Shown: piece after piece, positions 1 to 58,984 of the stretch
How the letters are laid out: each line of letters opens with the position of its first letter
How positions within the stretch are numbered: position 1 is the first letter of the stretch
From: an uncultured Ruminococcus sp.
Lineage (GTDB): Bacteria; Bacillota; Clostridia; Oscillospirales; Acutalibacteraceae
Direction of reading: 5' to 3'
NCBI GenBank assembly: GCA_902794395.1
Contig: CADBHB010000020.1
Coordinates: forward strand, 1 to 58,984
DNA length: 58,984 nucleotides
Notes under the pieces: generated by a model
The model's input: only the letters and a program-made list of their open reading frames with translations
What the model was told of the DNA's origin: nothing
Database searches by the model: none
Position numbers and translations under genes: made by a program

Positions 1-14
1 AAGGAGTGACACAG

Positions 15-965
15 ATGATAGAGGTGAAACACCTTACCAAGCGCTACGGCAAGATAACCGCCGTCGATGACATCAGCTTCACGGTGGATTCGGGCGAGGT
101 ACTGGGCTTTCTGGGACCGAACGGCGCGGGAAAATCAACAACGATGAACATCATCACAGGCTACATTTCCTCTACGGAGGGCACCGTGACGGTGGACGGC
201 ACGGAGATTTTGAAGGAGCCGAAGAAAACCAAGCAAAAAATCGGCTACCTTCCCGAGATACCGCCGCTGTATATGGAAATGACCGTGCGCAAATATCTGG
301 AATTCATGTTCGACCTAAAGCAGGTAAAGCTGCCCAAGGCAAAGCACGTGGATGAGGTGATGCGTCTGGTAGGGCTTGAAAAGCACGGCAAGCGCCTGAT
401 AAAGAACCTGTCTAAGGGCTACCGCCAGCGCGTCGGCTTCGCGCAGGCGCTTTTAGGCAATCCGCCCGTAATAATCCTGGACGAACCCACGGTGGGACTC
501 GACCCCAAACAGATAATTGAGATACGCAAGCTGATAAAGGGGCTGGGTAAAAAGCACACGGTGATCTTCTCCTCGCACGTGTTAAGCGAGATCTCCGCCA
601 CCTGCGACAGAGTCATCATTATTTCCGACGGCAAGCTGGTCGCCGACGCCAAGTCCGACGAGCTGCACAACGTGCTCTCCGACAAGCGGCGGCTGCTGCT
701 TACGGTGGAGGGCAAGCCCTCAGAGGTTAGCGAGGCGCTGCTAAAGCTCCCCGAAGTACAGCGGGTTAAGAAGCTTGACCCCGCGGGAAAGGGCGCTTTC
801 TCCTACTCGGTGGAATTTAACGCGGGCGAGGACATCCGCCGCGCGGTGTTCCGCGCGCTGTCGCGCTCAGACTGCCCGATACTTGAAATGAGATCGGGCG
901 ACGGCAGCCTTGAGGAGCTTTATCTGAGGCTGACCGAAAACGCAAAGGAAGGAGAAAACGAATGA
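15..965 (+). CDS. ABC transporter ATP-binding protein (GldA/CcmA-like)
   Basis: Cytoplasmic ATPase subunit of an ABC-2 type exporter, 316 residues. The P-loop GPNGAGKS lies at residues 34-41, the signature LSKGYRQR near residue 135, Walker B VIILDEP follows, then a D-loop and the switch histidine in SSHVLSE. The C-terminal ~90 residues form the small extra domain usual in GldA/CcmA-type ATPases. An upstream in-frame GTG at 6 exists, but AAGGAG at 1-6 sits 8 bases before the ATG at 15, so that ATG is chosen. The stop overlaps the permease start by 4 bases, showing translational coupling. The following genes (permease, GldG-like and DUF4340 proteins) match the gliding-type ABC arrangement. The substrate cannot be told from sequence. 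Promoter and any upstream partner lie outside the window. Confidence 0.93.
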   Translation: MIEVKHLTKRYGKITAVDDISFTVDSGEVLGFLGPNGAGKSTTMNIITGYISSTEGTVTVDGTEILKEPKKTKQKIGYLPEIPPLYMEMTVRKYLEFMFDLKQVKLPKAKHVDEVMRLVGLEKHGKRLIKNLSKGYRQRVGFAQALLGNPPVIILDEPTVGLDPKQIIEIRKLIKGLGKKHTVIFSSHVLSEISATCDRVIIISDGKLVADAKSDELHNVLSDKRRLLLTVEGKPSEVSEALLKLPEVQRVKKLDPAGKGAFSYSVEFNAGEDIRRAVFRALSRSDCPILEMRSGDGSLEELYLRLTENAKEGENE

Positions 966-1666
966 TTGCCATATTAAAACGCGAGCTTTCGGGCTATTTC
1001 AACTCGGCGATAGCCTACGTGGTATTGGCGGTGTACTTCTTCTTTTCGGGGCTGTTTTTCCAATCCTACTGCTTTGTAGGGGATTCTACCAGCCTGTCCT
1101 ACGTATTCGCCAATATGTTTTACATCATAATGTTCATAATCCCCGTGCTGACCATGAAAACCTTCGCGGAGGAAAAAAAGCAAAAAACCGATCAGGCGCT
1201 GTTTACCTCGCCCGTCAGCCTCACCGAGGTGGTGCTGGGCAAGTTCTTGGGCGCGCTGTTCATTTACGCGCTGTGCTGCACCATCTTTTTGGTGTACGCC
1301 GTAGTTATTTCCTTCTTCGGCGAGCCTCAGTGGTCGGTGGTGCTGTGTACGCTGCTGGGCATCTTTTTGCTGGGCGCGGCGATGATAGCCATAAACATCT
1401 TTATCTCGACCCTGACCGAGAGCATGGTAGTGGCGGCTGTAGTGGGCATGGGCGCCGGTCTGCTTATCGACACCATGGGCTACTTCATCAGCATAATACC
1501 CGTAAAACGAGTAACCGACCTGCTCGAAAAAATCAACTTTTTAAACTACTACACCAACTTCACCTACGGTATCCTGAGTATAGTGGATGTGGTGTTTTAC
1601 CTGAGCGTGACGGCGCTGTTCATTTTCCTGAGCGTCCTCTCGCTTGAAAGACGCCGCTGGAGCTGA
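962..1666 (+). CDS. ABC-2 type permease (GldF-like)
   Basis: Integral membrane subunit paired with the preceding ATPase, 234 residues, with about six hydrophobic segments starting at residues 16-38 (YVVLAVYFFFSGLFF). The family motif region LTMKTFAEEKKQKTDQALFTSPVS, a charged cytosolic loop seen in GldF/ABC-2 permeases, follows the second segment. The ATG overlaps the ATPase stop (ATGA), so the two are co-translated. It is slightly shorter than many GldF proteins but not visibly truncated. Its function is inferred as forming the membrane channel of an exporter or lipoprotein/polysaccharide-handling complex; no substrate can be assigned. Confidence 0.9.
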   Translation: MIAILKRELSGYFNSAIAYVVLAVYFFFSGLFFQSYCFVGDSTSLSYVFANMFYIIMFIIPVLTMKTFAEEKKQKTDQALFTSPVSLTEVVLGKFLGALFIYALCCTIFLVYAVVISFFGEPQWSVVLCTLLGIFLLGAAMIAINIFISTLTESMVVAAVVGMGAGLLIDTMGYFISIIPVKRVTDLLEKINFLNYYTNFTYGILSIVDVVFYLSVTALFIFLSVLSLERRRWS

Positions 1667-1677
1667 GGAGGGATATG

Positions 1678-3168
1678 ATGAAACGATTAGCGAAAAAAAT
1701 CTTCTCGGCTATCCGCAATTCGCGCAAGGCGCGGCACGGCTTAACGGCGCTGGGCTTTTTGGCGCTGGCGGTGGCAACGGTCATTTTGCTAAATATTATA
1801 ACCGCCAAGCTGGTGGATCGCTTTCCCGATTTGAAGGCGGACTTCACCGCCAACAAGGCGTACGCGCTGTCCTCGGACACCGTGGAGTACATCAGCCACC
1901 TGGACAAGGACGTAAAGCTGTACATCAACTCAGACGAAAAGACCTTCCTCAGCGGCGGCTCGTACTTCGTACAGGCCAAGAACCTGCTGGATAAAATGCA
2001 GAGCAGATCGAACGGCAAATTCACCTACGACTTTGTGAATCTGACCGAAAACCCCAACTTCACCCGCAAGTATCCCAACATAGACTGGACCACCCGCAGC
2101 ACTGTTGCCGTGATAGAAAGCGGCGACCAGTACAAGGGTCTGGAGCTGGAGGACTGCTTCACCTACGACGAGAAATACTATCAGGCGTATCAGCAGTATA
2201 TGTGGACCGGCACCACGATAGAGCAGGCGGTCGTCAAGGGCTCGGTGTATGTCACCGACGAAAACAAGGTGCTTGTTAACGTGATGACCGGCGAAGGCGA
2301 GGACGGCTACGACGCGCTTGTAAGCCTGCTAAACGACAACGCCTACGAAACCGAGGAGGTCTCGCTCGTCACCGACGCCATCAACGAAAAAGCGCAGATC
2401 GTGCTGCTCTACGCGCCGCAGACAGACTTAAACGAAAAGAGCGCCCAGGCGCTGGGCGAGTGGCTTGAAAACGGCGGCAAATACGGCAAAACACTTATTT
2501 ATGTGCCCGCATCTAACCCGCAGCTGGTAGGCATAAGCACCCCCAACCTAGACGCTATACTCAGCGAATGGGGCATGCAGGTAAACGACGGCTACGTCTA
2601 CGAAACCAACACCCACTACATTTGGGGCAGCAGCATGCTGGACTACATCGTAGAATACACCGACTACTACTTTGACACCCTTAAGACCCGCAACGTACCC
2701 GTGGCGGTCAGCTACGCCCACGGCGTCACCATAAAGGACACCACCTCGGCACACGCTATCCTGCAAACCTCCGATAAGGCGGGCATCTATCCCGCAGACG
2801 CCGACCAGAGCTTCAATTACGAGGACTCTGTGACCGGCGAGGCTATTCCCATAGCCGCCGAGGGCACCAAATCGGGCACCGAGGACACCTCGCACGTCAT
2901 CGCATTCAGCTCCTCGAGTATGTTTGACAGCCAAATGCTCAACTACCCCAGCTTTAACAACGCGACATTCTTTATGAACATGGTAAACACCATAGCCGAC
3001 CGAGAGGACAGCACCATCGTCATCGCGTCAAAATCGCTGCAAAGCCCCACCATGGGCGCGCCCACGGTAGCGACGCAAAAAACTATAATGATAATCTTTG
3101 TGTTTGCCCTTCCCGCGTCGATCCTGCTGGTGGCAATAATACTGTGGATTCGCAGGAGGAACCGCTAA
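1678..3168 (+). CDS. GldG-like ABC transporter-associated protein
   Basis: Membrane-anchored extracytoplasmic component of the gliding-type ABC system, 496 residues. One N-terminal transmembrane helix (about residues 20-45, LTALGFLALAVATVILLNII) is followed by a ~420-residue extracellular domain, then a C-terminal helix (IMIIFVFALPASILLVAIILW) and the basic end RRRNR. This TM-large domain-TM layout is typical of GldG/IFT52-like proteins. ATG codons occur at 1675 and 1678; GAGGAGG at 1665-1671 is 6 bases from 1678 and only 3 from 1675, so 1678 is preferred. It overlaps the next gene at TAATG. The role in Firmicutes is not established. Confidence 0.8.
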   Translation: MKRLAKKIFSAIRNSRKARHGLTALGFLALAVATVILLNIITAKLVDRFPDLKADFTANKAYALSSDTVEYISHLDKDVKLYINSDEKTFLSGGSYFVQAKNLLDKMQSRSNGKFTYDFVNLTENPNFTRKYPNIDWTTRSTVAVIESGDQYKGLELEDCFTYDEKYYQAYQQYMWTGTTIEQAVVKGSVYVTDENKVLVNVMTGEGEDGYDALVSLLNDNAYETEEVSLVTDAINEKAQIVLLYAPQTDLNEKSAQALGEWLENGGKYGKTLIYVPASNPQLVGISTPNLDAILSEWGMQVNDGYVYETNTHYIWGSSMLDYIVEYTDYYFDTLKTRNVPVAVSYAHGVTIKDTTSAHAILQTSDKAGIYPADADQSFNYEDSVTGEAIPIAAEGTKSGTEDTSHVIAFSSSSMFDSQMLNYPSFNNATFFMNMVNTIADREDSTIVIASKSLQSPTMGAPTVATQKTIMIIFVFALPASILLVAIILWIRRRNR

Positions 3169-4679
3169 TGACCAAGAAAAAAGGAATAATCATCGCGGCG
3201 GCAGTCGCAGTGGTGCTGGCAGGTGTGCTGCTGGCGCTGATCTTCGCCCCCAAGGGCGGCAAAAAAGCCGCCAAAAAAGCTGCCACCATCGACGAAGGCA
3301 TAGATATGTCGGTATCCGTCGACGAAAACGGCATACATCAGGCTCAGATAAACACCGGCAAAAACGGCGAAATAGAAAACAACAGCTACGGCACGCTGAT
3401 GGAGTACTACCCCGCGAACATCCGCGAGATACACGTGGAGAACCGCAAGGGCACCTTTGACGTGACCTCGCAGACCCCCGAGGGTCAGGCGACCCAATAC
3501 ACCATAAAAGGCTATGAGGACCTGGAGCTTCAGGCGGGCAACCCCGACCTGATCGCCACCGCGGCGGCAAGCCTCAAATTCTCTCAGGTAGCTACGCTCG
3601 ACAAAGAAAAGGGCAACAGCGAGTTCGGCTTTGACAATCCGCGCTCCACCGTCACCGTCACCTACTCCGACAACACCAAGTCTATCATCATCGTGGGCGA
3701 CGACGCTCCTCAGCAGGCGGGCACCTATGTACGCTTCGGCACCGGCGACGCGGTGTACGTTACCGACACCGAAACGGTTTCGGCCTTTGACTTCGGCGTG
3801 ACCGACCTTATCAGCCTTACGATAAACAGCGCCGCCGACTCGACAGAAAGCAGCCAGGCTAGCGCCATCACGCTATCGGGCAGCGCCTTTGAAAAGGAGA
3901 TTACGCTGGAGCCGAGCACCGACGAAAACTACTCCGCCTCCTATCAGATGACCGCGCCCGTCAAGCGCTTTGCCAACGAGCACGAGTCGAGTCTGGTCAC
4001 CGGAGCCATCCGCGACCTCTACGCCTCCTCGGTAAAATATGCCAACCCCTCCGACAGCCAGCTTTCACAGGCGGGTCTGCAAACGCCATATGCCCGTCTG
4101 CAGGCGACCTACCCCGACTGTACCGTTGAGCTGCTCGCCTCAAAGCCCGACACCGAGGGCAACGTAAACCTCATGGTCGCGGGCAAAAACGTGGTGTATG
4201 TCATCGCGGCGGAAAAGGTGCCGTGGACAAAAACCTCCTATGAAAAGCTCTGCTATGAATACGTGCTCCTGCCCAAGATGACCGAGCTGACCGGCGTTGA
4301 GGTGCAGGCAAACGGCGAGACCTACGCCTTCAAGCTCAACACCACCGAGAGCACCTCTACCGACGAACAGGGTGTGGAAACCACCACGGTCAACACCTCC
4401 TGCTTCCTCGACAACAGGGAGATACAGATAGGCGACTTTACCACCTTCTACAACCTTATCACGCTTATCCAGCCCTCCGACGTCAAAGCGGACAGCGGCA
4501 GCGGCAAGCAGGTGCTTAGCCTCAGCTACACCTTCTCGGACGGCAGCACCGCTAAAGCGGAATACACAGACACAGGCGCCGACACCTACGCCGTCAGCCT
4601 CAACGGAGAATCGGCGGGACACGCCGCAAAGGCAGAGGTGACGCGCGCGATAAACGGTATTGACGCGGTAACGAAATAA
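3168..4679 (+). CDS. DUF4340 domain-containing membrane-anchored protein
   Basis: A 503-residue protein with one N-terminal transmembrane helix (GIIIAAAVAVVLAGVLLALIF) followed by a lysine/alanine-rich stretch and a large predicted extracellular beta-rich region. DUF4340 proteins commonly follow GldG-like genes, and both the position and the repeated beta-type segments fit that family. The ATG at 3168 overlaps the previous stop (TAATG) and has AGGAGGA at 3154-3160, 7 bases away, so the upstream in-frame GTG at 3144 is rejected. The next gene begins immediately after the stop. The function is unknown; it is probably an extracytoplasmic partner of the ABC complex. Confidence 0.75.
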   Translation: MTKKKGIIIAAAVAVVLAGVLLALIFAPKGGKKAAKKAATIDEGIDMSVSVDENGIHQAQINTGKNGEIENNSYGTLMEYYPANIREIHVENRKGTFDVTSQTPEGQATQYTIKGYEDLELQAGNPDLIATAAASLKFSQVATLDKEKGNSEFGFDNPRSTVTVTYSDNTKSIIIVGDDAPQQAGTYVRFGTGDAVYVTDTETVSAFDFGVTDLISLTINSAADSTESSQASAITLSGSAFEKEITLEPSTDENYSASYQMTAPVKRFANEHESSLVTGAIRDLYASSVKYANPSDSQLSQAGLQTPYARLQATYPDCTVELLASKPDTEGNVNLMVAGKNVVYVIAAEKVPWTKTSYEKLCYEYVLLPKMTELTGVEVQANGETYAFKLNTTESTSTDEQGVETTTVNTSCFLDNREIQIGDFTTFYNLITLIQPSDVKADSGSGKQVLSLSYTFSDGSTAKAEYTDTGADTYAVSLNGESAGHAAKAEVTRAINGIDAVTK

Positions 4680-5936
4680 ATGATGAAACGAAACTTTCTT
4701 TTAACAGGCGCTTCGGCGCTGATGGCGGCAGCGCTGCTAAGCGGCTGCTCGCTGACACAGCTTTTGCCGGGCAGCGGCGGCGAAATAAAAAAAGCGCAGC
4801 TCGGCGACCTGCCCACCGCGGAGGAAATGACTATAAAATACAACGGCTACGGCTTCGCGGCGCTTACCTCGCTGGAGGAAAAACGCCTGTACGCGGGCAT
4901 TGACAGAGCGCTGCAGCAAAACACGAGCGTCGAGTTCACCACAGAAAAGCTGGAGGACGTTGACCGCGTAAGCGACGTGCTGGAGTTTTACAAGGACGAC
5001 CACCCCGAGGTTTTCTGGATAGACGAAACCGCTCCCTACTACTACAAGGAGAGCGGCGGCGTGCTGAGCGTTCAGCTCCACTACAAGCTGGAGGGCGCCG
5101 AGCTGGAGCAGGCAAAGGCGACGCTTGAGAGCAAGCTTGAGGAGATCACCTCAGAAGCTCCGCAAGGCGTTTCGGAATACGAGCTCGAGCTGTATGTGCA
5201 CAACTACATCATCCAAAACTGCGACTACGACACCGAGGCGGTGGAGATGCACAAGCAGGACACCGTGCGCTCTAACGAGCAAAACGTCTACGGCGTGCTT
5301 GTAGAGGGCAGAGCGGTGTGCGAGGGCTACGCCCGCGCGTTCCAGCTGCTCTGTGAACGGCTCGACGTGCGCTGCTGGGTCATCCAGGGTCAGGCGCTCG
5401 GCTTTGAGGGCGATGGCAACACCAACCATATCTGGAACTGCGTCATGCTCAACGGCGAGTGGTATCAGGTGGACGTCACCTGGGACGACTACGACGGCGC
5501 CGAGACCTTCGGCGACGAACAGTACTACTACTTTAACCTGACGACAGCGGAAATGGAAAAGGACCATGTGATAGCGCCGAGCTACAGCGACTACGATTCA
5601 AACGACGTATGGTACAACGGATTTGTGCCGCAGTGCGACAGCACCGAGTACTACTACTTCTATCGCAACGCCCACATGATCTACGACCTCGACGACAGCG
5701 GCAATATAGACTGGCTGGTGCAGGCAGCCTCGACCAACGACAGCTACTGCGTTTACATGATAAGCGAAGATCTGGACTTTGAAACCACTTACAACAGCAT
5801 AGTGCAGGATTACGCCTATCAGTGGATCTCATCCGCCAACGTCATAAACGGCTACGAACCCAATATCGGCGACACCTGCAAGCTGAGCGCCAACGACACG
5901 CGGCGGATCGTTACGCTGATCTTGGTTTATGAATAG
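4680..5936 (+). CDS. Lipoprotein with transglutaminase-like (Cys-His-Asp) domain
   Basis: Predicted secreted lipoprotein of 418 residues. The signal peptide ends in a lipobox (LLSGC, cysteine near residue 23). A transglutaminase/protease-like core is seen in the middle: the nucleophile region GRAVCEGYARAFQLLCE, a conserved HIWNCV histidine segment and VDVTWDD with the aspartate, in the order Cys-His-Asp expected of this fold. The C-terminal ~130 residues are rich in Tyr and Asp and unassigned. Start codons at 4680 and 4683 are both possible; no clear ribosome binding site is visible and the gene abuts the previous stop, so coupling is likely. It may remodel peptide or cell-wall substrates; the actual reaction is not predictable. 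Confidence 0.82.
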   Translation: MMKRNFLLTGASALMAAALLSGCSLTQLLPGSGGEIKKAQLGDLPTAEEMTIKYNGYGFAALTSLEEKRLYAGIDRALQQNTSVEFTTEKLEDVDRVSDVLEFYKDDHPEVFWIDETAPYYYKESGGVLSVQLHYKLEGAELEQAKATLESKLEEITSEAPQGVSEYELELYVHNYIIQNCDYDTEAVEMHKQDTVRSNEQNVYGVLVEGRAVCEGYARAFQLLCERLDVRCWVIQGQALGFEGDGNTNHIWNCVMLNGEWYQVDVTWDDYDGAETFGDEQYYYFNLTTAEMEKDHVIAPSYSDYDSNDVWYNGFVPQCDSTEYYYFYRNAHMIYDLDDSGNIDWLVQAASTNDSYCVYMISEDLDFETTYNSIVQDYAYQWISSANVINGYEPNIGDTCKLSANDTRRIVTLILVYE

Positions 5937-5946
5937 GAGAGTGAAC

Positions 5947-6693
5947 ATGAAATACGATGTAAGACAGCTTCCCTTGCTTTCCAATGAGGAGATCGCGCAG
6001 GGAATATTCGATATGCGCCTGCGCTACGAGCAGGACGACCTGCCCGTGAGCTGCGGGCAGTTTGCCCATGTATATGTGCCGGGCAAGACGCTGCGCCGAC
6101 CCATTTCGGTATGCGACGCGAGCGACGGCGTGCTGCGCCTGGTTTACCAGGTAAAGGGCGAGGGCACAAGGCTCATGTCACAGATGAAAGGCGGCAGCGT
6201 GGATGTGCTGGTGCCGCTCGGCAACGGATTTGACATCCAAAAGGGCAGGCGATACTGCCTTATCGGCGGAGGAATAGGCGTGCCGCCTATGCTGTACACC
6301 GCCAAGCAGTGCGACGATCCGCTGATAATCACGGGCTTTCGCAACAAATCGCTGGTAATATTGCAGGACGACCTTCGATCACAGGGAGAAACACTGCTCT
6401 GCACCGACGACGGCACCGCGGGCAGACAGGGATTTGTTACCGACCTGCTGCGCGAGCGCATAAATGAAGTAGACGAGGTCTGCGCCTGCGGTCCGACCCC
6501 CATGCTAAAGGCGGTAGCCGCCGTGTGCAAAGAATCGGGCAAACCCTGCCGGGTCTCGCTGGAGGAGCGCATGGGCTGCGGCGTCGGCGCATGTCTGGTA
6601 TGCGCGGTCAAGGTACGCAAAAACGGTGAGGAGATCATGCAGCATGTCTGCAAAGACGGTCCCGTTTTCAACGCTGAGGAGGTGGTTTTCTGA
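5947..6693 (+). CDS. pyrK: Dihydroorotate dehydrogenase B, electron-transfer subunit PyrK
   Basis: Iron-sulfur/FAD subunit of the NAD-dependent class 1B dihydroorotate dehydrogenase in pyrimidine synthesis, 248 residues. It shows the FAD-binding N-terminal barrel (RRPISVCD), the NAD-binding GGGIGVPPM loop, and the C-terminal [2Fe-2S] cysteines in GCGVGACLVCAV plus a distal HVC. ATG 5947 is preferred over an in-frame ATG at 5929 because AGGAGA at 5935-5940 lies 6 bases before it and the resulting N-terminus (MKYDVRQLPLL) is family-like. The stop overlaps pyrD by one base (TGATG), so the two subunits are made together. It lies directly behind the lipoprotein gene with only a short gap. Confidence 0.95.
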   Translation: MKYDVRQLPLLSNEEIAQGIFDMRLRYEQDDLPVSCGQFAHVYVPGKTLRRPISVCDASDGVLRLVYQVKGEGTRLMSQMKGGSVDVLVPLGNGFDIQKGRRYCLIGGGIGVPPMLYTAKQCDDPLIITGFRNKSLVILQDDLRSQGETLLCTDDGTAGRQGFVTDLLRERINEVDEVCACGPTPMLKAVAAVCKESGKPCRVSLEERMGCGVGACLVCAVKVRKNGEEIMQHVCKDGPVFNAEEVVF

Positions 6694-7604
6694 TGGCTGA
6701 TTTATCTGTAAGCGTCGCGGGCGTCCGCTTTGAAAACCCGCTGATCGCCGCGTCGGGCACCTTCGGCTTCGGCAGAGAATACGGCGAGTTCTATCCGCTT
6801 GGCACGCTGGGCGGCATCTCCTGCAAGGGAATCACCCTGCACCGCCGCGACGGCAATCCGCCGCCGCGCATCGCCGAAACTCCTTCGGGCATATTAAACG
6901 CCGTCGGCTTGCAAAACCCCGGTGTAGATGTGTTCATACGGGAGGATCTGCCGTGGCTCAAGCAGCAGAACACGGTTGTCATAGCGAATATAGCGGGCAA
7001 CACCGTGGAGGAATACTGCCAAATGGCTGAAAAGCTGAGTGACACCGACGTGGACATGATAGAGCTGAACATTTCCTGCCCCAACGTAAAAAGCGGCGGC
7101 GTGCAGTTTGGCACAAGCTGCGAGAGCGTGGGCAACATCACCTCGCAGGTGCGCGCTCACTGCAAAAAGCCCCTCATAGTAAAGCTCAGCCCCAATGTCA
7201 CCGACATCGCCTCCATAGCTCAGGCGGCGGAAGCGTCGGGCGCCGACGCCGTATCTATGATAAACACCCTGACGGGCATGCGCATTGACATCCGCACCCG
7301 CCGTCCCATTATCCGCAACAACACGGGCGGTCTAAGCGGCGCGGCGGTATTCCCCGTCGCGGTCAGAATGGTCTGGCAGGTAGCTAACGCCGTCAAGATA
7401 CCCATTATCGGCATGGGCGGCATAACCACCTGGGAGGACGCCGTTGAAATGCTGATGGCAGGCGCCACCGCCCTGCAAATAGGCACCGTGCTTTTCTCTG
7501 ACCCATACGCTCCCGTCAAGATAAACGAGGGGCTCAACCGTTTCCTCGACGAAAACGGCATAAAAAGCGTGACCGAGCTTACCGGCACCGTCAAGCCCTG
7601 GTAG
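6693..7604 (+). CDS. pyrD: Dihydroorotate dehydrogenase B, catalytic subunit PyrD
   Basis: FMN-containing catalytic subunit that oxidises dihydroorotate to orotate, passing electrons to PyrK and NAD+; 303 residues, the usual length. A TIM-barrel start (FENPLIAASGTFGFG), the active-site segment NISCPNV with the catalytic cysteine of class 1 enzymes, and the FMN phosphate-binding IIGMGGI segment are visible. The start overlaps the pyrK stop. The gene ends 19 bases before a strong bidirectional terminator. No other pyr genes are in the window, so the rest of the pathway must be elsewhere. Confidence 0.96.
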   Translation: MADLSVSVAGVRFENPLIAASGTFGFGREYGEFYPLGTLGGISCKGITLHRRDGNPPPRIAETPSGILNAVGLQNPGVDVFIREDLPWLKQQNTVVIANIAGNTVEEYCQMAEKLSDTDVDMIELNISCPNVKSGGVQFGTSCESVGNITSQVRAHCKKPLIVKLSPNVTDIASIAQAAEASGADAVSMINTLTGMRIDIRTRRPIIRNNTGGLSGAAVFPVAVRMVWQVANAVKIPIIGMGGITTWEDAVEMLMAGATALQIGTVLFSDPYAPVKINEGLNRFLDENGIKSVTELTGTVKPW

Positions 7605-7622
7605 GTTCTTAAAATTAAACTC

Positions 7623-7652
7623 AAAAAAACAGCCCCGAAGGGCTGTTTTTTT
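7623..7652. terminator. Bidirectional rho-independent terminator (pyrD / LRR-dockerin gene)
   Basis: CAGCCC at 7630-7635 pairs with GGGCTG at 7640-7645 around a CGAA loop, flanked by A7 on the left and T7 on the right, so it can terminate both converging genes. Confidence 0.9.
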
Positions 7653-7667
7653 ATTGGCAAGCGCACA

Positions 7668-9383
7668 TCACGCTTCAAGCTCCGCTAAATATCGCTGCAT
7701 ATCGGTCACATCCAGCACATTCACCTTGCCGTCGTAGTTGAAATCGGCAGCTGTTGTCTGCGCGTCTGTAAGCTCCTCAAACTCTGCCAAGCAGCGCAGC
7801 AGCACGGTGATGTCGGCAACATCCACTATCGAGTTGCCGTCAAAATCACCCATGAGCCTCACCGCTATGCCCTTGTTCTGCGCAAAGGTCTGGGCAGGGG
7901 AGCCATCGGGCGCATAGATGACCAGATCCTGAGGAGTATAGTAAAGTGCGTTGTTATGTATGGTCGTCACCGAGGGCGGGATGGTGACGCTTTTGAGATA
8001 GAGGCAGTAGCCAAAGGCGTTGTCTCCTATGCTTTGCACCGTATCGGGGATAACGATGTCGGTCAGCGCGTGACAATCATAAAACGCGTACGATCCGATG
8101 GAGGTCACACCCTCGGGGAAGGTGATGCTTGACAAACGGGTGCAGGAATCAAACGCGCCGCCGGGGATGTAGGTAACAGCGGCGTTTATTACAACGCTCT
8201 CCATTTTTTGGCAAGCCCAAAACGCATTATTACCGATATAGGTCACGCTCTCGGGTATGGTCAGGTGTGTAAACTCTGCGCAGTAGCCGAAGGCATAAAC
8301 GCCTATAGATTGAACATGGTTGCCGATGGTAAGGCTTTCGACACTAGCGCAGTATTCAAACGCATTGTTGCCGATGGTAATGACACTGTTGGGGATGGCC
8401 ACACTCTGCAGCCTGCCGCAGTACATGAAAGCGCTGCTTCCTATGCTTTGTAAATTGCTTCCGAACGTCACGCTTGTCAAGCCGCCGCAGGACAAAAACG
8501 CGTTTTCGCCGATAGCGAGCACACTGTCGGGGATAATGACGCCGGTCAACGCCTCGCAGTTATAAAACGCGCTGCTGCCTATACCTGTCACCTGATCGGG
8601 TATGTCGATCTGTGTCAGGCTTTGACAATCGCTGAACACTCCGTCGGGCAGAACGGTTATGCCGTCGGGAAGGTTGATGGTCTGCAAAGCCGTGCAGCCG
8701 CTGAACGCCTCGCTGCCAAGCGAAGTAAGGTCGTCAGGCAAAGTGACCTCGGTCAAGCCGATACAGCTTAAAAGCGCGCCCGCGCCGATAGCGGTCACCT
8801 GATCGGGGATGTCGATCTGTGTCAGGCTTTGACAATCGCCAAACACTCCGTCGGGCAGGACAGTTATACCGTCGGGAAGGTTGATGGTCTGCAAAGCCGT
8901 GCAGCCGCTGAACGCCTCGCTGCCAAGCGAAGTAAGATCGTCGGGCAGAGTGGCCTCGGTCAGGCTTGAGCATCCCGAAAACGCGCTGTTGCCGATGGTT
9001 TCGAGCGTATCGGGCAAATAAACGCTCTCTAAAGACCAACAGCCGGAAAAGGCGCTGTTGCCGATGCTTTCGAGCGTCTCGGGTAAATAAACGCTCTCCA
9101 AAAAGTTACAGTCGGAAAACGCGCCCGCGCCGATGTGCGTCACACTGCCATCAAACTCGATATTCCGCACGGAATAGCTATCCCACGGCGCTTCGTTGTC
9201 GGGCATAGCGCCGCTGCCGCTTATCGTCAAAAAGCCGTCGTAGGTCAATGACCAATAAATGTAGTCGCCCAGAGAACCGCTGTCAGTTCCCACAGGCTTT
9301 GCGCCGCTCTCCGCCGCCGCTGCGGCGGTCACGGCAGCAAAAGTTAATAGTGTCGCCAGTAAAAAAGCCGTGAATCGTTTCAT
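7668..9383 (-). CDS. Secreted BspA-type leucine-rich-repeat protein with C-terminal dockerin
   Basis: A 571-residue secreted protein. It has a signal peptide (FTAFLLATLLTFAAVTAAAAA), a short beta segment, about eighteen ~23-residue BspA-type LRR_5 repeats (pattern IGxxAFxxCxxLxxVxLPdxlxx) from about residue 80 to 480, and a C-terminal type I-like dockerin with two calcium-loop repeats, DFDGNSIVDVADI and DFNYDGKVNVLDV. The dockerin predicts attachment to a cohesin on a scaffoldin or cell surface. No catalytic domain is seen, so binding or adhesion is the likely role. ATG 9383 is preferred to GTG 9386 because AAGGAGG (9391-9397) is 7 bases from it. A tandem duplication of 69 residues lies within the repeats. 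Confidence 0.9.
   Translation of the reverse strand: MKRFTAFLLATLLTFAAVTAAAAAESGAKPVGTDSGSLGDYIYWSLTYDGFLTISGSGAMPDNEAPWDSYSVRNIEFDGSVTHIGAGAFSDCNFLESVYLPETLESIGNSAFSGCWSLESVYLPDTLETIGNSAFSGCSSLTEATLPDDLTSLGSEAFSGCTALQTINLPDGITVLPDGVFGDCQSLTQIDIPDQVTAIGAGALLSCIGLTEVTLPDDLTSLGSEAFSGCTALQTINLPDGITVLPDGVFSDCQSLTQIDIPDQVTGIGSSAFYNCEALTGVIIPDSVLAIGENAFLSCGGLTSVTFGSNLQSIGSSAFMYCGRLQSVAIPNSVITIGNNAFEYCASVESLTIGNHVQSIGVYAFGYCAEFTHLTIPESVTYIGNNAFWACQKMESVVINAAVTYIPGGAFDSCTRLSSITFPEGVTSIGSYAFYDCHALTDIVIPDTVQSIGDNAFGYCLYLKSVTIPPSVTTIHNNALYYTPQDLVIYAPDGSPAQTFAQNKGIAVRLMGDFDGNSIVDVADITVLLRCLAEFEELTDAQTTAADFNYDGKVNVLDVTDMQRYLAELEA
8590..8963. repeat. 207-bp tandem duplication inside the LRR gene
   Basis: The segments 8590-8756 and 8797-8963 are nearly identical in DNA, with a period of 207 bp (69 codons, three LRR units). 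Both encode LTSLGSEAFSGCTALQTIN followed by LPDGITVLPDGVF. The few differences are mostly synonymous, suggesting a recent in-frame duplication. Confidence 0.9.
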
Positions 9384-9436
9384 CACCGAACCTCCTTATG
9401 ATATATTGTCAGCCGATATTATTCCAACTTTTTTTT

Positions 9437-9465
9437 ATCATAAATACATAGGTGACACAAGCCAA
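9437..9465 (-). promoter_or_regulatory. Putative sigma-A promoter of the LRR-dockerin gene
   Basis: Read on the minus strand: TTGGCT (9460-9465), 17-base spacer, TATGAT (9437-9442), about 50 bases upstream of the start codon. Confidence 0.5.
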
Positions 9466-9567
9466 ATAATCCTCCGGCATTTTGTGCGTTTTTCACAAGG
9501 TTTTTTCAGCAAGATCGGGGAACGCTATGTGTATTCGGAGTATTCTTCATACGCAAAGGAGGATAAT

Positions 9568-9921
9568 ATGCAGATACTTTTAGCGTTTATTACAGGCGGC
9601 GTGATCTGCGCCGCGGGACAAGTGCTGATAGATAAAACCGACCTCACGCCTGCCAGGATTTTGACGGGCTTCGTGGTGGCGGGGCTGGTGCTGGGCGCTG
9701 TGGGGCTTTATCAGCCACTGCTCGACTTCGCGCAGGAGGGCGCCGCCGTGCCGATCTCGGGCTTCGGCAACCTTATGGCGCAGGGCGTCCGCGATTCGCT
9801 CAAAACCGACGGCGCCGCCGGTATTTTGACAGGCGGGCTGAAAAGCGCCGCAGTAGGCATAGGAACCGCGATATTCTTCTCGCTGTGCGCCGCTTTGGTC
9901 GCAAGATCGCGGGAAAAATAG
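9568..9921 (+). CDS. spoVAE: Stage V sporulation protein AE (SpoVAE/SpoVAEb family)
   Basis: Small integral membrane protein of 117 residues belonging to the SpoVA channel that moves dipicolinic acid into the forespore and out during germination. Family features: N-terminal FITGGVICAAGQVLIDKT, a second hydrophobic segment (GFVVAGLVLGAVGLYQPL), the conserved AAVPISGFGN loop and a C-terminal helix (VGIGTAIFFSLCAALV). AAGGAGG at 9556-9562 sits 5 bases before ATG 9568, so the longer open frame from 9370 is rejected. The usual spoVAC and spoVAD partners are absent here; the gene stands alone between a dockerin protein and metG. No clear sigma-G promoter was recognised. Confidence 0.88.
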   Translation: MQILLAFITGGVICAAGQVLIDKTDLTPARILTGFVVAGLVLGAVGLYQPLLDFAQEGAAVPISGFGNLMAQGVRDSLKTDGAAGILTGGLKSAAVGIGTAIFFSLCAALVARSREK

Positions 9922-9956
9922 CCTCGGATCAGCAGCGTGCCGCCCTTATTTTAGTC

Positions 9957-9985
9957 TTGAAAAGACAGCCGAAATTTGCTATAAT
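9957..9985 (+). promoter_or_regulatory. Sigma-A promoter of metG-tatD
   Basis: TTGAAA at 9957-9962, 17-base spacer, TATAAT at 9980-9985; near-consensus, 47 bases before the metG start. The -10 box lies in the centre of a long inverted repeat. Confidence 0.85.
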
Positions 9986-10009
9986 AAAAGATAGGCAAAT
10001 TTTGGCTGT
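9965..10009. promoter_or_regulatory. 15-bp inverted repeat straddling the metG -10 box
   Basis: ACAGCCGAAATTTGC (9965-9979) and GCAAATTTTGGCTGT (9995-10009) are complementary at 14 of 15 positions, with a G-T pair at the remaining one. The 15-base gap holds the TATAAT box. It could be a repressor operator or, as RNA, a terminator-like hairpin for spoVAE. Confidence 0.75.
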
Positions 10010-10031
10010 TTTAGCTTTAGGAGGACAATAT

Positions 10032-12005
10032 ATGTGTGAGAAAAAACCGTATTACATCACTACTGCGATCGCCTATACCTCGCGCAAGCCGCATATCGGC
10101 AATAGCTATGAGATCGTTTTGACCGACGCCATCGCGCGTTATAAGAGAATGTTGGGTTATGACGTGTTTTTCCAGACAGGCACCGACGAACACGGACAGA
10201 AGATCGAGATGTACGCGCAGGCAGAGGGCTGCACACCGAAGGAATATGTTGACAAGGTGGCGGGTGAGATCCGCGCGATCTGCGACGTGCTGAACACCTC
10301 TTACGACTACTTTATCCGCACCACCGACGAAAAGCACGAAAAGGTGGTACAGAAGATATTTAAAAAGCTATATGAGCAGGGCGACATTTACAAGGGCAGC
10401 TATGAGGGTCTGTACTGCACCCCCTGCGAAAGCTTCTGGACCGAGAGCCAGCTTGTGGACGGCAAGTGCCCCGACTGCGGCAGAGAGGTAAAGCCCATGA
10501 AGGAGGAGGCGTATTTCCTGCGCCTGTCCAAGTATCAGAAGCAGCTTGAGGAGTACATTGAGAGCCATCCCGACTTTATCTACCCCGAAAGCCGCAAAAA
10601 AGAGATGCTCAACAACTTTATTAAGCCCGGTCTGCAGGACCTCTGCGTGTCGCGCACCAGCTTCAAGTGGGGCATCCCCGTTGACTTTGACGACAAGCAC
10701 GTGGTCTATGTGTGGATAGACGCGCTGTCAAACTATATCACCTCTATCGGCTACGACCCCGACGGAAGCAGTGAGATGTACAAAAAGTTCTGGCCTGCCG
10801 ACGCGCATATCATCGGCAAGGACATTGTGCGCTTCCACACCATATACTGGCCCATCATGCTGATGGCGCTGGGCGAGCCTCTGCCCAAGCAGGTGTACGG
10901 TCACCCGTGGATGCTGTTCGGCGAGGATAAAATGAGCAAGAGCCGCGGCAACGTTATCTACGCCGACGAGCTTGTGGAGCTGATAGGCGTGGACGCGGTG
11001 CGGTACTATCTGCTAAGCGAGATGCCCTTTGCAAACGACGGCTCCATCACCTATGAAACCATAGTAGAGCGCTTTAACTCGGACCTGGCGAACACGCTGG
11101 GCAACCTTGTTAACCGCACCATCGCCATGAACAACAAATACTTCGGCGGCACGGTGCAGGAGCCCGTGGCGACAGAGCCGCTCGACGAGGAGCTCAGGCA
11201 GTTCTGCCTTGACACCGTGAAAAAGGTAGACGACGCTATCAATATTTTCCACATCGCCGACGCGGTGGACGCGGTGATGAACCTTGCCAAGCGCTGCAAC
11301 AAGTACATTGACGAAACAGCGCCGTGGGTGCTGGCAAAATCCGACGAAACCAAGCCCCGCCTAGGCACTGTGCTGTACAACCTGCTTGAGAGCATCCGCT
11401 ATATCGCGGTATTATTGCAGCCCTTCATGCCCGACACACACAAGGCTATTTTAGAGCAGATTAACTGTGACATCACCGCTTACGACAGCCTGAGCAGCTT
11501 CGGCGCTTACAAGCCCGGCACTCAGCTCAGCGCGCCCACTCCCCTGTTTGTGCGCATCGACCCTAAAAAATTTGAGGAGGAGATAGCCGCCAGACAGAAG
11601 GCTGCCGCCGAAAGCGAAAAGACTATTGAGGAGATAGAGGAGGAGGAAGCCCTCAATTACGAGAGCATCCCCAAGATCGGCATAGACGATTTTGCCAAAT
11701 GCGACATCCGCGTAGGCGAGGTAAAAGCCTGCGAAAAGGTGAAAAAGAGCAAAAAGCTTTTGCAGTTCACCATTTTTGACGGCGCGGGAGAGCGCACCAT
11801 CGTAAGCGGCATCGCGAAGTTCTATCAGCCCGAGGAGCTGGTGGGCAAAAAGATTTTGTTCGTGTCGAATCTCAAGCCCGTGAAGCTCTGTGGCATAGAG
11901 AGCAACGGCATGATACTCTCGGCGGTCACCGGCGAGGGAGAAAATGAGCAGCTTCAGGTGATTATGGTGAGCGACACCTTGCCCGCCGGCTGGCAGATAT
12001 GCTAA
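10032..12005 (+). CDS. metG: Methionyl-tRNA synthetase
   Basis: Class I aminoacyl-tRNA synthetase charging tRNA-Met, 657 residues. The HIGH-type motif HIGN is at residues 21-24, a zinc knuckle uses C129-x2-C132 and C146-x2-C149, and KMSKS is at residues 300-304. The anticodon-binding helical domain follows, then a C-terminal EMAP-II/Trbp111-like tRNA-binding domain (about residues 550-657, IDDFAKCDIRVGEV). AGGAGG at 10019-10024 lies 7 bases before ATG 10032; earlier in-frame starts overlapping spoVAE are rejected. The stop overlaps the tatD ATG (ATGCTAA). The leader is too short for a T-box, unlike many Firmicute synthetase genes. Confidence 0.97.
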   Translation: MCEKKPYYITTAIAYTSRKPHIGNSYEIVLTDAIARYKRMLGYDVFFQTGTDEHGQKIEMYAQAEGCTPKEYVDKVAGEIRAICDVLNTSYDYFIRTTDEKHEKVVQKIFKKLYEQGDIYKGSYEGLYCTPCESFWTESQLVDGKCPDCGREVKPMKEEAYFLRLSKYQKQLEEYIESHPDFIYPESRKKEMLNNFIKPGLQDLCVSRTSFKWGIPVDFDDKHVVYVWIDALSNYITSIGYDPDGSSEMYKKFWPADAHIIGKDIVRFHTIYWPIMLMALGEPLPKQVYGHPWMLFGEDKMSKSRGNVIYADELVELIGVDAVRYYLLSEMPFANDGSITYETIVERFNSDLANTLGNLVNRTIAMNNKYFGGTVQEPVATEPLDEELRQFCLDTVKKVDDAINIFHIADAVDAVMNLAKRCNKYIDETAPWVLAKSDETKPRLGTVLYNLLESIRYIAVLLQPFMPDTHKAILEQINCDITAYDSLSSFGAYKPGTQLSAPTPLFVRIDPKKFEEEIAARQKAAAESEKTIEEIEEEEALNYESIPKIGIDDFAKCDIRVGEVKACEKVKKSKKLLQFTIFDGAGERTIVSGIAKFYQPEELVGKKILFVSNLKPVKLCGIESNGMILSAVTGEGENEQLQVIMVSDTLPAGWQIC

Positions 12006-12775
12006 TTATGGAGCAGTATCACAATATCTTTGACAGCCACGCGCACTACGACGACGGGTGGTTTAATGAGGACAGGGAGAGCGTGCTTGCCTTTCTGCCC
12101 CAAAAAGGGATCTGCGGAGTGGTGAACAACGCCGTAGATCTGGACTCGGCAGCGACCGCCATAAGGTTCGCGGAAAAGTACCCCTACTTCTACGCGGCGG
12201 TGGGCTTTCATCCCGAAAACCTTGAGGAGCTGCCTAAGGACTACCTTGACCACGTTGCCGAGCTGACAAAGCACCCGAAGGTAGTGGCGATCGGCGAAAC
12301 CGGTCTGGACTATCACTGGGACATCCCCAAACCGCTGCAGCAGCGGGTTTTTGAGGAACAGATACAGCTGTCGCTCGATTTGGACATGCCCATCGTGGTG
12401 CACGACAGAGAGGCTCACGGCGATGTTTTCGCCCTGCTTCGGCGCTATAAGCCAAAGGCGCTGGTACACTGCTTTTCGGGCAGTGTAGAGCTGGCGCGCG
12501 AGGCGGTGCGTCTGGGCTGCTACATCAGCCTGGGCGGTGTGGTGACCTTTAAAAACGCCCGTCACAGCCTTGAGGTCGCGGCAGACATACCGATAGACAG
12601 GCTTCTGCTTGAGACCGACGCGCCCTACATGGCGCCTGTCCCCTTCCGCGGCAAGCGCTGCGACAGTTCGATGATAGTATACGCGGCAGAGAAAATAGCC
12701 TCTCTGCGTGGCATGGACACGCAAGAGCTGCTTGACGTCACCACCGAGAACGCAAAACGCTTTTACGGCATATAG
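11999..12775 (+). CDS. tatD: TatD-family metal-dependent hydrolase
   Basis: Amidohydrolase-fold protein of 258 residues, in the TatD/YcfH DNase family often found next to metG in Firmicutes. Metal ligands are visible in FDSHAHYDD (N-terminal HxH), the GETGLDY glutamate, VHDREAH, VHCFSGS and LLETDAPY. The ATG at 11999 overlaps the metG stop by 7 bases; a second ATG at 12008 is equally possible and gives a more usual N-terminus (MEQYHNIFDSHAH). Neither has a strong ribosome binding site, consistent with translational coupling. Known members act as 3'-5' exonucleases or D-aminoacyl-tRNA-related hydrolases; the substrate is unproven here. Confidence 0.93.
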   Translation: MLIMEQYHNIFDSHAHYDDGWFNEDRESVLAFLPQKGICGVVNNAVDLDSAATAIRFAEKYPYFYAAVGFHPENLEELPKDYLDHVAELTKHPKVVAIGETGLDYHWDIPKPLQQRVFEEQIQLSLDLDMPIVVHDREAHGDVFALLRRYKPKALVHCFSGSVELAREAVRLGCYISLGGVVTFKNARHSLEVAADIPIDRLLLETDAPYMAPVPFRGKRCDSSMIVYAAEKIASLRGMDTQELLDVTTENAKRFYGI

Positions 12776-12803
12776 TATTACCTTCAAATATAACTGCAAA
12801 AAA

Positions 12804-12840
12804 CGGCTCAGAACACCTAATGTGTTCCGAGCCGTTTTTT
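12804..12840. terminator. Bidirectional terminator (tatD / radical SAM gene)
   Basis: CGGCTC (12804-12809) pairs with GAGCCG (12829-12834), and GAACAC (12811-12816) with GTGTTC (12822-12827), around a CTAAT loop. A6 precedes and T6 follows, serving two converging genes. Confidence 0.9.
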
Positions 12841-14215
12841 ATTCATCGTCATCCGAATACTCGTCCATATCCGGAGCATCATCATTGTCAAGGCGTTTTT
12901 TCAACGCGTATTCAAGGTATCTCTCCTTGGTAAACTTGCAGTGAAGCGAGGGATTTTTACACTGTGTGAAGGTCGTGCAGACCGGCAGCGAAAGACAACC
13001 CTTGCATTTTTCGGCGGTTTTCTCAATGTTTGAAAAGCTCTTGACCGCGGCGGCATTGGTAACGCCCTCAAAAACGGTGCCGATGCTCTCAAAGGAATCG
13101 ACGTTCTCACAATTATAAAGCTTGCCGTCGGGAGCTATAGTGACCGCCTTGTGCGGCGCCTCAGCCATGCAGTGGCGAAGCTTGAGGCTTCGGGTGTTGC
13201 CGTGAGGCGCTCCGGAAAACTCGGTTGTGTCGATGTAATAAAGCAGATCGAAAAGCTTTTCCCAGACGACGACTCCCTCTTCGCGGTTCTGAACATCAAA
13301 AAGAGGCACCAGATCAAAAACTATCCTGTCCGGCTGAGAGATAAACGGTCTGATGTCGTCGATCATCTCCTTGACGCCGTCCGCGTTCTTTTCGTCGATA
13401 TTGACGCGTATGCAGAGGAAAATACCCTTATCGTTTATCAGCTTGATCCTGCCGAGCACATGCCAATAGGCGGATTCGTAATTGAAATAGTAATTCTTGC
13501 GGCGGTTGTACTCCTCTTCTACACCGTCAAGCGTGATCTGCAAGTGATCGACGTTCCAGCGGTTGACCATCTTGTCGGCTATCTCAGAGGTGACAAGGCT
13601 GCCGTTGGTGACTATGACGGAACTGAAATCTATACCGGCTGCTCTTACGGCATCGGTGATTTTATCGATGGTTTTTTCTCCGATCAAAGGTTCTCCGCCA
13701 AACCAGGTCAGCTTGATTTTCTCGTTAGGAGCCGCGTTATTTAGAATAAAGCGTATGGTTTGATCGACGATGTCCTCGGTCATGGTGATGTATTTGGTGC
13801 CCTGCTCAAAGCAATATACACAGCGCGCGTTGCACGTGGTAGTCGGAAGGATAATAAAAGACTTGTAGCCCTTTGTCTGTACCCTGTCTTTTGTGATGCG
13901 CATTATCCTTAAAAGTGTTTCATAATCCTTCCACTCAAGCTTGCTTTCGGGAACAAGGAAGGCATCCGCCAACAGGACGGTCAAATTCTTGTCGGCTGCT
14001 ATCTCGTCACATGAAAAACGCGCGTCGCGGTCAACCGTGATGCCGTTTTCTTCTATCTCATAACAGCGTTTGTTTAGATTATTGAATATATAATTCTTTC
14101 CCTCGTGCTTGAACGGAAAAGCAAAGTCCGACCAGCGATATTTTTTTTCGGGAGAGACCTTTTGGGTACCCATCAGTTTTCTTACTAAAGAGTCACCCGC
14201 AAATGTCAGCTTCAT
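12839..14215 (-). CDS. Radical SAM/SPASM peptide maturase (RiPP-modifying)
   Basis: A 458-residue radical SAM enzyme. An N-terminal region (about residues 25-110, with FKHEGKNYIFNNLNKRCYEI) looks like the peptide-handling or recognition segment of RiPP maturases. The radical SAM barrel has C128-x3-C132-x2-C135 (CNARCVYC) and the SAM-binding WFGGEPL near residue 171. The SPASM region carries C349, C369, C404, C407, C413, C419 and C426, enough for two auxiliary [4Fe-4S] clusters. The tail is strongly acidic (DNDDAPDMDEYSDDDE). GAGGG about 8 bases upstream supports ATG 14215. A 35-residue cysteine-containing peptide gene lies immediately upstream on the same strand, separated by a terminator hairpin. 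By family knowledge it should install thioether or C-C crosslinks; the product is unknown. Confidence 0.9.
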   Translation of the reverse strand: MKLTFAGDSLVRKLMGTQKVSPEKKYRWSDFAFPFKHEGKNYIFNNLNKRCYEIEENGITVDRDARFSCDEIAADKNLTVLLADAFLVPESKLEWKDYETLLRIMRITKDRVQTKGYKSFIILPTTTCNARCVYCFEQGTKYITMTEDIVDQTIRFILNNAAPNEKIKLTWFGGEPLIGEKTIDKITDAVRAAGIDFSSVIVTNGSLVTSEIADKMVNRWNVDHLQITLDGVEEEYNRRKNYYFNYESAYWHVLGRIKLINDKGIFLCIRVNIDEKNADGVKEMIDDIRPFISQPDRIVFDLVPLFDVQNREEGVVVWEKLFDLLYYIDTTEFSGAPHGNTRSLKLRHCMAEAPHKAVTIAPDGKLYNCENVDSFESIGTVFEGVTNAAAVKSFSNIEKTAEKCKGCLSLPVCTTFTQCKNPSLHCKFTKERYLEYALKKRLDNDDAPDMDEYSDDDE

Positions 14216-14285
14216 GTTTTTCACCCTCTTTTCAGTGTCATTAATATAATACACTATTACGGGGGAAAAAGCAAGTTTGAATAAC

Positions 14286-14317
14286 AAAAAAAGCTGCTGT
14301 GCGTAAAGCACAGCAGC
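14286..14317 (-). terminator. Terminator/attenuator between RiPP precursor and maturase
   Basis: Perfect 10-bp stem (GCTGCTGTGC at 14293-14302 with GCACAGCAGC at 14308-14317), 5-base loop, followed on the minus strand by seven U (A7 at 14286-14292). It lies 22 bases after the peptide stop and would limit read-through to the maturase gene. Confidence 0.92.
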
Positions 14318-14339
14318 CTCTTTTGATGTAATAGTCTGA

Positions 14340-14447
14340 TTACCATACGAAATCGCAATCAAAACCGTCACACTCTTCGTCAGAAGTCAGAACAACGTCC
14401 TCAACCTCCAGCTCGATAGCCTCGATCATAGCCTTTGTATATTTCAC
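14340..14447 (-). CDS. Predicted RiPP precursor peptide, 35 residues
   Basis: Short open frame starting at GTG 14447 with a strong AAGGAGG (14456-14462) 8 bases away. The first ~23 residues are an acidic amphipathic leader-like stretch (AIELEVEDVVLTSD), and the C-terminus EECDGFDCDFVW carries C26, C31 and W35. C26 and D30 form a C-x3-D arrangement, the acceptor spacing known from some ranthipeptides. A near-consensus promoter lies upstream and a terminator downstream, and the next gene on the strand is a radical SAM/SPASM maturase. Together these make a real, highly transcribed peptide gene likely. No transporter or protease gene accompanies it. Which residues are crosslinked, and whether the leader is removed, cannot be told. 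Confidence 0.82.
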   Translation of the reverse strand: MKYTKAMIEAIELEVEDVVLTSDEECDGFDCDFVW

Positions 14448-14478
14448 AATTCGCACCTCCTTGTTTAGTGATGAATTT

Positions 14479-14507
14479 ATTATACATTATTCTATAATAA
14501 ATTGCAA
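14479..14507 (-). promoter_or_regulatory. Sigma-A promoter of the RiPP precursor
   Basis: Minus strand: TTGCAA (14502-14507), 17-base spacer, TATAAT (14479-14484), 31 bases before the GTG start. It sits just past the stop of the upstream cohesin-like gene. Confidence 0.85.
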
Positions 14508-14523
14508 GTCTAAAACACTAACC

Positions 14524-15996
14524 TTACGCAGCAAAGTATACTTTTGCAGCCTGGCTATACTCATACATTGCTCTACTAATGGTATCGGTGTTGTCAGCAG
14601 CGAGTCTGGCGTTGAGATACTTGTAGATGCAAACTTTGTAAGTCTTGTTGTTGCTGAACTGTACGGTATGAACGCTGTCCATATCCTTAGCAGCAATGTC
14701 GGAAACCTTAAGAAGAACGAGTCTCTTTCCGCCCATCTTAGCTCCGGTGTCTACAAACTCAGCGGCCTGACCGTCGATAGTAGCGGAAGCATTGGCGAAC
14801 TTGGTTTCGTCAGTGACCTTGTAATAAAGGTTGATAGCATTCTGCTGACCGAGCTCTGCACCGTCTCTGTACAGGCTGAGACCGAGATCGGAAACAGTGG
14901 GATGAGAAGCGCTTACGCCTGCGGGAACATCGATGCTGCTCATGGGAGCCAGAGTGCTGTCAATGTTCTTGTTAGCGAGGTTGTCAGTGAACTTGTTGGT
15001 GTACAGCTGGCTGTATCCGCCGTAGTTAAGAAGCGCCTTGAAGAGGTTGTTCTTGTTCTGGTCGGTGGAAGTAGCCAGAGAATCCAGGATAACTTCCTCG
15101 AGAGTCAGGCTTCTGGTAGCGAGAACTTCGTTGCCCTGCTTAACGGTGATAGTTACGGGCTGGGTCAGATAGGAAGCCATCAGGAAGTAGGTGCGATAAC
15201 GAACGGAAACGCCGTTGACCTTACCTGCAGCGGGGATCTTGGTGTACTGAACAGTGCCGTCCTCGGAATCATCGGGACCGTCGAAGGTAACAGACAGGCT
15301 GCTGGCTGTGTAACCAGCGGGAGCGCTGCGGAACATGAACTGGAAGCCAACCTTACCCTTGAGGTTTGCGCCGACAATATAAAGGAAATCATCCATGTTG
15401 TCGTCAGCCTCGGGATAAACAGCAGCAGTAGAAGCAGCGGTCATAGCAGCGTCATCGTCGAGAACGCCGTCCGAAACGAAGATAACGTCTCTGGCGGAGG
15501 AAGTACCAAGCTGGGCAGTACCTCTGAGGGTATCTACAGCAAGATTAACAGTGGTGTCACCGGAACCGATAACATCAAATACAACTGTCATGAAAACAGC
15601 GCCTTGGGAGAAATCAAAACCGGTCTGGAAGTCAGAAGCCACGAAGGGGATTCTGCCGTCGGTCTTGGTCAGGTTTACGGCGAGAGTGCTGTTAAGGTTG
15701 GGGCAAACGGTAGCAGCAGTCTGACCCGCATGAATTGCAAGAACGTTCTTGTCATAGGTCATAACGCCCTGTGCGTTGATGATGGGGGTCGCTGTAGTCA
15801 GGTTGTAGGTAACAGTAACGGTCTCGGTAGTACCGGGGGTGTACTCGATGGTGCCCGCCGCTGTACCTAAGTTGGATGTGTAGGTAACGGTGTTTGTCTC
15901 CGCAGCGCTTGCAGTGCTAATGCCGAGTACGGATACCATACCGACGATCATCAGCAGAGAAAGCAGAACGGAAACGGTTCTTTTCATTGCTCTCAT
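14524..15996 (-). CDS. Secreted cohesin-like domain protein with unassigned C-terminal region
   Basis: A 490-residue exported protein. The signal peptide (VSVLLSLLMIVGMVSVLG, cleavage after ASA) is followed by a beta-rich domain at about residues 32-180 with cohesin-like signatures: TVTVTYNLTTATPIINAQGV, YDKNVLAI, and a late VFMTVVFDVIGSGDTTVNL strand. The remaining ~290 residues, starting DDFLYIVGANLKGKVGFQFMF and ending ISRAMYEYSQAAKVYFAA, match no domain I can name. No dockerin, sortase motif or membrane anchor is visible. GAGGAG (16005-16010) 8 bases away supports ATG 15996. Codon use is visibly biased and the promoter is strong, suggesting high expression. It could receive dockerin proteins such as the amylase, but binding is inference. 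Confidence 0.78.
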   Translation of the reverse strand: MRAMKRTVSVLLSLLMIVGMVSVLGISTASAAETNTVTYTSNLGTAAGTIEYTPGTTETVTVTYNLTTATPIINAQGVMTYDKNVLAIHAGQTAATVCPNLNSTLAVNLTKTDGRIPFVASDFQTGFDFSQGAVFMTVVFDVIGSGDTTVNLAVDTLRGTAQLGTSSARDVIFVSDGVLDDDAAMTAASTAAVYPEADDNMDDFLYIVGANLKGKVGFQFMFRSAPAGYTASSLSVTFDGPDDSEDGTVQYTKIPAAGKVNGVSVRYRTYFLMASYLTQPVTITVKQGNEVLATRSLTLEEVILDSLATSTDQNKNNLFKALLNYGGYSQLYTNKFTDNLANKNIDSTLAPMSSIDVPAGVSASHPTVSDLGLSLYRDGAELGQQNAINLYYKVTDETKFANASATIDGQAAEFVDTGAKMGGKRLVLLKVSDIAAKDMDSVHTVQFSNNKTYKVCIYKYLNARLAADNTDTISRAMYEYSQAAKVYFAA

Positions 15997-16060
15997 GTTA
16001 ATTGCTCCTCTTCTAAAAAATTTTTTCCGATTTAAGGCTTTCAGCCTACTATCTAGCACT

Positions 16061-16089
16061 ATTATATCATACATAAACAAAACTAGCAA
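16061..16089 (-). promoter_or_regulatory. Sigma-A promoter of the cohesin-like gene
   Basis: Minus strand: TTGCTA (16084-16089), 17-base spacer, TATAAT (16061-16066). The ~58-base leader contains a small AGGCT/AGCCT hairpin around 16034-16048. Confidence 0.85.
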
Positions 16090-16209
16090 TTGACCAAAGC
16101 AAATTCTTTTGTAAAAAAAACGGGGGGTTATTTGTCAAAACTCACGGAACAAATAGCAATCTGCACAAACTCAGCATTGTTTTTTGTTTAGTTTTAACAT
16201 AATTGATTT

Positions 16210-17019
16210 TTAACCAAATATTTCGGGATTCATTCTGCTGAAATGGAATATGTACTGCTGGGCTATGCCGCCGTATTCCCCGAAATCCGACGGTGTCATC
16301 TCGGGAAAGAGGGTCTCGAGAGCGCGCTTCATCCACACATCTACCGGGAACGCCTCCACTCGGTGCATACCGAACAGCAGCGTGCAGTCGGCTACCTTGA
16401 CGCCTACGCCGGTTATCTTCATCAACTCAGCGCGCGCGTCCTGATACGGCGCAGAGCGGCAAAGCTCCAGATCTACCTCGCCTGAGCTGACCTTTCTGGA
16501 AGCATCCACAAGGTAGCGCGCGCGGAAACCGGCGCGAAGCGGAGCCAGATCCTCCACGGTGAGCTTGCAGAGAGTTTTTGCAGAGGGAAAGGTGAAGCTG
16601 CCGTCGGGCAGCGGCTCGCCGAAGTTCTCGCACAGCCGCCCAACTATGCCCTTTATGCGCGGGATGTTGTTGTTCTGCGAGATAATAAAGGTGCATAGCG
16701 TTTCAAAAGGTTCCTGCCGCAGTATGCGTATGCCCGAAGCGTAGGACGCAGCTTCCTTCAAAACAGGGTGCAGGCAGCTAAGCTCCGCGCGTATGCGTGT
16801 GTAGTCGGTGTCGAGGTCGAAGTATGACCTCCAAAGCTCGCGGTCGCTCTCATCCGCACCGTCGATCAGCAGGCTGTCGTTTTCCGTGCGGGCGGTGACG
16901 CTTTTGCCGAAGGCTACGCCGCTAAAGGCGCCGTCGGGCTGCTCCGTCCAGCGAAAGCACTGTCCGCAGTCGAGTGTTTGGGATAGATCAAGGTCGGCAA
17001 TATGCTCAAAAATAATCAT
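16210..17019 (-). CDS. ogg: 8-oxoguanine DNA glycosylase / AP lyase (OGG1-type)
   Basis: Bifunctional base-excision repair enzyme of 269 residues. An OGG1-type N-terminal domain (CGQCFRW near residue 20) precedes the HhH-GPD domain, where ITGVGVKVADC holds the catalytic lysine and FPVDVWMKR the essential aspartate, in the same order as human OGG1 K249 and D268. The region QNNNIPRIKGIVGRLC is also family-typical. An extended -10 (TGCTATAAT, minus strand, TATAAT at 17048-17053) lies about 30 bases upstream. No functional partner lies nearby; the gene stands alone, divergent from the next one. Confidence 0.92.
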   Translation of the reverse strand: MIIFEHIADLDLSQTLDCGQCFRWTEQPDGAFSGVAFGKSVTARTENDSLLIDGADESDRELWRSYFDLDTDYTRIRAELSCLHPVLKEAASYASGIRILRQEPFETLCTFIISQNNNIPRIKGIVGRLCENFGEPLPDGSFTFPSAKTLCKLTVEDLAPLRAGFRARYLVDASRKVSSGEVDLELCRSAPYQDARAELMKITGVGVKVADCTLLFGMHRVEAFPVDVWMKRALETLFPEMTPSDFGEYGGIAQQYIFHFSRMNPEIFG

Positions 17020-17123
17020 AAAAGTTTTCCGTCACAATTTTGTATATATTATAGCAGATTTGTACCGTTTATGCTATACTTATTTTATCAGATTTCAAGG
17101 CTTCGCTGTTAAACCTGCACGAA

Positions 17124-17157
17124 TTATGGCGTTATTTTTGGCAATACCGCCTAATTC
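17124..17157. repeat. Stem-loop containing the GGCAATACCGC motif (copy 1)
   Basis: GGCAATACCGC at 17140-17150 lies in an imperfect inverted repeat (AATTATGGCGTTAT against ATACCGCCTAATT). The same 11-mer recurs at 22278 and 30492. Confidence 0.5.
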
Positions 17158-17215
17158 GGTTGTTCAGAGCGCCTTAACGCTTTACCGTATTAATAAATGA
17201 AAGAGAGTGGATCAG

Positions 17216-17908
17216 ATGAAAGAAACGATCGTCACCATACCTATCAATGATTTGTTCGCGCCCAAAGACGGCTGCCCGCTGTGCCGCATGGAGCGGATGC
17301 TTGAGGAACAGTACTGCGAGTTTATCACGGGCGACGCTATGATGGAGCCGAGCGTGCGCATCGAAACCAACAAAAAGGGCTTTTGCCACCGCCACTTTTC
17401 CCGAATGACTCAGGTTGGTCAAAAGCTGCCCAATGCGCTGATATTGGAAAGCCATTTGCAGGAGATAATAGAAAAGCATGTGCCGCAAAAAAGCGGAAAG
17501 CCCGACAAAAAGCAGCTTGAGGCGCTGAAAGATATGCTTGGCAGCTGCTATGTCTGCGACCGTGTGGACAGAGATATGCACCTTTTGATGGCGACGGTGT
17601 TCGCGGAATGGACAAAGGGCGGCGAGTTTCGCCAAACCTTCCGCGACCAGCCGTTCATCTGTCTTGACCACTACCGCCTGATGATGGCGGCGGCTATGGC
17701 TAAGGGCGGCGTGCCCTCAAAGCAGCTTGCCGACTTCCACGCGGATGTGCTGGCGCTCACAGGGAAATATCTCGAGAGCCTCAAAAGCGATATAGACCAC
17801 TTTGTGACTATGTTCGACTACCGCAGCAAGGGTCAGGAGTGGGGCACCTCGGTGGACGCGATAGAGCGCAGCATTGAGTTTTTGACCAAAGAAAAGCCGG
17901 AGGCGTAG
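17216..17908 (+). CDS. Conserved cysteine/histidine-rich protein (DUF6062-like)
   Basis: Soluble protein of 230 residues without signal peptide or membrane segment. Repeated Cys/His elements are spread through it: CPLCRME near residue 22, GFCHRHFSRM near 62, CYVCDRVDRD near 110, and FICLDHYRLMM near 147. This suggests two similar metal- or heme-binding halves (CxxC then C-x-x-H). I recall this layout as the DUF6062 family of Clostridia, with modest certainty. GTG 17207 is in frame upstream, but ATG 17216 follows the purine-rich AAGAGAG. It is monocistronic, closed by a terminator. The function is unknown. Confidence 0.72.
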   Translation: MKETIVTIPINDLFAPKDGCPLCRMERMLEEQYCEFITGDAMMEPSVRIETNKKGFCHRHFSRMTQVGQKLPNALILESHLQEIIEKHVPQKSGKPDKKQLEALKDMLGSCYVCDRVDRDMHLLMATVFAEWTKGGEFRQTFRDQPFICLDHYRLMMAAAMAKGGVPSKQLADFHADVLALTGKYLESLKSDIDHFVTMFDYRSKGQEWGTSVDAIERSIEFLTKEKPEA

Positions 17909-17926
17909 TACGGCGCAAAGCAGCGA

Positions 17927-17958
17927 GGACGGGTCATGCAGACTCGTCCCGCTTTTTT
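17927..17958 (+). terminator. Rho-independent terminator after the Cys/His-rich gene
   Basis: GGACGGGTC (17927-17935) pairs with GACTCGTCC (17941-17949), one G-U pair, loop ATGCA, then T6 at 17953-17958. The T-run touches the hydF stop on the other strand. Confidence 0.85.
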
Positions 17959-19144
17959 ATGTCTTGTTTAGTATGTCGGGAAAGATAGACAGGGTGCGCT
18001 TCAAAATGCCCTGCATATAGGCTAGGGCGGTGCCGTAGTTGGTGAAGGGCACGCCGCTGTCGGCGGCAAAGCCACGGCGGTACTGCACCTCGCGCTCATT
18101 GAGCATACAGCCGCCGCAGTGGATGACCAGGTCGTAAGGCGACAGGTCGTCGGGAAAGCCCTTGCCCGACGCGGTTTCTATTATAATGTCTTTTCCGGTG
18201 TATTTCCGAAGCATGCGCGGCAGCTTTACGGTCCCGATGTCGTCGCACTGGCGGTGGTGGGTGCAGCCCTCGGCTATGAGGACTCGGCTGCCGTCGCTTA
18301 GGTCGTCTATCGCCGCCGCTCCGCTGACCGCCGACTTTAAAAAGCCCTTGTAGCGCGCCATCAGGATGGAAAACGAGGTGAGCGGCACGGTCTCGGGGAC
18401 GAGGTCCTTTACCTTGCCGAAAACCTGGCTGTCGGTGATGACCATAGCGGGAGGCGACAGGAGCTTTTGCAGGGTGAGCGAAAGCTCGGTGTCGCGGCAG
18501 ACGACGGGAATGGCTCCCGAATCGAGCAGGTCGCGGATGGTCTGCTGCTGCGGCAGGATGAGCCTGCCCTTGGGCGCCGCCTTGTCGATAGGCACCACGA
18601 GCACCACGCAGTCGCCAGCGCTGACCAGATCACCGCACACGCGGTTGGTGTTGTCGGTCTTGACCAGACGCGCGACGGTTTCTTTTAATAATTCTATATT
18701 GGAATTTTGCAACGCACTGACGGCTATGCCGTCGGACATCACTTCCCCTGTAAGGTCGCTTTTGTTGTAGGCGATCACATAGGGGATGTTTTTTTGCCTG
18801 AATATCCCGAGCAGCTCCTCGTCGGCAGGGGTCTTGCCGACGGAGCCGTCAACGACCAGCACGGCGATGTCGACGCGGTTGAGCACCTGCTTGGCACGGC
18901 GCACACGCTCCTCGCCGAGGGCGCCCTCGTCGTCAAAACCCGGGGTGTCGATTATCATTACGGGACCGAGCGGCAGCAGCTCCATCGCCTTTGAAACCGG
19001 GTCGGTGGTGGTGCCCTTGACGTCGGACACCACGGAGAGCTGCTGGTTGGTAAAGGCGTTTACAAGGCTGGATTTGCCCGCGTTGCGCCTGCCGAAGAAG
19101 CCGATGTGGACCCTCTCGCCGGAGGGAGTGGCGTTTAATGACAT
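17957..19144 (-). CDS. hydF: [FeFe]-hydrogenase maturation GTPase HydF
   Basis: Scaffold GTPase that assembles the 2Fe subcluster of the H-cluster and delivers it to apo-hydrogenase; 395 residues. GTPase motifs are GRRNAGKSS near residue 17, DTPGFDD near 62 and NKSD near 127. A middle dimerisation domain follows, and the C-terminal [4Fe-4S]-binding domain has CTHHRQC and, about 45 residues later, HCGGCM, the CxH...HCxxC pattern of HydF. It is the last gene of the (TM1266-like)-hydE-hydG-hydF operon, 55 bases after hydG. No hydrogenase structural gene occurs in the window, so the target enzyme must be encoded elsewhere. Confidence 0.96.
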   Translation of the reverse strand: MSLNATPSGERVHIGFFGRRNAGKSSLVNAFTNQQLSVVSDVKGTTTDPVSKAMELLPLGPVMIIDTPGFDDEGALGEERVRRAKQVLNRVDIAVLVVDGSVGKTPADEELLGIFRQKNIPYVIAYNKSDLTGEVMSDGIAVSALQNSNIELLKETVARLVKTDNTNRVCGDLVSAGDCVVLVVPIDKAAPKGRLILPQQQTIRDLLDSGAIPVVCRDTELSLTLQKLLSPPAMVITDSQVFGKVKDLVPETVPLTSFSILMARYKGFLKSAVSGAAAIDDLSDGSRVLIAEGCTHHRQCDDIGTVKLPRMLRKYTGKDIIIETASGKGFPDDLSPYDLVIHCGGCMLNEREVQYRRGFAADSGVPFTNYGTALAYMQGILKRTLSIFPDILNKT

Positions 19145-19199
19145 GGTATCACCTGCTATTTGGAAGTTGGTTTTTTAGTTTTTGGTTTTGTTACAGGCT

Positions 19200-20627
19200 T
19201 TAGAATCTAAAGTCGCGCTTGCCGTTGTTTTTGATTTCCTCTATATAGTTTTCGGCTATTTTGCGCACCTTTTCCTTGGGGATGTTCAAAAGCTGTTCGG
19301 CTATGACCTTTTCGCCTATGGCGCGGGTCTCGGGCGAGGCGTAGTCTACAAGGTATTCCTCAAGGGTCATAAGGGCGTTGGGATGGCAGCAGTTTTGAAT
19401 CTGTCCGCTCTTGCACAGGGACATGAAGCGGTCGCCTGTTCTGCCCTCGCGGTAGCAGGCGGTGCAGAACGACGGAATGTAGCCCAGCTCCATCAGCCAG
19501 CGCACGACCTCGTCGAGGGTGCGGCGGTCGGAAACGTCGAACTGGGCGGAGTTGTCCTCCTCCTTTTCCTCCTCGACATAGCCGCCGACGCTGGTGCGAG
19601 AGCCGCCGCTGATTTGAGAGATGCCCAGACGCAGGGCTTTTTTGCGCACCTCGGCGCTTTCGCGGGTGGAGATTATCATGCCCGTGTAGGGCACGGCGAT
19701 GCGGATAATGGCGATAAGCTTGGCGAAGGTCTCGTCGTCGATGCCGTTGTCAAAGTCCTCGGGGTCGATGTCGTCGGCGGGCTGGATGCGCGGCACGCTG
19801 ATGGTGTGGGGTCCCACGCCGTGAACGGCTTCGAGGTGCTCGGCATGCATAAGCAGTCCCGCCAGCTCGTAGCGGTAGAGCTCAAGTCCGAACAGCACGC
19901 CGAGTCCAACGTCATCGATGCCGCCCTCCATGGCGCGGTCCATCGCCTCGGTGTGGTAGGCGTAGTTGTGCTTGGGTCCGGTGGGATGCAGAGCCTCGTA
20001 GCTCTTTTTGTGGTAGGTCTCCTGAAAGAGGATGTAGGTGCCGATGCCCGCGTCGTGGAGCTTTTTGTAGTTTTCCACAGTGGTAGCGGCGATATTGACA
20101 TTGACGCGGCGGATGGCGCCGTTTTTATGCTTGATGGAATAGATGGTGTCGATGCACTCGAGGATGTACTCGATGGGATTGTTTACGGGGTCCTCGCCCG
20201 ATTCGATGGCAAGGCGCTTGTGACCCATGTCCTGAAGCGCGATGGCTTCTGCCTTTACCTCCTCCTGCGTCAGCTTTTTGCGGCAGATATGCTTGTTTTT
20301 GGCGTGGTAGGGACAGTAGACGCAGCCGTTGACGCAGTAATTAGAGAGGTAAAGCGGTGCGAACATCACTATGCGGTCGCCGTAGAAGTCCTTTTTGATC
20401 TGCTCGGCGAGGGCGTAGATCTCTTTTACCTTTTCCGCGTTGTCGCAGGCGAGCAGCACGCTTGCCTCGCGGTGAGTGATGCCCTTGCGCAGCCTTGCCT
20501 TTTCGATGATCTCGTCGACAAGCGCGAGGTTGTCCTTGTTTTCGTCGGCGTAGGCAAGAGACGCCATGATCTCTTCGTCGTTGATGAATTCCTCAGCCTT
20601 GAGGGATTTGGGGTCGTAGATAGCCAT
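19200..20627 (-). CDS. hydG: [FeFe]-hydrogenase maturase HydG (tyrosine lyase)
   Basis: Radical SAM enzyme that cleaves tyrosine to give CO and CN- ligands of the H-cluster, 475 residues. The radical SAM cysteines are C98-x3-C102-x2-C105 (CVNGCVYC). The C-terminal domain that binds the auxiliary cluster is recognisable from CTACYREGRTG and the following CKSGQIQNCC, distinguishing it from ThiH. GGAG lies 8-10 bases before ATG 20627. It sits between hydE and hydF with short gaps (about 55 bases each), which hold A/T-rich filler sequence but no evident promoter. Confidence 0.97.
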   Translation of the reverse strand: MAIYDPKSLKAEEFINDEEIMASLAYADENKDNLALVDEIIEKARLRKGITHREASVLLACDNAEKVKEIYALAEQIKKDFYGDRIVMFAPLYLSNYCVNGCVYCPYHAKNKHICRKKLTQEEVKAEAIALQDMGHKRLAIESGEDPVNNPIEYILECIDTIYSIKHKNGAIRRVNVNIAATTVENYKKLHDAGIGTYILFQETYHKKSYEALHPTGPKHNYAYHTEAMDRAMEGGIDDVGLGVLFGLELYRYELAGLLMHAEHLEAVHGVGPHTISVPRIQPADDIDPEDFDNGIDDETFAKLIAIIRIAVPYTGMIISTRESAEVRKKALRLGISQISGGSRTSVGGYVEEEKEEDNSAQFDVSDRRTLDEVVRWLMELGYIPSFCTACYREGRTGDRFMSLCKSGQIQNCCHPNALMTLEEYLVDYASPETRAIGEKVIAEQLLNIPKEKVRKIAENYIEEIKNNGKRDFRF

Positions 20628-20684
20628 ATTGATTACTCCTTTTGCAAATTAAAAATTGAAAACGGATAAATTTGGGGCGGCGCG

Positions 20685-21749
20685 TCAGACAATCGTATCC
20701 GAAGGCGCACCGCAATAATCGCCGCGGGAGGTGACGATTTGATAGCCGATGGACTGTATACGCCGTTTAAGGCAGACAAGGCACTCGGCGGCTTCCTCAC
20801 CGTTGCAGATTTTGTTGTCGTAGATAGCGTAGTCCTTGCGGTGTTCCACGGGAGACAGGTTGGGCATGACGACGTTGGCGCCGTGCAGGATACCCAGCTC
20901 TCTGCCCTTGGGGTGGATGGTGCCCAGTGCGGTGGTCGCGGGCAGGAGGATACGCGGGTGCATAAGCCGTATGACCGAGAGCAGCGTGAGCGTCAGGTCA
21001 AGGCTGCCCTGCGGAAAATCGCGGAAGGGCGAGTCCTTTTGCGGGATGAACGGTCCTATGCCGCACATCTGCGGCTCAAGGCGCTTTAAAAAGAGCAGAT
21101 CGTCCGCAAGGTTTTCGGTCGTTTGATAGGGCGAGCCTACCATGAAGCCCGCGCCTGTCTGGTAGCCGATGCGCTTGAGGGCGAAAAGCTGCCGCTGCCG
21201 CTCCTCGCCGCGCATACTGTCGGGGTGCAGCTTGGCGTAGTGGGCAGAGTCGGCGGTCTCGTGCCGCAAAAGGTAACGGTCGGCGCCCGCGTCGAAGAGT
21301 TTTTGAAAGCTCTCCTCTCCCCTTTCGCCGAGCGAAAGGGTGATAGCGCAGTCGGGATGGCGTGTTTTGACGGCGCGGATGATGTCGCAGACGACCTCGT
21401 CGGTGAAGAAGCCGTCCTCGCCGCCCTGCAGCACGAAGGTGCGGAAGCCGAGGGCGTAGCCCTTGTCGCAGCAGGAGAGAATCTGCTCCTCTGTAAGGCG
21501 GTAACGCACGGCGTTTTGATTGGAACGGCGCAAGCCGCAGTAAAGACAGTCGTTCTTGCAGACGGAGGAGATCTCGATAAGCCCGCGGATATAGATTTTG
21601 TTGCCGAACACACCTTGCGCGGTCTCCTGCGCGGCTCGGCGCAGGGCTTCGCGGTCGCTGTCCGTGATTTCGTTAAGCAGGAAAACCAGCTCCTCACGGG
21701 CGGCGGTGTGTTGAGTTTTCAGTTTTTCGATAATGGTTGATACTGTCAT
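20685..21749 (-). CDS. hydE: [FeFe]-hydrogenase maturase HydE
   Basis: Radical SAM enzyme acting in synthesis of the dithiomethylamine/organometallic precursor of the H-cluster, 354 residues. C64-x3-C68-x2-C71 (CKNDCLYC) binds the SAM cluster. The barrel segment LRHETADSAHYAKLHP and the C-terminal SPVEHRKDYAIYDNK region are typical of HydE rather than biotin synthase. The start overlaps the stop of the upstream regulator by 4 bases, so the genes are co-translated. The length matches the family. Confidence 0.96.
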   Translation of the reverse strand: MTVSTIIEKLKTQHTAAREELVFLLNEITDSDREALRRAAQETAQGVFGNKIYIRGLIEISSVCKNDCLYCGLRRSNQNAVRYRLTEEQILSCCDKGYALGFRTFVLQGGEDGFFTDEVVCDIIRAVKTRHPDCAITLSLGERGEESFQKLFDAGADRYLLRHETADSAHYAKLHPDSMRGEERQRQLFALKRIGYQTGAGFMVGSPYQTTENLADDLLFLKRLEPQMCGIGPFIPQKDSPFRDFPQGSLDLTLTLLSVIRLMHPRILLPATTALGTIHPKGRELGILHGANVVMPNLSPVEHRKDYAIYDNKICNGEEAAECLVCLKRRIQSIGYQIVTSRGDYCGAPSDTIV

Positions 21750-22003
21750 TTTTTTGAATAAGCGGTTTTGACGGTGGCGCCCTGCAGCCTGCCCAGGCGT
21801 CCCGAGATGTTGTTGATGATGTTTTGGTCGGCATCGACCACCACGCTGATGATGCTGATGTCCTTTTCGCGGTAGGGGATGCCCATTCTGCCGATTATAC
21901 TGTCGGCAGCATCATGGAGGATGCCGTTGATGTCGGGCACACAGGATGGCTCCTCCACGATGATGCTTATGACCGCCACACGGGTCTCAGTAGATGTGTT
22001 CAT
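21746..22003 (-). CDS. TM1266-family iron-only hydrogenase system regulator
   Basis: Small ACT-like/ferredoxin-fold protein of 85 residues. Homologs of this type (TM1266, 'iron-only hydrogenase system regulator') almost always precede hydE. Visible are TRVAVISIIVEEPSCVPDIN, the helix LHDAADSIIGRMGIP and the second strand ISIISVVVDADQNIINNISG. It overlaps hydE by 4 bases at the 3' end. No DNA-binding domain is present, so any regulation would be by ligand- or protein-binding; that role comes from family naming, not from experiment I can cite. Confidence 0.87.
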   Translation of the reverse strand: MNTSTETRVAVISIIVEEPSCVPDINGILHDAADSIIGRMGIPYREKDISIISVVVDADQNIINNISGRLGRLQGATVKTAYSKK

Positions 22004-22145
22004 GTTATCACTTCTTTATTTTTTCAGAATATATAATGAAAGCCTGTGAAAGAGGTTGTAGGGACGCTGCATTTTGAAAAGCACGAACGTCTGACGCGCC
22101 GTTGATGCGCACTCTTTGCCAAAAGACGGTCACCAAAGGCGCGAC

Positions 22146-22174
22146 AAAAAAAGCGGCGAGCAAAAGCTCACCGC
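22146..22174 (-). terminator. Terminator upstream of the hyd operon (end of the ydj-like transcript)
   Basis: On the minus strand GCGGTGAGC pairs with GCTCGCCGC (22153-22174, one U-G pair), loop TTTT, then seven U (A7 at 22146-22152). It insulates the hyd operon from the transcript reading through the TPM gene. Confidence 0.85.
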
Positions 22175-22269
22175 CGTAAGTGCATGCTGACGCGCCCGCT
22201 GTGCGGGTGCGTAAAAACAACGGTCTCGGCGTCAATGTAATTTCCGCCTTGAGCTTGCTTGATATTTAT
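22168..22269 (-). other. Startless open frame, possible gene remnant
   Basis: A 33-codon open frame (including AQGGNYIDAETVVFTHPHSG) ends in a TGA embedded in the terminator stem but has no ATG, GTG or TTG start. The 320-base gap 22004-22323 otherwise holds that terminator and the repeat at 22278-22321. It may be the 3' end of a decayed gene or chance. Confidence 0.25.
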
Positions 22270-22277
22270 TTAGTTTA

Positions 22278-22321
22278 GGCAATACCGCGTAAGTCTTGTG
22301 CGTGCCGACGCGCGGTGCTGC
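22278..22321. repeat. GGCAATACCGC ... GCGGTGCTGC element (copy 2)
   Basis: GGCAATACCGC (22278-22288) and GCGCGGTGCTGC (22310-22321) are imperfectly complementary ends of a short element, sharing both ends with the element at 30492-30582. Confidence 0.55.
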
Positions 22322-22323
22322 TT

Positions 22324-23190
22324 TTAGAACGAGCCGCTGCTGTGACCGTCGCTTGACGGCGAGGAGTCGCTGTCATTATTCTTTTCGATGGTGCGCACCG
22401 TAGTGTGCTGCGTAACAAAGGTGTCTTCCACATCCTGCAGGTCGACCTTGCTGTTGGCGGCGAGGTCGTAGGTGCCCGACTTGCCCATGTTTTTATAGCG
22501 GGACTTGGTGATGAAGAAGAAGATAACGCCGATGATAACGCCCGCGATACCCGAGAAGGGACCGACTTTTTTGAGCGAGAGCAAAAACGCGTTGGTTTTG
22601 CCCATTTTGTAAACAGCCTGCGCCTTGTCGACGAAGGTGAGCGCGGCGTTGAGGTTGTCGCCGCTGTTGAGATAGGGCTTCATCGCCGACTTTATGTCGT
22701 CGTAGCGGGCTGCGTCACCCTTGAAATAGTCCTTTACACCGCCGTAGGTGAGAATGATGCGGTTGTTGGAGGCGTTGTCGAAAACGAGCATGATAGCGTC
22801 TTTTTGGAACGCCTGCGAATTGTAGTAGCTGTCGTAGTGGTTGGTCATATTGTTCGAGCTAACACCGTCGTTTGAGGTGTGGACTATGAACTGCCAACCC
22901 GTCGCCTTGCCCGCCTCATCCAGCCTTTGCTGAAGGGTGGCGGCTTCGGCTTCGGAGAACAAACCGGCGTCATCCGTGAGGGCGTAGGTCTGTTCAATGA
23001 CCGATACGCGGGAATATCCGGCTGAGTCTTCCTCCTGAGTGTCGTCCTGATCTACGACGTCGCCCACCTGCGGAGTTTCAAAATCATCGTTTTCGTCCGC
23101 CTGCTCGGCAAAAGCGGTGAACGCCGACGCCATTAGCAGCAGGGCGATAAGCAAAACTGCCGAGAGCTTAAGAGATACTTGTTTTATCAT
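22324..23190 (-). CDS. TPM-domain membrane protein (YdjH/YgcG-like)
   Basis: A 288-residue exported membrane protein. It has a signal peptide (LSAVLLIALLLMASAFTAFA), an acidic linker and a TPM domain at about residues 60-190 (TDDAGLFSEAEAATLQQRLD, GWQFIVHTSNDG, DAIMLVFDNASNNRIILTYGG). A transmembrane helix near residues 218-238 (FSGIAGVIIGVIFFFITKS) and a cytosolic Ser/Asp-rich tail ending GHSSGSF follow. The ATG overlaps the stop of the upstream zinc-ribbon gene (ATGA). In B. subtilis the equivalent pair YdjG-YdjH forms a membrane complex linked to the SPFH protein YdjI; the same three families are adjacent here, which supports an envelope-stress role by analogy. Confidence 0.85.
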   Translation of the reverse strand: MIKQVSLKLSAVLLIALLLMASAFTAFAEQADENDDFETPQVGDVVDQDDTQEEDSAGYSRVSVIEQTYALTDDAGLFSEAEAATLQQRLDEAGKATGWQFIVHTSNDGVSSNNMTNHYDSYYNSQAFQKDAIMLVFDNASNNRIILTYGGVKDYFKGDAARYDDIKSAMKPYLNSGDNLNAALTFVDKAQAVYKMGKTNAFLLSLKKVGPFSGIAGVIIGVIFFFITKSRYKNMGKSGTYDLAANSKVDLQDVEDTFVTQHTTVRTIEKNNDSDSSPSSDGHSSGSF

Positions 23191-24281
23191 AAGAACAACA
23201 TACCTCCTAACACTCCGATGATAAAGATGATAACGGCGACAGCCGCGGAAACGGCCGCAAGCTTGCCCTTGTTGACGGGCAGCTGTCCGTAAGCCTTGCC
23301 CGTTTGACCGTTGATGGCGAATGGAAGCAGCTCGCCGTTGAATTTATAGGTCATCATCCAGACGGGCATGAGATTGTAGGTATATGCCGAAAGGTCGGTT
23401 TTTTCGTTAAAACTTTCGGTTTCAATAACGTCGTAGCCTTCCATGGTATTTTTAAGCACCTGCTCGGCGTAGTCGTGCATTTTCTTCTCGATGGTAGGCT
23501 CAACGTCTTTTTTGTCGAGGTCGCGCTTTTCCGCCTGAAAGCCTGAAAGATAGCTCATGGCGAAGGGCTTTGCCTTGGTGAGATCGTAGGGGTGTACGCT
23601 TTGGAGCATGTCGCGGCTCTCGCTTTTGAGCGCGCGCTCGAAAACGTTGTTTATGATGACATTACCGCCGCGCACCACGTGGTAGATTTTGGTTTCGGTG
23701 TACTCCTTGTTGCCCGAGCGCCAGGTGCGTATCTTTTTGCCCGTGGCGGTAAGATGCGCGGTCTTTTCCTCGTCTGCATACCAGTAGGGGAAGTAGACGC
23801 CGTTGAGCTTTTGCACCTGCTGCTTGCCGGTGAAGCCCTTGGGCAAGAACCATTTTTTGCCGCACATCGCCAAAAATCGCTCGGTGGCGTTTTCCTTGGT
23901 GAGCTCAAAGGGCACGACGCGGTCGGGGTTGAAATCGCCCGACAGTCGGCTGCCCAGCACAACGGGGTTGTAGCAGTAGAAGCAGGTGGTAGCCGCGGTG
24001 GTAGAGGAGGTGACGATCTCGGCGCCGCAGCTTGGGCAGGTGTAGGACACGGGGTAGTCGTCGCTTTCAACTCCCTGCGCCTTTGCCTCCTCCTTCTGCT
24101 TTTCGGCGCGGTTGACCTCGCGTTCGTCGTAGGTTTCGCGCTGTTCCTTCTGCTCGTTCATCTCCTGTACCTTATCGGGCGTAAATTCGCCGAAGCAGTA
24201 CTCGCAGAAGAACAACTGCTTGCCGGGGTCAAATTTTAAGGGTCCGTCGCAGTTCGGACACTTGTAACTCATAGTAGCCAT
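23187..24281 (-). CDS. Zinc-ribbon membrane protein (YdjG-like, TFIIB-type zinc ribbon)
   Basis: A 364-residue protein with two N-terminal zinc ribbons: CPNCDGPLKFDP with CEYC, then CPSCGAEI with CFYC (about residues 8-31 and 82-106), separated by a charged Glu/Lys coiled-coil-like stretch. A central domain of ~200 residues follows and the protein ends in a single transmembrane helix (LAAVSAAVAVIIFIIGVLGG). This order matches YdjG of Bacillus. It is coupled to the TPM gene by a 4-base overlap and lies 119 bases after the SPFH gene, with a hairpin between. Its function is only inferred from the ydjGHI grouping. Confidence 0.83.
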   Translation of the reverse strand: MATMSYKCPNCDGPLKFDPGKQLFFCEYCFGEFTPDKVQEMNEQKEQRETYDEREVNRAEKQKEEAKAQGVESDDYPVSYTCPSCGAEIVTSSTTAATTCFYCYNPVVLGSRLSGDFNPDRVVPFELTKENATERFLAMCGKKWFLPKGFTGKQQVQKLNGVYFPYWYADEEKTAHLTATGKKIRTWRSGNKEYTETKIYHVVRGGNVIINNVFERALKSESRDMLQSVHPYDLTKAKPFAMSYLSGFQAEKRDLDKKDVEPTIEKKMHDYAEQVLKNTMEGYDVIETESFNEKTDLSAYTYNLMPVWMMTYKFNGELLPFAINGQTGKAYGQLPVNKGKLAAVSAAVAVIIFIIGVLGGMLFL

Positions 24282-24321
24282 ATGGTCGCTCCTATTCCTC
24301 GGTATTATAAAAGGACAATAA

Positions 24322-24342
24322 GGGAGACCGCAAGGGTCTCCC
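24322..24342. terminator. Stem-loop between SPFH and zinc-ribbon genes
   Basis: GGGAGACC (24322-24329) pairs with GGTCTCCC (24335-24342) around GCAAG. The downstream minus-strand sequence is TTATTG, so it is a poor terminator and more likely a processing or attenuating hairpin. Confidence 0.5.
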
Positions 24343-24400
24343 CTACCAGATTTCGGATCTCAGGTCCGGCTTACGTCACGTTATCCGAGACGCGCCGAGA

Positions 24401-25663
24401 TCACTGTTTTGTGCCGCACTCGGGGCAGAACTTCTGACCCTCGGTGAGCTGTGCGCCGCAGTTGCCGCAGAAGCGCTTTTTGGGAGCTTCGGGTCTGGGC
24501 TTGCCGCACTCTGAGCAGAACTTGCCGGCGTTGGTCGCGCCGCACTCGCAGGTCCAGCCTTCCGCGGGAGCCGCCTGCTGAGGCGCTGCCGCCTGGGGCT
24601 GCTGGGGCTGCTGGGGAGCCTGCTGCATCTGCTGAGGAGTCTGCTGTACATACTGGGGATTCTGCATATAGCCGCTCATGACATTACCGCCCATGTTCTG
24701 CGCCATGCCCATGCCGAGGAACGCGCCCATAGCGCCGCCCTCGTTGTGGCCTGCGGCATTGATGCCTTCGGCGATGTTCTTAGCCATATAAGCCTGCTGG
24801 TTGGCGCCGTCGCGCAGGAAGCTGACGGAAGCGCCCATTTCGGCTCTCTTGTCGATGATCTCCTGGCTCTTGTCGCTGTAAGAGGGTAGACCCATACCTA
24901 CGGAAACGACCTCGAAACCACGAAGCTCGCGCCACTCGTCGTCGAGCGCGTTCGCCATGTACTTGCCCATCTCCTTGGATTTGGAGGTGATGAAGCTGAT
25001 GCGGTTGCCGTCTGCGGAATAGTTGTTGAAGGCGGTGCCCAGCTCGTTGACGAACTCGTCATTGTACTGGCGGATGAACTCGCCCTCGAAATCGAGAGAA
25101 CCGTTCTCGGTGATGATCTCGGTGGGGATGACCTCCTGATAGAACTTGAAGGGGTCGGTGATGCGGATGGAGTATGTGCCGTGCAGGCGCATGAACAGCT
25201 CCGCCTCGTAGAAGGAATCGTAGTACTGCACAGGATTGGGTGTGCCGAACTTGATGTTTTTGATCTCTTTAAGATTGATGTAGAAAACGTGCTGGGACTG
25301 CGAAGGAACGCCGCCGTACATGATACGCTTGAAGCTTTCCTTGATGGCGTCGCCGAACTGTCCGTTGAACAGCGAGGGCATGGAGCTGTTGTCTACCTTG
25401 AAGTAGCCGGGCTCCGCGGTATAGTCGACGATCTTGCCGCCGTCGACCAAAATCATCATCTGGTTGTCATAAACGTGGATGATAGATCCGTTGGAAACGA
25501 TATTTGAGGATCCCTTTCTATTCTGGCTCTTACCGTTTTGCGTAACAAGCTGACCCGGGGCGATAACGGTGTTGTTACCCATTGGGGAAGGCTCGATGAC
25601 TTCTAACCATGTGTCGGCAAGGCCGCCTTTTACGGCGTTGATCGCCGCTCTGATAATACCCAT
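24401..25663 (-). CDS. SPFH/Band 7 protein with C-terminal zinc ribbons (YdjI-like)
   Basis: A 420-residue flotillin-related protein. The N-terminal ~310 residues form an SPFH domain with the family-like opening GLADTWLEVIEPSPMGNNTVIAPGQ (residues 15 onward) and a helical ending (SQEIIDKRAEMGASVSF). A Gln/Pro-rich linker (about residues 340-370) follows, then two zinc ribbons (CECGATNAGKFCSECG and CGNCGAQLTEGQKFCPECG). No transmembrane helix is seen, so membrane association is probably through partners. In B. subtilis the homolog YdjI is recruited by YdjG/YdjH, whose homologs follow on the same strand. A promoter is visible upstream. No pspA (ydjF) homolog is present in the window. Confidence 0.88.
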   Translation of the reverse strand: MGIIRAAINAVKGGLADTWLEVIEPSPMGNNTVIAPGQLVTQNGKSQNRKGSSNIVSNGSIIHVYDNQMMILVDGGKIVDYTAEPGYFKVDNSSMPSLFNGQFGDAIKESFKRIMYGGVPSQSQHVFYINLKEIKNIKFGTPNPVQYYDSFYEAELFMRLHGTYSIRITDPFKFYQEVIPTEIITENGSLDFEGEFIRQYNDEFVNELGTAFNNYSADGNRISFITSKSKEMGKYMANALDDEWRELRGFEVVSVGMGLPSYSDKSQEIIDKRAEMGASVSFLRDGANQQAYMAKNIAEGINAAGHNEGGAMGAFLGMGMAQNMGGNVMSGYMQNPQYVQQTPQQMQQAPQQPQQPQAAAPQQAAPAEGWTCECGATNAGKFCSECGKPRPEAPKKRFCGNCGAQLTEGQKFCPECGTKQ

Positions 25664-25735
25664 AGTGATGTCTCCTTTTTCAAAAAAGATTTTATCGGGC
25701 GGCTTAGATAAGATATGCCTGCCCGCATTATATCT

Positions 25736-25764
25736 ATAATAATATTTTTTTGATAAAAATGCAA
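25736..25764 (-). promoter_or_regulatory. Sigma-A promoter of the SPFH gene
   Basis: Minus strand: TTGCAT (25759-25764), 17-base spacer, TATTAT (25736-25741). A second TATAAT lies 10 bases further on. The leader is ~65 bases. Confidence 0.7.
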
Positions 25765-25803
25765 GGGGTTTTCAGCAATTTTTTGTAGAAATGACCATCC
25801 GCG

Positions 25804-26577
25804 TCAAAAAGCGGTGCGGCGCTTGGTCTGCTCGCGGACGGCGTTAAATTTCCAGACGCGGGTGTTTACCTCAACTACGCCGGTGCCGCAGTATTCGCAG
25901 AATTTTTGTCCGAGGTTTTTGACAGGCGCGCCGCAGTTGGGGCAGGTGAGCCCCAGAGCCTCGCCGTAGACGCCCATTTTGTCGGCGTCCTGCAGGTAGA
26001 TCAAATCCACCTCAAACAGCGTTTGCAGCTTGTTGTCTTTGTCGCCGTTGACAAGCTTGCCGTTTTCGTCCTCGAGGTAGGAGATAACGCCGAGGGAAAG
26101 GTTGAACTGTATGGTGACCTCGCCGCCCTTTTTGAAGTAGCGCCCTATTTCGCAGCCGTGGATGACCGGCTCGATATAATGCTGCTTTTGCCCGTTGGCG
26201 TTTAGGTTTTCGATGATCTCCTGCACGTGGCTGCGCAGGGTGTTAGTGACGTAATCCGGCAGTGTGGAGGTCGAGCCGGTGGCGATGGCGTTGAGATAAC
26301 CGCGCAGCACCGCCTTGGCGTGGTCGCGGTATAGCTCGAGGTCAAAGTCGGGGAAGTCGCGCAGTATCTCGGGACCGTAGATATGCGTCATGGACTGCAC
26401 CGAGCGCGGAGTTTCGCTGAGCTTTCGCTTTTGCTCCTTGTAGCCCTCCATGAAATCATCGGTGCCGAACATCTCGCGGGATATACCCGAAAGCTTGTAT
26501 TTTATGAAGAAGCCCGCGCCGATTATGACGACCAGCAGTCCCGCGATGACCGCGAGGGGGATGATGAGTGCGCCCAT
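25804..26577 (-). CDS. Membrane-anchored Tim44-like protein with zinc ribbon
   Basis: A 257-residue protein with an N-terminal transmembrane helix (LIIPLAVIAGLLVVIIGAGFFI) and a short cytosolic linker. A Tim44/MBA-like domain (about residues 65-200, with IYGPEILRDFPDFDLELYRDHAKAVL) and a C-terminal zinc ribbon (CPNCGAPVKNLGQKFCEYCG) follow. Its GQKFCEYCG ending resembles the ribbon of the following SPFH protein, suggesting that the four products work in one membrane-associated assembly. The ATG follows GAAGGTGATTAA. It lies between the MITE-like element and the SPFH gene. Functional assignment is by context only. Confidence 0.72.
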   Translation of the reverse strand: MGALIIPLAVIAGLLVVIIGAGFFIKYKLSGISREMFGTDDFMEGYKEQKRKLSETPRSVQSMTHIYGPEILRDFPDFDLELYRDHAKAVLRGYLNAIATGSTSTLPDYVTNTLRSHVQEIIENLNANGQKQHYIEPVIHGCEIGRYFKKGGEVTIQFNLSLGVISYLEDENGKLVNGDKDNKLQTLFEVDLIYLQDADKMGVYGEALGLTCPNCGAPVKNLGQKFCEYCGTGVVEVNTRVWKFNAVREQTKRRTAF

Positions 26578-26606
26578 TTAATCACCTTCTTTAAGAGTTG
26601 TTTATA

Positions 26607-26765
26607 CTAATCTCAGATAAAAAGTGGACAAAGATTTGCGAGGATATTTTTCGCAAGACGAGGCGAAGGACGCCGCAAGGCTGGCGCCTTGCAAGGACGA
26701 AGGACGACAACGAAGTATTGCGGAAAATAGACCGCAAAGATTGTCTATTTTTTATTTGAGTTTAG
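26607..26765 (-). mobile_element. MITE-like element, copy A (159 bp)
   Basis: Begins CTAATCTCAGATAAAAA and ends TTATTTGAGTTTAG, giving imperfect terminal inverted repeats of about 35 bases, with TA on each side (26605-26606 and 26766-26767). It is almost identical to the inverse complement of 44097-44248, from which it differs by a 7-base insertion (GACGAAG) and one substitution. It encodes nothing convincing and ends two bases before the aspS stop codon. The TA flanks suggest mobilisation by a Tc1/mariner-IS630-type transposase in trans. Confidence 0.85.
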
Positions 26766-26767
26766 TA

Positions 26768-28552
26768 TTACTCGTCGGAGCTGTCGGCTTTTACGGCTAT
26801 GCCGAGGACGTCGAGGCTCTCCCTATCGACGGGAGAAGGACAGGACGACATAAGCTCGCTGGCGTTTTGCACCTTGGGGAAGGCGGTAACGTCGCGCAGG
26901 CTGTCGGCGCCGCAGAGCAGCATGGCTACACGATCAAGTCCGATGCCCATTCCGCCGTGGGGCGGCGCGCCGTATTTGTACGCCTCCACAAGGAAGCCGA
27001 ACTTAGCCTCGATCTCCTCGTCGGTGAGCTTGAGGGCGCGGAACATCTTTTGCTGCAGCTCGTAGTCGGTGATGCGCATTGAGCCGCTGGACAGCTCGAC
27101 GCCGTTTAGGGTGAGGTCGTACGCCTTGGCGATGACCTTCGAGGGGTCGGTGTCGAGATACTGTATGCAGTCCTCCTTGGGCATGGTGAAGGGGTGGTGC
27201 ATCGCCACCCACTCGCCGCTCTCCTCGTCCTTTTCAAAGAACGGGAAGTCGACGATCCAGAGGAACCTGTATTCGTCGGGGATGATGTCGAGGCGCTTCG
27301 CCACGGTGAGGCGCAGCGCGCCGAGGGTGGACAGCACGGTGCTGTTTTTGTCGGCGACGATAAGGATGACATCGCCCTTTTCGGCGCCGAGTCGCTCGTA
27401 GATAGCGGAGAGCTCGTCCTCGGTCATAAACTTCTTGAAGGAGGCGTTGGGCTCGTCGACCCAGCGCACATAGGCAAGACCCTTTGCGCCGATGCCCTTG
27501 GCGTATTCGGTGAGCTTGTCGATCTCCTTGCGGGTGTAGACGGAAGCCGCGTTTTTAGCGACGATAGCGCGCACGGAGCCGCCGTTTTCGATGGCGCCCG
27601 TAAACACCCCGAAGCCGCAGCCGCGCACCAAATCGGAGATGTCCTGTATCTTCATGTCGAAGCGGATGTCGGGCTTGTCGGAGCCGTAGTTGTTCATGGC
27701 GTCGGCGTAGGTCATGCGCTCAAAGGGCGTGGGCAGGTCCTTGCCGAGCACGTCCATGAACAGGCGCTTGAACAGCCCCTCGTTGATTTCGAGGATGTCC
27801 TCTACGTCGACAAAGGATAGCTCCATGTCTATCTGGGTGAACTCGGGCTGACGGTCGGCGCGAAGGTCCTCGTCGCGGAAGCAGCGCGCGAGCTGTATGT
27901 AACGGTCGAAGCCCGCCACCATAAGCAGCTGCTTGTAGATCTGCGGCGACTGGGGCAGGGCGTAGAATTTGCCGTTGTGGATACGCGAGGGCACAAGGTA
28001 GTCGCGGGCGCCCTCGGGCGTGGATTTTATCATCATAGGAGTCTCTATCTCGATGAAGCCGTTTTCCGCGAAATAGTCGCGTGCCGCCTTGGTGAGCTTG
28101 CTGCGGAGCATAAGGTTCTGCTGCAGCGGACGGCGGCGCAGGTCGAGATAGCGGTATTTAAGGCGAACGTCCTCGCCCGTTTTGCAGTCGTCGATGATCT
28201 CAAAGGGCGGCGTCTGCGCCTTTGACAGCACGCGCAGGTCGGTGACGGTGATCTCTATGTCGCCCGTGGGGATGTCGGGGTTTTTGGCGCTGCGCTCGCA
28301 GACCGTGCCCCTTGCCGCCAGCACGAATTCGCTGCGGCAGGAGAATGCCTTTTCAAAGATTTCGCGGTCGGTGGTATCGTTGAAGGCCAGCTGGACTATG
28401 CCCGTGCGGTCGCGCAGGTCGATGAAGATCAGCTGTCCCAGATCGCGGGCGCGCTGCACCCAGCCGCAGACGGTGACCTCCTTTCCAACGTCGGAAACGC
28501 GCAGGTCTCCGCAATAGTGGGTCCGCTTTAAGCCTGTCATAAATTCTGCCAT
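26768..28552 (-). CDS. aspS: Aspartyl-tRNA synthetase
   Basis: Class II synthetase of the bacterial type, 594 residues. An N-terminal OB-fold anticodon-binding domain (VTVCGWVQRARDLGQLIFIDLRD) is followed by motif 2 (ARCFRDEDLRADRQPEFTQID), the bacterial-specific GAD insertion (about residues 290-410) and motif 3 (GGMGIGLDRVAMLL). GAGGAG precedes ATG 28552. It forms the usual hisS-aspS pair with the upstream gene (78-base gap). The stop codon is within 3 bases of a MITE-like element, so the transcript end must pass through or into that element. Confidence 0.97.
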   Translation of the reverse strand: MAEFMTGLKRTHYCGDLRVSDVGKEVTVCGWVQRARDLGQLIFIDLRDRTGIVQLAFNDTTDREIFEKAFSCRSEFVLAARGTVCERSAKNPDIPTGDIEITVTDLRVLSKAQTPPFEIIDDCKTGEDVRLKYRYLDLRRRPLQQNLMLRSKLTKAARDYFAENGFIEIETPMMIKSTPEGARDYLVPSRIHNGKFYALPQSPQIYKQLLMVAGFDRYIQLARCFRDEDLRADRQPEFTQIDMELSFVDVEDILEINEGLFKRLFMDVLGKDLPTPFERMTYADAMNNYGSDKPDIRFDMKIQDISDLVRGCGFGVFTGAIENGGSVRAIVAKNAASVYTRKEIDKLTEYAKGIGAKGLAYVRWVDEPNASFKKFMTEDELSAIYERLGAEKGDVILIVADKNSTVLSTLGALRLTVAKRLDIIPDEYRFLWIVDFPFFEKDEESGEWVAMHHPFTMPKEDCIQYLDTDPSKVIAKAYDLTLNGVELSSGSMRITDYELQQKMFRALKLTDEEIEAKFGFLVEAYKYGAPPHGGMGIGLDRVAMLLCGADSLRDVTAFPKVQNASELMSSCPSPVDRESLDVLGIAVKADSSDE

Positions 28553-28630
28553 GATTGATTACTCCTCTTGTATCAATTAAAAATGGAAAGTTGAAGATCG
28601 AAACGCAGGAGGGCTTTGCCCGCGCCCGCG

Positions 28631-29926
28631 TTATATTTTGAAGGCGGTCTTATCGGTCAGGGTCAGCACCGAGAACTTCTCGGCAAAGGTGTCGTCAAGG
28701 GCAAGCTCGGTCTGCTCGCCGCTGTTCATGTTTTTGACCTTCGCCTTGTTTTCGGCTATCTCGTTGTCGCCGAGCACCACGGAATACGCGGCGCCGATCT
28801 TGTCGGCGTATTTCATCTGGGCGCGAAGTCCTCTGCCGACCACGTCGGTTTCGGCGGTCAGACCGCACGCGCGCACCCTGCTCAGCAGCGAAAACGCCTT
28901 GACCTTGGCGGCGTCGCCCATGGTGGCTATGTAGAGGGCGCACGGCTCGGGCTGCGGGATCTCTACGCCCTGAGCGTCCATAACCATAAGCAGACGCTCC
29001 AGCCCCATCGCGAAGCCCAGCGACGGCAGATGCTTGCCGCCCAGCTCCTCGATCAAGCCGTCGTAGCGGCCGCCGCCGCAGACGGTGCCCTGCGCGCCGA
29101 TGCTGTCGGTGATAAACTCAAACACGGTCTTGGTGTAGTAGTCAAGTCCGCGCACGATGGTGGGATTGACGGTGTAGGCAACGCCCGCGCTGTCGAGATA
29201 GCGCTTGACTTCGCCGAAGTGATCCTCGCACTCCTCACAGAGATAGTCGGTGATTTTGGGCGCGCCCTCGGCTATCTTGTGATCCTCGGGACTTTTGCAG
29301 TCCAGCAGACGCATGGGGTTCTTTTCCAGACGCGTCAGACAGGTGGGGCACAATTGATCCTGATACTGCGAAAAATAGGCGCGCAGCGCTTCGTTATACT
29401 TGGCGCGGCAGGTCGGGCAGCCGATGGAGTTTATCTCCAGCCGCACATCGCCCAGCCCCAGACGGTCCAGCACCGACTGCGCCAGACAGATGACCTCCGC
29501 GTCGGCTAGGGGCGACTGTGTGCCGTATTCCTCAATGCCGAACTGGTGGAACTCGCGCAGTCTGCCCGCCTGCGGCTTTTCGTAGCGGTAGCAGGACACA
29601 AAGTAGCTCGCCTTAATGGGCAGACCCTCGTTTTCGAGCGCGTGCTCCAGCACGGCGCGCGCCGCGCCGGCAGTACCCTCGGGACGCAGGGTTACGCTCT
29701 CTCCGCCCTTGGTGTCGAAGGTGTACATCTCCTTTTGCACGACGTCGGTGGTCTGACCTACGCCTCGCGCGAACAGCTCGGTGTGCTCAAACACGGGGGT
29801 GCGAATCTCGCGGAAGCCGTAGGCGCGGCTTTCCTCGCGCATGATATTTTCAATGAACTGCCAGCGGTAGCTCTGCTTGGGCAGCACATCCTCGGTCCCT
29901 TTGATTTTTTTGGTGATTAAAGCCAT
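28631..29926 (-). CDS. hisS: Histidyl-tRNA synthetase
   Basis: Class II synthetase, 431 residues. The N-terminus KIKGTEDVLP, motif 1 region (FREIRTPVFEHTELF), motif 2 (YVSCYRYEKPQAGRLREFHQ with the arginines), histidine-binding VRGLDYYTKTVFE and motif 3 (GFAMGLERLL) are all visible. The C-terminal anticodon domain (PCALYIATMGDAAKV) completes it. GGAGG at 29934-29938, 7 bases upstream, fixes ATG 29926 over a longer open frame. It has its own promoter directly after the mgsA terminator. No T-box leader is present. Confidence 0.97.
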   Translation of the reverse strand: MALITKKIKGTEDVLPKQSYRWQFIENIMREESRAYGFREIRTPVFEHTELFARGVGQTTDVVQKEMYTFDTKGGESVTLRPEGTAGAARAVLEHALENEGLPIKASYFVSCYRYEKPQAGRLREFHQFGIEEYGTQSPLADAEVICLAQSVLDRLGLGDVRLEINSIGCPTCRAKYNEALRAYFSQYQDQLCPTCLTRLEKNPMRLLDCKSPEDHKIAEGAPKITDYLCEECEDHFGEVKRYLDSAGVAYTVNPTIVRGLDYYTKTVFEFITDSIGAQGTVCGGGRYDGLIEELGGKHLPSLGFAMGLERLLMVMDAQGVEIPQPEPCALYIATMGDAAKVKAFSLLSRVRACGLTAETDVVGRGLRAQMKYADKIGAAYSVVLGDNEIAENKAKVKNMNSGEQTELALDDTFAEKFSVLTLTDKTAFKI

Positions 29927-29956
29927 ACTTTTTCCTCCATAAACATATACATGGTT

Positions 29957-29985
29957 ATTATACAACAATGTTCGACGGAGTGCAA
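29957..29985 (-). promoter_or_regulatory. Sigma-A promoter of hisS-aspS
   Basis: Minus strand: TTGCAC (29980-29985), 17-base spacer, TATAAT (29957-29962), 30 bases before the hisS start. Confidence 0.85.
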
Positions 29986-29988
29986 GAG

Positions 29989-30018
29989 AAAAAATCGGCG
30001 GGCACAAAGCCCGCCGAT
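29989..30018 (-). terminator. Terminator of the mre-minD-mgsA transcript
   Basis: Perfect 10-bp stem ATCGGCGGGC / GCCCGCCGAT (29994-30003 and 30009-30018), 5-base loop, then U-run on the minus strand. It ends just before the hisS promoter. Confidence 0.9.
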
Positions 30019-30050
30019 AATCATATCCGGATAACGGATTATAGATTTTA

Positions 30051-30446
30051 TTATTTGATGATATTTCTCCAGTCGAGGTCGCCGCGCTCGAGTCCGTGGA
30101 TGAGGACCTCGGCGGTGGCTATGTTGGTGGCGACGGGAATGTTGTGCATATCACAGAGGCGCAGCATATCCATGTCGTTTGCCTCGTTGGGCTTTTGGTT
30201 GAGCGGATCGCGGAAGAACAGCAACATATCTATCTCGTTGCAGGCGATACGCGCGGCGATCTGCTGGCTGCCGCCCTGCGAGCCGGAAAGGAATTTCTGG
30301 ATGGTGAGTCCGGTAGCCTCAGACACCATTTTGCCCGTGGTGCCCGTGGCGCAAAGGTTGTTCCTGCTGAGAACGCCGCAATAGGCGATGCAGAACTGAA
30401 CCATCAATTCTTTTTTCTCATCGTGAGCGATCAATGCGATATTCAT
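30051..30446 (-). CDS. mgsA: Methylglyoxal synthase
   Basis: Converts dihydroxyacetone phosphate to methylglyoxal, releasing phosphate as a glycolytic overflow valve; 131 residues, full length. The N-terminal IALIAHDEKKE, the phosphate-binding ATGTTGKMV, the catalytic region SGSQGGSQQIAARIA with DMLLFFRDPLN, and the terminal DMHNIPVATNIATAE are all present. GGAGG at 30454-30458 fixes ATG 30446; a longer frame from 30584 is rejected. It closes the mre/mrdA/minD series, a placement frequent in Clostridia. Confidence 0.96.
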   Translation of the reverse strand: MNIALIAHDEKKELMVQFCIAYCGVLSRNNLCATGTTGKMVSEATGLTIQKFLSGSQGGSQQIAARIACNEIDMLLFFRDPLNQKPNEANDMDMLRLCDMHNIPVATNIATAEVLIHGLERGDLDWRNIIK

Positions 30447-30491
30447 ACTCTTTCCTCCAAACAAATCACGTAATTTCAAAAATATAATAAA

Positions 30492-30582
30492 GGCAATACC
30501 GCATGACCCTGTCGTGGGGATCGCGCGGTCTGACGGAATGATACGCAGGCAGGGCGCATGCAGCGAGCGGCGCGGTGCTGCC
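30492..30582. repeat. GGCAATACCGC ... GCGGTGCTGCC element (copy 3)
   Basis: Ends GGCAATACCGC (30492-30502) and GCGGTGCTGCC (30572-30582) are complementary at 9 of 11 positions; the same ends occur in a shorter element at 22278-22321. It fills the minD-mgsA gap. Confidence 0.6.
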
Positions 30583-30593
30583 AAAAGAAAGGG

Positions 30594-31331
30594 TCAACCT
30601 ATAAGCAGGGGCACGCGCTTGCCCTCCAGTCTGTCCGCCAGTCTGTCAAACACCGCCAGAGCGGAGCTTTTTTCGAGTCCCGCGGCGCCGCGCTGCATAA
30701 TGACCGAAATGTCGATCGAAAACGGGACCACGGCGATAAGCTGGGTCTGCGCAGCGTCGATGACCGCGTCAAGGTCCTCGTAGAAGCCGAGCTTTTTGAA
30801 CATTTTGCGGTCGAAGCGGTTGATTACCAAACGCAGCTGTTTTACCCCCAGCGCCTCAAGCTTTTTGCGCACCTTTAGTCCGCCGCGCACGCTTGTGGGC
30901 TCGGCGTTGGTGACGATAAGCGCCTTGTCGGCGGGGGTGGCGGCAGTGACGAAGCCCGAGCTTATGCCGGCGGGCGAGTCGATTATGACATAGTCGAAGT
31001 TGTTTTTTACCGAGTCTACCAGCTGCTTGAACACAGAGGGGCTAAGCTCGTTTTCGGCATCGAAGGGCGCCGCCATCAAAAAGAGGTTCTGGTTGTGGCG
31101 GCTTTTGTATATTGCCTCGCCAAAGCTGCAGTTGCCGCAGACGGCGTCGGAAGCGTCGAAGAGGATGTCCTGCTCGATGTCGAGCATAATGTCCAGTCCG
31201 CGCATGCCGCAGTCACAGTCGATGAGCAGCACTTTTTTTCCTTTTTTGACGAGCGCAACGGAAAGGCAGATGCACACGGTAGATTTTCCCGTGCCGCCTT
31301 TTCCCGATGCAACAACGATTACATTGTCCAT
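30594..31331 (-). CDS. minD: MinD-type septum site ATPase
   Basis: Deviant-Walker ParA/MinD ATPase of 245 residues. The P-loop GKGGTGKST is at residues 10-18, the switch DCDCGMRGLDIMLD near 39, and DYVIIDSPAGISSG near 106. The C-terminus (RLADRLEGKRVPLLIG) lacks the long basic amphipathic membrane-targeting helix of E. coli MinD, so membrane binding may differ. It follows the PBP2 gene in the mreBCD-mrdA series, where minC-minD commonly sit; no minC or minE is seen in the window. It may act in division-site placement or be a MinD-like paralog. Confidence 0.85.
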   Translation of the reverse strand: MDNVIVVASGKGGTGKSTVCICLSVALVKKGKKVLLIDCDCGMRGLDIMLDIEQDILFDASDAVCGNCSFGEAIYKSRHNQNLFLMAAPFDAENELSPSVFKQLVDSVKNNFDYVIIDSPAGISSGFVTAATPADKALIVTNAEPTSVRGGLKVRKKLEALGVKQLRLVINRFDRKMFKKLGFYEDLDAVIDAAQTQLIAVVPFSIDISVIMQRGAAGLEKSSALAVFDRLADRLEGKRVPLLIG

Positions 31332-31451
31332 ATTATACTACCTCTAAAACATATTAACACAAATTTTTGTAAAATGCAATAAAAGTATGCTTTTTTATCA
31401 TCCAAAAATTTTTGCCCGAATTTAGTCATTACGCCAAAAGCGGGTCTGAGT

Positions 31452-33488
31452 TCAACTTCCCTGAGTCTGCTTTTTCGCGGGCGCGTCAAAGTATGCGTCA
31501 AGCAGATCCTTGGCTACCTGCATGGAGTATTTGCCTTTGACGCCGTGCTCCAGCACGACCGCTACGGCGACCTGAGGCTTGTCGAAGGGCGCGTAGCAGA
31601 TGAAGGTGGTGTGGTCGGAGCCTGCGTTTTCGGCGGTGCCTGTTTTGGCGGCGACTTTTATTTTGTATTTGCCGAAGACAGAATATGCCGTGCCGTCCTC
31701 GGACTGAGTTACGTTGAGCATATCTCCCTGGACGGTCTTCATGTTTTCGGCGGAAATGCCGCAGTTGTCCGCCTGCTCGGGGGCGGAGTAGTCCGCGATG
31801 ACGGTTTGACGCTCATAGTCGGTGATCTTGCTGATGATATGGGTCTTCAGCCTGGTGCCGTTGTTGGCGATGGTGGCGGCATAGGTAGCGAGCTGAACGG
31901 GCGTGAAGGCGTTGTCGGACTGTCCGATAGCCGCCTGAACGGTGTTTCCCGGCATCCATGAGGTGCTGTCGCGTCCCGCGAGCGTGCCCTTGGACTCCTC
32001 TACCTCCAGTCCTGTGTATTCGCCCAAGCCGAAGCGCTCGGCGTAGAGATACATGGTGTCTATGCCCATTCGCCTGCCTGTTTCGGCAAAGTAGTAGTTG
32101 CAGGAGCGCGTAAGCGCGCCGCGCAGGTCAAGCTCCTCGTGGCGGTGCATACACTCGACCACGTTGGATGGATAGTAGTCGTATTTTTGAGTGCAGAAAA
32201 TTTTGGTGTCGGGGGTTATTATCTTCTCCTCCAGCGCCGCCAGCGCCACGCAGGGCTTGAACACCGAGCCCCACTCGAAGGTGCCCGAAAAGGCGCGGTT
32301 GTACATGGGAGAGTGCTTATCGGAGGCGAGGCTTGTGTAGTAGTCGCCGTATTCGCTGTATTTGTTGAGGTCGTAGGTGGGGTAGCTCGCCGCCGCCAGC
32401 ACCGAAAAATCCCTGACGTCCAGCATTACCACCGCGCCGCTTTCGCAGTCCTCGCCCTGAAGCTTTTTGCCTGTGTATTCACATTCCGATTTGCCCTCCG
32501 CCTGCGCCGCCTTAACGTTGGTCTCGAGCGACTGCACGGCGACCTGCTGAAGCTTGCTGTCGAGCGTGAGCCAGACGGTGTTGCCGGGGCGGGAATCGAT
32601 GGTTTCAATGGTATTCACGATGGTGCCGTCGGAGTTTCGCTGGATTATCTTGGTTCCGCCCACGCCCTTGAGGTCTGTCTCACAGGCGCGTTCTATGCCG
32701 AATTTTCCGACGTCGTCGGTGATGGCGTAATGCTTGCCGTTGCTGCCGAATTCCTCGTACTCCTCCTGTGAAACAGCGCCCAGCGCGCCCAGCACGTGAG
32801 GCGCGAGCGTGGGATTCTGAGCGGCGCGCACCAGATAGGTCTGCACATCAACGCCCGCCACGCCCTGGGTGTTTTCGCTGACGGCGCTGACCGCGTCGCG
32901 GCTGACGTCGGAGGCGAAGGTGTAGGGCGTCGAGTTGGAATAGCCGCACAGCTCCATGTTGTAGTGTACGGACGCGAGGATCAGCTTTTGCTCGTCGGAA
33001 AAGTCGCCGCCGAGCGAATAACGGGTGTAGAGCTGCTGCGCGCAGCGGGCGGCGTCGGCGTCCTTGCCCGCCTTCAAAAATTCTTTGAGCGAGGCTACGT
33101 CTTCGTCGCTGTTTTTGGTGAAGGAGTACGCTCCGTCCTTAAAGGAAACGGGCAAAACATTGTCCCACTTATCGCCTGTTTTTTGCAGGAGGGAGACAAG
33201 GTCGAGAACGGTGGTATCAAGCTTTTTGCCGTTGATGTAAAGCTTGTCAAAAACTATTTTGTAGTGGGTGGTATTGGTGACCAGACCCTCGCCGTTGCAG
33301 TCGAGGATCTCGCCGCGGGTGGGCGTGGAATCCGAGTTGAAGCTGGTGGAGCGAGTGGCTAGGCGTTTGTATTCTTTGCCGTGGATCAGCTGCCAGTCGG
33401 CAAGGCGCACGGTGAAAATCGACGCCGCGACCAACGCGATGATTATACATACGGTATACGGCAGCTTGCCGCGCAGCCGTTTTTTCAT
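31452..33488 (-). CDS. mrdA: Penicillin-binding protein 2-like transpeptidase (class B PBP)
   Basis: Membrane-anchored D,D-transpeptidase for cell elongation, 678 residues. One N-terminal transmembrane helix (YTVCIIIALVAASIFTV) is followed by the dimerisation/pedestal domain and the transpeptidase domain. The motifs are S-x-x-K in WGSVFKPCVAL, S-x-N in TRSCNYYFAETG and K-T-G in AAKTGTAENAG. AAAGGAG overlaps an in-frame GTG at 33497, so ATG 33488, 8 bases downstream of it, is the likely start. Position after mreD supports a PBP2/RodA-type elongasome role. No rodA is adjacent. Confidence 0.93.
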   Translation of the reverse strand: MKKRLRGKLPYTVCIIIALVAASIFTVRLADWQLIHGKEYKRLATRSTSFNSDSTPTRGEILDCNGEGLVTNTTHYKIVFDKLYINGKKLDTTVLDLVSLLQKTGDKWDNVLPVSFKDGAYSFTKNSDEDVASLKEFLKAGKDADAARCAQQLYTRYSLGGDFSDEQKLILASVHYNMELCGYSNSTPYTFASDVSRDAVSAVSENTQGVAGVDVQTYLVRAAQNPTLAPHVLGALGAVSQEEYEEFGSNGKHYAITDDVGKFGIERACETDLKGVGGTKIIQRNSDGTIVNTIETIDSRPGNTVWLTLDSKLQQVAVQSLETNVKAAQAEGKSECEYTGKKLQGEDCESGAVVMLDVRDFSVLAAASYPTYDLNKYSEYGDYYTSLASDKHSPMYNRAFSGTFEWGSVFKPCVALAALEEKIITPDTKIFCTQKYDYYPSNVVECMHRHEELDLRGALTRSCNYYFAETGRRMGIDTMYLYAERFGLGEYTGLEVEESKGTLAGRDSTSWMPGNTVQAAIGQSDNAFTPVQLATYAATIANNGTRLKTHIISKITDYERQTVIADYSAPEQADNCGISAENMKTVQGDMLNVTQSEDGTAYSVFGKYKIKVAAKTGTAENAGSDHTTFICYAPFDKPQVAVAVVLEHGVKGKYSMQVAKDLLDAYFDAPAKKQTQGS

Positions 33489-33600
33489 GCCTCTCACTCC
33501 TTTCTCGGTTTAATGAATAATTAATCAAAAGTTAAGGGCGGGCTTTGCCCACACCCGTTTATAACATGGTCAAAACAACGTTTTTGCGTTCGGCCGTCGC

Positions 33601-34104
33601 CTAAGAAAAGGTCTTGCGCAAAAAGCGGTTGAGGAAATACAGGGGGATGTAACAGATGAAAGTGTACGCCATGCGGAGAAGATAGCGGCGGACGAAAAGC
33701 GTTCCGCAGTCGGGCACACCCGCGAACAGTCGGAAAAACACAAAATATAGCCCGATGACCGCCGCCACGGAGCCGAGCGACAACACGCCCGAGGTAAGTA
33801 TGTTGCGGTTTAAGTAGGTGTCGAGCAGGCTTGCCTGCGCAAAGCAGACAAGGGCAAAGGCGATGGAGAAAAAGCCGACCGTGCCGCTTGAGGAAATGTC
33901 CGAAAGAGCGCCGCAGACCGCGCCCCATATCATGGAAGGTATTACCTCCTCGCACGCAGACATAGCCAGCGCCGCCGACAGCAGCAAAAAGGGCTTGGCG
34001 CCGTATAGCTCCGGCAGCAGCTTGGGCGTGCTTTGCAGCACCCAGAGGAGGATGACCTCCAAAGCGAAGGCTAGCCGGCGGAAAAAGACGCGTTTACTTC
34101 GCAT
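33601..34104 (-). CDS. mreD: Rod shape-determining protein MreD
   Basis: Polytopic membrane protein of 167 residues with about five hydrophobic helices (LAFALEVILLWVLQSTPKLL, FLLLSAALAMSACEEVIPSMIWGAVCG, and others). The EEVIPSMIWGAVCGALSDISS region corresponds to the conserved MreD loop. The start overlaps the mreC stop by 11 bases. It is weakly conserved as a family, so the call rests on length, topology and its place between mreC and the PBP gene. Confidence 0.88.
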   Translation of the reverse strand: MRSKRVFFRRLAFALEVILLWVLQSTPKLLPELYGAKPFLLLSAALAMSACEEVIPSMIWGAVCGALSDISSSGTVGFFSIAFALVCFAQASLLDTYLNRNILTSGVLSLGSVAAVIGLYFVFFRLFAGVPDCGTLFVRRYLLRMAYTFICYIPLYFLNRFLRKTFS

Positions 34105-34933
34105 CGGACTTCACCACCTTGCCCTTTGAATCGAAATCGGTGATGACCGCCGCCGCCGTTATGCTGCTGACGTCCTCGTAAGGCTTTATGACGGCATAGC
34201 GCGAGGCGTCGTATTTGTTGAACTCGATGGACTGCACCTGTCCGACCAGCAGACCTGCGGGGTAAACGCCGCCTGTGCCGGCGGTTACTATCATGTCGCC
34301 CTCCTTGACCTGATGGCTCTCGGCAAGCTTGGTCATGGCGGTAAGATGGTTTTCGCACAGCGACACGCTGCCGCTGAGCACGCCGCTGTCGCCGCTCTGC
34401 TTGTCTGTAACGCTCGCCTTGGTGTCGGGCGAAAGGATGGTTTTTACCTTGCAGGCAGCGGCGTCCGCCTGACTTACCCAACCGACAAGCCCGTTTTCGG
34501 TGATGACCGGCGCGCCGACCCTGACCCCGAGAGCGGTGCCAACGTCGAGGGTAAAGGCGTAGAAATCGTCGTTTACGTCGCGGCGGATGACGTTGCCCGG
34601 GACGACCTGATAGGAGGGATTCTCCTTTTTCAAGCCGTAATAGCTCCAGAGCCTCTCGTTTTCCGCCTTGGTGTCGATGTACTCGGAAAGCTGAGCGCGC
34701 AGCGAGGCGTTTTCTCTTTTAAGCTCCTCGTTTTCGCGCAGAAGCTCCTCACGGGTGGCGGAGTCGGCACTTGCCGCGGCGCGGGCGCTGACCCTGAACA
34801 GCCCTTTGGTTAGCGTGTTTACGCCGCTTGAAACCAGGGAGTTTTCTGCCTGCGAAAAAACGCTCAGCACCGTGAGGATGATGAGCGTGATTATGAGTGC
34901 TTTCAAATTGCGGTTATGCGTTTTCTTTTTCAT
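34094..34933 (-). CDS. mreC: Rod shape-determining protein MreC
   Basis: Extracytoplasmic elongasome scaffold of 279 residues. It has an N-terminal transmembrane helix (LKALIITLIILTVLSVFS), a coiled coil (ATREELLRENEELKRENASL) and the beta-domain with ENGLVGWVSQADAAACKVKTI and the conserved GTGGVYPAGLLVGQV. The length is standard. It lies 48 bases after mreB and overlaps mreD. It probably links MreB to the penicillin-binding protein encoded downstream. Confidence 0.94.
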   Translation of the reverse strand: MKKKTHNRNLKALIITLIILTVLSVFSQAENSLVSSGVNTLTKGLFRVSARAAASADSATREELLRENEELKRENASLRAQLSEYIDTKAENERLWSYYGLKKENPSYQVVPGNVIRRDVNDDFYAFTLDVGTALGVRVGAPVITENGLVGWVSQADAAACKVKTILSPDTKASVTDKQSGDSGVLSGSVSLCENHLTAMTKLAESHQVKEGDMIVTAGTGGVYPAGLLVGQVQSIEFNKYDASRYAVIKPYEDVSSITAAAVITDFDSKGKVVKSDAK

Positions 34934-34981
34934 ATGCTTTTATAATGTGTGATTGGTCAACGTCCCGTTTTGAAGGGGACG

Positions 34982-35995
34982 CTAAACTCTGTTGTGCTTG
35001 TACTTGCTGGCGGTGGTTTTGCCCAGGCGCTTGCCCGCGCCGTCCACCACGCAGTCGAGCGGGCGGTTGGCAATATGGACAGGCATGCCCGTCTGCTGCA
35101 TAAGGAGCATGTCTATGCCGCGCAGCAGAGCGCCGCCGCCCGTTAGCATTATGCCGTGGTCGATTATATCCGCCGACAGCTCGGGCGGGGTCTTTTCGAG
35201 GGTAGTCTTGACCGCCTCGATTATAGTGTTGAGCGGGTCGGACAGCGCCTCGCGCACCTCGGCGGCGGTGATGGTGATGTCCTTGGGCAGACCGTCTACA
35301 AGGTTGCGCCCCTTTATGACCATGCTCTTTTCGTTTTCGTAGGGATAGGCTGAGCCGATCTTGATTTTGACGTCCTCGGCGGTGCGCTCACCTATCAGGA
35401 GGTTGTAGTTTTTCTTTATATAGGTGAGGATAGCCTCGTCAAAGCGGTCGCCCGCCACGCGCACCGAACAGGCGGTGACGATGTCGCCGAGCGAAATGAC
35501 AGCTACCTCGCTGGTGCCGCCGCCGATGTCTACCACCATGCTGCCGGTGGGCTCGTCCACGGGAAGCCCCGCGCCGATAGCCGCCGCCATGGGCTCCTCT
35601 ATAAGGATGACGGGGGGCTTGGCACCCGCCTGATATGCGGCGTCCTCCACCGCCTTGCGCTCGACCTCGGTAACGCCGGTGGGCATGCAGATGATGACGC
35701 GCGGCTTGCTGAAGATGCCGGGCTTTACCGACTTTTTAATGAAGTGCTGCAGCATTTTGGCGGTGATTTTGAAGTCGGCTATCACGCCGTCCTTGAGCGG
35801 GCGCACCGCGACTATGGAGCCGGGCGTCCTGCCTATCATATCCTTAGCCTGCGAGCCCACCGCCAGCACAGTGTCGGTGCGCATATCTACCGCCACCACG
35901 GACGGCTCGCGCAGGATGATGCCCTTGCCCTTCAAACACACCAGTGTGTTGGCGGTGCCGAGGTCAATGCCTATATCTTTTGAAAATGAAAACAT
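34982..35995 (-). CDS. mreB: Rod shape-determining protein MreB
   Basis: Bacterial actin that guides lateral wall synthesis, 337 residues. Phosphate 1 motif [11 protein letters not shown] is at residues 6-16, connect/phosphate 2 motif [15 protein letters not shown] in the middle, and the adenosine motif [11 protein letters not shown] near 268. GGGAGGAA lies 7 bases before ATG 35995. A possible extended -10 (TGGTATGAT, minus strand) lies about 50 bases upstream. It heads mreB-mreC-mreD-mrdA-minD-mgsA, all on one strand. Confidence 0.97.
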
Positions 35996-36118
35996 TTTTG
36001 TATTCCTCCCTTTTCACCTGTATTCCATACATCATACCACAGTCTTGCGCCGAAGCCTGTCGATTTCGGTAATCGAGAGCGGTCGCCGTTGTGTCCGGCA
36101 GCCGCTTTCAAGGCTCGG

Positions 36119-36559
36119 TCAGCCCCTTCCTGTGGAGCCGAAGCCGCCTGTGCCGCGCGCGGTGTCGCCCAGCTCGTCCGTTTCGATGATCTCGGGAGCG
36201 AGGACGGGTGCGATGACCATTTGAGCGACGCGCTCGTCGGGCTCGATGGTGTAGGGGGCGCCGGAAACGTTGCAGAGCCCGACGCAGATCTCGCCGCGGT
36301 AGTCGCTGTCGATGACGCCGACGCCGTTGGAGAGGCAGATGCCGTGCTTTACGCCCAGTCCGCTGCGCGCGTAGAGGAACGCGGCGCAGGTGTTGTCGGG
36401 CAACTCGATGGCGATGCCCGTGGGTATGACCGTGAGCTGTCCCGGCGCGAGGGTGATCGCCTCGGGGATGCAGGCGTACAGATCCATTCCCGCGCTGCCC
36501 GAGGTGGCGCGTTTGGGGACGCGGGCGTTTTCTCTGAGCTTTTTGATATATAACTGCAT
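36119..36559 (-). CDS. dut: dUTP diphosphatase
   Basis: Trimeric dUTPase hydrolysing dUTP to dUMP and pyrophosphate, 146 residues. The five family motifs are visible: SAGMDLYA, LYARSGLG, GVGVIDSDYRGEI, ERVAQMVI and the C-terminal arm RGTGGFGSTGRG. ATG 36559 is 9 bases from AAGGG (36569-36573), while the in-frame ATG at 36568 touches it; the shorter start also gives the usual N-terminus. It lies just upstream of mreB on the same strand, 123 bases away. No clear terminator or promoter was found in 36569-36727. Confidence 0.95.
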   Translation of the reverse strand: MQLYIKKLRENARVPKRATSGSAGMDLYACIPEAITLAPGQLTVIPTGIAIELPDNTCAAFLYARSGLGVKHGICLSNGVGVIDSDYRGEICVGLCNVSGAPYTIEPDERVAQMVIAPVLAPEIIETDELGDTARGTGGFGSTGRG

Positions 36560-36727
36560 ATTATCCATCCCTTCACTATCTGCGATTTTTGCAGGATTGA
36601 TTTATTTTCTTTTTGATAATTCCAAAGAGTAATTTCTTAGGGGAATATTGAGTGCGGGGTTATTTCCGCGAGGGAAAATTGTATTTTTCACAAAGGAAAA
36701 ATAAGGCAATTTAGCGCGGTAAAGGCT

Positions 36728-38788
36728 TTAATCGACGCCGCGGCGGTACAATCCGCGGGTGAAATTGCCTTTCAACATTGAAAAGTCATTGAGTTTCTCA
36801 CTGTTTTTAACGTTTTCCACATAGTTTTCCACAGTGAAGCGCAAAACGTGAAAGGATGTGGAAAGTCGTGAAATTTCCCGTTCCGCAATATAAAGCGGGA
36901 CGCAATTGAGCACCTCGGTGCACACGCCGTCGCAGCGCAAATAAAACCGCTTGCCTTTTCTGTCCGTCATTTTTGATTGATTTTTGCAGGATTTGCAATC
37001 CAAGCCAATGCTTTTCGCCGGGCAGTTGCGGCAGAGCATCAGGGGCAGGTAGCCGTAGCTGATAATGCCGCGCCCGATGGACCCGCCGAGGCGGTCGATT
37101 TGGTCGAAGGTCATTTCAAAACTCAGCTCGACGTCGTCTATGCCGTATTCCTCAGCCCAGAGCAGGTCGTAGGTGTTGCAGAGGTTCAGACCGAAGCCGC
37201 CGTGTAGCCTAAAGCCGAGGCGCTTTGCCTGAAAGAGCGCGCCCAAATTGTGACAGAGGACGTGGGTGACCCCGACCTCCTTAACGCGGGCGAGCTGCCT
37301 GTCGATCTGCTCCTCCCTGCCGAACATCCCGCGCGGGATCTCGACCCCGACGGGAAAGCCCTCGTCAAGCAGGCGCTGCAGCTCGCGGATGTCCGAAAAC
37401 AGCGGGACGAACACCAGCTCGCAGGAGCGGAAGCCCTCGCCTAGCTTGGTTTTAGGCACCCTGGCGCGAAGGCTCTGCCTGTCGCTGCGATAGGGCAGCG
37501 GTGTTGTGATCGTAACCGGATGAACGGTGTAATTATGTACATTCGCTCTGGCGTTGTCGAGCTGCTCGAGCGCGGCGCGGCGCAGGGTGTTGAGAGCCGA
37601 CAGCGGCAGCGAAAGGTTATTGTCAAGGTTTATTTTCAGCGGCTCGAGGATGTAAGCGGTGCCGCCCGTTTTGGTGAGCTGGGCGCGCGCCTTTTCCTCC
37701 GTAAGGGGGATCTTGAGCGCCGGCTCCGCCGCAGCGTCCGAGATAACGGACACCGTGTGTGTGCCGTCGGTGAGCCTGAGCTGAGCCCTCTCCCCCGCTT
37801 TTGCGGTGAAGGTACCGCTTACAGGAACGTTTTGAAGCTCGCTGTGATAGGTTTGCCGTATACGGGTGAGGAGCTTTTCGTCGGCGGACACCACGTCATC
37901 CCTGGTGCGCGTGCCGAACATACCCCTGCCGGTTTTGCCGGTGTAGTAACCGTCCGTAAAGCCTGTGCGCGAAAACACGCCGCGAAGCTGTGCCGAGGTT
38001 TCATCGGTGATAAAGCCGAGGTCGCGCTGCTCGACGCAGGCGCGTGTGGCCGCCGCGACATATTCGGGGCGCTTCATTCTGCCTTCGATTTTGGCGGACG
38101 CGACGCCGATGGACTGCAGGTCGGTGATATATGTGATGAGGCTGTTATCCTTAAGACTCAGCGCGTGTCCACCCTTTTGTCCGTTCACTGAAAAGGGCAG
38201 GCGGCAGGTTTGGGCGCAGGCGCCGCGATTGCCGCTGCGCGAGCCGAGCATGGCGCTGAAATAGCACTGTCCCGAAACGCACATACACAGCGCTCCGTGA
38301 ACAAACACCTCGAGTTCAACGGGGACTTGCGCCGCCTTGATGATCTCGGCGCGGGTCATTTCGCGTGAAAGCACCACGCGCTTGAAGCCCATTTCATACA
38401 GAGCGCGCACGCCCGAAACGGTATGCACACTCATTTGGGTGGAGGCGTGCAGCGGCAGGTCGGGAGCTATTTGCCCGGCAAGGCGCGCTACGCCCAAATT
38501 TTGTACGATTAGCGCGTCGACGTCCGACAGCGCCGCTGTGCGGATGGCGTCGGCGAGCGAGTTGAATTCATTGTCAAAAACAAGGGTGTTGAGCGTGACA
38601 TAGAGCTTTACGCCGTGGATGTGGCAATAACGCACCGCCCGCGCAAGCTCGTCGGCGTCAAAGTTTTTTGCGGAAGCGCGTGCGGAAAACCGCTTTTCGC
38701 CGACATATACCGCGTCTGCTCCCGAACGCACCGCTGCGACCAGGCTGTCAAAGCCGCCCGCCGGAGCGAGGATCTCTATTTTATTCAT
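36728..38788 (-). CDS. Peptidase U32 family protein with DUF3656
   Basis: A 686-residue U32/'collagenase-like' protein. The N-terminal TIM-barrel-like part opens ILAPAGGFDSLVAAVRSGADAVYVG and contains the U32 signature near EVFVHGALCMCVSGQCYFSAM. A DUF3656 region (about residues 330-450) is followed by a second barrel half with C-terminal cysteines (CRNCPAKSIGLDCKSC and a later CDGVC). Several U32 proteins (TrhP, RlhA) are now known to act in tRNA or rRNA C5-hydroxycytidine/uridine formation with iron-sulfur clusters, so a role in RNA modification is more likely than proteolysis. The start overlaps the zapA stop (ATGA). Confidence 0.9.
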   Translation of the reverse strand: MNKIEILAPAGGFDSLVAAVRSGADAVYVGEKRFSARASAKNFDADELARAVRYCHIHGVKLYVTLNTLVFDNEFNSLADAIRTAALSDVDALIVQNLGVARLAGQIAPDLPLHASTQMSVHTVSGVRALYEMGFKRVVLSREMTRAEIIKAAQVPVELEVFVHGALCMCVSGQCYFSAMLGSRSGNRGACAQTCRLPFSVNGQKGGHALSLKDNSLITYITDLQSIGVASAKIEGRMKRPEYVAAATRACVEQRDLGFITDETSAQLRGVFSRTGFTDGYYTGKTGRGMFGTRTRDDVVSADEKLLTRIRQTYHSELQNVPVSGTFTAKAGERAQLRLTDGTHTVSVISDAAAEPALKIPLTEEKARAQLTKTGGTAYILEPLKINLDNNLSLPLSALNTLRRAALEQLDNARANVHNYTVHPVTITTPLPYRSDRQSLRARVPKTKLGEGFRSCELVFVPLFSDIRELQRLLDEGFPVGVEIPRGMFGREEQIDRQLARVKEVGVTHVLCHNLGALFQAKRLGFRLHGGFGLNLCNTYDLLWAEEYGIDDVELSFEMTFDQIDRLGGSIGRGIISYGYLPLMLCRNCPAKSIGLDCKSCKNQSKMTDRKGKRFYLRCDGVCTEVLNCVPLYIAEREISRLSTSFHVLRFTVENYVENVKNSEKLNDFSMLKGNFTRGLYRRGVD

Positions 38789-39327
38789 TCGGTTCTCTTC
38801 TTCTGCTCGTCCTTTTCCTCGAAGAGCGAGTACTGGCGCATGGGCACATAGCCCATCAGCTTTTCGTTCTTTTTATCACGGACGGTTTTTTCAAACTTCT
38901 TTTCGTTTTCCAACGCCTTGCTGTCGCCGCTTTTTTTAAGCTTTTCGTTTTCGCGCATCAGGGTACGCAGCTGTTCTTCCAGCGCTTTTATGCGTTTGGT
39001 GAGGTTTGTATTTTCATTAATGGCAGCGGCAAGCTTCTCCTTGTATTCCTTGCACTGGCGGGAGAGCTCACCGGACTGGCGGATGATTTGGTCCGCCTTG
39101 TCTACAACGTCGTTGTTTCTGCGCTCGGCGCGGTTGCGGTCGTCGCAAAAATCCATAGCCGCCAAAACGGCGCAGTCGCGGGTGTCGAGGTTTCTGCCTG
39201 TCTGCGCAGCGTGACGGATATAGGCGGTGACCTCCTCGGCGACCTTGTAGACATAGGACTTGTCCTCGGCTGTGATTACCGCGTAGTTTCGCCCTTCGAT
39301 TTGCACGCTGACCCGTTTCTTTTCCAT
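38785..39327 (-). CDS. zapA: Cell division protein ZapA with long coiled-coil extension
   Basis: FtsZ-ring-stabilising protein, 180 residues. The N-terminal ZapA domain (RVSVQIEGRNYAVITAEDKSYVYKVAEEV) is followed by DTRDCAVLAAMDFCDD and a long Lys/Glu-rich coiled coil (about residues 75-150). Typical ZapA is 80-110 residues; Clostridial forms with an added coiled coil, next to U32 genes, are familiar. GGAGAGG precedes ATG 39327. The U32 gene is translationally coupled downstream. Confidence 0.88.
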   Translation of the reverse strand: MEKKRVSVQIEGRNYAVITAEDKSYVYKVAEEVTAYIRHAAQTGRNLDTRDCAVLAAMDFCDDRNRAERRNNDVVDKADQIIRQSGELSRQCKEYKEKLAAAINENTNLTKRIKALEEQLRTLMRENEKLKKSGDSKALENEKKFEKTVRDKKNEKLMGYVPMRQYSLFEEKDEQKKRTE

Positions 39328-39360
39328 ACAAACACCTCTCCTTATAAATCTCCAGTATAC

Positions 39361-39389
39361 ATTATAATACATAATTGCGTTAAACGCAA
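39361..39389 (-). promoter_or_regulatory. Sigma-A promoter of zapA-U32
   Basis: Minus strand: TTGCGT (39384-39389), 17-base spacer, TATAAT (39361-39366), 33 bases before the zapA start. Confidence 0.85.
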
Positions 39390-39467
39390 GAGCTGTTTTT
39401 TCGTGGATTTTCCCCGTGACAGAAAAGCGGCCTTTGGCGCGGGCTGCGCTTCTCCGATTTTGGCGCG

Positions 39468-39496
39468 AAAAAAGGAGCGGACAAAATGTCCGCTCC
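39468..39496 (-). terminator. Terminator of the amylase gene
   Basis: Perfect 9-bp stem GGAGCGGAC / GTCCGCTCC (39474-39482 and 39488-39496), 5-base loop, six U on the minus strand, 19 bases past the amylase stop. Confidence 0.92.
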
Positions 39497-39515
39497 CGGA
39501 AAAATCGGTTTTGGC

Positions 39516-42500
39516 TTATTGCCAGTTGCCGAGCATGTAATTATTTGCCCAAGTTGTGAGCTTGTAGGTGCCGCCGATTTGAGTGGTCAGGTTTCCTGTC
39601 TGGTTCCAGACATTATTCTGAGCCGACCAGTCGGGAGTCGCCGCGGTAGCGTTGACTCTGGCAAAGAGTATGTTCGACTTAAAGTCGCCGGTAAAGGTAA
39701 CAGCGGAAGCGCTGCCGTTGCCGCCGATCCATACGCCGTCGGTGGTATCGTTCCAAGTCCAGATGTACCATTTCTCGTTGCCCACCGCAAGAGCAGAGGC
39801 GTCGAGGGTGATGACATCGCCGTCGGGATTGGTCACGGGCTCCGTTGTGATTTCGGGAGCATCCGACTCTACCCAAGCGCTGCCGGTCCACTTAGCGGAG
39901 GTGTAGGGGATGTTGTCGAGGTCATCGGTCTGGGGATAACCGTTGTTGCTGAATACGCAGTTGTTATACTCAGCGGGCACGGTGACGGAATAGAGGTTGT
40001 TGCCGAGAGAGGTCATCTCGGTACCCGGCCAACTATTCAGCGGAATATCGGTGTTGCCTACGGTCTTCCATACATAGCAGTAGGGTTTTGCGTAGTTGGT
40101 CGCGCTGTTGTCCAGAATGATGGTCCTGGTTTCAGTGTCGGGATTTGTTACGGGATTGAGATCGGGTGTGTTCGTCCAGTCGCCGTCGAACCAGCTGTTG
40201 GTCACAAAGGTCTTGCCGAGCTGAGTGACGTGGTCGGAGGACTGGTTCCATACATAATCCCAAGAGGGATTGCCGTTGCAGGCGGGGTTCATTCTGGTGA
40301 ATACGACGTTGTTCTTAACGCCGGTGAAGGTTACCTTGGAAGCGCTGCCGGTACCCTTGACCCAGATGCCGTCGGTGGTATCGTTCCATGTCCAAATATA
40401 GAACTCCTCGTCGCCGGCGTTGTTGTTGGAAGCGTCGAGATAGATTGTATTGGAGGGATCGGGATCGGTGATGGGCTGAGGCTCGGTGGTGATGATCTCG
40501 CCTACCTGAGTCCAGACGCCGTCGCTGTAAAGCGCTTCGGTGTAGGGGATGTCGCGGAGGTCGGGAGTCTTGATCTCAGAGTTATTGCCGTCGTTGAAGA
40601 GGCAGCAGTTATACTCTGCAGGGCAGACATAGCTGTAGATGTTGTTGCCTTCCGCCTTCATGGTATCGCCCGGCCAATCCTTGTAGGGAACGTCGGTGCC
40701 GTTCTTCTTCACCCAAACGTGGATTCTGGGATTGGTGTAGTTGAGCTTGCTGTTGTCAAAATAGATAGTTCTGGTAGCGGCGGGCTTGTAACCCTCGTCT
40801 ACCTGCTCTCCGGTGTGGTTGCCGGAAACGACCATTTCTACCAGATAGTACTGGAGGCAAGTGGCGTCCTTGATGGTGACCTTAGCGTCCTGGTTGGTGT
40901 CAGCCGCGGTGAGACCGTTGCCGGTGAGGGCCTCAACTTCCGCGAGGTGTCTCTGGATAGCGGTGATGTCCTTGACGTTGATCCTGCCGTCTTGGTCGGC
41001 GTCGCCGAGCACTACCTTGCCGGGGTTGGGACTGGGGTTGGTGGGAATGGGTCCGTCGTCGCCGCCTTCTCCGATATCGGTTACGGGCTCACCGGTGACC
41101 TCGGTCCAGGTGCCGTTGGCATACTTGCCGTTGAGATAAGGAATGTTTTCTATGTTGCCTGTCTGCGGGCTGCCGCTGTTGCTGAAGATGACGTTGTCAT
41201 ACTTAGAATCGCAGGTGATCTTGTAGATGTTCTCACCCATTTCGGAAGCCTTGGTCATAGCGTAGCCGGGCCATGCAACGGGATTGCCGTCGGTATTGCT
41301 CCATACATAGGCGTAAGGAGTCTGATAATTGGACTGAGTGTTGTCGAAATAGATAGTTCTCTGGGTGCCGGGTTCGGGCGGATCGGTGGGCTGAACGGTC
41401 TGACCGTTGTAGTCGGTCCAGCTGTTGCCTGCAGCAAAGAGCTTGTCGGTTTCGTTGATGGCAAGACCCTTTTCCTGCACGCCGGGATACTGGACGCCGC
41501 CTGAGCCTGTGTTGAAGATGACCAGTCCGTTTTCGGTCAGTTCATCGGGTACTTCATATACATAAAGTCCGGTGTCGTCATCATATTCCATCGCCTCGCC
41601 GGGCCAATCGGCGTTTTTGACAACGTTGGTGGAAACGCTCTCGTCATAGACATAGGCGTGGATGTTGCTCCAGTTGTAGGAGGTGTTATCGAAGTAAAGA
41701 CGTACTACGGCGTCGGGGTCCTTCTTCTTGAAGGCAAACGACTTTTCAAGGGTCTCTACTTCGTTTGTAGCGCTGAGGGTGACATTGAACACTGTGCCCA
41801 CTTCGATGCCGTCGCCGATGCTGAAGGTCTGACCGTTTACAACGCGGAAGGGAGTGCCGCCGTTGACGGACGCCATAGCGTAGTCGGCTCCGCGGAGCTT
41901 GACGGTAACGGTCTGGCTGTCATAGAACGCGTACTTGGGTCCCTTGACAGACATGTTGATGGTGGACTGAGGACCGGAGATCAGGATAACGCCCTGAGCG
42001 CCGGTGTTAAAGGTGACCTTGCCGTCCGCGACAACAGCGGTGGTGCCGTCGTACTCGTTGGTCAGGGTCTTGCCGTTGCCCCACATGGAGGAAACGTCGA
42101 TCGTCATGTTGGTGTTCTTGGATGCGCCCATGGTGCAGATGACGCCGTCGGCGGTCTCGCCGTCGTCATAGCTTCTGGAGAAGGTAAGTCCGTTGGCGTT
42201 GCTGATAAGCTGATGATCGCCCGCGCCGACCGCTACGTGGTTTGCACGGAATTTACCGACCTTTTTCCAGTGGTTGAGGAGGTCTGTGTTCTGTCCCCAG
42301 TTCATATCGCTTCTGAGCGCGTGTCCGCCACCTTCAACAGGCACTCCGCTTACCAGCGGACGGGCGGTCTCGTCGCCGTAGAAGGGCTGAACGGCACCCG
42401 GGCAGAGCAGAAGCGCGGTGCCCTGATAGTAATTGTCGCCGGTGCGGACAATGTTGGTGTCGTGAGAGGACAGGTAGGTGAGCATATTGAAGTTTTCGTC

Positions 42501-43796
42501 ACTGTTGATAGTGGAGGCATATCTCTGATAGAGGCCGTTGATGGAGCTCGCGTCGGGGAAACCTGAGTTCTGTCCGAGGACAGAGGTGATCTCGAAGTTG
42601 ATCATGGAGTCGAAGCCGCCCTCATAGAAGTAGGGGCTCTTGCCGACGCCGTGTCCCCAGCACTCGCCTGTCATCCAGAAGTCTTCGTCCCAGTCAGCGC
42701 CGCTGGCGTTGGGGTTGTTCTGTCTCCAGGATTTGAGCGCGGCAACGCACTTGGTCTTGAGCTTGTTCCAGGAAGCCAGCTCAACGTGCTTGGCGGTGTC
42801 GCAGCGGAAGCCGTCAACGCCGTAGTCCTTGACCCACTGCGCAAGCCATGAGGTCAGGTAGTCGGATACGGTGCTGCAGTCGCCGTAAAGCTGCTGCTTG
42901 GTGCTGAGAGTACCCTCTTTCTGCCACTTGCTCTGCAGGAACTGAGGAACGCTTACGTTATTGGTGGACTCGGTGCGGAAGTCGGGCAGACCTGCCAGAG
43001 AGGAGGTCAGCTCACCGCCGCCGTCGTTCTGGTAGCCGGGCAGACCGCTGCGGATCCAGTCGGAGCCCCACCAGCGTCCCCAGTCGGAAGACGAGGACTC
43101 GTAGTCGATGTACTGATGGAAGCCGGCAACATCGGTCAGCTTATACTTGTAAGCGTCGATGGCGGAGCGGTTGGTGATGGTACCGTAGTTGAACTCCTCC
43201 ATGTCTACGATGTTGTTGTAGCCCGCATGGTTCATAACGATATCCAGCACTACGCGGATGCCCTTGGAATGAGCGGTGTTTACCAGAGTGCGGAACTCTT
43301 CCTTGGTACCGAAGTTCTTATCGGTCTCGGTGTAGTCGAGCACATAGTATCCGTGATAGGAATAGTGCGCGATGTGGTTGGTGTCGTCGCCCGAGTCAAC
43401 ATAACCGTGGATCTGCTCGTAGGGAGCGGAGATCCAGATAGCGTTGACGCCGAGGTCGGTGAAGTAACCTTCGTTGATTTTCTGAGTGATACCCTTGAAG
43501 TCGCCGCCGTGGAAGGTGCCGGGCGCGGTGTCCCATCCGGAAATGGGCTGGCCGTTGCTGTTCAAGGTACGACCGTAGGCGTGGTCATTTCCTCTGTCGC
43601 CGTTGTAGAAACGGTCGGTCATAAGGAAATACACGTTTGCGTTATCCCAGGAGAAATCCGAGGGATTTTCCACTGTGTACGCTTTTGCGACAGGGGCGGT
43701 GTCCGCGCTTGCGGCTGACGCTGTGGGAACAGCCATAACAAGCATGGAAACCAACATTGTCATGCATAGCACAATGGAGATGGTTTTCTTTTGCAT
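39516..43796 (-). CDS. Secreted multimodular alpha-amylase with internal dockerin and starch-binding modules
   Basis: A 1426-residue extracellular GH13 enzyme. The signal peptide is at residues 1-29 and the catalytic domain at about 45-610. The latter has DIVMNH (195-200), nucleophile D333 in GFRCDTAKH, acid/base E378 in GECW and D446 in SSHDTN. A beta domain (~615-690) is followed by CBM26-like modules at ~697-795 and ~812-900. The dockerin lies at ~929-990 (GDADQDGRINVKDI and DTNQDAKVTIKDA). Another CBM26-like module is at ~1007-1098, an unassigned WTWNDTTDG module at ~1117-1207, then a second CBM26-like (~1223-1310) plus WTWNDTTDG (~1328-1426) pair. It should hydrolyse starch while docked to a cohesin. 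The internal dockerin and duplicated two-module unit are unusual. A promoter and a terminator bound the gene. Confidence 0.95.
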   Translation of the reverse strand: MQKKTISIVLCMTMLVSMLVMAVPTASAASADTAPVAKAYTVENPSDFSWDNANVYFLMTDRFYNGDRGNDHAYGRTLNSNGQPISGWDTAPGTFHGGDFKGITQKINEGYFTDLGVNAIWISAPYEQIHGYVDSGDDTNHIAHYSYHGYYVLDYTETDKNFGTKEEFRTLVNTAHSKGIRVVLDIVMNHAGYNNIVDMEEFNYGTITNRSAIDAYKYKLTDVAGFHQYIDYESSSSDWGRWWGSDWIRSGLPGYQNDGGGELTSSLAGLPDFRTESTNNVSVPQFLQSKWQKEGTLSTKQQLYGDCSTVSDYLTSWLAQWVKDYGVDGFRCDTAKHVELASWNKLKTKCVAALKSWRQNNPNASGADWDEDFWMTGECWGHGVGKSPYFYEGGFDSMINFEITSVLGQNSGFPDASSINGLYQRYASTINSDENFNMLTYLSSHDTNIVRTGDNYYQGTALLLCPGAVQPFYGDETARPLVSGVPVEGGGHALRSDMNWGQNTDLLNHWKKVGKFRANHVAVGAGDHQLISNANGLTFSRSYDDGETADGVICTMGASKNTNMTIDVSSMWGNGKTLTNEYDGTTAVVADGKVTFNTGAQGVILISGPQSTINMSVKGPKYAFYDSQTVTVKLRGADYAMASVNGGTPFRVVNGQTFSIGDGIEVGTVFNVTLSATNEVETLEKSFAFKKKDPDAVVRLYFDNTSYNWSNIHAYVYDESVSTNVVKNADWPGEAMEYDDDTGLYVYEVPDELTENGLVIFNTGSGGVQYPGVQEKGLAINETDKLFAAGNSWTDYNGQTVQPTDPPEPGTQRTIYFDNTQSNYQTPYAYVWSNTDGNPVAWPGYAMTKASEMGENIYKITCDSKYDNVIFSNSGSPQTGNIENIPYLNGKYANGTWTEVTGEPVTDIGEGGDDGPIPTNPSPNPGKVVLGDADQDGRINVKDITAIQRHLAEVEALTGNGLTAADTNQDAKVTIKDATCLQYYLVEMVVSGNHTGEQVDEGYKPAATRTIYFDNSKLNYTNPRIHVWVKKNGTDVPYKDWPGDTMKAEGNNIYSYVCPAEYNCCLFNDGNNSEIKTPDLRDIPYTEALYSDGVWTQVGEIITTEPQPITDPDPSNTIYLDASNNNAGDEEFYIWTWNDTTDGIWVKGTGSASKVTFTGVKNNVVFTRMNPACNGNPSWDYVWNQSSDHVTQLGKTFVTNSWFDGDWTNTPDLNPVTNPDTETRTIILDNSATNYAKPYCYVWKTVGNTDIPLNSWPGTEMTSLGNNLYSVTVPAEYNNCVFSNNGYPQTDDLDNIPYTSAKWTGSAWVESDAPEITTEPVTNPDGDVITLDASALAVGNEKWYIWTWNDTTDGVWIGGNGSASAVTFTGDFKSNILFARVNATAATPDWSAQNNVWNQTGNLTTQIGGTYKLTTWANNYMLGNWQ

Positions 43797-43888
43797 TTCA
43801 AAACTTCCTTTCTTAAAAAACTTCTAAATGCTCCTCTAAAAATTCCACCAAAAAGCGCATGCTCCTCAGCATAATTTTTATCTTCTAT

Positions 43889-43917
43889 ATTATAACAGAT
43901 TTGTAAACAAATTTCAA
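43889..43917 (-). promoter_or_regulatory. Sigma-A promoter of the amylase
   Basis: Minus strand: TTGAAA (43912-43917), 17-base spacer, TATAAT (43889-43894). The ~85-base leader carries an ATGCT/AGCAT palindrome at 43859-43872 and two copies of GAGGAGCAT. The rest of the 43797-44311 gap is A/T-rich filler, a G/C-rich stretch and the MITE-like copy B. Confidence 0.85.
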
Positions 43918-44096
43918 TATCAATAATGAATAAGTGTTTGTTGAAAAATTCTTGTGCAATATAATAAAACGTGCATGTTATCACTATAGTAGTGGCGTTT
44001 TTGCGCCTTTCCGTGCTTTTCGTGCTGTTTTTCGGCGCTGCGGGGCACATTCTCCGCCTTTGAGCGCAGCCTTACCCGCCCGCTCGGTGTCCGATA

Positions 44097-44248
44097 CTAA
44101 ACTCAAATAAAAAATAGACAATCTTTGCGGTCTATTTTCCGCAATACTTCGTTGTCGTTCTTGCAAGGCGCCAGCCTTGCGGCGTCCTTCGCCTCGTCTT
44201 GCGAAAAATATCCTCGCAAATCTTTGTCCACTTTTTATCTGAGATTAG
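44097..44248 (+). mobile_element. MITE-like element, copy B (152 bp)
   Basis: Inverted near-identical copy of 26607-26765. Here the element reads CTAAACTCAAATAAAAA at its left end and CTGAGATTAG at its right end, bracketed by TA at 44095-44096 and 44249-44250. The centre has a GCAAGGCGCC-type palindrome. It lies in the 515-base gap between the amylase and glgP, 63 bases after the glgP stop on the transcribed strand. Confidence 0.85.
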
Positions 44249-44311
44249 TATGAGGCTCACGGGCAAAGCAAAAGCGCCCGCACAAGGCGGACGCTTTGAA
44301 AGCTTATTTGA

Positions 44312-46675
44312 TTATTTGTGTGAAACGTGCCAGATCTCGTTGGCGTACTCAAGAATAGCTCTGTCGGAGGAGAACTTGCCCGCGTTGGCAACGTTGAGCA
44401 GGCACTTCTTGCCGAACTCCTTGCGGTCTGCGTAGTCCTGGTTGGCGCGGATCTTGGTTTCGATGTAACCGGGCAGATCGAGCATGAGGAAGTAGTGGTC
44501 GGGATCGTGCCAGTGGGTGCCCTTGGTGAGCGCGTGGTGGAGCTCGCGGAAGCTGCCCTCGCCTGTTGCGCCGTCGTCGTCAAAGGTGCCGTCGATAAGA
44601 GTATCGGTGACGCGCTTGAGCTCGGGGTCTGCCTCGATCAGGGCAGCGGGGTTGTAGCCCTCCTTCTTGAGGCGTTCGATCTCCTCGACGCGCGCGCCGA
44701 AGATATACTCGTTCTCAACGCCCGCGCACTCGGCGATTTCGATGTTTGCGCCGTCCCAGGTGCCGAGGGTCACCGCACCGTTGAGCATGAACTTCATGTT
44801 GCCGGTACCGGAAGCCTCAAGACCCGCAGTGGAGGTCTGCTCGGAAATATCCGCCGCTACGACGATCTTCTCGGCGTAGGATACGTTGTAGTTGGAGATG
44901 AAGTAAACCTGAAGCAGGTCCTTGGTGTCGGGATCGTTGTTTACAAGGTTCGCGATCTCGTTGATATATTTGATGATAGCCTTAGCTCTGGCGTAGCCGG
45001 GAGCCGCCTTGGCGCCGAAGATGAAGGTGGTGGGAGTCCAGTTGGGCAGCTTGCCGTCCTTGATGCGGAAGTAGATGGCCATGATGGAGAAGGCGTTGAT
45101 AAGCTGTCTCTTGTACTCGTGCAGGCGCTTTACCTGTACGTCAAAGATGGTGTCGGGGTTGATATCGTAGCCGTCCATCTTCTTGATGTACTCGGCGAGC
45201 TGAACCTTCTTTTTTGCCTTGATCTTGTTGAACTTGTTGATGGTCCTGGCGTCGCAGCAGTCGTTGAGCACGCTGAGCTTGCTGAGGTCGATGAGCCATT
45301 CGTCGCTGCCTACCTTGTCGGTGATGAGGTCGGAAAGCTCGGGGTTGCAAAGACCCAGCCAGCGGCGCTGTGTGATGCCGTTGGTCTTATTGAGGAAGCG
45401 CTCGGGATAAACCTGATACCACTCCTTAAGCAGGTCGCGCTTGAGGATCTCGGTGTGCAGCTGAGCAACGCCGTTGACATAGGTGCCCGCGTAGGTGGCA
45501 AGGCGAGCCATGTGTACCGAGTTGCCGTCGATGATGCGCATTTTGGCGCGCATTTCGTTGGGAACGCCCTTGGCGATAAGCTCCTCCTGACACTTGTTGG
45601 CGATAAGAGCGATGATGTCGTAGATCTCGGGGATGACCTGGGTCATCAGGTCGGCGCTCCACTTTTCGAGAGCCTCGCTGAGTACGGTGTGGTTGGTGTA
45701 GGAGCAGGTCTGACGCGCGATTTCAAACGCCTCGTCAAAGCTCATGCCCTCGAGCTGAAGAAGTCTGACCAGCTCGGGAACGCAGGATACGGGATGGGTG
45801 TCGTTGAGCTGGATAGCGTTTTCCTTGGCGAAGAAGCTGAAGTCGTTGCCGTGCTTCGCCTTATAGCGGCGCATGATGTCCTGCAGCGAAGCGGAGCAGA
45901 AGAAATACTGCTGCTTGAGGCGGAGCACCTTGCCGTCGTACTGGTTGTCGTTGGGATAGAGCACCTTGGAGATGTTCTCCGCGTCGTTCTTTTCCTTTAC
46001 AGCCTCGTCGTATTTTGTGTTGTTGAAAGCGGTGAAGTCAAACTCGTTGACCGCCTCTGCCTGCCAGAGTCTGAGGGTGTTGATGTTGTCGGTCTTGCAG
46101 CCGATGACAGCCATATCATAGGGGACTGCCTTGACGGTCTGACCCTTGAAGGATACCAAAACGGACTCGTCCTCCTTGCGGATGCACCAGGGATCCTCAA
46201 AGCGCTGCCAGTTGTCGGCGACCTCTACCTGATAGCCGTCCTCGATGAGCTGCTTGAACAGACCGTATTTATAGCGGATGCCGTAGCCGTCCAGCGGGAC
46301 CTCCTGGGTCGCCGCAGAGTCGAGATAGCAGGCGGCAAGTCTGCCCAGACCGCCGTTGCCCAGCGCCGCGTCGTCGATCTCCTCAAACACGTTGATGTCG
46401 ATACCCTTCTTCTTGAGAAGCTTGGTGACTTCCTCAAGGATTCCGAGGCAGTAGAGGTTGTTGTACATCATTCTGCCCATCAGGAATTCCGCCGAGAAAT
46501 AGTACGCTCTTCTCTGCGCTTCGTGCTTTGCCTTACTCTTTGCCCAGTTGGGAGCGATCTCGCCCATTACCGCCTTGCCGAGCGCGAGGTGCAGCTCGGA
46601 GGGGGTCAGCTCCTCAACGGTCTTACAGTACATAGACTGTGCTGTGAGCTCAAGCTTTTCCATAATATTAGCCAT
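44312..46675 (-). CDS. glgP: Glycogen/maltodextrin phosphorylase
   Basis: PLP-dependent GT35 enzyme releasing glucose-1-phosphate from alpha-1,4-glucans, 787 residues. N-terminal GNGGLGRLAACYLDS and the KTNGITQRRWL and QVKRLHEYKRQ motifs are present, as is the PLP site EASGTGNMKFMLNGAVTLGTWDGANIEI with the binding lysine. A ribosome binding site (GGAGGAG) precedes ATG 46675 and overlaps the malQ stop, so malQ-glgP is one operon. Codon use is strongly biased, suggesting high expression. It is cytoplasmic, processing maltodextrins trimmed by MalQ. Confidence 0.97.
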   Translation of the reverse strand: MANIMEKLELTAQSMYCKTVEELTPSELHLALGKAVMGEIAPNWAKSKAKHEAQRRAYYFSAEFLMGRMMYNNLYCLGILEEVTKLLKKKGIDINVFEEIDDAALGNGGLGRLAACYLDSAATQEVPLDGYGIRYKYGLFKQLIEDGYQVEVADNWQRFEDPWCIRKEDESVLVSFKGQTVKAVPYDMAVIGCKTDNINTLRLWQAEAVNEFDFTAFNNTKYDEAVKEKNDAENISKVLYPNDNQYDGKVLRLKQQYFFCSASLQDIMRRYKAKHGNDFSFFAKENAIQLNDTHPVSCVPELVRLLQLEGMSFDEAFEIARQTCSYTNHTVLSEALEKWSADLMTQVIPEIYDIIALIANKCQEELIAKGVPNEMRAKMRIIDGNSVHMARLATYAGTYVNGVAQLHTEILKRDLLKEWYQVYPERFLNKTNGITQRRWLGLCNPELSDLITDKVGSDEWLIDLSKLSVLNDCCDARTINKFNKIKAKKKVQLAEYIKKMDGYDINPDTIFDVQVKRLHEYKRQLINAFSIMAIYFRIKDGKLPNWTPTTFIFGAKAAPGYARAKAIIKYINEIANLVNNDPDTKDLLQVYFISNYNVSYAEKIVVAADISEQTSTAGLEASGTGNMKFMLNGAVTLGTWDGANIEIAECAGVENEYIFGARVEEIERLKKEGYNPAALIEADPELKRVTDTLIDGTFDDDGATGEGSFRELHHALTKGTHWHDPDHYFLMLDLPGYIETKIRANQDYADRKEFGKKCLLNVANAGKFSSDRAILEYANEIWHVSHK

Positions 46676-46679
46676 AAAA

Positions 46680-48164
46680 TTACTCCTCCAATCGTCCGCT
46701 GTTCACAGACATTGTTTTTAATTTATTTGCAAGCTCATCGGAGAGAGCCGCTTTATCAACACGCCAGGTCCAGTTTCCTCCCAGGGTGGATGGCGTGTTC
46801 ATACGTGCTTCCTTGCCGAGTCCCAGCAGGTCCTGCATGGGAATGACCGCCATGTCCGCCTTGCTTTCGTAGGCGGTGCGGATGAGTCCCCAGTTGAACG
46901 GCTCGTCGTCGCCCATTTTGCAGTACTCGCGCGCGTAGCGGATGTCCTCGGGATTTGCGGTTTCCAGCCAGCCCATGATGGTGTCGTTGTCATGGGTGCC
47001 GGTGTATACTACGCAGTTCTCGGTGTAGTTGTGCGGCAGATAGTCGTTTTCCTCGCCGCTGTCAAATGCGAATTCCAGCACCTTCATGCCCGGATAGCCC
47101 GTCTGCTCCATCAGCTCGGTAACGTCGGGGGTCAGGGTGCCCAGGTCCTCGGCAACTATCTCGATCTTTCCGCACTCCTCTTCCATCATGCGGAAGAACT
47201 CGATGCGCGGACCATCTACCCACTCGCCGTTAATGGCGTTCTCGGCGGGATAGGGGATGGAATAGTAGCTGGCGAAGGCGCGGAAGTGGTCGATGCGGGT
47301 GATGTCATACAGCTTGCTCGCCGCCTTTACGCGCTCGAACCACCACTCGTAATCGGTTTCTTTCAGATAGTCCCAGTCGTAGAGCGGGTTGCCCCAAAGC
47401 TGACCTGTCTCGGAGAAATAGTCGGGCGGACAGCCTGCCACCGCGATGGGGTCGCCGTCGTCGTAAAGCTGGAACAGCTCGGGATTCGCCCAGGTGTCAG
47501 CGCTGTCCATCGCGACATAGATGGGCATATCGCCCAAAATCTTGATTCCCAGCCCGTTGACGTAGGCGCGGAACGCCTCCCACTGCTCGTAGAATTTGAA
47601 CTGCACGAATTTCCAGAAGTTCACATCGTTGCGCAGCTTGCGCTCATAACGGCGTACCGCGGTCTCCTCGCGCATTTTGATGTCCTCGGGCCACTCGGTC
47701 CAGGAAACCATGTCAAAGCTGTTCTTTACCGCCATGTACAGGGCGTAGTTCTTCAGCCACTTGCTGTTTTTGCGCACGAACGAGCGGAATTTCTTTTGAT
47801 CCTTGCCCTTGAAGTTTTCAAAAGCGATCCGAAGGACCTTGAATCTGCTGTTGTAGATCTTCTCGTAGTCTACCTCGCGGTCGCTGTAGCCCCAGTCGAA
47901 GCTGTCAAGCTGCTCCTTGGTCACCAGCCCCTCCTCCGCAAGGGTGTCAAGGTCGATAAGATACGGGTTGCCCGCGTAGGTCGAGAACGACTGATACGGA
48001 GAATCGCCGTAGCTGGTGGGTCCGACAGGAAGTATCTGCCATACCTTCTGCCCCGCCTTCTTGAGGAAGTCTGCAAATTCGCGAGCCTCCTTGCCGATGG
48101 TACCGATGCCGTAGGGCGACGGAAGCGAAGTGATAGAGAGAAGGACTCCTGCGCTTCTTGCCAT
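46680..48164 (-). CDS. malQ: 4-alpha-glucanotransferase (amylomaltase)
   Basis: GH77 disproportionating enzyme of 494 residues that lengthens short maltodextrins for the phosphorylase. Family segments: SITSLPSPYGIGTIG at the start, GDSPYQSFSTYAGNPYLIDL, GDMPIYVAMDSADTWANPELF, RIDHFRAFASYYSIP (nucleophile aspartate), the EDLGTL glutamate and THDNDTIMGWL. AAAAGGAG lies 7-8 bases before ATG 48164. It is the first gene of the malQ-glgP operon, divergent from sir2. Confidence 0.97.
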   Translation of the reverse strand: MARSAGVLLSITSLPSPYGIGTIGKEAREFADFLKKAGQKVWQILPVGPTSYGDSPYQSFSTYAGNPYLIDLDTLAEEGLVTKEQLDSFDWGYSDREVDYEKIYNSRFKVLRIAFENFKGKDQKKFRSFVRKNSKWLKNYALYMAVKNSFDMVSWTEWPEDIKMREETAVRRYERKLRNDVNFWKFVQFKFYEQWEAFRAYVNGLGIKILGDMPIYVAMDSADTWANPELFQLYDDGDPIAVAGCPPDYFSETGQLWGNPLYDWDYLKETDYEWWFERVKAASKLYDITRIDHFRAFASYYSIPYPAENAINGEWVDGPRIEFFRMMEEECGKIEIVAEDLGTLTPDVTELMEQTGYPGMKVLEFAFDSGEENDYLPHNYTENCVVYTGTHDNDTIMGWLETANPEDIRYAREYCKMGDDEPFNWGLIRTAYESKADMAVIPMQDLLGLGKEARMNTPSTLGGNWTWRVDKAALSDELANKLKTMSVNSGRLEE

Positions 48165-48217
48165 TTAAAATCAACTCCTTTTAACGGAATATTAAATTGT
48201 TCTACAGATTTTGTGTC

Positions 48218-48268
48218 ATTATACCCCAAAATCCCATAGTATCGTATTAATTTTACCACAAACGATAC
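48218..48268 (-). promoter_or_regulatory. malQ promoter -10 and upstream dyad (possible operator)
   Basis: Minus strand TATAAT at 48218-48223 has no good -35. Immediately upstream, GTATCGT (48239-48245) and ACGATAC (48262-48268) form a perfect 7-bp inverted repeat with a 16-base gap, covering the -35 region, where an activator or repressor could bind. Confidence 0.5.
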
Positions 48269-48447
48269 ATTTTTTCAAGTCTTTTGCCCTGAGTCGGTCT
48301 TGTTAATTTTTTAACAACTACGTCGCTGCCCGGAAAGCCCTGTTTATGTCGAGCTGTGATAAATAACCGGAAATATTTGTCTGCTTTTTTTGAGCCGGTA
48401 TCAGCGCTCAACAGCCGCGCTTTCAGTGTATCGCGCTGTATTTCCTA

Positions 48448-48476
48448 TTGATTTGACGGCGCGGCAGGGGTATAAT
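48448..48476 (+). promoter_or_regulatory. Sigma-A promoter of the Sir2 gene
   Basis: TTGATT (48448-48453), 17-base spacer, TATAAT (48471-48476), 33 bases before the start. The remaining part of the 48165-48509 gap shows only a GTTAA/TTAAC palindrome near 48300. Confidence 0.75.
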
Positions 48477-48509
48477 AAAGATAACAATATAATAACAGGA
48501 GGTCAGCGT

Positions 48510-49235
48510 ATGAATACCATCGAACAATTGCAGGAAGTCATAGACAAAAGCCAACGCATAGTGTTTTTCGGCGGAGCCGGTGTGAGCACCGAGAGCGGGA
48601 TTCCCGATTTTCGCAGCGTGGACGGGCTTTACAATCAAAAGTACGACTATCCGCCCGAGCAGATTTTGAGCCACTCGTTTTTTGAGCGCCACACCGAGGA
48701 ATTCTACCGCTTTTACCGCGACAAGATGCTTTGCCTGGACAAGAAGCCGAACAAGGCGCATTTAAAGCTGGCGGAGCTGGAGCGCGCGGGCAAGCTGCTG
48801 GCGGTAGTTACACAGAACATCGACGGGCTGCACCAGGCGGCGGGCAGCAAGCGCGTGTATGAGCTGCACGGCAGCGTGCTGCGCAACTACTGCCGCAAGT
48901 GCCGCAAGTTCTTTTCGGCGGAGTACATCAAAAACAGCGAGGGCGTGCCTAAGTGCGACTGCGGCGGCGTGATAAAGCCCGACGTGGTGCTGTATGAGGA
49001 GGGGCTTGACGACAGCGTCGTGAACGGCGCGCTGAACGCGCTGATGCAGGCGGACACCCTGATAATCGCGGGCACCAGCCTGACCGTCTACCCCGCCGCG
49101 GGCTTCGTGCGCTATTTTCGCGGCAACACGATGGTGCTTATCAACCGCGACAAAACTCCGCTTGACCATATGGTGGACTTGGTGTACCACGACAAGGTAG
49201 GCGAGCTGCTTGGGCAATTGAAAGTTACAAGCTAA
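48510..49235 (+). CDS. cobB: NAD-dependent protein deacylase (Sir2 family)
   Basis: Sirtuin of 241 residues removing acyl groups from lysines using NAD+. NAD-binding [18 protein letters not shown] is at residues 19-36, TQNIDGLH at 101-108 and catalytic H120 in ELHGSV. The zinc site uses C128, C131, C149 and C151 (CRKC and CDCG). [13 protein letters not shown] segment completes the Rossmann fold. AGGAGG (48497-48502) lies 7 bases before ATG 48510; the longer frame from 48390 is rejected. It stands alone, so its substrates cannot be inferred from neighbours. Confidence 0.96.
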
Positions 49236-49271
49236 AAATGGAAAATACTTAATTCTTTTTGTAAACTATAC

Positions 49272-49321
49272 TTGACATTTCGTAAAACATGTGCTATATT
49301 ACATATAACGGAAACCTTCCG
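49272..49321 (+). promoter_or_regulatory. Promoter and palindrome of the membrane protein/XRE operon
   Basis: TTGACA (49272-49277), 17-base spacer, TATATT (49295-49300). Just downstream, CGGAA (49309-49313) and TTCCG (49317-49321) form a small dyad at the expected transcription start, a plausible autoregulatory site for the XRE protein. Confidence 0.75.
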
Positions 49322-49346
49322 GTCAACAAATAAAGGAGTGTTGAGT

Positions 49347-49883
49347 ATGAATAACCGTCAGATTTGGGTAATTGGTTTTTGCGTGGGATTGATCGTGGTG
49401 TGTCTGGTATGCATCTTTGCAGCCATTTTCCGCGGTTCACGCCAACTGAAGGCTAAGCTGGATGAGCGGCAGATCCTGGCGCGGAACGTCTCGTATAAAT
49501 ACGCTTTTTTCGGACTGCTGGGTTACTGCATCATCTGCGCGCTGCTGGATATGCTGGACATCCGATGGGCAACCACTACCGCCCTGCTGTTTATCGGGAT
49601 CTTCCTGTCGACCACTCTGTTTGCGATATTGAGCATCCTTAAAGACGCCTATGTCCCATATAACCAAGAACACAAAAAGTCCGTTATTCCATGGATGATT
49701 TCGATAGGCGTGCTCAATCTGGCAGTGTTTTTGATAAATGTGATACAGGGCGAAAACTTTTTCACCGACGGGCTGCTCAATGAGAATGTGTTGAATCCCT
49801 GCACGGCGGTGATGTTTCTCGGCATCGGCACCACACAGCTTATCAAGAATCAAATCAACAAAAAGGCAGCTGAAGACGAATGA
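49347..49883 (+). CDS. Multi-pass membrane protein of unknown function, paired with XRE regulator
   Basis: A 178-residue protein with about five hydrophobic helices (IWVIGFCVGLIVVCLVCIFAA at residues 5-25, then four more). An early cytosolic RQLKAKLDERQILARN segment resembles small membrane proteins that accompany XRE-type repressors in Firmicutes. AAGGAG (49333-49338) lies 8 bases before ATG 49347. The stop overlaps the regulator start (ATGA). No named family can be assigned with confidence; it might be a sensor or the target of the regulator. Confidence 0.7.
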   Translation: MNNRQIWVIGFCVGLIVVCLVCIFAAIFRGSRQLKAKLDERQILARNVSYKYAFFGLLGYCIICALLDMLDIRWATTTALLFIGIFLSTTLFAILSILKDAYVPYNQEHKKSVIPWMISIGVLNLAVFLINVIQGENFFTDGLLNENVLNPCTAVMFLGIGTTQLIKNQINKKAAEDE

Positions 49884-50077
49884 AGAATCTAAAGTTGAAA
49901 AGCGCACGCGCCGCTCTTGACCTTTCGCAGCAACAGCTGGCAGAACGCGTCGGTGTGAGCCGCCAAACGATCAACGCCATCGAAAAGGGTGATTATAATC
50001 CCAGCATCAAGCTGTGCATCGCAGTTTGCCGTGCATTGGGAAAGACTTTGGATGATTTGTTCTGGGAAACAGAATAA
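49880..50077 (+). CDS. Small XRE-family transcriptional regulator
   Basis: A 65-residue Cro/CI-type helix-turn-helix protein, almost entirely the DNA-binding domain: ARAALDLSQQQLAERVGVS, then RQTINAIEKGDYNPSIKLC, ending GKTLDDLFWETE as in the YozG/Xre-small group. It is translated in coupling with the membrane protein gene (4-base overlap) and closed by a bidirectional terminator. It probably regulates its own operon through the dyad at 49309-49321; this is inference. Confidence 0.92.
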   Translation: MKNLKLKSARAALDLSQQQLAERVGVSRQTINAIEKGDYNPSIKLCIAVCRALGKTLDDLFWETE

Positions 50078-50084
50078 CAAAAGC

Positions 50085-50119
50085 AAAGGACGTGCCGCAA
50101 CGACACGTCCTTTATTTTT
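50085..50119. terminator. Bidirectional terminator (XRE operon / rnf operon)
   Basis: AAAGGACGTG (50085-50094) pairs with CACGTCCTTT (50104-50113), followed by a T-rich run to 50119. Confidence 0.85.
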
Positions 50120-50138
50120 CGGAAAGTATTCTTTATCT

Positions 50139-50201
50139 AAACTCTCCGCTCTAAAAATTCAACTCTTAACTCTAAAATCTAAACTCTTAACTCTTAACTC
50201 T
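50139..50201. repeat. Degenerate AACTCTTAACTCT tandem repeat
   Basis: Several imperfect copies of AACTCT(T/A)A run from 50139 to 50201 and include the rnfB stop codon (50194-50196). The complementary form AGAGTTAAGAGTTGAG appears at 56075-56110. Confidence 0.7.
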
Positions 50202-51018
50202 GAAAGTGGTGGCACCCGCTCAGGTCCTCTACCGTGATGCAGTGGGTGGTGCAGTTTTCGGCGCAGGCGCCGCAGTCTGTGCACTTTTCGTAGTCGATGA
50301 CCGCTACATTGTCCGCGACCTTTATCGCGCCGCTCGGACAGACCTTTTCGCACTTTTTGCAGCCGATACAGCCGCTTTGGCAAACCTTGCGGGTTACGGC
50401 GCCCTTGTCGCGGTTGCTGCACTTTACAACGACCTTTTTAACGTCGGGCACCAGCGAAATAAGATGGTTGGGACAGGTTTTCGCGCAGAGCCCGCAGCCT
50501 ATGCAGTCGCAGGTGTAGACATTCGCCACGCCGTCTTTTATGTAGATGGCGTCCTGCGGACAGGCTTTGGCGCAGTCGCCCAGACCCAGACAGCCGTAGG
50601 TGCAGCTGCCCTTGCCGCCGTACATCAGCTTTGCCGCCGCGCAGCTTTCTATGCCGTTGTAGACCACCTTGTCCTGTGTATGCTGACAGTCGCCCGAGCA
50701 GTGGACAACCGCCACCTGCTCGATAACGTCCTCAAACTCCACGCCGAGAACCTCGCTGAGCTGCTTTGCCACCGCGTCTGCGCCGGGGATGCAGAGGTTG
50801 GTTGCGACCGACGGGTCCTCGCAAAGTGCCTTGGCGTAGCCGTCGCAGCCCGCGTAGCCGCAGGCGCCGCAGTTGGCGCCGGGCAGGCAGTCGCGTACAG
50901 CGGGAAAGCGCTCGTCCTCCTTTACCGCCATCAGCTTTGAGGCGATGACCAGCACCGCCGCACAGACTATGCCGATTATTACGACGGGTATAACCGCCGT
51001 GAGAATTGCCTGTAACAT
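50194..51018 (-). CDS. rnfB: Rnf complex ferredoxin-type subunit RnfB
   Basis: Electron-entry subunit of the ion-translocating ferredoxin:NAD+ oxidoreductase, 274 residues. An N-terminal membrane helix (AILTAVIPVVIIGIVCAAVLVI) is followed by the four-cysteine [4Fe-4S] motif GANCGACGYAGCDGYAKALC. Further ferredoxin-type clusters follow: CTYGCLGLGDCAKACPQ, CDCIGCGLCAKTCPN, CQSGCIGCKKCEKVCPS and CTDCGACAENCTT. The clostridial multi-cluster layout is complete. GGAGGG at 51025-51030 supports ATG 51018 instead of 51039. It is the last gene of rnfCDGEAB; its stop lies inside an intergenic tandem repeat. Confidence 0.96.
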   Translation of the reverse strand: MLQAILTAVIPVVIIGIVCAAVLVIASKLMAVKEDERFPAVRDCLPGANCGACGYAGCDGYAKALCEDPSVATNLCIPGADAVAKQLSEVLGVEFEDVIEQVAVVHCSGDCQHTQDKVVYNGIESCAAAKLMYGGKGSCTYGCLGLGDCAKACPQDAIYIKDGVANVYTCDCIGCGLCAKTCPNHLISLVPDVKKVVVKCSNRDKGAVTRKVCQSGCIGCKKCEKVCPSGAIKVADNVAVIDYEKCTDCGACAENCTTHCITVEDLSGCHHFQS

Positions 51019-51031
51019 CCTTCGCCCTCCC

Positions 51032-51622
51032 TTACGCAAACATGTTTTCTATCACTCCGCCGAAGCCGAGGAAGGAAAGAGAGGTGATGGACGCCGCCAC
51101 CAGCGTGACGGGCAATCCCTTGAAGCTTTCGGGGATGTCGGCGCCCTCGATTTTGGAGCGCACGCCCGAGAACATCACCATGGCGAGGAAGAAGCCCAGT
51201 CCGCTGCCCAGCGAATTGACCATAGCCTCGAGGAAGGTGTAGCTTTCGGTGATGTTGAGGATGGTTACGCCCAGCACCGCGCAGTTGGTGGTGATGAGCG
51301 GCAGATAAACGCCCAGCGACTTGTGCAGCGAGGGAATGTACTTTTTAAGCACGATCTCCACAAGCTGTACCAGCGCCGCTATGACGAGGATGAACACGAT
51401 GGTCTGTAAATAGCCCAGACCGTTCGGGGTGAGCAGGTAGTACTGTATGGGGTAGGTGGCAGCCGTGGCGAGCATCATTACAAAGATGACCGCGAGGCTC
51501 ATGCCTACGGCGGAGTCAAGCTTTTTTGAAACGCCGAGGAAGGGGCAGATGCCCAAAAACCGCGACAGCACGTAGTTGTTGATGAATACTGCCGAAAGCA
51601 GGATGATGATAAGCTTGGTCAT
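51032..51622 (-). CDS. rnfA: Rnf complex membrane subunit RnfA
   Basis: Polytopic membrane protein of 196 residues with six hydrophobic helices. The opening IILLSAVFINNYVLSRFLGICPFLGVSKKLDSAVGM is characteristic of RnfA/NqrE, with the cysteine (GICPFLG) that helps bind a membrane [2Fe-2S] cluster, and ITTNCAVLGV provides the second cysteine segment. Its ATG overlaps the rnfE stop. It forms the pseudo-symmetric core with RnfE. Confidence 0.96.
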   Translation of the reverse strand: MTKLIIILLSAVFINNYVLSRFLGICPFLGVSKKLDSAVGMSLAVIFVMMLATAATYPIQYYLLTPNGLGYLQTIVFILVIAALVQLVEIVLKKYIPSLHKSLGVYLPLITTNCAVLGVTILNITESYTFLEAMVNSLGSGLGFFLAMVMFSGVRSKIEGADIPESFKGLPVTLVAASITSLSFLGFGGVIENMFA

Positions 51623-52311
51623 CAGGCGCTCACCTCCGCTTCATTACCGGCGCAGTCGCCTGCCGCCTTGCCGCAAACAGCCGCCTGAGGACAGCCCGCG
51701 CAGCCGAAGTCCTTCTTTTTGGGCTTGTGCTTGCCGAACTTATTTACCGCCGCTATCAGGATGCCGAACACGAAGAAGCCGCCCGGCGCCATGGTGAGGA
51801 TGGATATTTTGGTGTCGACCAGCACGGGTATCTCAAAGCCGAGGAAGGTACCGTTGCCGAACACCTCGCGTATGGTAGCCATGAGCACCAGCGCCAGCGT
51901 AAAGCCCGCGCCCATGCCGATGGCGTCGACAGCGGAATCGGCTACGGTGTTTTTGTTGGCGAACATCTCCGCTCTGCCCAAAATGATGCAGTTTACGACG
52001 ATAAGCGGCAAAAAGATGCCCAGCGACTTATCGAGCGCCGGCGCAAACGCCTTTACCAGCATCTGCACCATGGTGACAAAGCCCGCTATCAGCACGATGT
52101 AGCAGGGGATGCGCACCTTGTCGGGTATGACTTTTCTGAGGGCGGAGATGACGATGTTGGAGCATATGAGCACTATAGTCGCCGCCGCGCCCATGCCCAG
52201 CGCGTTGGAAACGCTGGTGGAGGTGGCGAGAGTGGGACAGGTGCCCAGCACCAGGACCAGCACGGGGTTTTCCTTTATAAGGCCCTTTGAAAGGTTTTGC
52301 AGCTTGTTCAC
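51622..52311 (-). CDS. rnfE: Rnf complex membrane subunit RnfE
   Basis: Polytopic membrane protein of 229 residues, homologous to RnfA in its core. GLIKENPVLVLVLGTCPTLATSTS near the start carries the conserved cysteine, and PLIVVNCIILGRAEMFA the second. The C-terminus has a cysteine-rich extension (CAGCPQAAVCGKAAGDCAG) seen in some clostridial RnfE proteins. It starts directly after the rnfG stop. Confidence 0.96.
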   Translation of the reverse strand: MNKLQNLSKGLIKENPVLVLVLGTCPTLATSTSVSNALGMGAAATIVLICSNIVISALRKVIPDKVRIPCYIVLIAGFVTMVQMLVKAFAPALDKSLGIFLPLIVVNCIILGRAEMFANKNTVADSAVDAIGMGAGFTLALVLMATIREVFGNGTFLGFEIPVLVDTKISILTMAPGGFFVFGILIAAVNKFGKHKPKKKDFGCAGCPQAAVCGKAAGDCAGNEAEVSA

Positions 52312-52839
52312 TTACTCCGCCTCCTTTACGGTTTGATAGGCGTCAAAGGCGGACGCGACTGCCTTTTTATACGCCTTCGAGGAAATGGTAGCGCCGGTCA
52401 CGGCGTCCACCTCGTCGTAGTTATCCGCGGTTTTGCCCGCGTAGTTTTTGTTGTATCCGGCGGCGTTGTCCACGACGCGAGAGCCGATGCCGCTGGTTTC
52501 GCTGTGGCTGAGGGTCTGGACGCTCTCGATGGAGCCGTCCGCCTTGACACCGCACATCATGGTGATGGTGCCGCCGTAGCCCTTGGTTTCAAGCTTGAAC
52601 ACATAGCCCGCGCCGTTTTGCGCCCGATATGCCTCGGTGACGCCCTCGGGAAGGGCGACTCCGGTTATCTCCTCAAAGCTGTCCGCCTCTGTAAGCACCT
52701 CACTGCGAGCCTTGGCGGCGGCTTTTTCGTCCGCCTCCCTTATGATGGGAGCGGTTATGGCATTTACGGTGGCGAGCAGCGCGGTGACGACAAGACAGAT
52801 AGCCGCCAGTACCGCGATGGGTTTTACTATATCCTTCAC
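52312..52839 (-). CDS. rnfG: Rnf complex flavin subunit RnfG
   Basis: FMN-binding subunit of 175 residues with an N-terminal transmembrane helix (IAVLAAICLVVTALLATVNAI). The covalent flavin site is the threonine in DAVTGATISSKA; the preceding SHSETSGIGSRV is also conserved. It overlaps rnfD by 4 bases (ATGA). It carries electrons on the outer face together with RnfD. Confidence 0.95.
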   Translation of the reverse strand: MKDIVKPIAVLAAICLVVTALLATVNAITAPIIREADEKAAAKARSEVLTEADSFEEITGVALPEGVTEAYRAQNGAGYVFKLETKGYGGTITMMCGVKADGSIESVQTLSHSETSGIGSRVVDNAAGYNKNYAGKTADNYDEVDAVTGATISSKAYKKAVASAFDAYQTVKEAE

Positions 52840-53792
52840 GACTCGTCCACCTCCCCTGCCAGCGGCTTTGACCGCGTCAGCTTTTCAATGTAGGGTGTCA
52901 AAATATTCATCAGCAGCAGCGAGAAGCTGACTCCCTCGGGGAAGTTGCCCCAGAAGCGTATAAGGATGGTGATGAGTCCGCAGCCCACGCCGAAAATGAT
53001 CTTGCCCCATTTGTTGGCGGGCGTTGAGGAATAGTCGGTAGCCATGAAGAAGGCGCCGATCATCAGACCGCCCGAGAGCACCTGCGCCAAAACGTCCTTG
53101 CCGCAGACAAGCGACATAAGCGCCACGGTGCCTATGAAGGCGACCGGGGTGTGCCAGGTGATGACGCGGCGTACCATGAGGTAGATGCCGCCGAGTATGA
53201 GCGCCAGAGCGCAGGTCTCGCCCAAACAGCCGCCGGTGTTGCCAAGCAGCATATCGAGGTAGGACGGCAGGCTTTCGGTGTCGCCCTTTGCCATGAGCGA
53301 AAGGGGCGTCGCGCCGGTTACGGCGTCGGGCGCCATGGTGGCTGTCATATCAAACGCCTTGGGCACCGCCCATGAGGTCATGGTGCCCGAAAACGCGGTC
53401 ATAAGAATGATACGCGCGGTGGCGGCGGGGTTAGCGAAGTTTTGTCCTATGCCGCCGAAGAGCTGCTTGACTACGACTATGGCTACCACGCTGCCCAGCG
53501 TAGCCTGCCACAGCGGGATGGTCACGGGCAGGTTGAGCGCCAGAATTATGCCGGTGACGACCGCCGAAAGGTCGCCCACAGTGTTTTCTTTTTTGCAAAG
53601 CTTTTCAAAGCCCCACTCCGAGAGCAGGCAGACCGCCACGCAGTCGGCTATGACCAGCATGCTGCGCAGTCCGAACCAGATCACCGAGGCGATCATGGCG
53701 GGCGCCAGCGCGATTATTACGTCGAGCATGATGCTGCGCGTGGTGCGCGGGCTGTGAAAATGCGGCGATACCGCCGAGATCATTTTTCTCAT
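52836..53792 (-). CDS. rnfD: Rnf complex flavin/membrane subunit RnfD
   Basis: Polytopic membrane subunit of 318 residues. The N-terminus has SPHFHSPRTTRSIMLDVIIALAPA; the covalent FMN threonine lies in PDAVTGATPLS. Multiple helices and the final FSLLLMNILTPYIEKLTR segment match RnfD/NqrB. ATG 53792 overlaps the rnfC TGA (ATGA) and follows GGAGGGCGG; the longer frame from 53915 is rejected. Confidence 0.95.
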   Translation of the reverse strand: MRKMISAVSPHFHSPRTTRSIMLDVIIALAPAMIASVIWFGLRSMLVIADCVAVCLLSEWGFEKLCKKENTVGDLSAVVTGIILALNLPVTIPLWQATLGSVVAIVVVKQLFGGIGQNFANPAATARIILMTAFSGTMTSWAVPKAFDMTATMAPDAVTGATPLSLMAKGDTESLPSYLDMLLGNTGGCLGETCALALILGGIYLMVRRVITWHTPVAFIGTVALMSLVCGKDVLAQVLSGGLMIGAFFMATDYSSTPANKWGKIIFGVGCGLITILIRFWGNFPEGVSFSLLLMNILTPYIEKLTRSKPLAGEVDES

Positions 53793-55108
53793 TTTCCGCC
53801 CTCCTTTTTCTGCTGCGCCTGATAGTTGCGCAGCACGGCTTTCGCCAGTTTGTTTGTCTGCACAAGATGCCGCTTGGCAGGGCAGACATAGGAGCAGCAG
53901 CCGCACTCCATACACAGGTCGACACAGAGGGTCTTGAGCGCCTCGGCGTCGTTTAGCTTATAGGCTCGCGCTATCGCGCGCGGGTCGAGCCGCAGCGGAC
54001 AGTGGTTAAGGCAGGCGCCGCAGTTTATGCAGGGGGTGGTTTTGGGCGGCTTTGCCTCGCGCTCGTCCATAGCTACGATAGCATTGGTGTTTTTCAGGAT
54101 GGGCGCGCTAAGGTCGGGCACGGCAATACCCATCATGGGTCCGCCGTAGAGCACCTTGGCGGGCTCGCACTTGCAGCCGCCGGCGGCTTCCAGCACGTCG
54201 GCGATAGAGGTGCCGACGGGAGCGATGAGGTTTTTCGGCTCGTTGACCGCGGATCCGTCTACCGTCAGGCATTTTTCAACCAGCGGCATGCCCGTTTCAA
54301 CGTATTTCGCGATGAAGGCGAGGGTTGTGACGTTTATGACCACCACGCCCACGTCCAGCGGCAGACCGCCCTGCGGTATCATCATGCCCAGGGTGTTGTA
54401 GACAAGCACCTTTTCGCCGCCCTGCGGGTACATAGGCGGCAGCACCTGCACCTCTACGCCCTCGGTTTTGGCGGCAAGCTCCCTCGCCTTGGCTATAGCC
54501 TCGGGCTTGTTTGCCTCGATGCCGATGACAAAGCGCTTTACCAGCAGGTATTTTTTGAGCAGATCTATGCCCGCGAACACGTCATCCGCTCTGTCTACCA
54601 GAGTGCGGGTGTCCGAGGTGATGTAGGGTTCACATTCAGCGGCGTTGATGACGACCGCGTTGACGACGCTTAGGTCGCCGTTGATGCTGAACTTGACAAA
54701 GGTCGGGAAGCCCGCTCCGCCCAAGCCGACCGAGCCGCTGTCGCGCACCGCCTGCACAAAGCTTTCGGTGTCGTGGACGTCGGGTGGCTGCACGGTCTCG
54801 CTGACCTCCTGCAGTCCGTCTGTCTCGATGACGATGCAGGGCACCTTGGCGCCCATGGCGGTCATCATTTCGTCAATTTTTTGTACCTTGCCCGAAACGC
54901 CCGAGTGTATTGGCGCGGAAATGTAGCCGTCAGCCTCGGCGATAAGCTGTCCCACCTTCACCGCGTCGCCGCGCTTCACCACGGGCTTTGCGGGGCGTCC
55001 GATGTGCATCGACATAGGGATGGTCACGGTTTTGGGAACGGGGATCCGCACGGGCGCGGATCCTGCCGTGTGCTTCAGGTGCGGTACGTGAATACCTTTT
55101 AACTTCAT
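53789..55108 (-). CDS. rnfC: Rnf complex NADH-binding subunit RnfC
   Basis: Peripheral NAD(H)/FMN subunit of 439 residues. It has the N-terminal barrel (MKLKGIHVPHLKHTAGS, PMSMHIGRPAKPVV), the nucleotide-binding segment GLGGAGFPTFVK, and two ferredoxin-type clusters (CINCGACLNHCP and CMECGCCSYVCP). It is the first gene of rnfCDGEAB; with RnfB it couples ferredoxin oxidation to NAD+ reduction and Na+ or H+ export. The operon starts from the promoter at 55161-55189, divergent from a Crp/Fnr regulator. Confidence 0.96.
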   Translation of the reverse strand: MKLKGIHVPHLKHTAGSAPVRIPVPKTVTIPMSMHIGRPAKPVVKRGDAVKVGQLIAEADGYISAPIHSGVSGKVQKIDEMMTAMGAKVPCIVIETDGLQEVSETVQPPDVHDTESFVQAVRDSGSVGLGGAGFPTFVKFSINGDLSVVNAVVINAAECEPYITSDTRTLVDRADDVFAGIDLLKKYLLVKRFVIGIEANKPEAIAKARELAAKTEGVEVQVLPPMYPQGGEKVLVYNTLGMMIPQGGLPLDVGVVVINVTTLAFIAKYVETGMPLVEKCLTVDGSAVNEPKNLIAPVGTSIADVLEAAGGCKCEPAKVLYGGPMMGIAVPDLSAPILKNTNAIVAMDEREAKPPKTTPCINCGACLNHCPLRLDPRAIARAYKLNDAEALKTLCVDLCMECGCCSYVCPAKRHLVQTNKLAKAVLRNYQAQQKKEGGK

Positions 55109-55136
55109 AATGTTCCTCCGAATATAGTATCGGCAA

Positions 55137-55189
55137 ATGCGCTTAGGCGCATATGTAATTATTGTATCACATTTTTAAACCATATCCAA
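55137..55189 (-). promoter_or_regulatory. rnf promoter with leader hairpin and half-site dyad
   Basis: Minus strand: TTGGAT (55184-55189), 17-base spacer, TACAAT (55161-55166). GTAAT (55155-55159) and ATCAC (55166-55170) form a near-dyad over the -10. The leader holds ATGCGC/GCGCAT (55137-55142 and 55147-55152). Confidence 0.75.
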
Positions 55190-55278
55190 TATGCACTTTG
55201 ACCATATATTACTTTTGTTTTTGTGCATTTGTACGATTCTTGCGTAACAGATAAAAGCTTGCTTTCTTCAAAAAAGCG

Positions 55279-55306
55279 TTGCATTTGCAATTTTTTGTGT
55301 TATAAT
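55279..55306 (+). promoter_or_regulatory. Sigma-A promoter of the Crp/Fnr gene
   Basis: TTGCAT (55279-55284), 16-base spacer, TATAAT (55301-55306), 64 bases before the start codon. Confidence 0.75.
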
Positions 55307-55369
55307 GTTAGTGGTCTTTTACAAGTAAAAAGCACCGCATATAACTCACCACACCCTTACGGAGGCGCT

Positions 55370-56074
55370 ATGGCGAATTACACCGAATTTCTGAAAATCG
55401 AGAACCTGGAGATACTGCAGCACAGCCTGTTTTTTTCGGGCCTGAGCGCGGACGAGCTGACACGATACGTCACCTTTGCCAAGCCCGAGCTTATTGAGCT
55501 TGAGCCGGAGCAGAAGCTCAGCGTGCAGCCCGGCCACAAGCGCAGGCTGGGCATAGTGCTTACGGGGCGCGTAAAGGTTTACACCATTGACTACGACGGC
55601 AACAAAACGATAATAAACGCCATAGACGGCCACGGCACCATAGGCACCATGCAGTTTATGATGGAGTATTACAATGTGCTGTTCGAGGTGGTCGCCGACA
55701 CGCCCGGAAAGATAATGATGATCGACCCCGACTCGCTGCTGATTGCCGACGAGAGCATAGCGCTGGTGCAGCACAAGATACTTGTGAACATGATGGCGTC
55801 GCAGCGGCAGCTGTTCATAACCATTTCGGAGCATTTGGTGTGCCTGTCGCAGAAAAACATCCGCGACAAGATAATGCGGTTTTTGAAGATTTGCAGCGAG
55901 GCGGAGCGCTCCTATGAGTTTGACATCCGCTTTTCACGCGAGGAGTTCGCGGCGTATCTGGCTGTTGACCGCGCCTCGCTGTCGCGCTCACTGAGCGAGC
56001 TAAAGCGCGAAGGGATAATAGAGTATCACAAAAACCACTTTAAGATATTGACCACACAGCACTTTAAGTACTAA
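55370..56074 (+). CDS. Crp/Fnr-family transcriptional regulator
   Basis: A 234-residue regulator with an N-terminal cyclic-nucleotide-binding-like beta barrel (about residues 20-130, with RLGIVLTGRVKVYTIDYDGN), a dimerisation helix and a winged-helix domain (FSREEFAAYLAVDRASLSRS, LSELKREGII). The Fnr-type N-terminal cysteine cluster is absent, as is the Crp cAMP-binding signature, so the ligand is unknown. ATG 55370 follows GGAGG at 55361-55365. It is divergent from rnfC across 261 bases, making control of rnf a reasonable hypothesis. azlCD follows on the same strand after a tandem-repeat spacer. Confidence 0.9.
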   Translation: MANYTEFLKIENLEILQHSLFFSGLSADELTRYVTFAKPELIELEPEQKLSVQPGHKRRLGIVLTGRVKVYTIDYDGNKTIINAIDGHGTIGTMQFMMEYYNVLFEVVADTPGKIMMIDPDSLLIADESIALVQHKILVNMMASQRQLFITISEHLVCLSQKNIRDKIMRFLKICSEAERSYEFDIRFSREEFAAYLAVDRASLSRSLSELKREGIIEYHKNHFKILTTQHFKY

Positions 56075-56110
56075 AGTTGAGATTTGAGAGTTAAGAGTTG
56101 AGAGTTGAGG
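56075..56110. repeat. Degenerate AGAGTT tandem repeat
   Basis: Five imperfect copies of the AGAGTT/GAGTT unit between the crp stop and azlC; inverse of the repeat at 50139-50201. It runs into the azlC start and may supply its purine-rich ribosome binding site. Confidence 0.7.
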
Positions 56111-56113
56111 AGA

Positions 56114-56821
56114 ATGACTAAAAAATCGTTTCGGCGCGCGTTCCGCGACAGTCTGCCGATAATGGCGGGGTACCTTGCGCTGGGCATAGGCTACGGCGTG
56201 CTGCTGCAGAGCAAGGGCTACAGCTTTTGGTGGGCCATCTTGATGAGCGTCACGATGTTCGCGGGCTCGGGGCAGTACGCGGGCGTAGATTTCATGGCGA
56301 GCGGCGCCTCGCTGCTGACCACCGCCTTTATGACGCTTATCATCAACTGCCGCCACTTTTTTTACGGCGTTTCGCTGCTGGAAAAGTACCGCGGCACGGG
56401 GCTTGTTAAGCCCTATTTGATTTTCGGCCTGACCGACGAGACCTACTCGATCACCGCCACGACAAAGCTTGAGGATGACATTAATCCCAAAAAATACTAC
56501 TTCTTCCTCACCGCCCTCAACCACAGTTACTGGATAACGGGCTGTGTGCTGGGCGCGGTGCTGGGAATGTTTTTACCGTTCCCCAGCACGGGCATCGACT
56601 TCGCTATGACCGCGTTGTTCATTGTGATTATGACAGAACAGTGGCTGAGCAGCAAGCAGCATCTGCCCGCTGTGCTGGGCGTGGCCACCACCCTTATCTG
56701 TCTGGTGGTGTTCGGGGCGCAGTACTTCATAGTGCCCGCGCTGTTTTTGATAGCCGCGGAGCTGATGATCTTCCGCAAAAAGCTTGACATACCCGAAAGC
56801 GAGGTGGCTGAGGATGACTGA
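56114..56821 (+). CDS. azlC: Branched-chain amino acid exporter large subunit AzlC
   Basis: AzlC-family membrane protein of 235 residues with about six helices; with AzlD it forms a branched-chain amino acid export system. Conserved segments: AFRDSLPIMAGYLALGIGYG, SVTMFAGSGQYAGV, LIINCRHFFYGVSLL and FGLTDETYSI. ATG 56114 and an upstream TTG at 56105 are both in frame; the TTG form would not be close to a better ribosome site, so ATG is used. The stop overlaps azlD by 8 bases. Confidence 0.94.
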   Translation: MTKKSFRRAFRDSLPIMAGYLALGIGYGVLLQSKGYSFWWAILMSVTMFAGSGQYAGVDFMASGASLLTTAFMTLIINCRHFFYGVSLLEKYRGTGLVKPYLIFGLTDETYSITATTKLEDDINPKKYYFFLTALNHSYWITGCVLGAVLGMFLPFPSTGIDFAMTALFIVIMTEQWLSSKQHLPAVLGVATTLICLVVFGAQYFIVPALFLIAAELMIFRKKLDIPESEVAEDD

Positions 56822-57146
56822 TGTGCACGCGCTGCTTCAGGTGGGCGTGATGGCGGTAGTGATAGCCTTTACGCGCTTTTTGCCCTTCCTCGCCTTTCCC
56901 GAGGGGCGAAAAACCCCGCGGGTCATCACATATTTGGGCAAGGTGCTGCCATATGCTATTATCGGTATGCTGGTGGTGTACTGCTTTAAGGGCGTGTCGG
57001 TGCTCAGCTACCCCTACGGGCTGCCCGAGCTGGCGGCGGCTGTGTTTGTGGCGGGCACCTACGTTTGGCTGCGCAACACGCTGGTGAGCGTATTCGGCGG
57101 CGTAGCCGTATATATGATATTGGTACAGCTGGTCTTTGCCACTTGA
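56814..57146 (+). CDS. azlD: Branched-chain amino acid exporter small subunit AzlD
   Basis: A 110-residue membrane partner of AzlC with four helices: QVGVMAVVIAFTRFLPFLAFP, the YLGKVLPYAIIGMLVVYC motif and two more. ATG 56814 overlaps the azlC stop, with GAGG close upstream. The length matches AzlD. The longer frame from 56784 is inside azlC and rejected. Confidence 0.93.
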   Translation: MTDVHALLQVGVMAVVIAFTRFLPFLAFPEGRKTPRVITYLGKVLPYAIIGMLVVYCFKGVSVLSYPYGLPELAAAVFVAGTYVWLRNTLVSVFGGVAVYMILVQLVFAT

Positions 57147-57177
57147 CGCGGCGGACCTGTGACAGAGAGGGATAGTT

Positions 57178-57735
57178 ATGGGGATAGTTGAATTGATATT
57201 GCTTTCCGTGGGTCTGGCGATGGACGCCTTCGCGGTGTCTATCTGCAAGGGTCTGTCGGTACAGAAGCTAAAGCCGCGCCACTGTGTAACGGCGGGCGCG
57301 TATTTCGGAGGCTTTCAGGCGCTGATGCCGCTTATCGGCTGGCTGCTGGGCACGCAGTTTGAGAGCATAATCAAAAGCGTCGACCACTGGATCGCCTTTG
57401 CGCTGCTGGTGCTCATCGGCGGCAACATGGTGCGCGAGTCGTTCGGCAAGGACGAGGAGTCGCTTAACGCCTCCTTCGCCCCCAAGGTGATGCTGCCGCT
57501 TGCCGTAGCGACAAGCATAGACGCGCTGGCTGTCGGCGTTACCTTCGCGTTTTTGCAGGTCAACATATGGATAGCGATACTGCTGATAGGCGTTATCACC
57601 TTTGTGATCTCAGCCGCCGGAGTAAAGATCGGCAACGTTTTCGGAGCGAAATACAAGTCGAAGGCGGAGCTTGCAGGCGGAATCATTTTGATAGCGCTGG
57701 GCATAAAGATCCTGATAGAGCACCTGTTTTTTTGA
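57178..57735 (+). CDS. mntP: Manganese efflux pump MntP
   Basis: Six-helix membrane protein of 185 residues in the MntP (DUF204) family, which exports Mn2+. It consists of two homologous halves: [20 protein letters not shown] with the conserved aspartate, and [21 protein letters not shown] with the second. [17 protein letters not shown] is also family-specific. No yybP-ykoY Mn2+ riboswitch fits in the 31-base gap after azlD, so it is probably transcribed with azlCD. A terminator follows directly. Confidence 0.95.
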
Positions 57736-57740
57736 CATTC

Positions 57741-57774
57741 AAAAAGCACACGACGTCTGCCGTGTGCTTTTTTT
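57741..57774. terminator. Bidirectional terminator (mntP / cohesin-dockerin gene)
   Basis: GCACACG (57746-57752) pairs with CGTGTGC (57761-57767) around an 8-base loop; A5 on the left and T7 on the right. Confidence 0.88.
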
Positions 57775-57824
57775 ATTCATATTCTGTTTCGGCGTACATT
57801 CGCCGACAAGGCTGATCCGCCGTA

Positions 57825-58718
57825 TCACAGCTCCGTGATGACTCCGGCAAGGTAGCGCTGTATATCCGTAACGTCAAGTACATTGATCTTTCCGTCGCTG
57901 TTGGCGTCTCCTACCGCGACAAATCCCGGGTCGCGGAGATCGTACGGGCTGCTTTCAAATTCCGCGAGCACTCCGAGCATATCGGTCGCGTCTTGGACGG
58001 TCACGGTGCCGTCGCCGTTGATGTCACAGTCGACCGCGGGACTTACAGAGGTGTAGCAGGTGAAAACATCGTCGGAAAGCTCCTCGTTGGGGATTCCGTC
58101 GAAGATCGCCACTATGTCGTCGCTGTAATTTCCTTCATTTTCCGCATTGAACGACATGACGTCTACCGCGCAGTTGACAGTGGTGCTCGCAGCTGTCCTG
58201 TCCAGCAGCTTGAATACGATTTTTATCACAGTTATGGGGCTGCCGTCCTCGTTGTAGGCATATGCCGAGGGCATGATGCCGGAGTAATTGGCGACGATCC
58301 TGCCGCCGTTGTTATCGCCGAAGGTATTGACTATTCCACTGCCGCGTCCCTGCTCATAAGAAAACGGGAAAAAGACGAAGCGGGCGTTTCTGCCTTTGCC
58401 TAAGATGTTGTAGGCTTCCTTGAACTCAAGGACAGCAGGGTCCCAGGTCAATTCATCGAGTTGAATGTTTACCAGGTACATATCCAAAGCGCAAAGCCTG
58501 TATTCCACGGTGATAAAAACATCGCCGTTTTCATCCTCGAACTGCGAGAGATCGGAATAGCTTCTCTGTGCTTCGGGGAAAAAGTTTGACGCGGCAATCA
58601 CCTTGAACGCACCGTTTTGGTCATTCGCCGAAACGGCAGCGGGCGCCGCACTGAGCAGCGACAGTAACAGAACTGCCGACAGAAGCACTGCAGTTATTTT
58701 TTTGAAGCGTTTTTTCAT
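57825..58718 (-). CDS. Secreted cohesin-like/dockerin protein
   Basis: A 297-residue exported protein. The signal peptide (ITAVLLSAVLLLSLLSAAPAAVSA) is followed by a beta-rich cohesin-like domain at ~35-215 (DELTWDPAVLEF, ITVIKIVFKLLDRTAASTTVN) and a C-terminal dockerin with two calcium loops (DINGDGTVTVQDATD and DANSDGKINVLDVTD). The pair of modules would suit an adaptor: dockerin to bind a scaffoldin, cohesin-like domain to bind a partner. The cohesin assignment is by fold pattern and is less certain than the dockerin. GGGAGG (58727-58732) 8 bases away supports ATG 58718. No catalytic domain is present. Confidence 0.82.
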   Translation of the reverse strand: MKKRFKKITAVLLSAVLLLSLLSAAPAAVSANDQNGAFKVIAASNFFPEAQRSYSDLSQFEDENGDVFITVEYRLCALDMYLVNIQLDELTWDPAVLEFKEAYNILGKGRNARFVFFPFSYEQGRGSGIVNTFGDNNGGRIVANYSGIMPSAYAYNEDGSPITVIKIVFKLLDRTAASTTVNCAVDVMSFNAENEGNYSDDIVAIFDGIPNEELSDDVFTCYTSVSPAVDCDINGDGTVTVQDATDMLGVLAEFESSPYDLRDPGFVAVGDANSDGKINVLDVTDIQRYLAGVITEL

Positions 58719-58754
58719 GTTATCATCCTCCCGGTAAATTTTGTTCTTATTATG

Positions 58755-58783
58755 ATTATACAACACCTTACTTAAAATCGCAA
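58755..58783 (-). promoter_or_regulatory. Sigma-A promoter of the cohesin-dockerin gene
   Basis: Minus strand: TTGCGA (58778-58783), 17-base spacer, TATAAT (58755-58760), 36 bases before the start. Confidence 0.85.
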
Positions 58784-58835
58784 CTGTTTTCGTTTAAAGT
58801 TTCATTTCAAAAAAGGCGAAGCGCTTTGCTTTATA

Positions 58836-58984
58836 TTATGATGGAACTTTGATGTTTGTCCAGTCGCCGACGTCGCATCGACCGTATGAATTGCTTCCCA
58901 CCGCAACGACAGTTCCGTCTGATTTCAAGCCGACAGTGTAATTCCATCCCGCGCTGACCGCGACAATATTTTTCCAATCGCTGA
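58836..58984 (-). CDS. RCC1-repeat protein, C-terminal 48 residues (cut by window edge)
   Basis: Partial frame reading in from the right edge and ending at TAA 58836-58838. It contains one RCC1-type repeat (IVAVSAGWNYTVGLKSDGTV then VAVGSNSYGRCDVGDW), the seven-bladed propeller unit common in large secreted Ruminococcus proteins. The protein ends a few residues after the repeat, without a dockerin or anchor. The N-terminal part is outside the window. Confidence 0.8.
   Translation of the reverse strand, partial: SDWKNIVAVSAGWNYTVGLKSDGTVVAVGSNSYGRCDVGDWTNIKVPS

Follow-up and report, generated by a model that had tools for sequence, protein, structure and literature searches.

The ranthipeptide PapA (freyrasin) is matured by the SPASM enzyme PapB and carries repeated Cys-Xn-Asp/Glu units in its core, given as CX3D in the part of the source used here (PMC9413430). 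An NxxC ranthipeptide has two residues between its linked pair, Asn20 and Cys23, in the excerpt of another report (PMC8326336). For lasso peptides of Bacillota, a leader motif YxxPxL with a Thr near the leader end is described in the available portion of PMC10368454. The locus studied here lies in a window of 58,984 nucleotides (the whole stretch of DNA that was analysed) from an uncultured Ruminococcus sp. and has the anatomy of a ranthipeptide locus, that is, a radical SAM/SPASM maturase gene beside the gene of a Cys-containing precursor. Judged from its sequence, the locus is a real, conserved RiPP cassette of radical SAM/SPASM type that carries no name so far. No published account of this cassette was found among the titles and abstract openings of the open-licence literature.

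Layout and distribution of the cassette

All parts of the cassette are on the minus strand, which an earlier sequence-only reading of this DNA had left unstated. In the direction of transcription the secreted-protein gene is followed by a promoter-like site, a ribosome site, the peptide gene, a terminator hairpin and the maturase gene.

14524..15996, minus strand: gene of a secreted cohesin-like protein, 490 aa, with a signal-peptide-like start (by eye), directly upstream of the peptide gene
14533..15048, minus strand: CTD, the C-terminal domain of the protein above, about 172 aa; it goes together with leader peptides throughout the genus
14479..14507, minus strand: promoter-like site TTGCAA-17-TATAAT, 5' of the peptide gene, 10 of 12 positions matching
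14456..14462, minus strand: strong ribosome binding site AAGGAGG, 5' of the GTG peptide gene
14340..14447, minus strand: precursor peptide gene, GTG start, 35 codons for 35 residues; leader at residues 1-22 (ending EDVVLTS), core at residues 23-35, DEECDGFDCDFVW
14286..14317, minus strand: intrinsic terminator hairpin and T run between the peptide and maturase genes, 10 pairs, 7 of them G-C
12839..14215, minus strand: radical SAM/SPASM maturase gene, 458 aa
12797..12841, minus strand: hairpin resembling a terminator where the maturase gene ends, 20-pair stem

The anatomy proposed before (coordinates, GTG-started gene of 35 codons, ribosome site, SPASM maturase with seven C-terminal Cys) is present throughout, as are the acidic leader-like half and the two-Cys, one-Trp end claimed for the peptide. 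This peptide, VKYTKAMIEAIELEVEDVVLTSDEECDGFDCDFVW with its start codon read as Met, is acidic and contains two Cys and a single, terminal Trp. The border between leader and core is drawn from conservation and would fall at residue 22/23. Among the 18 precursors of the family the leader is conserved and the core variable. The leader codons look constrained, with a pN/pS of 0.32 for 16 leaders compared in 120 pairs (G379, cut by a contig end, and G415, with an extra codon, were left out).

The ribosome site is kept as GGAGGTG at the same position in all 17 precursors with readable upstream DNA. A hairpin followed by a T run starts 42-54 nt past the peptide stop codon in 17/17 loci (G379, at a contig end, was left out of the 18). 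Its stability is -18 to -28 kcal/mol, and in each of the 17 loci 0/100 shuffles are equally stable. Such a terminator between peptide and maturase would yield precursor in excess of enzyme. The promoter had been called strong. The site is there with its 10/12 matches, but the match alone proves little, because the scan gives 7 promoter-like sites where shuffled sequence gives 4.3 +/- 2.2. On inspection by eye, G392, G405 and G401 have similar upstream sites, and most other relatives have no evident one.

Maturase matches at E<=1e-15 occur in 27 of the 161 genus genomes. Close homologues are present in 18 (own genome included), at 43-60% identity in the other 17, two of which are split over frames, while the remaining matches (nine further genomes and second copies) are at 26-40%. 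A family sample of 300 genomes has the maturase at E<=1e-30 in three, again including our own. The sequence-only reading had named in advance a peptide not conserved beside maturase homologues as evidence against its proposal. This is not what is seen: every one of the 18 genomes that carry a close maturase homologue also has a homologous precursor (in G379 it is truncated at a contig end), and it adjoins the maturase in 16 of them. In G403 and G415 the maturase lies well inside another contig, and the precursor and the secreted gene stay between OGG and TatD, the ancestral site. G401 has the three cassette genes together in a different genomic context. A profile of the 18 precursors matches those 18 genomes at E<=6e-10, and its matches in 26 further genomes are all weak, at 1e-6 to 0.01. 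Such a profile necessarily recovers the members it was built from, but the lack of strong matches elsewhere is not built in.

On an OGG tree of 15 of the 18 cassette genomes (without G401, G413 and G441) and 27 others, the holders form approximately one clade, with 2 changes over 42 rows. Because the holders are practically a single clade, their co-occurrence would count as about one origin and not as 18 events, possibly with one joint loss of the cassette in G364. A chance figure of 1/C(161,18) was set aside on the same ground. Elsewhere in the window, the methionyl-tRNA synthetase (9885-12005, plus strand) has same-site relatives of bimodal identity, about 57-58% or 86-90%, the pattern that an in-place exchange of two enzyme types would give.

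The secreted protein and its C-terminal domain

The locus had been described as stand-alone, with nothing else typical nearby. It is true that the cassette contains no exporter or protease gene, but the linked secreted-protein gene directly upstream had been overlooked. Homologues of this protein at E<1e-30 are present in the same 18/161 genomes as the maturase. The peptide directly follows the secreted-protein gene in 17/18 (the contig of G379 stops there), also in the two genomes with the maturase elsewhere, so the locus does not stand alone. The homologues are nearly full-length in 16/18 genomes; of the 491 query positions, that of G381 covers 1-411 and that of G379 1-199 (contig end). The next match, at E 2e-23, covers the cohesin-like part only. 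Against Cohesin PF00963 the window protein scores 23.5 bits, just under the cut-off of 24.1. Eight cohesin-like loci from cassette-free genomes, seven beside OGG and one elsewhere, all lack the CTD, and no leader peptide is seen in these eight, one of which is shortened by a contig end. In G452, TatD directly adjoins OGG.

The pairwise distances of the maturase correlate with those of the secreted protein, with a Spearman coefficient of 0.56 (136 pairs), or 0.73 as a partial coefficient given HydF (66 pairs). The correlations of the two proteins with HydF itself are lower (0.41 and 0.32), and those with OGG or DUF6062 are 0.10-0.24. This comparison covers 17 of the 18 genomes (without G379), with split genes represented by their top BLAST piece only. 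The secreted-protein gene belongs to the cassette and is its third member.

The CTD stretch of the window protein has no Pfam or NCBIfam match above cut-off, and the same holds for the CTDs of two other scanned proteins. The best match of a CTD profile among solved structures is to a designed protein (E 0.0041). The N-terminal parts of CTD proteins differ; the two scanned contain a beta-helix with PI-PLC (L129) and leucine-rich repeats (L227, own genome). Following the weak matches of the precursor profile led to 20 further loci, and in 18 of these a CTD gene is found directly upstream of the peptide. The exceptions are L124, which ends at a contig edge, and L134, which has no CTD gene. The CTD is cut short in L131 and is not at the very end of the protein in L138, and the peptide of L139 was detected by the profile and missed by the pattern search. 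Most peptides of these 20 loci are Cys-free.

A CTD profile of 21 rows matches 90/161 genus genomes. Directly downstream of the CTD gene, a small ORF with the leader motif is found in 41/70 loci, and 29/70 have no peptide by the pattern used. The pairing is 31/56 when the 10 cassette loci (all positive) and four loci with unreadable downstream DNA (L161 and L170, contig ends; L184 and L186, open frame past the stretch) are taken out. The peptide starts 0-73 nt past the first base of the CTD stop codon, with one reading from 55 nt before it. As background, such a peptide ORF follows 6/491 non-CTD ORFs of at least 150 aa in the longer fetched loci, and these six are four precursors in radical SAM clusters and two PqqD genes. 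In the same loci, a set partly chosen for peptides, 38/44 CTD genes have a peptide. The pattern is strict: it missed locus L192 of our own genome, which a looser pattern found (as L285), and four further rows of the looser reading (L276, L279, L280 and L288) hold a peptide by eye. A draw of 250 genomes from the family has the CTD in 15. Of 29 loci read, 12 contain a peptide by pattern; among the 24 of these from other genera the number is 7 (seven genera), or 11 by eye. In G176, rich in CTD-like domains, no peptide was found in the five loci read.

At some of the loci there are also genes for radical SAM, PqqD, HPr-kinase-like, peptidase-like, nucleotidyltransferase or ABC proteins (several named by eye). 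In the one fused protein scanned, the peptidase part reaches 16.4 of 23.3 bits, under the Pfam cut-off, and the nucleotidyltransferase part 138.4 bits, well over it. We tentatively consider that the window system might be one branch of an undescribed system in which the CTD of a secreted protein is partnered, in several genera, by a dedicated downstream RiPP peptide. This peptide, modified by radical SAM or by PqqD/peptidase/nucleotidyltransferase enzymes, would decorate, anchor or regulate the protein, an idea about which we keep considerable doubt. The core differs by locus, and therefore each CTD protein would have its own peptide under this reading. If the association between leader peptide and CTD is functional, RiPPs here would be tied to surface proteins, beyond antibiotics or signals. 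The CTD-peptide module is regarded as a more novel lead than the cassette itself.

Several other features were seen in these loci. L227:641-5676 and L229:2184-7570 (own genome, C7 and C21) have a CTD protein, a leader peptide, PqqD and a peptidase-like/NTP_transf_5 fusion in one gene run, which makes them candidates for a trans-acting maturation set. At L227:3538-3915, L058:6705-7478, L130:7262-8147 and L067:4330-4959, small proteins of secreted or dockerin-like type have ELPFVP, ELPIIP or NELPEIEA tails. These tails resemble several leader peptides (DDELPFIPN), and both could possibly carry a shared C-terminal signal. The Cys-free cores of L147, L148, L151 and L152 contain YEGWNP (once YEGWKP) twice, as if the core had been duplicated. 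The leader peptide at L134:5185-5316 (G344 C16), the locus without an upstream CTD gene, has a CDEDGMTCDFDLGDV core and lies near a contig end. A paralogous locus, L054:8105-9979 (own genome, C21), contains a PqqD gene, a radical SAM maturase gene broken into two overlapping frames and, downstream, a peptide ending GDDPCYIGH; the peptides of its relatives L055 and L056 end GGDPCWVCYM or GGDPCYVCYM.

Maturase, core pattern and proposed mechanism

The maturase matches Radical_SAM PF04055 with 52.1 bits (cut-off 29.5). Its score against SPASM PF13186, 15.3 bits, is below the Pfam cut-off of 21.5, and it is assigned to the SPASM type because of seven invariant C-terminal Cys (349, 369, 404, 407, 413, 419 and 426). 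These residues and the CxxxCxxC motif (C128, C132 and C135) are invariant in 15/15 aligned orthologues (of the 18, G378 and the frame-split G376 and G377 were left out). The nearest solved structure is 5wgg, which we take to be CteB, at E 1.7e-18. The models of TIGR04463, Clo7bot, CefB, FlmE/OhkG, geopeptide and PapB match 15/15 orthologues at E<=1e-20. The maturase is far below the cut-off of all NCBIfam RiPP models among the best 25 of 68 matching, and the window peptide has 0 NCBIfam matches at E<=1 and 0 Pfam families, in agreement with the earlier statement that the peptide is not recognised as SCIFF, streptide, ruminococcin C or a known sactipeptide. In the N-terminal 120 residues of the maturase, no Pfam family is found in more than one of 12 members. 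A PqqD-like leader-binding domain was considered for this region and rejected, with no likeness found (hhalign probability 0.8%). Our own genome encodes five PqqD proteins. Since the region has neither a Pfam nor a PqqD match, the leader would be recognised either by the N-terminal region in some other way or by a genomic PqqD protein.

Each of the 18 precursors has 1-5 core Cys. An Asp or Glu is found at exactly +3 for 40/55 of these Cys, against 13.8 +/- 3.1 expected from per-core shuffling, a number reached in 0/5000 shuffles. With four close relatives removed (14 cores), the count is 24/38 against 10.6 expected, again in 0/5000 shuffles. The cores are related and not independent, so this test overstates certainty. 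No other offset is comparably enriched: -1 has 22 against 15.5 expected, -3 has 18/55 against 13.9 (not significant), and +4 has 9/55 against 13.1. The sequence-only reading missed this C-x2-D/E pattern of most family cores, which the window core itself (G000, 0/2 Cys) does not have. It is also missing from the cores of G392, G413, G403 and G415, and G405 has it at 1/3 Cys. The window and its two nearest relatives (G000, G392 and G405) share a core pattern C-D/N-(x)-F. By eye, six of the seven Cys in this subgroup are followed by Asp and the seventh by Asn, with Phe at +2 or +3 for 6/7. The C-x2-D/E spacing suggests ranthipeptide-like thioethers from Cys to acid. The crosslink of the window peptide may differ from that of the family, because its own core lacks C-x2-D/E and most Cys of its subgroup have Asp at +1 and Phe at +2/+3. 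The family offers a radical SAM substrate with a clear and testable C-x2-Asp/Glu signature, and the natural switch to another core motif would be useful for understanding how SPASM enzymes choose acceptors.

The reading that we prefer, and find rather probable, is a three-gene RiPP cassette of CTD secreted protein, precursor and maturase, whose thioether-crosslinked product would work together with the CTD. The sequences themselves show the homology of the precursors, their conservation and linkage, the core pattern, the terminator and the CTD-peptide association; for leader recognition, chemistry, cleavage, export and CTD contact we infer the following course. The conserved leader, ending in EDVVLTS, would guide the precursor to the maturase, which, with SAM and with its SPASM clusters, would link the core Cys through thioether bonds. 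The acceptors would most likely be side-chain carbons of nearby Asp/Glu at the C-x2-D/E spacing, as in ranthipeptides. In the window subgroup the acceptor would be shifted, with Asp(+1) or Phe(+2/+3) as candidates. A protease from outside the cassette would cut the leader off near LTS, and what is left would then act together with the CTD of the neighbouring secreted protein.

As an alternative, the peptide could serve the CTD protein as a small accessory factor, for instance a chaperone or a sorting or regulatory peptide, with the maturase modifying the peptide or the secreted protein to this end and no free natural product being made. Leader peptides of the genus often follow CTD genes at the short distances given above, with Cys-free cores and, within the DNA covered, without a radical SAM gene, all of which fits. 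We still judge this unlikely, as variable cores with kept leaders are the usual RiPP pattern and the PqqD, peptidase-like and nucleotidyltransferase genes of some CTD-peptide loci form a RiPP-type set. That a small ORF lies by chance next to an unrelated radical SAM enzyme is extremely improbable: a homologous peptide accompanies the maturase in every one of its 18 genomes, and the ribosome site and terminator are common to all 17 readable loci, even though small open frames occur often and the SPASM score is low.

The chemistry could also be that of a sactipeptide, in which an otherwise identical cassette would have its maturase join Cys to alpha-carbons instead of to a beta or gamma carbon of Asp/Glu. 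Both kinds of bond are known from radical SAM maturases. The known acceptors listed in the portion of PMC8326336 at hand include Asp, Glu and Phe, and the Phe near most Cys of the window subgroup fits. L130, a related peptide with a Cys-free core, is weakly like the StsA sactipeptide model (13.5 of 42 bits, E 0.054). The +3 acid spacing, however, is closer to the Cys-Xn-Asp/Glu repeats of ranthipeptides, and the maturase scores 96.5 bits with the PapB model against 44.2 with the sactipeptide maturase RumMC. Sactipeptide bonds are for us quite improbable.

Relation to described RiPP systems

The maturase is no member of several described families. It reaches 61.4 of 425 bits for SCIFF (TIGR03974), whose six Cys in about 45 residues are not found here, 44.7 of 350 bits for the CXXX-repeat system (TIGR04115) and 44.2 of 720 bits for the maturase of ruminococcin C-type sactipeptides (NF035951, RumMC). 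The best enzyme models among the best 25 of 68 are TIGR04463 (Cys-rich peptide) with 121 bits and CefB (NF038107, Cys-every-fifth) with 111.4 bits, and their cut-offs of 525 and 600 bits are not reached. For PapB (NF047865) the cut-off is 340 bits, far above the score of the maturase.

A lasso peptide was considered as well. By eye, the leaders of some relatives resemble the YxxPxL motif with Thr near the end, as given in the part of PMC10368454 used here, but the window leader has no Pro. Related clusters hold PqqD, HPr-kinase-like and nucleotidyltransferase genes (named by eye). The reading was rejected, as the transglutaminase-like B2 leader peptidase PF13471 has no match in our own genome; in the genus it matches 18/161 genomes at E<=0.001 and 3/161 over the cut-off.

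The closest likeness in the core is to the ranthipeptides. In the NxxC type, as far as the excerpt of PMC8326336 describes it, the acceptor precedes the Cys, whereas here the acid follows it; the spacing of two residues is common to both. The family resembles PapA/PapB in combining a SPASM maturase with repeated Cys-Xn-Asp/Glu in the core. The CX3D of PapA, in the available part of its source, and the C-x2-D/E found here are near but distinct, and CX3D/E repeats are not a feature of the cores here. A further difference from PapA/PapB is the CTD protein that is linked to the cassette.
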